Assembly: GCA_025359625.1 (NCBI GenBank)
Contig: JANYFT010000420.1
Span: forward strand, 1 to 35,969
DNA: 35,969 nt
Direction: 5' to 3'
Source: Ferruginibacter sp.
GTDB taxonomy: Bacteria > Bacteroidota > Bacteroidia > Chitinophagales > Chitinophagaceae
In this document: positions 1 to 35,969 of the stretch, in pieces
Layout: every line of letters starts with the position of its first letter
Numbering within the stretch: position 1 is the stretch's first letter
The notes under the pieces: generated by a model
What the model was told of the DNA's origin: nothing
Seen by the model: only the letters and a program-made list of their open reading frames with translations
Databases searched by the model: none
Translations under genes and position numbers: made by a program

Positions 1-2
1 GT

Positions 3-428
3 ATTTTTAAAGAAAAATCAAAAGAATACCGGCAGATTTTGAATTTAGGATTAAAAGAAAGCATTCATTCTACCATGTATTCAGAAGTATTGGATTTAGT
101 TGCCAGTTATGAAAATGGATTTGCTGATTGTTTAAAAAAAAAGTTTGAAAAAAACCAACAAAAAATAAAGTTATCTGAAGCTCATGATCTTTTTAAATTA
201 TTTGAAGAAACAACAGAAAAGATTTATGAACCCTTGAGAGAAAAGGCAAGAAGCTTAATGGCAAGCAGGGATATGGCATTTAGAGATGCATTGCACGAAA
301 AACTATCTGAATATATAAACGTGGTAAAATTAGAAGACTTTCAAAAATTTTTAGGAGAAAAAAGTAAAATTTTAGAAGAAAGAATTGAAGAAAATAAAGA
401 TATATTCATACGATTAAAAGACAGATAG
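3..428 (+). CDS. Unknown protein, N-terminus outside the window
   Basis: The reading frame is open to the left edge of the window, so this is the C-terminal part (about 141 residues) of a larger or slightly larger protein. A TTG at 39 is the first possible start inside the window, but I do not trust it because the frame continues upstream. The visible part is hydrophilic and rich in Lys and Glu, with long predicted helices and a coiled-coil-like end (about the last 40 residues). There is no signal peptide, membrane segment or motif I recognise. It ends 3 nt before the Doc-type toxin gene, which implies one transcript. It therefore occupies the position where the antitoxin of a doc operon is normally found, but it does not look like Phd. 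Its role as antitoxin is inference from position only. Confidence 0.6.
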   Translation: MFKEKSKEYRQILNLGLKESIHSTMYSEVLDLVASYENGFADCLKKKFEKNQQKIKLSEAHDLFKLFEETTEKIYEPLREKARSLMASRDMAFRDALHEKLSEYINVVKLEDFQKFLGEKSKILEERIEENKDIFIRLKDR

Positions 429-431
429 CTA

Positions 432-859
432 ATGCCATATTTTTATTTTACACCAGAATATGCAGTTAAAACGCATGATAAAATTATTGAAATTTCCGGG
501 GGTATAAGTGGCATAAAAGATTTTGGCAATTTAGAAAGCCCGTTACAACATATACAAAACGATGTTTATTATCCTGAACTGGAAGATAAAATAACTCATC
601 TTATTTTTGCGTTAATAAGAACCATGCTTTTAATGATGGAAACAAAAGGTCATCCATAGCTTTGGGTGCTTTTTTTCTTGAGTTAAATGGTCTTGATAGT
701 ATGGTTTCAAAATTCATTATTGAAATGGAAAACATCGCAGTGCATGTAGCAGACAATCGGATAGACAAAGATTTATTATTCGAAATCATTAGTTCATTAA
801 TTTATGAAGAAGATTATTCTGAAGAATTGAAATTAAAAATCATTGATTCAATTTCTTAA
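432..859 (+). pseudogene. doc: Doc-family (Fic fold) toxin gene, frameshifted
   Basis: Two reading frames together make one Doc protein of about 142 residues, close to the usual family length. The first frame (432-659) gives the N-terminal half up to HLIFAL and then runs into an unrelated tail. The other frame resumes at about 614 with NKNHAFNDGNKRSS, which contains the complete Fic/Doc motif HxFx(D/N)GNKR, and continues to the stop at 857-859. Restoring one A near 613-616 (TTAATAAG to TTAAATAAG) joins the halves in frame. Doc proteins phosphorylate EF-Tu (known for P1 Doc), and the antitoxin inserts into the active site. As read, the ATP-binding and catalytic motif is out of frame, so no active toxin would be made. 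It may be a true pseudogene or a sequencing error, and I cannot tell which from one sequence. Confidence 0.88.
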
Positions 860-883
860 TACCCAATCTTAACGATCTTCCAT

Positions 884-2959
884 ATGAACAAACTTGAAAA
901 CTATATTACCGGAAACTGGATAACAGGTGATGGCGACGGGCAACAATTATACAATGCTGTAACAGGCGAACCTATTGCCACCGCCTCAACAAAAGGATTG
1001 GATTTTGCCGGCATAACCAATTATGCAAGAACAGTAGGCAACCCTGCCTTACGCAAAATGACTTTTCACGAAAGGGGAAATATGCTGAAAGCATTGGCAC
1101 TCCATTTAAGAAATCACCTTGATAAATTTTACAAAATCAGTTACCAAACCGGAGCCACCAAAGCCGATAGCTGGGTAGATATTGAAGGCGGTATAGGTAA
1201 CCTTTTTGCCAATGCTTCGCTGCGTAGAAAATTACCGGATGAAACATTTTGTATGGATGGCGAAAGCCATATCCTGGGCCAGCAAAATACTTTTATGGGT
1301 ACCCATATCATGGTACCAAAAGAAGGGGTAGCCATCCATATCAATGCATTCAATTTTCCGGTGTGGGGAATGCTTGAAAAAATTGCGGTGAACTTATTAG
1401 CAGGTATGCCTGCCATTGTAAAACCAGCTACGGTTACAAGCTACCTGACAGAAGCTTTTGTAAAGGAAATCATTGCGTCAAAAATATTACCCGAAGGGGC
1501 GTTGCAATTAATTTGCGGCAATGCCGGCGATCTATTAGATCATGTTACGAGCCAGGATGTGGTAACATTTACCGGCTCTGCAACCACGGGGCTGATGCTA
1601 AAATCTACTCCGTATATCTTAAAAGAAGCGGTTCCAATTACTATGGAAACGGATAGCCTGAATTGTATCATATTGGGCGAAGATATTACCCCCGCTAAAC
1701 CGGAGTGGAATATTTTTGTGAAGGAAGTACGTAAAGAAATGACGCTGAAAGCCGGGCAGCGATGTACAGGTATTCGCCGCATATTTGTTCCGGAAAATAA
1801 GATGGAAGACATGTGGAAAGCTATCAGTACAGCGTTATCACAAACCACCATTGGCAACCCATTAAATGAAAAAGTGCGTATGGGATCTTTGGCGGGGCAA
1901 GCACAACGCAAAGAAGTAAAAGAACAGATAAAAAAATTATTGGCATCTTCACAAATTATTTACGGCTCACTGGATAGTGTTGAAGTAGTGGATGCCGATG
2001 CTGTCAAAGGGGCTTTTCTTTCTCCTGTCTTGCTGATGAACGACAAACCGTTTGCATCGCAGGAAGTACATAGTGTAGAAGCATTTGGACCAGTGAGTAC
2101 CATTATGCCCTATAAAAATTTAGAGGAAGCCATCCTGTTAAGTAAAATGGGAAAGGGTAGCCTTTGCTCTTCTATTGTAACAGCAGATAATGCGATCGCA
2201 AAAAAATATGTTATCAGTGCGGCAACGCATCATGGTCGTATTTTGGTATTGAATAATGAATGTGCTGCAGAAAATACTGGACACGGCTCGCCGTTACCGT
2301 TATTGGTGCATGGTGGCCCGGGGCGGGCAGGTGGTGGAGAAGAAATGGGCGGCCTGCGTGGTGTAAAACATTACCTGCAACGAACTGCCATACAAGGGTC
2401 GCCCACTACGATTACAGCGATCACAAATGTTTATCAGCCACATGCAAAAGGCAACAATCCGGGACAGCACCCCTTTACTAAATATTTTGAAGAACTTCAA
2501 ATTGGTGATCAGATTATCACTCAAAAAAGAACCATCACCAGCGATGACATTAATAAATTTGCTGACCTTAGTGGCGATCATTTTTATGCCCATAATACCT
2601 TAACAGATTTTACAGGTACGATGTTTGAACAACAGGTAGCGCATGGGTATTTTATCATGAGTATTGCTGCCGGTTTATTTGTAGATGGATACAAAAAAAA
2701 CCCGGTGTTGCTAAATTATGGTATGGATGAATTACGTTTTACAAAACCTGTTTATCCCGGCAGCGAAATATATATTCGGTTTACCTGCAAAGAAAAACTG
2801 CCTAATGATATAAGAGTTGTTGAAAAGGAAGCAGATAAAAAAAGAGGTGATAATATTGAAAAAGGCATAGTAAAATGGTATGTCGAAATAATTGATCAGA
2901 CAAATGAAATAGCTGGAGTGGCAACTATATTAACCATGGTGGCTAAAAAAATGGTGTAG
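884..2959 (+). CDS. paaZ: PaaZ: aldehyde dehydrogenase / oxepin-CoA hydratase fusion
   Basis: This 691-residue protein matches the length and domain order of the phenylacetate-degradation protein PaaZ. The N-terminal aldehyde dehydrogenase domain (about 1-520) oxidises 3-oxo-5,6-dehydrosuberyl-CoA semialdehyde. The C-terminal MaoC-type hydratase domain (about 530-690) opens the oxepin-CoA ring. Visible active-site residues are Glu255 in METDSLN and Cys294 in GQRCTG for the dehydrogenase, and Asp565/His570 in SGDHFYAH for the hydratase; all are intact. The NAD(P)-binding FTGSATTG lies near 229-236. The gene starts 24 nt after the doc remnant, without a visible strong promoter. No other paa ring-epoxidase genes (paaABCDE, paaK) are in this window, so either they lie elsewhere or the enzyme is used in another CoA-aldehyde pathway. 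The crotonase gene at 3678 is the only possible pathway partner nearby. Confidence 0.93.
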   Translation: MNKLENYITGNWITGDGDGQQLYNAVTGEPIATASTKGLDFAGITNYARTVGNPALRKMTFHERGNMLKALALHLRNHLDKFYKISYQTGATKADSWVDIEGGIGNLFANASLRRKLPDETFCMDGESHILGQQNTFMGTHIMVPKEGVAIHINAFNFPVWGMLEKIAVNLLAGMPAIVKPATVTSYLTEAFVKEIIASKILPEGALQLICGNAGDLLDHVTSQDVVTFTGSATTGLMLKSTPYILKEAVPITMETDSLNCIILGEDITPAKPEWNIFVKEVRKEMTLKAGQRCTGIRRIFVPENKMEDMWKAISTALSQTTIGNPLNEKVRMGSLAGQAQRKEVKEQIKKLLASSQIIYGSLDSVEVVDADAVKGAFLSPVLLMNDKPFASQEVHSVEAFGPVSTIMPYKNLEEAILLSKMGKGSLCSSIVTADNAIAKKYVISAATHHGRILVLNNECAAENTGHGSPLPLLVHGGPGRAGGGEEMGGLRGVKHYLQRTAIQGSPTTITAITNVYQPHAKGNNPGQHPFTKYFEELQIGDQIITQKRTITSDDINKFADLSGDHFYAHNTLTDFTGTMFEQQVAHGYFIMSIAAGLFVDGYKKNPVLLNYGMDELRFTKPVYPGSEIYIRFTCKEKLPNDIRVVEKEADKKRGDNIEKGIVKWYVEIIDQTNEIAGVATILTMVAKKMV

Positions 2960-3088
2960 GGTTTTAAAACCGCATTGTAACCGGTTTATTTTTTTAGTAC
3001 AGATTAACCAATCTTTTGGCGTATGTTTTTTGCCTGCACAGCCTGTAAAAAACCACCAGTAAAAGCCCTGATTTTTGTATATTTGAGT

Positions 3089-3369
3089 ATGGAAAATTCT
3101 CCTGAATTTAAGGCTTTAATCAGAAAAAATGCCCACTTATTCTGGTATTCAAAAGACAGTGAAAAAGAGAAGCTGCCATTGCCTGTAGTGGTGGAATTTT
3201 TTTAAATTATGCAGATGAAGATAGTTTGTAAGAGCTCTTTAAAATTGTAGGAATAAAAAAAGTTAGTGCTGTTTTTCTAAAACAATTAAATACTTCAGAA
3301 AGGGTTGCTAATAATTACAGGAGCCTGGCAAAAAATTTTTTTAAATTATTTTTTGCTAAATATGCATGA
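3089..3369 (+). pseudogene. Remnant of the small partner gene of an AbiEii-type pair
   Basis: Translation from ATG 3089 gives MENSPEFKALIRKNAHLFWY and continues to EFF, where the frame stops at 3203-3205. Adding one T to the T-run at about 3196-3203 restores NYADEDSL. A second lesion follows: an in-frame TAA at about 3229-3231, where a Lys codon would fit (L-x-ELF). The rest then reads ELFKIVGIKKVSAVFLKQL up to FFAKYA and a stop at 3367-3369. The whole resembles small Bacteroidota proteins that I recall being encoded just before AbiEii-type nucleotidyltransferases; that recognition is from memory and not from a search. Two independent lesions make a sequencing error an unlikely full explanation, so I call it a decayed gene. 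Confidence 0.62.
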
Positions 3370-3504
3370 TTATTTTTTAAAAGGCAGTTAAGTTTTTTTG
3401 ATGATATAAATTATACTGAACAAGTTGAATACATGCCTGGCTTTGAAGTACTCGACCATGAAATAAAAGCGTTTTTAAATGATGCTGCATTAAGAGGGTT
3501 TTAA
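3370..3504 (+). pseudogene. C-terminal fragment of an AbiEii-like nucleotidyltransferase
   Basis: Directly after the preceding remnant, and in the same frame, about 44 codons read LFFKRQLSFFDDINYTEQ and on to FLNDAALRGF with a stop at 3502-3504. The block FFDDIxYTExVE followed by a short helix is typical, as I recall it, of the C-terminal end of Bacteroidota AbiEii/AbiGii-type nucleotidyltransferases. The intact-looking relative at 10350-10991 has TYFDDIDE at the equivalent place. The N-terminal catalytic part (GG[ST], DxD) is missing, so most of the gene was deleted. There is no start codon before the internal ATG at 3433. Likely not functional. Confidence 0.5.
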
Positions 3505-3677
3505 TTTGATTTCATATTTCTTGGGCTACTCTTCGGTATCGAAAAAAAATGCATCTATTTGGTTAGCTAAACTTCTTTCTAAATTTTTTAGAAAAATAAA
3601 TTTCCTAAAAACTTTGGGTGTAAAGATATCCTGGGCGAATAGGCTTATTCATATAAATTTAAAAGAATAAAATAATT

Positions 3678-4439
3678 ATGACAGAAGCATACGTAAAAAC
3701 AGAAACCCATAAAGGAGTCACCACCATTGAGTTCTTTCATCCTAAAAGCAATTCTTTACCCGCTAAAATCCTGGAAGAACTGGCAAATGAAATTCACTTT
3801 GCAGGAACTCACGATGAAACAAAAGTGATTGTGTTAAGAAGTGCCGGAGAAACATCCTTTTGTGCTGGTGCAAGTTTTGATGAATTGCTGGTGATAAAAA
3901 GTGAAGCCGAAGGATTGAAGTTTTTTAGCGGTTTTGCAAATGTTATCAATGCCCTGCGCAAGTGCCCCAAATTTGTAATTGGAAGGATACAAGGTAAATG
4001 TGCCGGCGGCGGTGTGGGTTTGGCTGCGGCAACAGATTACGTTATTGCCTTGCATACTGCTGAAATAAAATTAAGTGAACTTGCCATGGGCATAGGCCCT
4101 TTTGTTGTAGGCCCTGCTGTAGAAAGAAAGATTGGCACTGCGGCTTTTAGTGCATTGGCAATAGATGCGGTTACCTGGCGCAACAGTGACTGGGCAAAAA
4201 GAAAAGGCATGTTTGCAGAGGTGCATGAGACGGTTGAAAACATGGATGAATCTATTGTTCGTTTGGCCAATCATTTGGCTCATAGCAATCCGGCAGCCAT
4301 GAGTGAGATGAAAAAAATGTTGTGGAAGGGAACAGAACACTGGGATGAACTATTAAAAGAAAGAGCAGCCATTAGCGGAACGTTGGTATTGAGTGAGTTT
4401 ACTAAAAAGGCGATTGAAAAATTTAAGACAAAAATATAA
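3678..4439 (+). CDS. Crotonase-superfamily enoyl-CoA hydratase/isomerase
   Basis: The 253-residue protein has the crotonase fold length and its two oxyanion-hole segments: SFCAGASFDEL (about 60-70) and GKCAGGGVG (106-114). It retains the second catalytic Glu (Glu134 in KLSELAMGIGP). The usual first Glu of hydratases, normally in GGGxE, is replaced by Gly at 114. One-Glu active sites are more typical of delta-isomerases than of classic hydratases, so a PaaG-like isomerase or another CoA-ester role is possible and I do not assign a symbol. It lies downstream of paaZ in the same direction but is separated by about 700 nt holding a broken gene pair. A former paa-type cluster interrupted by an insertion is one reading. 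Start ATG 3678 is the only sensible one. Confidence 0.85.
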   Translation: MTEAYVKTETHKGVTTIEFFHPKSNSLPAKILEELANEIHFAGTHDETKVIVLRSAGETSFCAGASFDELLVIKSEAEGLKFFSGFANVINALRKCPKFVIGRIQGKCAGGGVGLAAATDYVIALHTAEIKLSELAMGIGPFVVGPAVERKIGTAAFSALAIDAVTWRNSDWAKRKGMFAEVHETVENMDESIVRLANHLAHSNPAAMSEMKKMLWKGTEHWDELLKERAAISGTLVLSEFTKKAIEKFKTKI

Positions 4440-4478
4440 AGAGGCTCTATCAGCATTAAATACTTTAAGCATACTACA

Positions 4479-5108
4479 ATGGTTTTTACTGATAAAAATT
4501 TTAAATCCATTTGTAACAGGTTGGCTAAAAGGGATGCTGATTTGCAATCCATCATACATCAATACGGCTATCCGCCATTGTGGAAAAGAACCGCTTGTTT
4601 TGAAACACTGGTTCATATTATTCTGGAACAACAGGTTTCGCTGGCGTCTGCATTAGCGGCACTTAATAAGCTTAAAGAAAAGATCGTTCAAATAACGGCA
4701 CAAAATTTATTATCACTATCAGATGGAGAGCTAAAGGCTTGTTACTTTAGCAGGCAAAAAATTATCTACACCAAACATTTGGCCAGTGAAATAATAAATG
4801 GCCAACTTAATCTGGAGGAATTAAATGCAATGGATAATGATAGAATTAGAACTTTACTTACAAAAATAAAAGGCATTGGTAACTGGACAGTGGATGTGTA
4901 TTTAATGATGGTATTACAACGCAGCAATCTTTTTCCATTGGGAGATATTGCCCTGATAAAAAGTGTCAGGGAAACAAAAAGGTTATCGAAGGAAATATCC
5001 AAAGACACAATTGCATTAATTGCGGGGAAATGGAAACCTTACCAAACCATTGCAGCGTTTATCTTATGGCATGGCTACCTAAATAAAAGAAAGCGACAAA
5101 CTTTATAA
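4479..5108 (+). CDS. AlkA-type DNA-3-methyladenine glycosylase (HhH-GPD)
   Basis: A 209-residue base-excision-repair glycosylase that removes alkylated bases. The segment FETLVHIILEQQVS (41-54) matches the family's N-terminal helix. The helix-hairpin-helix is seen at LTKIKGIGNWTVDVYLMM (127-144). The catalytic Asp is Asp156 in FPLGDIAL. The length fits a short AlkA-like enzyme lacking the extra N-terminal domain of E. coli AlkA. It follows the crotonase gene by 39 nt but belongs to a different process. Its last codons form the left arm of the terminator hairpin at 5087-5128. Confidence 0.9.
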   Translation: MVFTDKNFKSICNRLAKRDADLQSIIHQYGYPPLWKRTACFETLVHIILEQQVSLASALAALNKLKEKIVQITAQNLLSLSDGELKACYFSRQKIIYTKHLASEIINGQLNLEELNAMDNDRIRTLLTKIKGIGNWTVDVYLMMVLQRSNLFPLGDIALIKSVRETKRLSKEISKDTIALIAGKWKPYQTIAAFILWHGYLNKRKRQTL

Positions 5109-5128
5109 ACATAACCTGTCGCTTTCTT
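5087..5128. terminator. Bidirectional terminator between convergent glycosylase and carbonic anhydrase genes
   Basis: A perfect 12-bp inverted repeat, AAGAAAGCGACA at 5087-5098 and its complement at 5117-5128, encloses an 18-nt loop that contains the glycosylase stop codon. On the minus strand the hairpin is followed by a T-rich stretch (TTTTATTT), as expected for termination after the carbonic anhydrase gene. On the plus strand the T-run is within the right arm. Confidence 0.7.
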
Positions 5129-5136
5129 ATGATTGA

Positions 5137-5772
5137 TTATAAATCATGATATTCATATAATGGATCAATAGCTGTATTGGCTTTCATTTCAAATACAGGA
5201 TTTATCAATCCATCTTTTAAACCATACACCCAGCCATGTAAATCCGGAGCCTGCCTTTTTTTCCAAGCCCTTTGCACAATAGATGTTTTGGCTAAATGTA
5301 TAACTTGTTCCATTACATTTAATTCTGTCAGCCGGTTTAACCTTGCTTCTTCATCTTTAATGGCATCCAGCTCTGTAAAATGCAACCGGTACACATCTTT
5401 AATATTGCGCAACCACATATTTAAAACCTGGTTATAATCATTGTTGCTCATAGCAGCTTTAACGCCTCCGCAGCCATAATGTCCGCAAACAATAATGTGT
5501 TTTACCTCCAAATGTTTTACCGCATATTCCAACACACTTAATAAGTTGGTATCTGTATGCACTACCATATTAGCAATGTTGCGGTGCACAAAAATTTCAC
5601 CGGGCTGCGTACCCGTAATTTCATTGGCAGGTACCCTGCTGTCGCTGCAGCCGATCCATAAAAATTCGGGTGTTTGTAAATCGGATAAACGTTTAAAAAA
5701 CTCAGGGTCATCTTCAATCTTTTCCCTTGCCCAGGCTTTATTTTCGAGTAATAATTTTTCGTAAGTCTGCAT
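5137..5772 (-). CDS. can: Beta-carbonic anhydrase
   Basis: This 211-residue protein interconverts CO2 and bicarbonate in the cytoplasm. Zinc ligands and the catalytic dyad are all present at the positions known from E. coli Can: Cys42, Asp44 and Arg46 in GCSDSRVP, and His98 and Cys101 in CGHYGCGG. Length and motifs place it with the Can/type II beta enzymes. It lies 5 nt downstream of the SulP transporter gene on the same strand, so the two are almost certainly co-transcribed. Together they suggest bicarbonate import and use for anaplerosis, biotin-dependent carboxylation or pH balance. Confidence 0.95.
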
Positions 5773-5777
5773 AAAAA

Positions 5778-7337
5778 TTAGTTGAATGTTGCGTTGTTAA
5801 ATAATAAATGTACCGGTTTAAACTGGCTCTTTTTAATTTCTACTTTAATGTTTTTTAAATGTGCATGCACCATAAAATTATTGATTTCTTCTATCACATC
5901 CTTATCAATAAAATCAGCCCTGGTGGCATCAATTAAAACAAATGCATTTGAAGGCACTTCTTCCAGCTTTTTTTTGACGATAGGTTTATTTAAAAAAGAA
6001 ACGTCTTTTCTTAACCGGAACAAATATTTATTGTTGTCGTTTACAATAAAAACACTTGACCGGAAATTGCTGCGAACCATAAAAAATAAACCTAAACCAA
6101 TTCCTACAATGATACCCTTTAAAAGATCTGTCATCAATATGGCAATGATGGTAATTACAAAAGGCATAAACTGATCCCAACCCTTTTGATAAAATTCTTT
6201 AAACAGCGAAACTTTAGCCAGTTTGTATCCTGTAAATATAAGGATAGCAGCCAGGGCAGATAAGGGAATTTTGTTTAGAATAAAAGGAATAAATGCCACA
6301 CACAGCAACATAAACACCCCATGTAAAATAGCCGACATTTTTGTTTTTGCACCCGAATTTACATTGGCTGAACTTCTTACAACAACCGAGGTAAGCGGCA
6401 ATCCTCCCAACATTCCTGAAAAAATATTCCCAAGGCCCTGGGCTTTTAATTCCCTGTTGGTTGGCGATACACGCTTTAAAGGATCAAGTTTATCTACTGC
6501 TTCCAAACCCAGCAATGTTTCCAGGCTGGCAACAATGGCAATTGTTACGCCGGTGATCCACACATCCGGGTTTTTTAAGTATTGCAGTTGAGGAAAAGTA
6601 AAGAAAGAAATAAAATCCCCCGGACTTGTAGCTATTGGTAATGCAACAAGGTGCTTTGTTTCCAAAGCATAACCAGGCTGATAAATTTTAAAACATTCAT
6701 TAATAACAGTACCCGCCAGCACCACTACCAACGGACCGGGAATACCATGCAGCCATTTTTTTGATTTCATAAATTTTTGCTCCCAACAAATTAATATCAG
6801 CAGAGAGACTGCACCAATTACAAGGGCAGATGGGGTGATAAAATTGACAGCACTTAAAATTCCGGAAAATGTATTTTCTTTATTGCCCTGATCAAAACTT
6901 TCATCACCTCCAAAGTCGGCATCATAGCCGATAAGGTGTGGAAATTGTTTTAGAATTAAAATTAAACCTATAGCTGCCAACATTCCTTTAATAACTGAGT
7001 TGGGAATATAATCACCTACTACACCCGCCTTAATAAAACCGAGTATTATTTGCAGTACACCAGCAATTACAACGGCCAGTAAAAATGCTTCATACACCTG
7101 CAATTTAAGAATCGCCGTTGCAACAATTACGGTAAGTCCCGCAGCAGGCCCGCTTACACTTAGTTGAGAACCGCTTGCGAAACCAACCACAATACCTCCA
7201 ATAACACCGGCAATAATGCCTGAAAATAAAGGAGCTCCGGAACCAAGAGCAATGCCCAAACAAAGTGGCAATGCCACTAATAAAACAACAATGGATGCCG
7301 AAAAATCGGACATACTATTTTGAAAAAAATTTTTCAT
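5778..7337 (-). CDS. SulP-family anion transporter with STAS domain, probable bicarbonate importer
   Basis: The 519-residue protein begins with the SulP hallmark segment [20 protein letters not shown] and has 10 or more hydrophobic segments up to about residue 410. A cytoplasmic STAS domain follows (about 430-515, with [15 protein letters not shown]). The conserved mid-protein motif is seen in [27 protein letters not shown], written here only as the block near residues 300-325. SulP proteins carry sulfate, bicarbonate or other anions, and substrate cannot be read from the sequence. The directly linked carbonic anhydrase gene (5-nt gap) favours bicarbonate. The start at 7337 gives a normal SulP N-terminus. 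Confidence 0.92.
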
Positions 7338-7480
7338 TTTAAATTTAATTTATCTGAAAATGTAACATGAATGTATAGGCATAGCCGCCCTGCACAACGC
7401 TGAACAAGCAGCATCAATACTAAACATTTCATGAAAAAAAATAGAGAACTCATCCTTTGGATGAAAATAAAATAATCTTG

Positions 7481-7783
7481 CTAAACTTTATCGGGAGGAG
7501 GTGTAGGAATATCTGCAATATGAAACGGAGGAATATTTTGAGCAATGTAAAAAGGATAAATATTTTTGATAATATTGAAATGGTGAGATAGAAGATCAAG
7601 ATCCTGCAGGCAATGGTCTTCATCTAAAAACCTGAAATTTTTGGTGGCACCTTTGTCAACATGGAAAATTTCTTCTACCGTTTGGTTGTCAATAAAAAAA
7701 TACCGTACCGCCTGCCTTACAGGCAGCAGTTGCAATACCATTACAAGGATTAAAAATGAGGTTATGCTATTTTTTATTTTCAT
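7481..7783 (-). CDS. Small exported or membrane-anchored protein of unknown function
   Basis: A 100-residue protein with a hydrophobic N-terminal segment (about residues 8-25, SFLILVMVLQLLP) preceded by Lys, fitting a signal peptide or anchor. The rest is hydrophilic, with one Cys and a Pro-rich end (PTPPPDKV). I recognise no domain. It lies 143 nt upstream of sulP on the same strand and may be in the same transcript or separate. There is no shadowing larger gene on the other strand, and base use is like its neighbours, which supports it as a real gene. Function is not assigned. Confidence 0.6.
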   Translation of the reverse strand: MKIKNSITSFLILVMVLQLLPVRQAVRYFFIDNQTVEEIFHVDKGATKNFRFLDEDHCLQDLDLLSHHFNIIKNIYPFYIAQNIPPFHIADIPTPPPDKV

Positions 7784-7890
7784 TAGAGTTGCAAATGTAG
7801 GGGCTGAAAGTCAAAATATCTGTACTTGTTAAAATGATTAACAATTTTATGATAGCGACCGGACTGGAATTAATTTTGCAAAACAGAACA

Positions 7891-8646
7891 TCAAATATTC
7901 AACCCGCCACAAACACTAATCACCTGCCCGGTAACATAGTTGCTTTGATCACTTGCCAAAAACAAGGTAACGTTGGCAATATCTTCAGTGGTACCAAACC
8001 TTCCCAAAGGAATACCAGCTTTGTATTTATCCGCACCATCGCCATCTTTTAAATAACTGGTCATATCTGTTTCAACAAAACCGGGGGCAATGGCATTGCA
8101 ACGAATATTGCGGCTGCCCAGTTCTTTGGCGATGCTTTTTGTAAAACCAATAACACCAGCTTTGCTTGCGGCATAGCTACTTTGGCCGGCATTGCCCATT
8201 TCGCCAATTACGCTGCTCATATTGATGATGCTGCCGCGCTTTGCTTTCATCATCGGGCGGATCACCTGCTTGGTCATATTGAATACACTCTTTAAATTGG
8301 TTTGCATCACATCATCCCATTGCTCAGGCGTCATGCGCAACAACAAATTATCTTTCGAAATGCCGACATTGTTTACACAAATATCTATCTGGCCAAACTC
8401 TTTCAACACATCAGTTACAAAACTTTCACAGGCGGCATAGTCGCCGGCATTTGTTTGATATGCTTTTGCTTTTACACCCAACGCAGTTAATTTTTCTTGC
8501 AGCACTTTTGCTTTTTCACTGCTGCCGTCACTAACAAAAGTAAATGCAATGGCTGCACCCTGTTCTGCTAATTTTAAGGCAATGCCTTCGCCTATACCAC
8601 GGGCTGCTCCTGTTACAATGGCTACTTTACCTGCTAATGATTTCAT
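7891..8646 (-). CDS. fabG: 3-oxoacyl-[acyl-carrier-protein] reductase (SDR)
   Basis: The 251-residue short-chain dehydrogenase has the cofactor motif GAARGIG (13-19), the NNVG segment (92-95) and the catalytic triad Ser145, Tyr158 and Lys162 (YAASK). Length and the C-terminal GGLNI-type end fit FabG, which reduces 3-oxoacyl-ACP with NADPH in fatty acid synthesis. It stands alone rather than in a fab cluster, so a related reductase role cannot be excluded. It has its own promoter element (8669-8676 on the minus strand), 22 nt before the start codon. Confidence 0.9.
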   Translation of the reverse strand: MKSLAGKVAIVTGAARGIGEGIALKLAEQGAAIAFTFVSDGSSEKAKVLQEKLTALGVKAKAYQTNAGDYAACESFVTDVLKEFGQIDICVNNVGISKDNLLLRMTPEQWDDVMQTNLKSVFNMTKQVIRPMMKAKRGSIINMSSVIGEMGNAGQSSYAASKAGVIGFTKSIAKELGSRNIRCNAIAPGFVETDMTSYLKDGDGADKYKAGIPLGRFGTTEDIANVTLFLASDQSNYVTGQVISVCGGLNI

Positions 8647-8668
8647 GTGTGTGTTGTTAAGTTGGCAA

Positions 8669-8676
8669 CAAAAGTA
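8669..8676 (-). promoter_or_regulatory. -7 promoter element of fabG
   Basis: On the minus strand this reads TACTTTTG, a full match to the Bacteroidota -7 consensus TAnnTTTG, 22 nt before the fabG ATG. No -33 TTG at the ideal distance is visible. Confidence 0.55.
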
Positions 8677-8806
8677 GATAAATCAATCATTTTTACGGTA
8701 ATCAAATACAATTTGTAAAATGAAGCAAGTTGCATTTTTACAAAAATATTATTCCCTATTTGCCAAACTAAAAATATTTTTACAGTCCATCAGTACAATT
8801 ATTTAA

Positions 8807-10051
8807 ATGATGAATGCAAAAAACCGGACAACCATTATTTTAATACTGGGCTTTCTTTCGGCCATCGCCCCCTTTTCAATTGATATGTATTTGCCCGGCT
8901 TTCCGGCCATTGCAACAGACCTGAACACCTCTATAGAAATGGTGTCTTATTCACTATCCAGTTTTTTTATTGGCGTTTGTATAGGGCAAGTATTGTGTGG
9001 TCCTTTATTAGACAGGTTTGGCAGAAAAATGCCTTTGTATGCCGGACTTTTATTGTACATCGCAGCAACCATTGGTTGTGTATTTACAAAGTCGGTGCAA
9101 GTATTAATTGCATTGCGATTTTTACAGGCTATAGGAGGTTGTGTAGGTATGGTTGCACCAAGAGCAATTATAAGGGACTTGTTTCATGTAGATGAAAGTG
9201 CAAAAATATTTTCGTACATGATTTTAATTTTAGGTGTCTCGCCCATAATTGCTCCCACAGCCGGCAGTTATATCATCACACATTTTGGATGGCATGCCAT
9301 ATTTATTTTACTCACCATTATTTCTGTATTGCTATTTGCTGCGGTGGTTATTTGGTTACCAGAAAGTAAGCAACCGGATTCCTCTTTTTCCCTGCAACCA
9401 AAATCAATTCTGGATAGTTTTTGGATTGTTTTAAAACAGCCACAATTTTTTACTTATGCAATTACCGGTGCCATATCTTCTGCAGGTTTGTTTGCTTACC
9501 TCGCCGGGTCGCCCTATGTTTTTATGAAACTGTTTGGTACTACCGAACAACAATACGGTGGCATCTTTGCTTTAATTGCAGCAGGCCTTATCACCAGCAG
9601 CCAGCTTAATAATTTGTGCCTCAAAAAATTCAGCAGTCAGCAAATTGTAAAGACAACCTTAGCCATCCAAACCATTGCGGGCCTTTTGCTATTTGCAGGC
9701 ACGGTTGCCGGATGGCTTAATTTATACAGTACGATTGTACTGATATTTTTATACCTCGGTTGCCAGGGTTTTAACTTTCCCAATGCCGCGGCCTTATCTA
9801 TGGCGCCTTTTGCAAAACATGCCGGTAGTGCTTCTGCTTTAATGGGGGCCATACAAATGGGTTTCGGGGCTTTGTCTTCGGCTGTTGTAGGATTATTCAA
9901 TCCTCATTCTGCAATGCCCATGACCGGTGTAATGGCAGCCTGCGTTTTACTGGCATGGATCCTCCTATTCTTTAGTGAAAAGAAAATAACCATTAATGCC
10001 AGTGCAGCAGATGTCGAAGAACAAACGCTTGATATGATTGAAAAATATTAA
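8807..10051 (+). CDS. Bcr/CflA-family multidrug efflux transporter (MFS)
   Basis: A 414-residue, 12-helix major facilitator of the DHA1 drug/proton antiporter group. It begins with the Bcr/CflA-type opening APFSIDMYLPGFPAIA. Motif A is seen at GPLLDRFGRK, motif B at RFLQAIGG, and motif C at GVSPIIAPTAGSYI. The C-terminal 20 residues are a charged cytoplasmic tail. It acts in the inner membrane, exporting drugs or small metabolites; the substrate is not predictable. Start: the tandem ATGATG at 8807 allows either Met. It is transcribed alone, divergently from fabG across a 160-nt AT-rich gap. Confidence 0.9.
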   Translation: MMNAKNRTTIILILGFLSAIAPFSIDMYLPGFPAIATDLNTSIEMVSYSLSSFFIGVCIGQVLCGPLLDRFGRKMPLYAGLLLYIAATIGCVFTKSVQVLIALRFLQAIGGCVGMVAPRAIIRDLFHVDESAKIFSYMILILGVSPIIAPTAGSYIITHFGWHAIFILLTIISVLLFAAVVIWLPESKQPDSSFSLQPKSILDSFWIVLKQPQFFTYAITGAISSAGLFAYLAGSPYVFMKLFGTTEQQYGGIFALIAAGLITSSQLNNLCLKKFSSQQIVKTTLAIQTIAGLLLFAGTVAGWLNLYSTIVLIFLYLGCQGFNFPNAAALSMAPFAKHAGSASALMGAIQMGFGALSSAVVGLFNPHSAMPMTGVMAACVLLAWILLFFSEKKITINASAADVEEQTLDMIEKY

Positions 10052-10349
10052 GGAGAAAGAAATTATTGTCGGAGCTTAAGATGAGAAGGAACCTTGGGTC
10101 AGCTTCATTTAAATAACTATAGAGAAATTATTTTAAAACATTGGTAAAAACTTTTTGAAAAAAATTATGCAAGGCCAGTTTCTGGAAATAAGGGATGGTA
10201 AAACAAGTTGGTTACTTGAATTGAATAGGATACGGAATAAAAATTAACACACTTATTATATAGCCAGCGATGCGCTTTCTTTTATTGAGGAAATTTATGA
10301 TTGGCTGTCTCTGTAGTCAAATTCTTCAAATTGTGTATTGCAAAATAAA

Positions 10350-10991
10350 CTACAGCAAATTAAAATGTGTATGCGGCTTTTGTGCAGCATGTAATATCCG
10401 CTTTTTGATGACAGCCATAGGCAACGGTTGCAACAGTTTTGGGGGGTCTGTATTTTCATCAATATCATCAAAATAAGTAACGGCTTTTAAAGCAATTAAA
10501 GGGTTTGAGTAGTTGTATTTTTTTACAAAAAAAGCTATTAGTTGGTCCATCGTAAAGTACTGCAATAAAAAATAAATATCTATAAAATCCTTCAACCTTT
10601 TACCGCTTTGTATAAGGGCATGAAGTTTCATTGCAGCAATATCTTCTTTGCTTAAATAAGTAATACCTTCCTCGGTAATGGGCGGCAATATAAATGGATA
10701 ATCATGTCTTATAAAATCGGTTTTTACATTATCAACAACACCCAATACAATATTGTTTCTTGATACGGTAACTTTAAAATCATGCTTACCTTTTAACGTA
10801 TCTTCTATGTCAATTGCAGTAAAATTATTTTGGCTAAATAAATCAATATCTATGCAGTTCCTGTCGCCTAATTGTAAAGCCAATGAGGTACCACCCACTA
10901 AATAAAAACCAGCTAGTCCCGGCAAACTTTGCTATTGTTGAATTACCTGAAAAGTTTGTGGCGAAATGATTAATGGGCTTTTATGCAGCAT
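10350..10991 (-). pseudogene. AbiEii/AbiGii-type nucleotidyltransferase gene with an early nonsense codon
   Basis: From ATG 10991, which overlaps the end of the upstream gene by 11 nt, the frame reads MLHKSPLIISPQTFQVIQQ, then TAG at 10934-10932, then QSLPGLAGFYLVGGTSLAL and on to the stop at 10350. Residue 20 would be Leu (TTG) in an intact gene, so this looks like a single TTG-to-TAG change. Downstream, the nucleotidyltransferase core is intact: GGTSLAL and the acidic IDIDLF, then KEDIAAMKLHAL and DFIDIYFLL, about 213 residues in all. In AbiE systems the AbiEii protein is a toxin nucleotidyltransferase (established). Re-initiation at TTG 10925 could still give a protein lacking 22 N-terminal residues. 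Inactivation or attenuation is likely but not certain. Confidence 0.8.
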
Positions 10992-11241
10992 GTAAAAATT
11001 CGGAGGCTAAAAAGAATTTAGAAAATTTCTTATCCCGTTCATCTAGCTGGGCACTCCAATCAATTACTTCTAAAATTTGCTCTTTTCTATATAAGCTAAC
11101 CATTTCACGCCACTCATCCAGGTTGCCTCTTTGCAATACTCTTTCAATTACAATTTTATACGATTTTTCATAATTGAATGTAGTTAAATCATACTCCCAA
11201 AGGAGAGCCGGATTAATAATATGTGGTTGCTGTTTTTGCAT
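10981..11241 (-). CDS. Small DUF6922-like protein, partner of the AbiEii-type gene
   Basis: An 86-residue protein with the pattern NPALLWEYD, then VIERVLQRGNLDEWREMV, then a C-terminal FFLASEF. From memory this is the DUF6922 type found next to AbiEii-like nucleotidyltransferases; I could not search it. Its stop overlaps the start of the nucleotidyltransferase gene by 11 nt, which indicates translational coupling and a two-gene unit. By analogy with AbiEi/AbiEii it may be the antitoxin or control partner, which is inference. A 7-of-8 match to the -7 element (TAACTTTA, minus strand, 11255-11262) lies 13 nt upstream of the ATG. Confidence 0.7.
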   Translation of the reverse strand: MQKQQPHIINPALLWEYDLTTFNYEKSYKIVIERVLQRGNLDEWREMVSLYRKEQILEVIDWSAQLDERDKKFSKFFLASEFLHAA

Positions 11242-11541
11242 TTTTTTTATCTCATAAAGTTACGCATTATTTGCCGAAAATGCTTTTGAAAAAATGGTTA
11301 TCCCTAAAAAGTATATTTGTTGCAGCAGGTTGGCTGTTACCAATATTCACGCCTCGTTTTCTATTTTTTACCACGCTTCTTTTTATCAGCTTTACAAAAA
11401 ATAAATTCACTTCAACTTGATAGGGATGGCGGCCTTTAAGGAAAACAAAACTTCTCAACGCCTCCACGGCAAATAATTTTAAAACTTCAATAAAAATTTT
11501 ATAGCCATTGATGATTATCTTTAAGCAACATAAAAAATTTT

Positions 11542-12909
11542 ATGGCCAATACAATTATTACAGCAAAAACAGATTCTCCGGGCCAACTTAAAAGAACACT
11601 TGGCCCTTTAATGCTTTGGGGGCTTGGCGTTGGTTATGTAATATCAGGAATGTATTTTGGCTGGAACCTTGGCCTTCCGGTTGGTGGCACACTGGGGCTT
11701 GCTATCGCCACTTTTTTTATCATCATCCTCTACATCACGTTTACTTTTTCTTACACAGAGTTAGCTTGTGCTATTCCAAAAGCGGGTGGCGTTTTTGACT
11801 ATGCCACCAGGGCCATGGGAAAAGATATCGGCTTCATTGCAGGCATGTCACAGATAATAGAATTTGTGTTTGCACCACCCGCCATTGCAGCTGCTATTGG
11901 CGCTTACTTTCATATTTTTTTACCCCAGTTTTCGGTTACCTCAATTGCCATTGTAGCGTATATAATTTTTACCGGGTTAAATATGTATGGCGTAAAAGCA
12001 GCGGCCACCTTCGAACTGATCATTACAGCTTTCGCAGTATTTGAATTGGTTTTATTCAGTGGCGTTACGTTGCCACATTTTCATTGGTCAAACCTTACAC
12101 AAAATGCTTTTCCTTTTGGATGGAAAGGGGTATGGGCTGCTATACCTTTTGCGGTGTGGTTTTTTCTTGGTTTAGAAGGTGTTGCCAATGTTGCCGAAGA
12201 AACCATCAATCCTCAAAAAAATGTGCTCAAAGGTTTTGGCTCTGCGTTGATTACATTGATCATTTTATGTGCCCTGGTATTCATCTCTTCTGTTGGCGTG
12301 GGAGGCTGGGAAAAAGTAGTATTTCCAACACCGGGAGCAGAAGCATCAGATTCTCCGCTGCCAATGGCGCTATCACAAATAACAGGCAACAGCGGCTGGT
12401 TGTATCATCTGTTAATAACCATTGGCTTAATGGGATTGGTTGCATCTTTCCATGGATTGATATTGGCTGCAAGCCGTGCCACTTATGAGTTTGGTAAGAC
12501 AGGTTGTATCCCGGTCATTTTCGGTAAAATACATCCAACATTTAAAACACCCGTCAATGCATTGTTGTTGAATATGGCCAGTGGCATCATTGCCTTGTTC
12601 ACAGGTAAAACAGGCGATATTATTACCATTGCCGTATTTGGCGCCATCATGTTGTACATCTTTGCAATGATCGCTGTATTGAAATTAAGAAAAACCGAAC
12701 CGGACCTGGTAAGGCCATTTAGGGTGCCCATGTTTCCCTACTTTCCAATCACAGCGTTGGTGATTGCGGTAATTTCTATGATCGCAATGATCACATTGAA
12801 CCTGAAATTAGCCCTGATCTTTTTTGCTATACTTGTACTTGCCTATATTTGGTTTCATTTTATTGTAAAACAAAAAACAGATGTCCAATCAACCACTCTC
12901 AACGGATAA
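11542..12909 (+). CDS. APC-superfamily permease, ethanolamine-permease type
   Basis: A 455-residue, 12-helix amino acid-polyamine-organocation transporter. It opens with LKRTLGPLMLWGLGVGYVIS, and the helix-1 segment GYVISGMYFGWNLGLPVGGT is characteristic, as I recall it, of ethanolamine permeases. Later features are ELACAIPKAGGVFDYA (helix 2/3) and PFAVWFFLGLEGVANVAEE. It would import ethanolamine or a similar small amine across the inner membrane. The 3' end overlaps the next gene, a glutamine-synthetase-like ligase, by 29 nt. This makes the pair an operon and points to an amine that is gamma-glutamylated after entry. A near-match -7 element (TATCTTTA, 11516-11523) precedes it by 18 nt. Substrate is inferred from type and context. 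Confidence 0.88.
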   Translation: MANTIITAKTDSPGQLKRTLGPLMLWGLGVGYVISGMYFGWNLGLPVGGTLGLAIATFFIIILYITFTFSYTELACAIPKAGGVFDYATRAMGKDIGFIAGMSQIIEFVFAPPAIAAAIGAYFHIFLPQFSVTSIAIVAYIIFTGLNMYGVKAAATFELIITAFAVFELVLFSGVTLPHFHWSNLTQNAFPFGWKGVWAAIPFAVWFFLGLEGVANVAEETINPQKNVLKGFGSALITLIILCALVFISSVGVGGWEKVVFPTPGAEASDSPLPMALSQITGNSGWLYHLLITIGLMGLVASFHGLILAASRATYEFGKTGCIPVIFGKIHPTFKTPVNALLLNMASGIIALFTGKTGDIITIAVFGAIMLYIFAMIAVLKLRKTEPDLVRPFRVPMFPYFPITALVIAVISMIAMITLNLKLALIFFAILVLAYIWFHFIVKQKTDVQSTTLNG

Positions 12910-14254
12910 AGTGCTGCAGCAACTGGCAGAACAAAATACGGAAAAAGTAAAATTGGCAGTTACTGATATTGATGGGATCCTGCGTGGTAAAATGATCAGC
13001 TATGAAAAATTTGTTTCTATTGTTGAAAAAGGTTTTGGTTTTTGCAATGTGGTATTTGGTTGGGATGCCGGTGATGTGGCCTACGATAATAGTGAGTACA
13101 CGGGTTGGCATTCTGGTTATCCGGATGCAACCGCAGTAATTGATTTAAATAGTTTTCGCCAGATTCCCTGGGATAATGATACGCCTTTTTTCCTGGCAGA
13201 TTTTCGTGATAGTAAGGGAAATGACCTGGCTGTTTGTCCACGCAGTTTATTAAAAAAAATTATTAAGCAGGCAGGCGACAAAGGATACACGCCTTATTTT
13301 TCACAGGAGTTCGAATGGTTTAATTTGATAGACAATACAGAACAATTGTATGCAGGGAAATTCAGGGATACAAAACCTATCACGGAAGGCATGTTTGGTT
13401 ATTCCCTGCAACGGGCCGCACAAAAGAATGATTATTTTAATGACCTCTTTACTTTGCTGAAAAAATTTGGCGTACCGATTGAAGGCCTGCACACGGAAAC
13501 AGGCCCCGGTGTGTATGAAGCTGCCATAACTTATTCAGAAGTACTAGAAGCCGCAGATAGGGCCGTACTTTTTAAAAGTGGCACCAAACAAATTGCACAC
13601 AACCATGGTGTGATTGCTACTTTTATGGCCAAGTTCAATGAAAGTTTACCGGGATGCAGCGGCCATGTTCACCAGAGCTTGTGGAGTTCAGCAAAAAAAC
13701 AAAACCTTTTTTACGATAAAAATAAAGCAACAGGGATCAGTTCGTTAATGGAAAGTTATATGGCCGGCCAACTGGCTTGCCTGCCTTTTATACTGCCTAT
13801 GTTTGCACCAACGGTTAACAGTTACAAGCGTTTGGTAGAAGGCGCCTGGGCACCAACTACATTAACCTGGGCTATTGATAACCGAACCACAGCTTTGCGT
13901 GCTTTGCCTTCCAGCAGCAGTTCAACAAGATTGGAAACACGGGTAGTTGGCAGCGACAGCAATCCTTACCTGGCAATGGCAGCCTGCCTTGCTGCAGGTT
14001 TGTATGGCATTAATAATAAACTGAAATTGAAAACACCAGCAACGGTAGGCAATGGCTATGCAGATAAAAAGAATGGAACCTTGCCAAAAAATTTGTGGGA
14101 AGCCACACAGGCAATGAAAACTTCACCCATTGCAAAAGAACTATTTGGAGAAGCCTTTGTTGAACATTTTACATCAACAAGAGAATGGGAGTGGCGGCAG
14201 TTTTCAAAAGTGGTAACAGACTGGGAGCTGAAAAGATACCTTGAAATTATTTAA
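12881..14254 (+). CDS. Glutamine-synthetase-family gamma-glutamyl-amine ligase
   Basis: The 457-residue protein has the GS catalytic set: SQEFEWF with Glu143/Glu145, ETGPGVYE with Glu206/Glu213, CSGHVHQS with His262, then NSYKRLVEGAWAPTTLTW, IDNRTTALR and RLETRVVGSDSNPYLA. These bind the metal ions, ATP and glutamate. The N-terminal beta-grasp-like region (about 20-110) contains TDIDGILRGK, as in PuuA/FluG/GlnA4-type members rather than housekeeping GS. Such enzymes join glutamate to amines (putrescine, isopropylamine, ethanolamine). Its overlap of 29 nt with the amine permease gene and the downstream hydrolase and dehydrogenases support an amine-catabolic role. The expected product is gamma-glutamylethanolamide if ethanolamine is the substrate (inference). 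The overlapping ATG is the only good start, since the next Met is at residue 38. Confidence 0.88.
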   Translation: MSNQPLSTDKVLQQLAEQNTEKVKLAVTDIDGILRGKMISYEKFVSIVEKGFGFCNVVFGWDAGDVAYDNSEYTGWHSGYPDATAVIDLNSFRQIPWDNDTPFFLADFRDSKGNDLAVCPRSLLKKIIKQAGDKGYTPYFSQEFEWFNLIDNTEQLYAGKFRDTKPITEGMFGYSLQRAAQKNDYFNDLFTLLKKFGVPIEGLHTETGPGVYEAAITYSEVLEAADRAVLFKSGTKQIAHNHGVIATFMAKFNESLPGCSGHVHQSLWSSAKKQNLFYDKNKATGISSLMESYMAGQLACLPFILPMFAPTVNSYKRLVEGAWAPTTLTWAIDNRTTALRALPSSSSSTRLETRVVGSDSNPYLAMAACLAAGLYGINNKLKLKTPATVGNGYADKKNGTLPKNLWEATQAMKTSPIAKELFGEAFVEHFTSTREWEWRQFSKVVTDWELKRYLEII

Positions 14255-14495
14255 AGAATAAGTTGCCGTGCAGGCGTTGAGACGTTTTTTGAGCCGGGCA
14301 AATACAGCAGCAATGTGCATCTTCATTGGCGTCGCACTCTTTTACTTTTTCAGCTATTTGGTACGCTTCCAAAATTGAAAGTTCTTAGGACAGGCGCAAT
14401 AAGAACAGTGAATAAAACAATAATAAAAAATCCGTGGTGATCCGGCCAGATCCGTTTCATCTGTATTTCTATCAAAAGAAAAATAATAAAAAACC

Positions 14496-15647
14496 ATGAC
14501 AGATTTTAATACCGTAAGACAATTTAATTTTCCAACTATTATTCGCTTTGGAGCAGGTGCCATAAAAGAACTACCCAATCATTTACTGGCCAACGGCTTA
14601 AGCAGGCCATTGATCGTTACCGACCCAATGGTTAGCGGACTGAATTTTTTTAAAGCAATAAAAGAAAGTCTTACAGCAAAATCAATTTCAGTTGAAGTAT
14701 TTTCAGACATTCACAAAAATCCGGTGAAGAGTGATGTGTTGAAAGGAGGAGATGCCTTTAAAGCAACCAACAGGGATTGTATCATTGGTATCGGCGGTGG
14801 AGCAGCAATGGATGTGGCCCGTGCAATTGTGTTGCGCATTAACCATCACCGCGATCTGTTTGATTATGATGACCTGGTTGGTGGTGATCAATATGTGACA
14901 GAAGACGTTCCTTATTTCATAACAGTACCAACTACCAGCGGCACAGGAAGCGAAGTGGGAAGAAGTGCTATTATTTCTGAAGATGATACACACCGTAAAA
15001 GAATTTTATTTGCGCCTAAGTTGATGGCGAAAATTGTTTTTGCAGATCCATTGCTTACAATGGAACTGCCGTCATTCATCACCGCAGCAACAGGTATGGA
15101 TGCATTAACGCACAACATGGAAGCCTATATCGCAAAGAACTTTCACCCAATGGCTGCAGGCATTGCTTTGGAAGGAATTTCTCTGATCAATCAATCAATT
15201 GTTAATGCTGTTAATAAACCAGATCTGGCATCAAGAAGTAAAATGATGATTGCTTCATTAATGGGTGCTGTTGCTTTTCAAAAAGGACTTGGCGTAGTGC
15301 ATTCACTTGCTCATCCTTTATCTTCTTTGTTAGATACACACCATGGTTTGGCCAATGCGGTGAACCTGCCGTATGGCATGCGTTTTAATTTACCTGGATT
15401 GGAGGCCGAATTTAAAAGAATGGCACTTACAATGGAGTTGAGTGAAACAAGCGGCGAAGCTGTAGTAAACCATTTGTTTGAATTAAATAAACAACTTGGT
15501 TTGCCAACAAGGCTCCGGGATATTGGTGTTAAAGAAGAACACATTGAAACCCTGAGTGACCTGGCATTGGCAGATTTTTGTCATCCAAACAATCCCAGGC
15601 CGGTAACTAGAAATGATTTTAAACAATTGTATACAGAAGCGTTGTAA
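14496..15647 (+). CDS. Iron-containing alcohol dehydrogenase
   Basis: A 383-residue group III alcohol dehydrogenase. It has the NAD-binding GIGGGAAMDVARA (about 98-110), TTSGTGSEV, and the metal-binding set from GMDALTHNMEA and VVHSLAHPLSSLLDTHHGLANAV, with the Asp and His ligands intact. It interconverts alcohol and aldehyde with NAD(H). Its stop overlaps the next start by one base (TAATG at 15645-15649), so it is co-translated with the gamma-glutamyl hydrolase. In the proposed route it would oxidise the hydroxyl of the gamma-glutamylated amino alcohol. That step is not needed for putrescine, so its presence argues for an amino alcohol substrate. A 241-nt gap separates it from the ligase gene. 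Confidence 0.92.
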   Translation: MTDFNTVRQFNFPTIIRFGAGAIKELPNHLLANGLSRPLIVTDPMVSGLNFFKAIKESLTAKSISVEVFSDIHKNPVKSDVLKGGDAFKATNRDCIIGIGGGAAMDVARAIVLRINHHRDLFDYDDLVGGDQYVTEDVPYFITVPTTSGTGSEVGRSAIISEDDTHRKRILFAPKLMAKIVFADPLLTMELPSFITAATGMDALTHNMEAYIAKNFHPMAAGIALEGISLINQSIVNAVNKPDLASRSKMMIASLMGAVAFQKGLGVVHSLAHPLSSLLDTHHGLANAVNLPYGMRFNLPGLEAEFKRMALTMELSETSGEAVVNHLFELNKQLGLPTRLRDIGVKEEHIETLSDLALADFCHPNNPRPVTRNDFKQLYTEAL

Positions 15648-16375
15648 TGAATGAATCTATAATAAAAATTGGTGTAACCTATACCGGAACAGACGAAAAA
15701 CACAGCAACTATGTGCGTTGGCTAAAGGGCAATGAACACATAGAAATTACCACTTTGTCACCCCTTCACACAGACCTTGAAAGCATAAAAGGTTTTGATG
15801 GTATCCTGTTGTCTGGCGGTGTTGATATGCACCCGAAATTTTATAACAGCACTGTTACTGATTATCCAAATGCGCCACAACATTTTCATGAAAAAAGAGA
15901 TGAATTTGAAATAGCGGTTTTTCAAAAAGCGCAGCAAAATAATATTCCAGTACTGGCAGTATGCCGGGGAATGCAAATGGTAAACTGCATACTGGGAGGA
16001 AATTTAACACAAGACATTGGTCCGGAAGCAAACGGCATTCATAAGTTTGAACACCATGATAAAGGGCACGGAATAAATATTGTACCGGCAACGTTGCTGA
16101 ATGAAATAACAGGCGTTGACAGAACCATGACCAACAGTGCCCATCACCAATGTGTCAATGACCTGGGCGAAGGCTTGTTGGTCAATTGCAGGTCAGACGA
16201 TGGAATTGTGGAAGGGATAGAATGGGAACACAAAGAAAATAAGCCCTTCTTTTTGGGCATACAATGGCACCCGGAAAGGATGTACAAATTTCATTTGAAT
16301 GAATTGCCATCAACAAAAAATATCAGGGACCGGTTTATAAAGGAGATAAAAAAAGTAATCGAAAAAACAGCTTAG
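15647..16375 (+). CDS. Gamma-glutamyl hydrolase, class I amidotransferase-like (PuuD type)
   Basis: The 242-residue protein belongs to the peptidase C26/PuuD group. It has the nucleophile Cys106 in VLAVCRGMQMVN, the partners His208 and Glu210 in GIQWHPERM, and the early GILLSGGVDMHP segment. PuuD cleaves gamma-glutamyl-GABA to glutamate and GABA. Here, from the neighbours, the substrate may instead be gamma-glutamylglycine or another gamma-glutamyl acid (inference). It is translationally coupled to the alcohol dehydrogenase gene by a one-base overlap and followed after 63 nt by an aldehyde dehydrogenase gene, with a stem-loop in that gap. Confidence 0.9.
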   Translation: MNESIIKIGVTYTGTDEKHSNYVRWLKGNEHIEITTLSPLHTDLESIKGFDGILLSGGVDMHPKFYNSTVTDYPNAPQHFHEKRDEFEIAVFQKAQQNNIPVLAVCRGMQMVNCILGGNLTQDIGPEANGIHKFEHHDKGHGINIVPATLLNEITGVDRTMTNSAHHQCVNDLGEGLLVNCRSDDGIVEGIEWEHKENKPFFLGIQWHPERMYKFHLNELPSTKNIRDRFIKEIKKVIEKTA

Positions 16376-16383
16376 GGTAGGAT

Positions 16384-16413
16384 GGTGGGTCACCCCAAAA
16401 AGGGTGGCTCACC
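16384..16413. other. Intercistronic stem-loop between hydrolase and aldehyde dehydrogenase genes
   Basis: GGTGGGTCACCC (16384-16395) can pair along all 12 positions with GGGTGGCTCACC (16402-16413), with two G-U pairs in RNA and a 6-nt loop. There is no T-run after it, so it is not a classic terminator. It could set mRNA processing or stability, or be a REP-like repeat. It falls within a possible 19-codon upstream extension of the next gene, which is the reason I reject that extension. Confidence 0.6.
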
Positions 16414-16438
16414 ACACAAATGCATAAAAAATTATAAA

Positions 16439-17806
16439 ATGAAAATTATTAACCCGGCAACAGAAGCAATAATTACTGAAGTTGCAGAAGATACTGTAGA
16501 AACAATAAAAGGAAAATTTGAACTGCTTAAAAAAGGGCAGCAGGCTTGGGGGAAAATTAGCGTAACCGACAGAGTGAAAGTGATCCAAAAGTTTTATGAA
16601 CTGCTGGAAACAAACAAAGACGAACTGGCCCATACTCTTACGAGTGAAATGGGAAAACCATTGCAGCAATCTTACAATGAAGTGAATGGCGCCCGTGGCC
16701 GTATCAAATTCTTTATCGACAATTCAGAAAAATATTTGGCAGAAGAGTGGATCACTGCAGAAGGTGCCACCAAAGAAAAAATTGTGTACGAACCATTGGG
16801 GGTGATTGCAAATATTTCTGCCTGGAACTATCCCTTTTTGGTAGGTGTAAATGTTTTTATTCCTGCATTAATTGGTGGCAATGCTGTTTTTTATAAACCT
16901 TCAGAATATGCTACACTAACCGGGTTACATATTGAAGCGCTGTTGTACAAGGCCGGTGTTCCTGAAAATTGTTTTCAAACAGCCATTGGCAGAGGGCAGG
17001 TAGGAGAAGAGTTATTGCTGTTACCGCTAAACGGATATTTCTTTACAGGGAGTTACCGTACGGGAAAATACATTGCTGAAAAAGTGGCTGGCAAAATGGT
17101 GCCCTGTCAATTGGAGCTGGGCGGCAAAGACCCGTTGTATGTAATGGATGATGTGGAAAATATTGAGAATACAGCAGGTGATGCACTGGAAGGGGTGGTA
17201 TATAACAGCGGCCAGAGTTGTTGTGCAGTTGAAAGAATTTATGTGCAGGAAAAAGTGTACGCTGCTTTTGTAAATTCTTACGTGGAGCAATGTAAAAAAC
17301 TGACAATTGGAGATCCGCTTGATAAGACCACAGATATTGGTCCGCTGAGCAGGAAAGAGCAACAGGCATTTTTATCCAGCCAGGTTGACGATGCAGTAAT
17401 TCTTGGAGCTACTGTTTTGAGTGGCGGAAAAATTCCATCAGGCAAAGGCTATTATTTTGAACCAACTGTTTTGGTGAATGTAAACCATGCTATGAAAGTA
17501 ATGACGGAAGAATCTTTTGGCCCGGTGATTGGCATCCAGAAAGTAAAGGACGATGCCGAAGCAATACAATTAATGCAGGACACTATTTATGGCCTTACAG
17601 CATCTGTATATTCAAAAAGCTTTGACAGGGCAGAAGAAGTAATGAAACAGATGCATACTGGCACTGTGTACTGGAATTGCTGCGACAGGGTGAGTGCCAG
17701 CTTACCGTGGTCCGGCAGAAAGCAATCTGGCTTGGGAGCTACGTTATCTTACCAGGGCATCAGGGCATTTGTTCAACCAAAGGCTTATCATATTAGGAGT
17801 AAATAA
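16439..17806 (+). CDS. NAD(P)-dependent aldehyde dehydrogenase
   Basis: Taken from ATG 16439 the protein has 455 residues, beginning MKIINPATEA like many succinate-semialdehyde-type enzymes. Active-site features are Asn130 in SAWNYP, Glu226 in LELGGKDP and the nucleophile Cys261 in SGQSCCAVER. The frame can be extended to 16382, but those 19 codons come from a stem-loop (16384-16413) and have no family resemblance. It is the last gene of the amine cluster. Its expected job is oxidation of the aldehyde made by the alcohol dehydrogenase to the acid that the hydrolase then splits, although a role in clearing free glycolaldehyde or another aldehyde is also possible. Confidence 0.92.
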   Translation: MKIINPATEAIITEVAEDTVETIKGKFELLKKGQQAWGKISVTDRVKVIQKFYELLETNKDELAHTLTSEMGKPLQQSYNEVNGARGRIKFFIDNSEKYLAEEWITAEGATKEKIVYEPLGVIANISAWNYPFLVGVNVFIPALIGGNAVFYKPSEYATLTGLHIEALLYKAGVPENCFQTAIGRGQVGEELLLLPLNGYFFTGSYRTGKYIAEKVAGKMVPCQLELGGKDPLYVMDDVENIENTAGDALEGVVYNSGQSCCAVERIYVQEKVYAAFVNSYVEQCKKLTIGDPLDKTTDIGPLSRKEQQAFLSSQVDDAVILGATVLSGGKIPSGKGYYFEPTVLVNVNHAMKVMTEESFGPVIGIQKVKDDAEAIQLMQDTIYGLTASVYSKSFDRAEEVMKQMHTGTVYWNCCDRVSASLPWSGRKQSGLGATLSYQGIRAFVQPKAYHIRSK

Positions 17807-18201
17807 AACATTACTACCATTAACGGGCATGCCTAATTTTAAAATATGGATTTTTTCGTTTTATTTTCTTTGAAAACACAACCAGTAATATTTAAACACG
17901 TAATTTATGGTTGCACAAGTGTTTCCATTCCTTTCTTCGGGAAATACGATGTTGAATATACGCAAAACCACTCTTGACAAGGCGTTTAGGTGTTTGTACT
18001 TTTATAAGTCAATCTTATCCTATGAAAACCAAAACCGCCACCCCGCCTGTTTTTAAACGTTTGATGAAAAGGTTCTCTATAGCCCTGTCTTTTTTATTTA
18101 TTTCCCGGTCAAAAAAAGAATTTAAAAGATTGAAAAATTTTATTGGTTCATGAGTTGGCAAAAATCGCAATGTTTTATTTTAATGGAGCTTCAGATAGTA
18201 A
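17807..18201. other. 395-nt gene-poor spacer before recX
   Basis: AT-rich spacer between the end of the aldehyde dehydrogenase gene and the convergent recX gene. It holds one plausible small reading frame on the plus strand (18022-18153), listed separately, and a weak promoter-like pair before it (TTGACA near 17976, TACTTTTA near 17999). I see no strong terminator or repeat. Confidence 0.5.
18022..18153 (+). CDS. Candidate 43-residue basic small protein
   Basis: ATG 18022 to TGA 18151-18153 gives a short, strongly basic peptide (many Lys and Arg) with a hydrophobic middle (FSIALSFLFIS). Upstream are TTGACA and TACTTTTA with about 17-20 nt between them, a fair match to a Bacteroidota promoter. 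A frame of this length can occur by chance, and there is no recognisable homologue to cite. Listed because it is the only candidate in this spacer. Confidence 0.25.
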   Translation: MKTKTATPPVFKRLMKRFSIALSFLFISRSKKEFKRLKNFIGS

Positions 18202-18681
18202 TTACTTTTTATTTACAATTTCCCTTATCAAATCGCTTTCATAACCTTTTTGCAGTAAATGATCCTGCAACTTTTTTTTTCTGATAAAAAGGTTCTTTTC
18301 ACTCTTGAGTGTTTTTAATTTTTGTTCTGCAAGCCAGCTCAATGTTTTTATATAGGCTATATCATCAATGAAAGAGATTGCTTTTTTTATGCAATAGTCG
18401 CTCACCATTTTTTTCTTCAATTCATATTTTATTTTTACTCTGCCCCAGTGTTTTGTTCTGAAATGGCCTCCGGCATACATAATGGCAAACCGTTCTTCAT
18501 TTAAATAATTTTCTTCAATCAATGTGCTGAGGATTTGATCTGCTTCGTTTTTTGATAAACCAAAGCCATACAATTTATCCTGTACTTCGCTGTGGCAGCG
18601 CTCCTGGTAGGCACAATAATTTTTGGCTTTGGGCAATGCCTGTTGGGGAGTAAACCGTTGCTGCATTAAAGATTTTTTCAA
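18202..18681 (-). CDS. recX: RecX, modulator of RecA
   Basis: A 159-residue helical protein with three tandem RecX-type three-helix repeats: CAYQERCHSEVQDKLYGFGL and the following helix ending EENYLNEERFA, then the second with YELKKKMVSDYCIKKAI, and the third ending QKGYESDLIREIV. RecX binds RecA filaments and limits their activity. Here it is 11 kb from recA rather than adjacent, as is common in Bacteroidota. ATG at 18681 or the internal ATG at 18666 (MQQRFTPQ) could be the start. Confidence 0.9.
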   Translation of the reverse strand: MKKSLMQQRFTPQQALPKAKNYCAYQERCHSEVQDKLYGFGLSKNEADQILSTLIEENYLNEERFAIMYAGGHFRTKHWGRVKIKYELKKKMVSDYCIKKAISFIDDIAYIKTLSWLAEQKLKTLKSEKNLFIRKKKLQDHLLQKGYESDLIREIVNKK

Positions 18682-18819
18682 AAAAACCGAAAATAAGATA
18701 TTTTGCGCTGATGCTATTTCTAATTATTTGATAGTTAAGTTAGAATTTGAAGCACAATTTTGTTATAAATTATTAACACAAATTAAAAACAAGGATTAAA
18801 CCATTTTATTAATATTATC

Positions 18820-18851
18820 TTGGCCTCATTAGCATCATTATTTTATCTTTG
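18820..18851 (+). promoter_or_regulatory. Promoter of dnaN
   Basis: TATCTTTG at 18844-18851 is a full match to the -7 consensus TAnnTTTG. TTG at 18820-18822 sits 21 nt before it, the expected -33 spacing. The start codon is 20 nt downstream of the -7 box. Confidence 0.75.
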
Positions 18852-18871
18852 ATTTTTAATACAACTATATT

Positions 18872-19987
18872 ATGAAGTTTATTGTTTCTTCTTCTGCCTT
18901 ACTTAAACAACTGCAACAGATAAGCGGTGTTATTAATGCCAATACCGTTCTGCCTATTTTAGAGGATTTTTTGTTTGAAATTGATAAAGGCAAATTAACT
19001 GTAGTAGCTACCGACCTTGAAACAGTAATGAAGGTGCATTTGGATATTGAAGCCAAAGACAGTGGAAAAGTTTGTATACCAGCCAAAATTTTGCTGGATA
19101 CCTTAAAGAATATTGCTGAGCAGCCACTTACTTTTACCATTGATAAAAACTTTGGTGTTGAAATTACCAGCGATAATGGCAAGTATAAAGTGATGGGCGA
19201 AAACCCGGATAACTTCCCCAAGGAGCCGCTGGCAGACGATGCCAATGCTTTTAGTATGACATCTTCTGCGTTGGTTACCGCCATTAACAAAAGCTTGTTT
19301 GCGGTAAGTAACGATGACTTGCGACCGGCCATGACAGGGGTATTTTTTGAGCTTGATAAAAAAGGCCTTACCTGTGTGGCAACCGATGCACACCGGTTGG
19401 TGAAGTATAAAAGAAATGATGTAAGCTGCCCTAAAACGGATACTTTCATTGTACCAAAAAAACCATTGAATCTTCTAAAAAGCGCCTTGCCTGATAATGC
19501 AGACGAACTAATCTTATCATATAACAGCAATCATCTTTTTGTAAAACATGGCGGTACCGAATTGGTTTGCCGGCTGATAGATGCCCGTTTTCCTGATTAT
19601 AAAGTGGTGATACCGGTTGACAATCCTTATAAGTTAACAGTCAACAAAAATGATTTTCAAAGTGCCTTGCGCAGGGTAAGTGTATTTAGTAATAAAAGTA
19701 CCAACCAGGTGGCTTTAAGCATTAGTGGCAGTGAGTTGCAGCTTGCTGCACAGGATGTAGATTTTAGTTTTGAAGGCAACGAACGCATGGCTTGCCAGTA
19801 TGATGGGGAAGACCTGCAGATTGCTTTTAATGCTAAATTTTTAATAGAAATGCTGAATGCTGCAGAAACGCCGGAAATAGTAATTGAATTAAGCACGCCT
19901 ACAAAAGCCGGCATTATTAAACCAACAGAGATTGATGCAAATGAAGAGTTGCTGATGTTAGTGATGCCATTGATGTTGAATAATTAA
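18872..19987 (+). CDS. dnaN: DNA polymerase III beta subunit, sliding clamp
   Basis: The 371-residue length and three repeated clamp domains (about 1-120, 125-245, 250-371) identify DnaN. Domain 1 begins MKFIVSSSALLKQLQQISGVI with VLPILEDFLFE, domain 2 has RPAMTGVFFEL and ATDAHRLVKYK, and domain 3 ends in VMPLMLNN, the usual M-P-x(1-2)-L end of the clamp that helps bind partner peptides. The dimer encircles DNA and tethers polymerase and repair proteins. It has its own promoter (18820-18851), lies apart from dnaA, and is followed by a short C-rich repeat and a strong terminator. Confidence 0.97.
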   Translation: MKFIVSSSALLKQLQQISGVINANTVLPILEDFLFEIDKGKLTVVATDLETVMKVHLDIEAKDSGKVCIPAKILLDTLKNIAEQPLTFTIDKNFGVEITSDNGKYKVMGENPDNFPKEPLADDANAFSMTSSALVTAINKSLFAVSNDDLRPAMTGVFFELDKKGLTCVATDAHRLVKYKRNDVSCPKTDTFIVPKKPLNLLKSALPDNADELILSYNSNHLFVKHGGTELVCRLIDARFPDYKVVIPVDNPYKLTVNKNDFQSALRRVSVFSNKSTNQVALSISGSELQLAAQDVDFSFEGNERMACQYDGEDLQIAFNAKFLIEMLNAAETPEIVIELSTPTKAGIIKPTEIDANEELLMLVMPLMLNN

Positions 19988-19995
19988 TTAACATT

Positions 19996-20017
19996 AGCCC
20001 CAACTCCTAAAGGGGCT
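19996..20017 (+). repeat. Post-stop C-rich/G-rich repeat, copy 1 (after dnaN)
   Basis: Starting 9 nt after the dnaN stop: AGCCCC, then AACTCCTAAA, then GGGGCT. The ends pair as a 6-bp stem. It shares its pattern and its position after a stop codon with the copies at 21063, 27451 (minus) and 35685. The following TTTT may give it weak terminator activity. Confidence 0.6.
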
Positions 20018-20050
20018 TTTAGAACATTATAATTTTAGGTTTAAATTTTT

Positions 20051-20082
20051 AAACAGGATTTACTTTTTAGTAAATCCTGTTT
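20051..20082 (+). terminator. Strong intrinsic terminator after dnaN
   Basis: A perfect 14-bp stem, AAACAGGATTTACT (20051-20064) and its complement (20069-20082), with a TTTT loop, followed by GTTGTTTT. It separates dnaN from the SPFH gene. Confidence 0.85.
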
Positions 20083-20156
20083 GTTGTTTTGGGCAGAATG
20101 ATTATAATTACAATGTCGTTTGTTTTGATGAACTTGCATTTATAAAAAATAAAACT

Positions 20157-21062
20157 ATGTTTTTAATTGTATTGGGTGTTATCATTTTCATTGCCATCAA
20201 TGTGGTAATAAAAACTAATCCTGTTGCAGCAAAGTTTGCAGGAGCCGGACGCCTACTTGCATTGGTATTTATTTTACTGGGCATTTCTTCAGCCTGCATT
20301 AAACAAATAGATGCCGGCGAAATAGGAGTAAAGAAATTATTCGGCAGTATTCAGAATGATGTTTTGGGCAGCGGATTGCATTTTATAAATCCCCTGCTGG
20401 ATGTTACCAAACTGGACGTAAAAACGCAAAACTATACCATGAGTGGTATAAATGATGAAGGCAATAAAGCTGGTGATGATGCCATAAGGGTATTAACCAG
20501 CGATGGGTTGGAAGTAACGATTGACCTTACAGTATTGTATAGGGTGGTTGGTGCAGATGCCCCCAAATTATTAAGAGAAACAGGAGAAGATTACCGGGAT
20601 AAAATTGTTCGGCCAATTACCCGTACTAAAATTCGTGATAACGCTGTGTATTACCAGGCGGTAGATTTATTTGGTTCCAAAAGAGACGAATTTCAGCAAC
20701 GCATTTATAAAAGCATTGAAGACGATTTTAAAAAAAGAGGATTGATGCTGGAGCAATTATTGGTAAGAAATATTACGCTTCCAAACTCGGTAAAAGCGTC
20801 AATAGAATCAAAAATAAATGCTGAACAGGATGCCAAAAAAATGGAGTTTGTATTGCTGAAAGAAAAGCAGGAAGCAGAAAGAAAAAGAGTGGAGGCACAG
20901 GGCATAGCAGATTATCAAAAAATAATTAACACTGGACTTACCGATCAACAATTACAGTATGAACAAATAAAAGCCATGAAAGAACTTGCCCTTAGCGCCA
21001 ATGCAAAAGTGGTGGTTATGGGAAAGGGAAATACGCCGTTGATCATTGACGGGAAGCAATAA
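20157..21062 (+). CDS. Prohibitin-like SPFH/band 7 membrane protein
   Basis: A 301-residue protein with two hydrophobic segments near the N-terminus (about 1-20 and 32-50). The SPFH domain (about 50-235) has IDAGEIGVKKLFGSIQ, GSGLHFINPLLDV and DGLEVTIDLTVLYRV. A coiled-coil-prone region follows, rich in Glu, Lys and Ala (about 215-265). Prohibitin-type proteins form large membrane rings that often associate with FtsH-type proteases and help membrane protein quality control. No protease gene is next to it. It is transcribed alone after the dnaN terminator, and its stop is immediately followed by a degenerate copy of the post-stop repeat. Confidence 0.9.
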   Translation: MFLIVLGVIIFIAINVVIKTNPVAAKFAGAGRLLALVFILLGISSACIKQIDAGEIGVKKLFGSIQNDVLGSGLHFINPLLDVTKLDVKTQNYTMSGINDEGNKAGDDAIRVLTSDGLEVTIDLTVLYRVVGADAPKLLRETGEDYRDKIVRPITRTKIRDNAVYYQAVDLFGSKRDEFQQRIYKSIEDDFKKRGLMLEQLLVRNITLPNSVKASIESKINAEQDAKKMEFVLLKEKQEAERKRVEAQGIADYQKIINTGLTDQQLQYEQIKAMKELALSANAKVVVMGKGNTPLIIDGKQ

Positions 21063-21079
21063 AGCCCCATCCCCGGCCC
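21063..21079 (+). repeat. Post-stop repeat, copy 2 (after the SPFH gene), degenerate
   Basis: AGCCCCATCCCC followed by GGCCC begins directly after the TAA of the SPFH gene. The first two C-blocks match the other copies; the G-rich right arm is absent, so no hairpin forms. Confidence 0.45.
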
Positions 21080-21437
21080 AAACGAGTTCATCCGAGCAGG
21101 CTTAAAAAAGGGAATTTAGGACAACGCATTATTTTATATTGTTGATGCGTTCTTTAATTTATTGTTCAATAAGGAATTTAAAACCTGCACAATCTTACAA
21201 TAGTAGCAAATTCTAAAAAGCTAATTTGTTGCGCCAAACATATCTGCTAATTTGGGGGTAGTACACAAAAAACAGTATCGACAAGTAACTCACTACAGGG
21301 ATGGTGAAAACCCTTATCTTTGCTGCCTGCACCACAATTTTATTACGGCAAGTTGTAAGCCGGTGTGGTAAACAAATTTCCTTCGCTGATTCAGAAAATG
21401 CAACGTCTTTCCAGCCTTATAAAAATTAAACCATTCA
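21080..21437. other. Spacer and 5' leader of the rhlE gene
   Basis: About 360 nt without a credible gene. The left half is AT-rich and I see nothing in it. The right half carries a perfect -7 element, TATCTTTG at 21315-21322, about 115 nt before the helicase start. The transcript would thus have a leader of about 108 nt. That leader can fold: ACCACA (21331-21336) pairs with TGTGGT (21364-21369), enclosing CGGC (21346-21349) and GCCG (21359-21362). Confidence 0.55.
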
Positions 21438-22700
21438 ATGGCATTTAGAAAATTAGAATTAATTGAACCTATCCTTAAGGCATTGGCCGATGAAGGATAC
21501 ACTATTCCCACACCCATTCAGCAACAGTCTATTCCCTTAATACTGGAAAGAAAAGATTTGCTGGGTTGCGCCCAAACCGGCACCGGAAAAACGGCGGCAT
21601 TCGCCATTCCTATTTTACAGATATTGTACCAGGATAAACCAGCCGAACGTGGACCAAAACATATAAAGACCCTGATACTAACGCCAACAAGGGAGCTGGC
21701 TATTCAAATTGGGGAAAGTTTTGCGGCTTACGGAAAATACACCGGCCTAACACATACGGTAATTTTTGGCGGGGTATCACAAATGCACCAGACCAACCAA
21801 TTGCAAAGAGGCGTGGATATTTTAATAGCCACACCCGGCAGGTTACTGGATTTAATGAGCCAGGGTTATATCGGTTTGCAGCACTTAAAAATATTTGTGT
21901 TGGATGAAGCAGACAGGATGCTGGACATGGGGTTTATACACGATGTAAAAAGAGTGATCATTAAACTACCTGCAAAAAGACAAACCCTTTTCTTTTCGGC
22001 TACCATGCCACCAGAAATTCAAACACTGGCAAATGTGTTATTAACTAACCCCGCCAAGGTAGAAGTAACACCTGCTTCTTCAACAGTTGATGCCATTGAG
22101 CAAAGTTTATATCTGGTAGATAAGGGCAATAAGCCCGGCTTGCTATTGTATCTTTTAAAAGATAAAGCCATTGTTACAGCACTGGTTTTTACCCGTACCA
22201 AACATGGTGCAGATAAGGTAGTAAAGATTTTGCAAAAAGAAAATATTACAGCCGCCGCTATACATGGTAACAAATCGCAGAATGCACGGCAACATGCATT
22301 GAGCAATTTTAAAAATGGCAACCTGCGAGTGCTGGTAGCAACAGATATTGCTGCAAGAGGGATTGATATTGATGAACTGACACACGTTATTAATTTTGAA
22401 TTACCCAACGTTCCAGAAACGTATGTACACAGAATAGGCCGTACAGGAAGGGCAGGTAACACAGGCATTGCGATGTCTTTTTGCGATCAGGAAGAAAGAA
22501 CAGAATTAAAAGATATTCAAAAACTGATTGCTAAAAATATTCCGGTGGTAGATAGCCATCCTTACCCGTTAAGCGCGGGGTCTTTTGTGCCACAGGTTGG
22601 TGGCCCCAAAATTCAAACTTTTAACAGGCAACGCAATTTACACTCAAGCGACAGGGGCGGCAGAAGAGGTTACGGTACACAACGTACAGGAAATAAATAA
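21438..22700 (+). CDS. rhlE: DEAD-box RNA helicase, RhlE type
   Basis: The 420-residue protein holds all helicase motifs in order: Q motif PTPIQQQ, motif I AQTGTGKT (45-52), PTREL, TPGRLLD, motif II DEAD, motif III SAT, then ATDIAARGID and HRIGRTGR in the second RecA-like lobe. The C-terminal 40 residues form a short basic, Gly/Arg-rich tail that would bind RNA. Members unwind RNA in ribosome assembly and mRNA decay, often with cold induction. The long structured leader upstream is consistent with post-transcriptional control, which is inference. Confidence 0.94.
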   Translation: MAFRKLELIEPILKALADEGYTIPTPIQQQSIPLILERKDLLGCAQTGTGKTAAFAIPILQILYQDKPAERGPKHIKTLILTPTRELAIQIGESFAAYGKYTGLTHTVIFGGVSQMHQTNQLQRGVDILIATPGRLLDLMSQGYIGLQHLKIFVLDEADRMLDMGFIHDVKRVIIKLPAKRQTLFFSATMPPEIQTLANVLLTNPAKVEVTPASSTVDAIEQSLYLVDKGNKPGLLLYLLKDKAIVTALVFTRTKHGADKVVKILQKENITAAAIHGNKSQNARQHALSNFKNGNLRVLVATDIAARGIDIDELTHVINFELPNVPETYVHRIGRTGRAGNTGIAMSFCDQEERTELKDIQKLIAKNIPVVDSHPYPLSAGSFVPQVGGPKIQTFNRQRNLHSSDRGGRRGYGTQRTGNK

Positions 22701-22724
22701 TTAATTATTTTGAAAATAATATTT

Positions 22725-22753
22725 ACGCTGTTTAGAAATAAACGGCGTTTTTT
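22725..22753 (+). terminator. Intrinsic terminator of rhlE
   Basis: ACGCTGTTTA (22725-22734) pairs over 10 positions with TAAACGGCGT (22739-22748) through a GAAA loop, with one G-U pair, followed by six T (22748-22753). It lies 24 nt after the rhlE stop. Confidence 0.9.
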
Positions 22754-23004
22754 GTAGCATAAGGCCACGGCCTTGTCTTGAAATGAATAATGTTAATGAA
22801 GGAACAGAAGAAAGTGAAACCAGTTCTTGCGCATTGATAAAAGATCAACAGTGCGATTTTTTCTACAAAGGGGCGATCCGCCGCGGCGGACGAGTCGGAA
22901 GAATTTACCACAGAGTTGTTTCTTAGCCCGGACAATAATTTGCTTTTTACCACGGGTAATTTTTTTACCGGCGAAGCATGCTACAAAACATTTTTAAATT
23001 ATCG
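22754..23004. other. Gene-free spacer with GC-rich palindromes
   Basis: No credible gene. It contains AAGGCC-AC-GGCCTT (22761-22774) and a perfect 14-bp palindrome, TCCGCCGCGGCGGA (22877-22890), a strongly GC-rich block in AT-rich surroundings. A 73-codon open frame on the minus strand covers these palindromes but has no protein-like features. The whole looks like a relic repeat or miniature element. Confidence 0.5.
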
Positions 23005-23012
23005 TAAATTTG
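23005..23012 (+). promoter_or_regulatory. -7 promoter element of the nitrilase-family gene
   Basis: TAAATTTG, a full TAnnTTTG match, 16 nt before ATG 23029. No clear -33 TTG. Confidence 0.55.
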
Positions 23013-23028
23013 TCTTCAAAGATTATTC

Positions 23029-23820
23029 ATGTCATCCCTCACGATAACGATAATACAAACAGATCTTGTTTTTGAAAATAAAGCGGCGAACCTGCAACGG
23101 TTAAAAGCAAAAATTGAGGCCATTGAAATAAGAACGGAAATTGTAGTATTGCCGGAGATGTTTAGTACCGGTTTTAGCATGCAGCCCCAATTATTTGCAG
23201 AAACGATGGAAGGTGATACCGTGCAATGGATGAAAGAAATTGCCGTAACCCATAAAATAATTGTAGCTGGAAGTAGCATTATTGAAGAGAACGGTAAATA
23301 TTTTAACCGGCTGATATGGATGTTACCCAACGGGCAATCGGGCTATTATGATAAACGGCATTTATTTGCCTACGGCGAAGAAGACAAGCATTATGCAGCA
23401 GGTAACAAACGGTTGATTGCCTCTGTTAAAGGCTGGAAAATTAACCTGCAGATTTGTTATGACCTTCGGTTTCCGGTATGGAGCCGCCAGCAGGCTACTG
23501 CTATTGAAAATGAATATGACCTGTTGATTTATGTTGCTAACTGGCCTGAAAAAAGAAGCCATGCCTGGAAAACATTGTTGTGTGCCCGGGCAATAGAAAA
23601 CCAATGTTTTGTAGTTGGTGTAAACCGTGTTGGAAAGGATAATAAAAATATTTATCATAGCGGCAACAGTTTAATAATTGATCCGCTGGGACAGGTTTTA
23701 TACCACATGGCAGATGAAGAAGATGTGTTTACTATTACCCTGGAAAAAGAAGATGTAGATAAAGTGAGGGCTCAGTTTCCATTTTGGAAAGATGGCGATA
23801 AGTTTATGATCGACCTGTAG
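23029..23820 (+). CDS. Carbon-nitrogen hydrolase, omega-amidase (YafV/NIT2) type
   Basis: A 263-residue nitrilase-superfamily enzyme with the catalytic triad Glu43 (VLPEMFSTGF), Lys109 (YYDKRHLF) and Cys143 (QICYDLRFPVW). The segments LPEMFSTGFSM and CYDLRFP-W fit omega-amidases, which hydrolyse alpha-ketoglutaramate or alpha-ketosuccinamate to the keto acid and ammonia, often as repair partners of glutamine transaminases. It is transcribed alone with its own promoter element and converges on the S41 peptidase gene, 2 nt away, leaving no room for a separate terminator. Confidence 0.88.
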   Translation: MSSLTITIIQTDLVFENKAANLQRLKAKIEAIEIRTEIVVLPEMFSTGFSMQPQLFAETMEGDTVQWMKEIAVTHKIIVAGSSIIEENGKYFNRLIWMLPNGQSGYYDKRHLFAYGEEDKHYAAGNKRLIASVKGWKINLQICYDLRFPVWSRQQATAIENEYDLLIYVANWPEKRSHAWKTLLCARAIENQCFVVGVNRVGKDNKNIYHSGNSLIIDPLGQVLYHMADEEDVFTITLEKEDVDKVRAQFPFWKDGDKFMIDL

Positions 23821-23822
23821 TT

Positions 23823-25319
23823 TTAGTTGCTTTCCTTTATGATTCCTTTTACAATTTCCATTTTTCTGTCAATGCCTTTTCTTACACCTTCTGTTGTTGG
23901 TGGAATAAAAATATCCGGACATACTCCCCTGCCATTCTTTTGCACATGATTAAACTGAACTATTTTAAAAAAAGGTAATCGCACCCTTAGTTTTGTTTCG
24001 GGCAAAGTTATATCCGGAATTAACAGGCCACTGTTGCCATACCAGCCACCACCTGTTTCTTCGCCAACAAGCGTTACATTGTTTTGACCTTTTACAGCAT
24101 TACAAAATAAGGTGGAGGCAGAAAAAGTAGGGCCGTTGATAAGTACATATATTTTGCCATCAAAATGATTATTTGTTTTTGGATGAAACCAATGCCTTTC
24201 CCAATAACCAAAATGATAAGCGCCATCTTTTTTCTTTTTGGTTACAAAAAACAAACCGATATTATTCATAAAACCCTGCCTGATATATTTGGAATAAGGG
24301 TTGAATGATTTTGCTACAGCAGACGCAGTATCTGCAACTTTAAAAGAGGTGTTGCGTAAATATTTTGTTAGCAATACAGACATATTTATATCTCCACCGC
24401 CATTACTCCGCAAATCGAGTATGAGATTTTTAGCCCGCTGTTGCCTGATTGTTTTAAAGGAATGTTTTATAAAAGATCGCAAATGCCTGCCACCGCCGTT
24501 ACTAAAAGTGTTTAAGCTAATGATAGCAGTATTGGTAATGCTGTCAATCTCCATGGAGCGGTAGCTTTTTCTGCGTTCTTGTTTTATTATTTGCTTTGGT
24601 ATTTTGGTAACTGGCCATGTTTTATTTTTTTTGTGGGAGGTATCGGGTGCCGGATTAAAATATGGTAGCAAAGTTGTTTTTTCATCACTCAAACTATCAA
24701 TATACCCTACCCTGTAATTTTTATAAATGCCAAAAACATTGCGGTGGTAATAAGGAAAATTACTACTGATGCGGATGTAATTTACATTGTCAGCATAGCC
24801 ATCTAAGGGCAGGTATTGAAACAACAGTTTCACCATTTGGTGATTGCGGATGCCATTGACAGATGTAATGAGGGTGCCATTTTTAATGATGGAATCTTTT
24901 CGGTTTAAGTTACCTACAACTATCATGGTATCGCCCCACACTTTCAGGTGAAGCGGGAAAGAAGGAATGGTTTTGTCTTTAATATATTTGTTCCAGGGTT
25001 TGCTCATGCTAAAACTGGTGTGCCCGCAGTGGATTTTTTGTGTAAGTGGTGCCAATACCTGCCAGCCAAATTGCAGCTCCGTCATGGAATCGGCAATATT
25101 GTTATAGAGGCTGTCAAAATAATAATTCATGCTGTCTTTGGGGGTGTACCAATAAAGAGCAGGATGCTTGTTCTCCAATATGTTTCTAAGTAATGAATAA
25201 TCCTGTTGTAATTGCTGGCGGCTAAACTTTTTATTTGGATTATAATTTTTATTGCTGACAGCACAACTTGCACATAGAATGATTGCAACAAGAAAGGGTA
25301 AAAAGAACTTTTTTATCAT
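23823..25319 (-). CDS. S41-family peptidase, probable lipoprotein
   Basis: A 498-residue protein with a lipoprotein signal: Lys-rich start, hydrophobic core and CASC with Cys19 as the lipidation site. The catalytic region of S41 (tail-specific/tricorn-core) proteases is at about 300-470. It includes IISLNTF, ILDLRSNGGGD, then LINGPTFSAST with the likely nucleophile Ser, then LVGEETGGGWYGNSG. The N-terminal 200 residues are a helical S41-associated region. It would act at the cell envelope, probably on peptides; the substrate is unknown. There are 58 nt between it and the upstream thiL gene on the same strand, so co-transcription is possible. Confidence 0.88.
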   Translation of the reverse strand: MIKKFFLPFLVAIILCASCAVSNKNYNPNKKFSRQQLQQDYSLLRNILENKHPALYWYTPKDSMNYYFDSLYNNIADSMTELQFGWQVLAPLTQKIHCGHTSFSMSKPWNKYIKDKTIPSFPLHLKVWGDTMIVVGNLNRKDSIIKNGTLITSVNGIRNHQMVKLLFQYLPLDGYADNVNYIRISSNFPYYHRNVFGIYKNYRVGYIDSLSDEKTTLLPYFNPAPDTSHKKNKTWPVTKIPKQIIKQERRKSYRSMEIDSITNTAIISLNTFSNGGGRHLRSFIKHSFKTIRQQRAKNLILDLRSNGGGDINMSVLLTKYLRNTSFKVADTASAVAKSFNPYSKYIRQGFMNNIGLFFVTKKKKDGAYHFGYWERHWFHPKTNNHFDGKIYVLINGPTFSASTLFCNAVKGQNNVTLVGEETGGGWYGNSGLLIPDITLPETKLRVRLPFFKIVQFNHVQKNGRGVCPDIFIPPTTEGVRKGIDRKMEIVKGIIKESN

Positions 25320-25377
25320 TACTATTTTGTGCTGTTGTATAAAGCTGTTTCAAAACCGGCTTATACATTTATTATTG

Positions 25378-26412
25378 CTAAGACTGATTCATGTGGTTCC
25401 ATCCTTGGGCAACCAGTTTATGTTTGTTACCACCCCTGGTTAAAATATGTGTCCCTTCCTCTGCTTCGGTCATATAACCTATCACACTGATTTGTTCGTT
25501 TAGGACAATTTTATCGTAATCTGTTTGGGAAAGTGTAAACAATAATTCATAATCTTCCCCGCCGCTTAATGCACAGGCAGTAGGGTCCAGTTCTAATGTA
25601 TAGGCAAACTGCCGTGCATCTTCATGAATAGGAATTTTGTCTTCATAAATAATACAGCCCAGGTTGCTTTGTTTGCAAATATGCAGGGCTTCGCTGCTAA
25701 GTCCATCACTTACATCAATCATAGAAGTGGGCATAATTTCTTTCTCTGCAAAAAAATCAATAATGTCTTTTCTTGCTTCAGGTTTTAATAAACGCCCTAC
25801 AATGTAAGCCTGATTTTCAAGGTCAGGTTGCGAACCTGTTTCTGCAAAAATTCTTTTTTCTCTTTCTAAAATAGTAAGCCCTAAAAAGGCACCGCCCAAA
25901 AATCCGCTAACACAAAGCAGGTCGCCTTTTTTAGCGGTACTTCTTTTTACAAATTTATCTGGCGTAATTTCTCCGATAGCCGTAACAGAAATTACAAATC
26001 CCTTTTGTGAAGAAGTGGTATCACCACCAATCAGGTCTACGCCATATCTTTCGCAGGCAGCATACACCCCCTCATAAAATTCATCCAGTCCCTCCAGGCT
26101 AAAACGGTTACTAAAAGCAATGCTTAAAGTTATTTGCGTGGGCGTAGCGTTCATTGCATAAACGTCGCTAAGATTTACGATTACACTTTTATAACCCAGG
26201 TGCTTTAATGGGGTGTACATTAAATCAAAGTGAATGCCTTCTATCAGCATATCTGTTGTTACTACTATTTGTTTGCCAAAATGATCCAGTACAGCAGCAT
26301 CATCACCTACACTTAAAATGGTGGAGGCATTTTTTGTTTCATTGTTTTGGGTTAGATGATCTATTAAACCAAACTCACCTAAAGCATTTATTTCAGTTCT
26401 TTCGTTACTCAT
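25378..26412 (-). CDS. thiL: Thiamine-monophosphate kinase
   Basis: ThiL phosphorylates thiamine monophosphate to thiamine diphosphate. The AIR-synthase/ThiL fold shows VGDDAAVLD, VVTTDMLIEGIHFD, IGGDTTSS and DVSDGLSSEA, the metal and nucleotide sites, in the right order. From ATG 26412 (MSNERTEINALGEFGLI) the protein has 344 residues. An upstream ATG at 26433 adds MINCNKI, but the family start fits 26412 better. It lies downstream of the SuhB-like gene on the same strand with a 121-nt gap that holds a hairpin (26438-26465). Confidence 0.94.
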   Translation of the reverse strand: MSNERTEINALGEFGLIDHLTQNNETKNASTILSVGDDAAVLDHFGKQIVVTTDMLIEGIHFDLMYTPLKHLGYKSVIVNLSDVYAMNATPTQITLSIAFSNRFSLEGLDEFYEGVYAACERYGVDLIGGDTTSSQKGFVISVTAIGEITPDKFVKRSTAKKGDLLCVSGFLGGAFLGLTILEREKRIFAETGSQPDLENQAYIVGRLLKPEARKDIIDFFAEKEIMPTSMIDVSDGLSSEALHICKQSNLGCIIYEDKIPIHEDARQFAYTLELDPTACALSGGEDYELLFTLSQTDYDKIVLNEQISVIGYMTEAEEGTHILTRGGNKHKLVAQGWNHMNQS

Positions 26413-26437
26413 TATTTTGTTGCAATTTATCAATTTG

Positions 26438-26465
26438 GATGGCCGGAATTTTACATCAGGCCATC
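26438..26465. other. Hairpin in the suhB-thiL gap
   Basis: GATGGCC (26438-26444) and GGCCATC (26459-26465) form a perfect 7-bp stem with a 14-nt loop. No clear T-run follows on the minus strand, so it may be a weak terminator or mRNA-processing structure. It does not resemble a thiamine pyrophosphate riboswitch. Confidence 0.35.
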
Positions 26466-26533
26466 TTCAAAAATTATTTAGGCTTTGAAATAAATAGGGA
26501 ACACCCGCTTGTTTCCCTTTTAGATGATATTGG

Positions 26534-27310
26534 TTACACCCCTTTACCATTAACAATCCCAAGCATTTCCTCATGTATTTTTCCGTTAGTGGCCAACAGG
26601 TGTGGTTGATAAACAGAATAATAATTGCCTGCAAAATCGGTTACTGTTCCACAAGCTTCTTCTACCATTAAAAAACCTGCAGCACTGTCCCATGCCTGTA
26701 ATTTATGTTCGTAAAAACCATCAAACCTGCCTGTTGCTACCCAGCACAAGTCTATTGCTGCACTTCCTAAACGTCTCACCGGAACACCTTTCCTGATGAG
26801 TTTTTCAAAAATCTGCAAAGGCCCGTTGGGCGTATGGAGATAAGTATAAGGAAAGCCAGTAACCAAACAACTTTTTACTACTTCAGATTTTTTACTGACA
26901 GAGATTTTTTTATCATTCAGCGAAGCCCCAAATCCTTTTTCCGCAAAATAAAATTCATTCATTAAGGGGTTATACACCGCTCCCATTATTATTTTTCCAT
27001 TGTATTCCAAACCAATACTTATGCAACAAATAGGGATGCCATTGGCAAAATTAATAGTGCCGTCTATAGGATCAATAATCCATTTATATTCGCTGTCCAT
27101 TTTAATTTCGCCTGCTTCTTCACTTAAAATAAAGTGATCGGGAAAATCATTTTTTATTACTTCAAAGATCGCTTTTTCAGATGCATGGTCCGCCTCTGTT
27201 ACAGGATTGTTGATTCCTTCTTTGTTTGTAATTTTAAAATCACCATTAAAAAAACGAACCAACTCTTTTGCCCCCGCTTCCGTTGCCTTTAGCAATGTAT
27301 TTTTTATCAT
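26534..27310 (-). CDS. suhB: Inositol monophosphatase-family protein (SuhB-like)
   Basis: A 258-residue lithium-sensitive-type phosphatase with all metal-site motifs: LSEEAGE (62-68), WIIDPIDGTINFANG (77-91, Asp80 and Asp83) and WDSAAGFLMVEEACG near the C-terminus. These enzymes dephosphorylate inositol-1-phosphate or related sugar phosphates, and E. coli SuhB also takes part in rRNA transcription. Specificity is not readable here. The start at 27310 fits the family. A perfect -7 box (27315-27322, minus strand) lies only 4 nt before the ATG, which suggests a leaderless transcript. Confidence 0.92.
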   Translation of the reverse strand: MIKNTLLKATEAGAKELVRFFNGDFKITNKEGINNPVTEADHASEKAIFEVIKNDFPDHFILSEEAGEIKMDSEYKWIIDPIDGTINFANGIPICCISIGLEYNGKIIMGAVYNPLMNEFYFAEKGFGASLNDKKISVSKKSEVVKSCLVTGFPYTYLHTPNGPLQIFEKLIRKGVPVRRLGSAAIDLCWVATGRFDGFYEHKLQAWDSAAGFLMVEEACGTVTDFAGNYYSVYQPHLLATNGKIHEEMLGIVNGKGV

Positions 27311-27314
27311 GTCG

Positions 27315-27322
27315 CAAAGATA
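27315..27322 (-). promoter_or_regulatory. -7 promoter element of suhB
   Basis: Minus strand TATCTTTG, full consensus, ending 4 nt before the ATG. Transcription would then begin at or within a few nucleotides of the start codon. Confidence 0.55.
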
Positions 27323-27450
27323 AGCAGGCGCAGATGATTTGGCCGTTTAGGCATTAAGACGTTTAATTTTATTCATTTATCCCTTCTATAATTTAGGAGT
27401 TAGCTAATTTTCCAAATATCCTAATGGTCTGCAAAGTAGAATACTCGCAT

Positions 27451-27472
27451 TCCCCTTCAGGGGTTAGGGGCT
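27451..27472 (-). repeat. Post-stop repeat, copy 3 (after the aldo/keto reductase gene)
   Basis: On the minus strand, beginning 2 nt after the TAA of the reductase gene: AGCCCCTAACCCC, then TGAA, then GGGGA. The second C-block and the G-block form a 4-bp palindromic stem. It has the same orientation relative to the gene as the other copies. Confidence 0.6.
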
Positions 27473-27473
27473 C

Positions 27474-28463
27474 TTACCCGTTCAACGAACCCATCATTTG
27501 CTCGGGATACCTTAAACCTTTTACTGCATCTTTTGGAAAAATACCATCCAGGGTATCCAATTCTTCTTTACTGAGTAGAACATTTAACGCTCCCAGGTTT
27601 TCTTCTAAATATTTTATGCGTTTGGTACCAGGAATCGGAAATAAAAAATCGCCTTGTGCCATCACCCATGCCAGAGCCAGTTGTGAAGGGGTGCATCCTT
27701 TTTGTTTGGCCATTTCAATTATCTGATTCACTAACTGCAGGTTCTTTTGAAAATTATCCCCCTGAAACCTGGGTGAAAAACGACGATAATCGGTGGCATC
27801 AAAATCTTCAAACTTTTTTATTTGCCCGGTTAAAAACCCCCGGCCTAATGGGCTGTATGGTACAAACGCAATTCCTAATTCATTACAGGCATTTAAAATG
27901 CCTTCTTCAGGTTCCCTGGTAAATAAAGAGTATTCGCTTTGCACTGCCGATATAGGGAAAGTTGCATGCGCCTTGCGCAGCGTGACTGCTGAAACTTCAG
28001 ACAATCCAATACCCCTTACTTTTCCTTCCTTTACCAGCTGCCCCATGGCACCAACAGTTTCTTCAATGGGTGTGGCCGGATCTACACGATGTAAATAATA
28101 CAGGTCAATCACCTCCGTATCTAATCTTTTTAAACTCCCTTCACAACTGGATTTTACATAATCAGGTTTACCACTAAAGCCACGTTTTGAAGGGTTTACA
28201 GGATCTCTTAAAATGCCAAATTTTGTTGCCAGCGTAATCTGTTTACGAATTCCTTTTATTGCTTTGCCAACCAGTTCTTCATTAATAAAAGGGCCATACA
28301 TATCAGCAGTATCCCAAAAGTTTACGCCCAGCTCAAAAGACCGGTGTAGTGTTTTAATAGATTCTCCATCATTTCTGTCACCATAAAATTCACTCATGCC
28401 CATGCAACCCAGGCCCAGTTGCGAAGCGGTTAATCCCTGCGAACCTAATTTTTTTATTTGCAT
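27474..28463 (-). CDS. Aldo/keto reductase (YajO/IolS-like)
   Basis: From ATG 28463 ([20 protein letters not shown]) the protein has 329 residues, normal for the family. An upstream ATG at 28502 adds 13 non-homologous residues. The catalytic tetrad is visible: Asp51 and Tyr56 (DTADMYG), Lys81 (LATKFGI) and His125 (YYLHRVD). The C-terminal NADPH-binding part has [14 protein letters not shown]. It reduces aldehydes or ketones; the physiological substrate is unknown. A near-match -7 box (TAACTTTA, minus strand, 28479-28486) is upstream. It is separated from suhB by the post-stop repeat and a 163-nt gap. Confidence 0.93.
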
Positions 28464-28576
28464 ACTTTTATTTTTTTGTAAAGTTATATCAGGCGATATC
28501 AATCAATGTTAATTATCATTTCTATTTTGAATAGTGCCATAAAAAATCTTATTTCGTACAATTAAATAGAAATGTA

Positions 28577-29815
28577 TTGCAACTCTCTGTTATTATAGTC
28601 AATTACAATGTAAAATATTTTTTGGAGCAGTGCCTTTACTCCGTTTTAAAAGCCATTAAAAATATGGAGGAGGCAGAAATCATTGTAATTGATAATGACT
28701 CTTCTGATGGAAGCAAACAGTTTTTTAACAATAAGTTTGCCGGTGTACGTTTTATATGGCAAGGGAAGAACCTGGGTTTTTCCAAAGCGAATACCATAGC
28801 ATTGCAACAAGCCAAAGGCCAATACATTTTATTTTTAAATCCGGATACCCTTGTTCCGGAAGACTGTTTTGAAAAATGCCTGGCCTTTTTTAAAACTCAG
28901 CAAGATATCGGTGCTGTAGGCATCAGGATGATTGATGGAACAGGTAAGTTTTTAAAAGAGAGCAAGCGGGGGCATCCTTCTCTGCTAACTTCTTTTTTTA
29001 GACTTAGCGGCCTTGCTATTTTATTCCCTCATTCCAAAACTTTTGCCCGATATTATGCAGGCCATTTGCAGGAAAATAAAAATCATTCAGTAGATGTATT
29101 AGCGGGAGCATTTATGCTGGTTGAAAAAAATCTATTGGATAAAACAGGAGGTTTTGACGGCCAATTTTTTATGTATGGTGAAGATATTGACTTGAGTTAC
29201 CGGATACAAAAAGCGGGATATAAAAATTATTATTTTTCAGAAACCACCATCATCCATTTCAAAGGGGAAAGTACCAATAAAGATAGCCTGGAACATGTAG
29301 AAATATTTTATGGTGCAATGAGCCTTTTTGTGCATAAGCACTACAGTGGTGCTAAGGCAGTATTGTACGGTATTTTTATACAGATTGCCATTTGGCTAAA
29401 AGTGGTAGTTATCTTTTTTAAAAAATTATTTTTTTCACTTGTAAAAAAGGAAGAAATAATTCTTCCTGATATTACCCGAACATTGATTGTTGCTTGTGAA
29501 GAAGATTATCAGTCAGCTATTGACGCACTAAAAAATAACATAACAAAATTGGAAATTATTGGAAGGGTAGATACGGCACAAGTATCCACAAATGATTCAT
29601 TGGGGAACCTAAAAAACCTAAATGAATTGATAAAAAAGTACACCATTGAAAATGTAATTTTTTGTATAAATGAATTATCAGTTAAAGAAATCATCGACAT
29701 TATTCAAAAAATAAATCCAACTGTAAGTTATCAATTCCATGTGGCCGGTTCATCCAGCTTTGTAGGCAGCAGTAATAAAAATGTTGGTGGGGATTTTATT
29801 GATTCAGGCATATAG
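28577..29815 (+). CDS. Family 2 glycosyltransferase with C-terminal Rossmann-like region
   Basis: The 412-residue protein starts at TTG 28577, since no in-frame ATG exists before the upstream stop and the family opening QLSVIIVNYNV begins right there. The GT-A domain (1-235) has IVIDNDSSDGS, FLNPDTLVP with the metal-binding Asp, and GEDIDLSYRIQKAGY. Residues about 258-290 are hydrophobic (IFIQIAIWLKVVVIFF) and probably sit in or on the membrane. The last 120 residues read as alternating strand and helix (TLIVACEEDY, EIIGRVD, NVIFCINEL) like the CoA-binding/Rossmann modules of sugar-phosphate transferases. A role in polysaccharide or lipid-glycan synthesis is likely; donor and acceptor are unknown. 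It is not in a sugar cluster here. Confidence 0.88.
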   Translation: MQLSVIIVNYNVKYFLEQCLYSVLKAIKNMEEAEIIVIDNDSSDGSKQFFNNKFAGVRFIWQGKNLGFSKANTIALQQAKGQYILFLNPDTLVPEDCFEKCLAFFKTQQDIGAVGIRMIDGTGKFLKESKRGHPSLLTSFFRLSGLAILFPHSKTFARYYAGHLQENKNHSVDVLAGAFMLVEKNLLDKTGGFDGQFFMYGEDIDLSYRIQKAGYKNYYFSETTIIHFKGESTNKDSLEHVEIFYGAMSLFVHKHYSGAKAVLYGIFIQIAIWLKVVVIFFKKLFFSLVKKEEIILPDITRTLIVACEEDYQSAIDALKNNITKLEIIGRVDTAQVSTNDSLGNLKNLNELIKKYTIENVIFCINELSVKEIIDIIQKINPTVSYQFHVAGSSSFVGSSNKNVGGDFIDSGI

Positions 29816-29820
29816 GGAAC

Positions 29821-29847
29821 AAAAAAGCCATTCCTTTCGGAATGGCT
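29821..29847 (-). terminator. Terminator of recA, shared with the convergent glycosyltransferase gene
   Basis: GCCATTCC (29827-29834), loop TTTC, GGAATGGC (29839-29846). On the minus strand the stem is followed by six T (complement of A 29821-29826), so it is a good intrinsic terminator for recA. On the plus strand there is no T-run, but it may still stop the convergent transcript weakly. Confidence 0.88.
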
Positions 29848-29877
29848 GTATATTACTAACCCAGAAAAACCCTGTTA

Positions 29878-30885
29878 TTAAGCGGCCTGCATTTCAGCAA
29901 TTTTGGCCCTGATCTTTGCTTCAATTTCTTTTGCCATTTCAGGATTGTCATTCAATAATTGTTTTACTGAATCCCTGCCTTGCCCTAATTTATTGGTGTC
30001 ATAGCTAAACCAGCTTCCGCTTTTTTGCACAATACCCAACTCTACACCCATGTCTATTATTTCTCCTGTTTTGGAAATACCTTCTCCAAAAACAATGTCA
30101 AATTCAGCCGTTCTGAATGGCGGAGCCACTTTATTTTTTACCACTTTTACTTTTACCCTGTTGCCTATTGCTTCATCGCCATCTTTTATTTGGGCCATGC
30201 GGCGAATATCCAACCGTACAGACGCATAAAATTTCAATGCATTACCACCAGTGGTAACTTCGGGATTGCCAAACATTACCCCAATTTTTTCTCTTAGCTG
30301 ATTGATAAAAATACAGCAGCAATTTGTTTTAGAAATAGTGGCGGTTAATTTACGCAAAGCCTGGCTCATTAACCTTGCATGCAAGCCCATTTTGCTATCT
30401 CCCATTTCTCCTTCCAGTTCGCTTTTTGGCACTAATGCGGCTACAGAATCTATCACCACCACATCAACTGCTCCCGATAAAATTAAACGGTCAGCAATTT
30501 CCAAAGCCTGTTCGCCATAATCCGGTTGAGAAATCAATAAGTTATCAATATCTACCCCTAACTTTTGTGCATAGGCACTATCAAAAGCATGCTCCGCATC
30601 TATAAAAGCACACATGCCTCCTTTTTTTTGCGACTCTGCAATTACGTGCGTTGCAATAGTTGTTTTACCACTGCTTTCAGGGCCATAAATTTCTATTACT
30701 CTTCCCTTAGGCAATCCGCCAATACCCAATGCCACATCCAGGCCTAACGATCCTGTTGATATTACTTCCTGCTGCTGGTGGGGTTTATCTCCCATTATCA
30801 TTACCGAACCTTTACCAAAATCTTTATCGATTTTGTCCATCGTTAGTTTCAGTGCCTTTAATTTTTCTACGTTTGTGTTGCTCAT
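29878..30885 (-). CDS. recA: RecA recombinase
   Basis: The 335-residue protein shows the RecA core: Walker [10 protein letters not shown] (68-76), [15 protein letters not shown] (Walker B), the L1/L2 loop regions with [17 protein letters not shown], and [14 protein letters not shown]. It forms the ATP-dependent filament for homologous recombination and repair. The C-terminus is short and lacks the very acidic tail of E. coli RecA, ending KIAEMQAA. It is transcribed alone, with a -7 element at 30944-30951 (minus strand) and a terminator at 29821-29847. I see no SOS-type LexA box that I can name. Confidence 0.98.
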
Positions 30886-30943
30886 TGTGTTTTGTTTTTT
30901 AAGTGATGTATCTGGTTTTGCGTTGTAAAAATATATCGGACTT

Positions 30944-30951
30944 CAAAGATA
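30944..30951 (-). promoter_or_regulatory. -7 promoter element of recA
   Basis: Minus strand TATCTTTG, a full match, about 58 nt before the recA ATG, implying a leader of roughly 50 nt. Confidence 0.6.
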
Positions 30952-31431
30952 ATAGCTTTCTTTTATTAACACTAATATATTTAGTTTTATTTTAGTAAAG
31001 ATTTTAGCCTGCCATATAAAATCATTTTCGGCAACGCTTAATAGTTTGTTTATTCTAATTTAAGACAAAGAAAAACCCATCCAGAATCAGGACGGCAAAT
31101 GTTAAGTTAAGTAAAGTTTAAATATACATAATCTAACAAAATTATGGCGGATGCAAAACGGGCAAAAAATTTTTTTTGGCAACAAAAAAGGCGCACTATG
31201 TTAAACACATAAATAGGACAACACTTTATTAATAGGTGCAGAATCCTAAAGTGTTACTTTATAAAAACACTATTTGTGTTTAAGATACTGCGGAGAAAAA
31301 TGGCAATTAAATTTACAAAAAAATTACCTGCCTTACAGTTCATTAAAAAAACATAGCTAATGCTTTTATTAACCATATAAATATTTCCCCACACCTCCTC
31401 ACCACCAAAACGCTATTCGTAACTTCGCCCT
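30952..31431. other. Long AT-rich spacer between recA and uvrD, with inverted repeats
   Basis: 480 nt without a credible gene between divergent recA and the helicase gene. Two symmetric elements are visible: AACACTTTA at 31220-31228 with its exact complement at 31247-31255 (18-nt gap), and AAACAC at 31265-31270 with GTGTTT at 31276-31281. They could bind a regulator or fold in RNA. A weak -7 box, TAACTTCG (31420-31427), stands 4 nt before the helicase ATG. A 22-codon frame at 31144 is too short to support. Confidence 0.5.
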
Positions 31432-33774
31432 ATGCGGAACTATTTAGACGAATTGAATGAGCCACAAAGAGAAGCGGTGCTTCATAAAGATGGCCCGATC
31501 ATTATCATTGCTGGTGCAGGTAGTGGTAAAACGAAAGTATTGACCACCCGCATTGCACACCTGATGGGCACCCATGGTGTAGATGCTTTTAATATCCTGG
31601 CCTTAACTTTTACCAATAAGGCCGCTAAGGAAATGAAGGAAAGGGTGGAAAAAGTTTTGGGTAATTCGGAAGCCCGAAATTTATACATTGGTACTTTTCA
31701 CAGTGTGTTTGCCAGAATTTTAAGGGCAGAAGCTAACAAGATCGGCTATCCTAATAATTTTACTATCTACGACACAGATGATGCTAAGAGTGTAGTAAAA
31801 ACCGTAGTCAGCGAACTGGAATTGGATCCTGCATACTATAAGCCCAACGTGGTTTACAATAGAATTTCGAGTGCAAAGAACAGTTTGATTGGCCCGGCAG
31901 AATACATTAATGATTCCACAATTCAACAGGAAGATGCAAGGGCCAACCGGCCGATGATTGGCCAGATATATGCTGCTTATGCCAACCGTTGTTTTAAAAA
32001 TGGGGCGATGGATTTTGATGACCTGTTGTTTAAAATGTACATCCTCTTAAAAAATCATCCGGATGCGTTGAGCAAGTACCAGCGCAAATTCAAATACATT
32101 ATGGTAGATGAGTACCAGGATACCAATACTTCACAGTATGAGATAATGAAACTACTGGGTGCCATGCACGAAAATATCTGTGTGGTGGGTGACGATGCTC
32201 AGAGTATTTATAGTTTTCGTGGGGCTACCATCGAAAATATTTTACAGTTTGAAAGAGATTACGATGATGTAAAAGTGGTAAAGCTGGAGCAGAATTACCG
32301 CAGCACAAAAAGTATATTGAATGTTGCCAATGAAATTATAGGCAACAACAAAAACCAGATACCCAAAAAATTATGGACCGATAATACGCCCGGCGATAAA
32401 ATAAAATTAGTACGCACAGCTACAGATAATGAAGAGGGAAAATATGTAGCCGATACCATCCAGGAAGAAAAACTCCGTAACCATTATTTTAATAAAGAGT
32501 TTGCCATTTTATACCGTACCAATGCACAAAGCCGGGCTTATGAAGAAAGCCTTCGGCGGATGAATATTACCTACCGCATTTATGGTGGCTTATCTTTTTA
32601 CCAACGTAAAGAAGTAAAAGATCTTATTGCTTATTTAAGGTTGGTGGTAAATCCGCAGGATGAAGAAGCTTTGAAACGCATCATCAATTATCCAACAAGG
32701 GGCATAGGCAAAACCAGTATGGACAGGGCTATTTTATCTGCCAACGAAAATAATATTACCCTTTGGGAAGTGCTGGAAAAAGCATCTTCCTTTGGCTATA
32801 AGGCAGGCACACTGGAAGCCATTAATAACTTTGTGCTGATGGTTAAAATGTTCCAGAGCGAACTGCTGAAAAAGAATGCGTACGACCTTGCTATTATTGT
32901 AGGTAAAAGTTCAGGAGTGGTTAAAGAATTGTTTAATGATAAAACCACAGAAGGTTTAGCAAGGTATGAGAATACACAGGAGTTATTGAACTCCATCAAG
33001 GAGTTTACTGAAACCCCCATGAATGAAGAGGACGGTGAAGTGGGCGATAAAAGTTTGGGTAGTTATTTACAGCAAATTACTTTACTAACGGATACTGATA
33101 ATGATAAGGAAGATGCAGATAGTGTAAAACTAATGACCATCCATGCAGCAAAAGGTTTGGAGTTTAGTTGTGTTTTTGTGGGAGGCCTGGAAGAGACCTT
33201 GTTTCCCAATGCCATGAGCATTAATACAAGAGAAGAACTGGAAGAAGAACGCCGGTTATTTTACGTGGCCATTACAAGGGCCAAGAAAAAACTTTGGCTT
33301 ACTTATGCCAATGCCCGATATCGTTTTGGGCAATTGCAGCAAAATGAACCAAGCCGTTTTATAGATGAAATGCCGGAAGATTTTATTGATAAAAGTTTTG
33401 CAGGTGGCGGTATCCGCAACCAGGGAGGTGGCCATAGCAATAACTGGGGCGGCAGTTCTTTTGACAAAATGGGTGCAGGAGGAAACAGTTACAAAACCCA
33501 GGAGAACCCTTTTAAAAAAGAAGAAAAAAGCCGGCCTGCTTATTTGGTACCTACAAGACCGCAAAATAAGGAACATATACCCACAGCCGATTTTGTAGCA
33601 AGTGATACCAGTAATTTACAACCCGGCCAAAAAGTAGAACATCAGAAATTTGGTTTTGGTGATGTAATAAAAATGGAAGGCGCAGCGCATAACCCCATAG
33701 CAACCGTGCAGTTTGAATTGAATGGCGAGAAGAAGATCATGTTGAATTATGCCAAGTTGAGGATATTGGTATGA
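31432..33774 (+). CDS. pcrA: UvrD/PcrA-type superfamily 1 DNA helicase
   Basis: The 780-residue 3'-5' helicase has all SF1A motifs: Walker A AGAGSGKT (27-34), FTNKAAKEM (Ia), DFDDLLF, motif II VDEYQDTN, motif III VVGDDAQSIYSFRGA, motif IV LEQNYRS, motif V TIHAAKGLEF and motif VI FYVAITRAKKKLW. The C-terminal part (about 640-700) is Gly/Asn/Ser-rich and disordered. It is followed by a short terminal domain (GQKVEHQKFGFGDVIKMEG) like that of PcrA, which binds RNA polymerase in known cases. It acts in nucleotide excision repair, replication and conflict resolution. Whether to call it uvrD or pcrA is a naming matter. Confidence 0.95.
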   Translation: MRNYLDELNEPQREAVLHKDGPIIIIAGAGSGKTKVLTTRIAHLMGTHGVDAFNILALTFTNKAAKEMKERVEKVLGNSEARNLYIGTFHSVFARILRAEANKIGYPNNFTIYDTDDAKSVVKTVVSELELDPAYYKPNVVYNRISSAKNSLIGPAEYINDSTIQQEDARANRPMIGQIYAAYANRCFKNGAMDFDDLLFKMYILLKNHPDALSKYQRKFKYIMVDEYQDTNTSQYEIMKLLGAMHENICVVGDDAQSIYSFRGATIENILQFERDYDDVKVVKLEQNYRSTKSILNVANEIIGNNKNQIPKKLWTDNTPGDKIKLVRTATDNEEGKYVADTIQEEKLRNHYFNKEFAILYRTNAQSRAYEESLRRMNITYRIYGGLSFYQRKEVKDLIAYLRLVVNPQDEEALKRIINYPTRGIGKTSMDRAILSANENNITLWEVLEKASSFGYKAGTLEAINNFVLMVKMFQSELLKKNAYDLAIIVGKSSGVVKELFNDKTTEGLARYENTQELLNSIKEFTETPMNEEDGEVGDKSLGSYLQQITLLTDTDNDKEDADSVKLMTIHAAKGLEFSCVFVGGLEETLFPNAMSINTREELEEERRLFYVAITRAKKKLWLTYANARYRFGQLQQNEPSRFIDEMPEDFIDKSFAGGGIRNQGGGHSNNWGGSSFDKMGAGGNSYKTQENPFKKEEKSRPAYLVPTRPQNKEHIPTADFVASDTSNLQPGQKVEHQKFGFGDVIKMEGAAHNPIATVQFELNGEKKIMLNYAKLRILV

Positions 33775-33922
33775 GGAGGAAGAATTTAACAAGGTAAATT
33801 ATAATGTAGCGTGACCTTTGGTGCTTGCTAATGCAGATCAAAACCAATATTATGCAAGTTTAATACAGGCAAATATTCAATATGTCATAATAATGCCGTT
33901 AATATGGCCGTGAAAAAAAATA

Positions 33923-33941
33923 TACACATAGTGTACCTTTA
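33923..33941 (+). promoter_or_regulatory. Promoter with overlapping palindromic operator before the XRE gene
   Basis: TACAC (33923-33927), ATA, GTGTA (33931-33935) forms a 13-bp dyad. Its right half overlaps TACCTTTA (33934-33941), a 7-of-8 match to the -7 element, 25 nt before the ATG. A dimeric repressor bound here would block the promoter. Autoregulation by the XRE protein is a natural inference. Confidence 0.5.
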
Positions 33942-33966
33942 TTAAGTGAAATAAAACATTTTAATT

Positions 33967-34638
33967 ATGAAGTACATTGCGTTAGGAAGAAAAATTAAAG
34001 AACTAAGGCTACAGTCTGGTATTTCACAATACGAATTGGCGGAAATATCTCAACTAAGTTTAAGAACAATTCAAAGAATAGAAAATGGTGAGACAGCGCC
34101 AAGAGGCGACTCGGTAAAAAGAATATCCAAAGCTTTAAATATTAATGTCGAGGCTTTGACAGTTGAAACCCCAACAATTTCAGAGCCTTTATTAAAGGAA
34201 AATAAATGGGTGTTGTTTTTAATAAATTTTTCTGCCTTAGGCTTCTTAATATATCCTTTTCTCGGAGTAATATTTCCAATGATTTTGTGGATCATTTTTA
34301 AAGATGAAATAATGCTTGCAAATAAAACTGGAAAAAAAGTAATCAAATCTCAGGTTATATGGTGCATATTATTATTTATTGTTTATTTCTATGTTTTCAT
34401 TTTACAGCTCTCTAATTTAAATCTTCCCCTACCTAAAAATGAAACAGTGATATTACTTTTTATTATTAGTTTATACATTTTTAATGTACTTGATATTTTA
34501 TTTGGTCTACTAAAGTTTTTTGAAATTAAAAAAACTATTAACAAGGTTATAATCACCTTTAAACATCTTTTTATAAAAGGGAATATCGCAACCATATTTT
34601 TTATTTCATCAATGTCATTCTTACTAGTTTTATGTTGA
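33967..34638 (+). CDS. XRE-family regulator fused to a membrane domain
   Basis: A 223-residue protein. Residues 4-60 form a helix-turn-helix of the XRE/Cro type (GRKIKELRLQSGISQYELAE, then SLRTIQRIENGE). About 20 residues further on, four hydrophobic segments follow (about 82-112, 126-147, 158-184 and 203-222), resembling DUF4870-type membrane domains often joined to XRE in Bacteroidota. A DNA-binding domain tethered to the inner membrane could couple membrane state to transcription (inference). It is transcribed alone, with a palindrome over its own promoter. Codon and base use is more AT-rich than the housekeeping neighbours, which may reflect its membrane segments or acquisition. Confidence 0.85.
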   Translation: MKYIALGRKIKELRLQSGISQYELAEISQLSLRTIQRIENGETAPRGDSVKRISKALNINVEALTVETPTISEPLLKENKWVLFLINFSALGFLIYPFLGVIFPMILWIIFKDEIMLANKTGKKVIKSQVIWCILLFIVYFYVFILQLSNLNLPLPKNETVILLFIISLYIFNVLDILFGLLKFFEIKKTINKVIITFKHLFIKGNIATIFFISSMSFLLVLC

Positions 34639-34737
34639 TAAAAAAAGACAATCCCTATTTACATCCCTTAAATTTAATTCTTATAGGTTAACCGAAAAAT
34701 AAAGAGGGCTTTAATAGATAAAACTATCTAACCTAAA

Positions 34738-34913
34738 ACTCAAAATATAGCCCAGGAAGCGAAGCGTATTCTTGAAAAAGTAACAAGGCAACCAGATATC
34801 ATTCTTCTTTGAAACGAACAAAAACTCAATGGATCAATTGATAAAAGATATCCAAGAAGGTAAATATCTCCTACGAAGTTTCAAATACCGAAATTGAAAA
34901 ATGGTTAAAATAA
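34738..34913 (+). pseudogene. Possible remnant of a small gene with several frameshifts
   Basis: Protein-like pieces in different frames follow each other without gaps: IAQEAKRILEKVTRQPDIIL, then after a TGA NEQKLN; then from about 34829 DQLIKDIQEGK in a second frame; then SYEVSNTEIEKWLK ending at TAA 34911-34913 in a third. Joined, they would give a compact helical protein ending in EIEKWLK, as in many small antitoxins. The order and lack of gaps are suggestive, but each piece is short, so this is weak evidence. The rest of the spacer (34639-35052) is AT-rich and I see nothing else in it. Confidence 0.3.
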
Positions 34914-35052
34914 TATGTCACAAGCCTATAACTAAACTAAATTTAGTGGTCTTCAACGATTACATTAAGTGTATTATTTTCGAAATTTGGAAATTATTAA
35001 ACTCTCCAACAATCCAAAAGCCCCAAAACAGTCCTTTGTAATCGTATGTTCT

Positions 35053-35060
35053 TATCTTTG
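35053..35060 (+). promoter_or_regulatory. -7 promoter element of the nfu gene
   Basis: TATCTTTG, full consensus, 24 nt before ATG 35085. Confidence 0.6.
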
Positions 35061-35084
35061 CATCGAAATTTTTAAATACATTTT

Positions 35085-35684
35085 ATGATCAAGACAGGCA
35101 ATCCCGTTATCAGCATATACACAGAAATGACTCCCAACCCGGAAACCATGAAATTTGTGGCCAATAAATTATTGTATCCCGGAAAGAGTATTGATTTTCA
35201 GGATGAATTAACGGCGGCCCCTTCACCCCTTGCGCAGGAGTTATTCACCTTTCCTTTTATTAAATCGGTTTTTATAGCCAGTAATTTTGTTACCCTAACA
35301 AAAACTATTGATACGGATGATTGGCAGGATGTGATTCCCACTATTAAACTATTTTTAAAAGAATATCTTGAAGAAGGCAAAGTGGTAGTGAATGAAGAGG
35401 CGGTAGCAAACATGAAAAGTGAAAGCAGCAACGAAGTAAGTGCCGATGATGACGATGTGGTAAAACGCATTAAGGAGTTGCTGGAAAATTATGTAAAACC
35501 AGCTGTTGAAATGGATGGCGGTGCCATTCAATTTAAAAGTTACGAAGATGGAAAGGTAAACCTGATGTTGCAGGGAAGCTGTAGTGGTTGCCCATCCAGC
35601 ATGATTACATTAAAGGCGGGTATTGAAGGAATGATGAAAAGAATGATTCCTGAAGTGAAAGAAGTAGTGGCAGAAGCAGAGTAA
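35085..35684 (+). CDS. NFU1/NfuA-type iron-sulfur cluster carrier
   Basis: A 199-residue protein with an N-terminal Nfu_N domain (about 8-98, opening with the family signature YTEMTPNPETMKFV) and a C-terminal NifU-like domain (about 125-195). The latter has AVEMDGGAIQF and the cluster-binding CSGC (Cys166 and Cys169). The domain order matches mitochondrial NFU1 and its bacterial relatives, which pass 4Fe-4S clusters to target enzymes. A Glu/Asp/Ser-rich linker (about 100-124) joins the domains. The gene has its own promoter element, and its stop is directly followed by a copy of the post-stop repeat and then by a terminator. Confidence 0.93.
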   Translation: MIKTGNPVISIYTEMTPNPETMKFVANKLLYPGKSIDFQDELTAAPSPLAQELFTFPFIKSVFIASNFVTLTKTIDTDDWQDVIPTIKLFLKEYLEEGKVVVNEEAVANMKSESSNEVSADDDDVVKRIKELLENYVKPAVEMDGGAIQFKSYEDGKVNLMLQGSCSGCPSSMITLKAGIEGMMKRMIPEVKEVVAEAE

Positions 35685-35710
35685 ACCCACCCCTATCCCC
35701 TAAAGGGGGG
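35685..35710 (+). repeat. Post-stop repeat, copy 4 (after the nfu gene)
   Basis: Directly after the TAA: ACCCACCCCTATCCCC, then TAAA, then GGGGGG. The second C-block pairs with the G-block around TAAA. It is the best-preserved copy together with the one after the aldo/keto reductase gene. Confidence 0.65.
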
Positions 35711-35732
35711 AGACAAAAGACTAAACGAATTC

Positions 35733-35756
35733 AAGCATCCTTAAGGATGCTTTTTT
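35733..35756 (+). terminator. Intrinsic terminator after the nfu gene
   Basis: AAGCATCC (35733-35740), loop TTAA, GGATGCTT (35745-35752), within a run of six T (35751-35756). It slightly overlaps the stop codon of the convergent DoxX-like gene. Confidence 0.88.
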
Positions 35757-35969
35757 ATTTAGCATACCATCTTGCCCACGCAATTAATATAAATTGTAAA
35801 GGGAACAAACGTACCCAGGCTACCCACGGATACACACACATCTGTACACTCATACAGCCACCTTTTTGTATCATGTAAATATGTGCAGGTATAAAAAGGA
35901 TAAGTAAAACAACGATGCCATAAGCACCGGCTTTTCTTGAAGAAGAAAATATTAGTAAGCCACCAAATA
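35755..35969 (-). CDS. DoxX-like membrane protein, N-terminus outside the window
   Basis: The minus-strand frame is open from the right window edge to a TAA at 35757-35755, giving about 71 C-terminal residues. It reads GGLLIFSSSRKAGAYGIVVL, then LLILFIPAHIYM, and near the end WVRLFPLQFILIAWARWYAK. Two hydrophobic helices and the pattern W-V-R-x-P-L-Q-F-x-L-I fit the last helices of DoxX/MauE-like four-helix membrane proteins. The start is beyond the window, so length and N-terminal features are unknown. It converges on nfu and shares its terminator region. Confidence 0.65.
   Translation of the reverse strand, partial: FGGLLIFSSSRKAGAYGIVVLLILFIPAHIYMIQKGGCMSVQMCVYPWVAWVRLFPLQFILIAWARWYAK

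Follow-up and report, generated by a model that had tools for sequence, protein, structure and literature searches.

We analyzed a window of 35,969 nucleotides from contig JANYFT010000420.1 of a Ferruginibacter sp. (Bacteroidota), in which ORF calling placed five genes on the plus strand, at the positions given in the original prediction. They encode an APC-family permease of the ethanolamine (Eat) type (11542..12909), a glutamine synthetase (GS)-like ligase that we regard as a putative gamma-glutamylethanolamide synthetase (12881..14254), an iron-containing alcohol dehydrogenase (Fe-ADH; 14496..15647), a peptidase C26/PuuD-type hydrolase (15647..16375), and an aldehyde dehydrogenase (ALDH; 16439..17806, within an ORF that opens at 16382). 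The ORF calls also reproduced the predicted overlaps of 29 nt between the permease and ligase genes and of 1 nt between the Fe-ADH and hydrolase genes. Because a gap of 241 nt separates the ligase gene from the Fe-ADH gene and a gap of ~60 nt precedes the ALDH gene if it starts at 16439, the arrangement is one of two tight blocks plus the ALDH gene. The true ALDH start is probably 16439 (MKIINPATE...) and not 16382, since the corresponding frames at three other loci (L059, L061, and L067) open just 1 to 2 residues earlier and the DNA upstream of that point at L109, the nearest named MAG locus, differs from that of the window. All five genes are under purifying selection, with dN/dS values of 0.04 to 0.11 against L109 and no stops. 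No P450 is encoded among the five. The nearest named ligases, at 95% and 94% identity, come from two contigs of one Ferruginibacter MAG; this single gene places the host in the Chitinophagaceae, close to Ferruginibacter. The ligase of Limnovirga soli KCS-6 is 80% identical.

The permease scored 436.4 bits against TIGR00908 and so passed the curated ethanolamine-permease threshold of 381.75, as did the cluster permeases of all nine relatives sampled (10/10 with the window). Its nearest relatives on plasmids are mostly annotated eat; of three that we inspected, two adjoin eutBC, with the permease gene after eutBC, and the third lies near an amine oxidase gene. Two permeases from isopropylamine-type clusters matched TIGR00909 alone within E 1e-20, at 76 bits, and did not match TIGR00908.

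A Pfam scan assigned the ligase to PF00120, but its scores fell well below the cut-offs of the more specific models TIGR00653 (234.0 bits; cut-off, 429.15), TIGR03105 (235.4 bits; cut-off, 469.6), and NF045547 for PuuA (218.7 bits; cut-off, 650). Aligned to GlnA, the ligase retains the residues for metal and ATP and most of those for glutamate, with P at the N264 position, and GlnA D50 aligns with ligase D69 in a gappy region. The GlnA flap glutamate E327 is replaced by W323, and Y179 is replaced by F172. Loss of ammonium-site residues in GlnA4 has been interpreted as providing space for a larger amine (PMC6529630). The flap tryptophan is also found in IpuC, and three proteobacterial ethanolamine-type ligases have phenylalanine there. 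Structure prediction with AlphaFold (pLDDT 79, pTM 0.86; several active-site loops with pLDDT <50) and comparison with the PDB confirmed that the ligase has the GS fold; the PDB matches include 5dm3, which is Csal_0679 by title.

The GS-like protein might instead be the glutamine synthetase of the cell, or an ammonia-assimilating enzyme, with unrelated neighbors. The other 19 of 20 genomes in a genus sample have a GSIII-sized PF00120 frame (~730 aa) or a shorter piece, whereas the host assembly has no PF12437 match and this ligase as its sole PF00120 match. When the host GSIII gene was sought via flanking DNA, one flank was found on another contig, with no GSIII adjoining it; the missing GSIII is probably an assembly gap in an assembly that is 93.6% complete. 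A congener, G309, carries both an orthologue of the ligase and a GSIII-sized gene. We rejected the ammonia-assimilating reading as very improbable on the basis of the replaced flap residues, the missed cut-offs, and the conserved gene order around the ligase.

The Fe-ADH belongs to PF00465 and PF25137 and contains DALTH202, HSLAH269, and HHG282; the hydrolase (PF07722, 154.7 bits) contains VCRGMQ105 and QWHPE206; and the ALDH (PF00171, 420.8 bits) contains WNYP129, ELGGK226, and GQSCC258, numbered from 16439. We take these to be the active-site motifs, and their presence in all three enzymes agrees with the earlier description of the catalytic residues as intact. The Fe-ADH is 38% identical to the ADHs of Paracoccus and Legionella lytica clusters that also contain a GS-like ligase and an ALDH. 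Its best plasmid matches (~39%) are mixed, one lying in an ethanolamine-type operon, one near a GS-like gene, and one in neither setting.

A GS-like ligase, a PuuD-type hydrolase, an ALDH, and an APC permease are also parts of the Escherichia coli Puu operon, and the cluster could accordingly be read as a polyamine route for diamines. However, the five genes include an Fe-ADH instead of a PuuB-type oxidase, the ligase is only 30% identical to PuuA and falls far short of the PuuA cut-off, and the hydrolase scored 65 bits against a cut-off of 266. With the oxidase absent and both cut-offs missed, we rejected the Puu route, which we judge to be highly unlikely. The original prediction had treated the alcohol dehydrogenase as the sign of an amino alcohol, and this argument was strengthened by the presence of an Fe-ADH in operons that match published ethanolamine operons.

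In a quick GS tree with two long outgroup branches, the clade containing the window ligase joined a group of ligases from L. lytica, Photobacterium, Burkholderia, and Rhizobium, and the IpuC-type ligases joined next. The proteobacterial ethanolamine-type ligases (two from Paracoccus and one from Sinorhizobium), to which the window ligase is 36.7% identical, formed a separate branch with support of 100 in this quick tree. The window clade includes a sister lineage, here called lineage K, whose own partner genes, seen at 12 and 11 loci, encode a protein with no annotation and a HAD phosphatase. Lineage K ligases have nearly the same residues as the cluster ligase at the sites checked but different neighbors, and these residues are therefore no proof of the amine used; those that we examined leave ethanolamine and similar amines undistinguished, and likewise the cluster and lineage K.

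The position of the ligase off the proteobacterial ethanolamine-type branch, and nearer to IpuC among the references, is evidence against ethanolamine. The chemistry might be the same and the main substrate another amino alcohol (1-amino-2-propanol, alaninol, or 3-aminopropanol) or a mixture. Of the plasmid ligases annotated with an amine, the nearest (39%) is IpuC, which comes from the isopropylamine (Ipu) clusters of Paenarthrobacter and Microbacterium; among the references compared, the hydrolase too is closer to an Ipu cluster hydrolase (35%) than to PuuD. Furthermore, a P450 gene adjoins the ligase gene in all three isopropylamine plasmid clusters inspected, and in the isopropylamine pathway the P450 would turn the amine into an amino alcohol. 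Against this, the window permease passes the TIGR00908 threshold, whereas the two isopropylamine-type permeases do not match that model, and the exclusion of EutB described below fits ethanolamine. We regard another amino alcohol as the main substrate as rather unlikely. The Ipu route itself was rejected: the Ipu clusters encode a P450, a ferredoxin, and a short-chain dehydrogenase, and the five window genes include neither a P450 with redox partners nor a short-chain dehydrogenase.

We then examined the conservation of the gene order. A ligase search of 294 genomes from the family of the host gave matches in 94, of which 73 were taken to contain real relatives after exclusion of 20 weak matches (~20 to 26 bits, mostly GSIII-size frames) and one that was 34% identical. 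Among the first 60 stretches (59 from 58 ligase genomes and one from G309), 33 had the full set of five functions on a single strand, in the order permease-ligase-ADH-hydrolase-ALDH. The remaining 27 comprised 5 cut by a contig end, 8 without a member, 12 of lineage K, and 2 with the ligase alone. In a second set of 80 named loci, picked by similarity from at least 582 relatives, 48 were complete on one strand, 13 were cut by a contig end, 10 were without members, and 9 had the ligase alone. Some loci were without the permease. Complete carriers include species of Pedobacter, Parapedobacter, Olivibacter, Solitalea, Chitinophaga, Flavihumibacter, Terrimonas, Lacihabitans, Emticicia, and Cyclobacterium. 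The flanks are variable: apart from the lineage K partners, any other gene family was present in at most 7 of the 60 stretches, and no conserved regulator was found beside the cluster among them. Thus, the five-gene order, which the original prediction had proposed looking for in other Bacteroidota, recurs across families while the flanks change, more than expected by chance.

At 17 of the 99 loci having both a ligase and an ALDH (10 of 42 family loci and 7 of 57 named loci, with some organisms occurring in both sets), the hydrolase and the ALDH form a single ORF of ~700 aa. They were unfused at 78 loci, and the hydrolase was not seen at 4. A genome search recovered frames of 676 to 708 aa in the same ten family genomes with the fusion, and Pfam found both domains in all five fused proteins tested; two further fusions came to light later (G129 and G269). 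A fused protein is also encoded by Terrimonas pollutisoli H1YJ31. The same search found the hydrolase nowhere in two genomes (G158 and G250) and a weak piece only in a third hydrolase-less genome. The fused hydrolases fall within one clade of 33 (support, 100) that includes unfused ones. Since the fused state requires four changes when mapped on the tree of hydrolases and eight on that of ligases, the fusion has been gained, lost, or exchanged more than once. By tying the two steps into one pathway, the fusion is consistent with oxidation of a gamma-glutamyl aldehyde to a product that is then hydrolyzed.

The B12-dependent deamination of ethanolamine is carried out by EutBC, which needs adenosylcobalamin. 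The original prediction had supposed a route without EutBC or a microcompartment, and we found no match to EutB, EutC, or the microcompartment (BMC) shell families in the host genome (93.6% complete). Across the family, EutB was present in 46 of the 294 genomes. We inspected the ligase contexts in all 73 ligase genomes: 52 carry all or part of the cluster, 20 belong to lineage K, and one (G090) was left unplaced. For this tally, a cluster was defined as a ligase with an adjoining permease or ADH; in G149 the ADH-hydrolase-ALDH genes lie on another contig, and G058 was assigned to lineage K from the tree and not from its neighbors.

Cluster and EutB occurred together in 0 of the 294 family genomes, compared with 8.1 expected (two-sided P = 8e-5), in a test that followed three simultaneous, uncorrected comparisons made with the split by neighbors into cluster and lineage K already known. 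Those three comparisons with EutB gave P = 0.27 for all 73 ligase genomes, P = 0.0005 for 45 cluster genomes, and P = 0.008, in the opposite direction, for 13 lineage K genomes; the last 14 contexts (6 cluster, 7 lineage K, and 1 unplaced) were added with their EutB status already known. With one genome per genus (G001 to G100), the sole correction made for kinship, the cluster was present in 18 genomes, EutB in 19, and both in 0 of 100 (P = 0.02). Five genera (g1, g7, g53, g65, and g93, by the genus labels listed) hold both states, in different genomes. When all ligase genomes were pooled there was no exclusion, EutB being present in 8 of 73 (P = 0.27), and all eight of these belong to lineage K. 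EutB was found in 8 of 20 lineage K genomes, compared with 38 of the other 274 (P = 0.006), and in 3 of 10 with one genome per genus (P = 0.4). In a phylum sample of 395 genomes, the ligase was matched at E 1e-60 in 61 and EutB was present in 12, of which 6 had lineage K and none was found to have the cluster; with just 8 cluster carriers and 16 lower-scoring matches uninspected, this tally adds little to the exclusion argument.

The Eut pathway resembles the cluster in being headed by the same kind of permease. An Eat-type permease gene lies directly upstream of eutB at 18 of 20 EutB loci inspected, which were drawn from 57 EutB genomes in two samples and represent 18 of the 46 genomes of the family and 2 of the class. 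Thus, permeases of one kind stand at the head of EutBC in some genomes and of the cluster in others, and a sampled genome has one route or the other. Taken together, the exclusion and the common permease kind point to two alternative routes for ethanolamine.

These results suggest that the cluster is likely to serve the catabolism of ethanolamine, and possibly also of close amino alcohols, via gamma-glutamylation; ethanolamine is favored as the substrate because the permease passes the TIGR00908 threshold and the cluster and EutB exclude each other in the family sample. The Eat-type permease would import ethanolamine, and the GS-like ligase would couple the ethanolamine amino group to the gamma-carboxyl of glutamate at the expense of ATP, giving gamma-glutamylethanolamide. 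The alcohol of this product would then be oxidized to the aldehyde by the Fe-ADH; the ALDH would oxidize the resulting gamma-glutamyl aldehyde to gamma-glutamylglycine, from which the C26 hydrolase would release glycine and recycle glutamate. The cluster would in this way replace the B12-dependent EutBC ammonia-lyase, with no need for a microcompartment. Points that weigh against this reading are the tree position and flap tryptophan of the ligase, the loci in which the hydrolase, the permease, or all partners of the ligase are missing, the lack of exclusion when all ligase genomes are pooled, and the lack of a conserved neighboring regulator. We infer the substrates and the order of the reactions from what was observed: the genes and their families, motifs, and order, the fusion, and the exclusion of EutB in our sample. 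The earlier interpretation of the pathway as a whole is supported by the permease score, the gene order, and this exclusion.

Gamma-glutamylation of ethanolamine has been proposed for Chromohalobacter salexigens, Agrobacterium C58, Phaeobacter MED193, and Streptomyces. On phosphorylethanolamine, Phaeobacter increases a hydrolase, a TRAP importer, a ligase, an ALDH, and an ADH, and its operon is said to be related to those of C. salexigens and A. tumefaciens (PMC10132767). For C. salexigens, a review table lists PF00120, PF00465, and PF00171 with a formylglutamate amidohydrolase (PMC9397018). We saw operons with PF00120, PF00465, and PF00171 members on Paracoccus plasmids (Paracoccus sp. TOH and P. 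denitrificans), an equivalent operon in S. meliloti with an APC permease of another subfamily in the TRAP slot, and a stretch of P. alcaliphilus with TRAP genes, a ligase, an ALDH, and an Fe-ADH; by likeness, we take the Paracoccus and S. meliloti operons to be ethanolamine operons. The window cluster shares with the C. salexigens type of operon a GS-like ligase, an Fe-ADH, an ALDH, a hydrolase, and an importer. However, its ligase is on another GS branch, its hydrolase is of the C26 family and not a formylglutamate amidohydrolase, its importer is an Eat permease (TIGR00908) and not the TRAP importer EtoVWX, it has no RpiR regulator, and its gene order differs. The predicted pathway logic is common to both, but the ligase and the final enzyme differ in type from the proteobacterial ones, and the cluster falls outside that operon family.

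Our searches of open-access literature found no report of ethanolamine gamma-glutamylation in Bacteroidota. The chemistry is not new; what is new is the phylum, the other-branch ligase, the C26 hydrolase, the hydrolase-ALDH fusion, and the exclusion of EutB. On balance, we lean toward the view that Bacteroidota have a separately assembled, B12-free ethanolamine route, with an other-branch ligase and a nonhomologous last enzyme that in some lineages is fused to the ALDH, and that, over evolution, this route and EutBC have replaced one another behind permeases of one kind, one route per genome, even within a genus. If so, the fused protein would be bifunctional, taking the gamma-glutamyl aldehyde directly to glycine and glutamate, and as a natural fusion it offers material for enzymology. 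Phosphatidylethanolamine is a major membrane lipid of bacteria (PMC10132767), and ethanolamine should therefore be a common nitrogen source; a B12-free alternative that excludes EutBC in Bacteroidota would help to predict which organisms recycle lipid nitrogen and which depend on B12. Annotations as "glutamine synthetase" would also be corrected. Cultured carriers exist, so that the route is directly testable.

Two further systems resemble the cluster. On plasmids of L. lytica and Photobacterium, a GS-like ligase (43.8% and 43.2% identical, respectively) has an ALDH and an Fe-ADH as neighbors, along with an amidotransferase, but the L. lytica amidotransferase is from another subfamily, and an Eat-like permease was not found in the stretches seen. 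Streptomyces coelicolor GlnA4 glutamylates ethanolamine in vitro, and its cluster likewise combines an ethanolamine ligase, a dehydrogenase, an ALDH, an amidotransferase-type hydrolase, and, in related species, a permease (PMC6529630). It differs in that orf2 is a short-chain dehydrogenase and a regulator is present, according to a figure legend of that paper, whereas the review table sets SCO1611 beside PF00465 (PMC9397018).

The GS-like ligase of the window has a sister lineage, lineage K, whose members sit among neighbours other than those of the ethanolamine-type cluster; within the Chitinophagaceae, the lineage K ligases share 56 to 63% identity with the window ligase. The loci concerned include L244 to L275 (32 loci), L070, L081, and L084 to L093, among others. 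The partners of the lineage K ligase are an unannotated protein of ~360 amino acids and a HAD-IIA phosphatase (TIGR01460), and both were present in all 32 stretches that carried a noncluster ligase scoring above 500 bits in the phylum sample outside the family. Lineage K ligase, ~360-amino-acid protein, and phosphatase constitute a putative three-gene system that is widespread in Bacteroidota. The one ~360-amino-acid protein that we searched with had no sequence match in Pfam, NCBIfam, or the PDB; judged by eye, this partner resembles APH/choline-kinase folds. EutB was found in 8 of the 20 family genomes that carry lineage K.

Ligases were also found in other settings. Among the named loci, a ligase closely related to that of the cluster, but with neither same-strand cluster genes nor lineage K neighbours, occurs at L160, L181 (Emticicia), L122, L123, L148, L167, L186, and L188. 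At L276 (Bacteroidota genome G483), a more distant ligase (278 bits) is followed by ALDH and Fe-ADH genes, perhaps the other type of ethanolamine operon. Clusters of ligase, ALDH, Fe-ADH, and amidotransferase genes lie on plasmids of Legionella lytica (L226) and Photobacterium (L227), and their ligases belong to a lineage adjoining that of the window ligase; we found no mention of these plasmid clusters in the portions of the literature on related pathways that we consulted.

In the host genome, the window ligase is the sole PF00120 match and GSIII (PF12437) was not found; each of the other 19 genomes sampled from the genus has a frame of GSIII size or part of such a frame. The Ferruginibacter MAG LF-bin-269 carries the cluster on each of two contigs (L109 and L110), with ligases 95% and 94% identical to that of the window, reflecting either two copies or mixed strains.

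Elsewhere in the window, positions 884 to 4439 encode an ALDH-MaoC fusion and, after it, an enoyl-CoA hydratase, a phenylacetate-degradation-like pair, and an AbiEii-type nucleotidyltransferase (PF08843; 10350 to 10925, minus strand) lies upstream of the cluster. The interval between the hydrolase and ALDH genes (16376 to 16438) holds an inverted repeat, GGTGGGTCACCC...GGGTGGCTCACC, which is missing from the corresponding place in the close relative L109; one similar sequence occurs elsewhere in the host genome.
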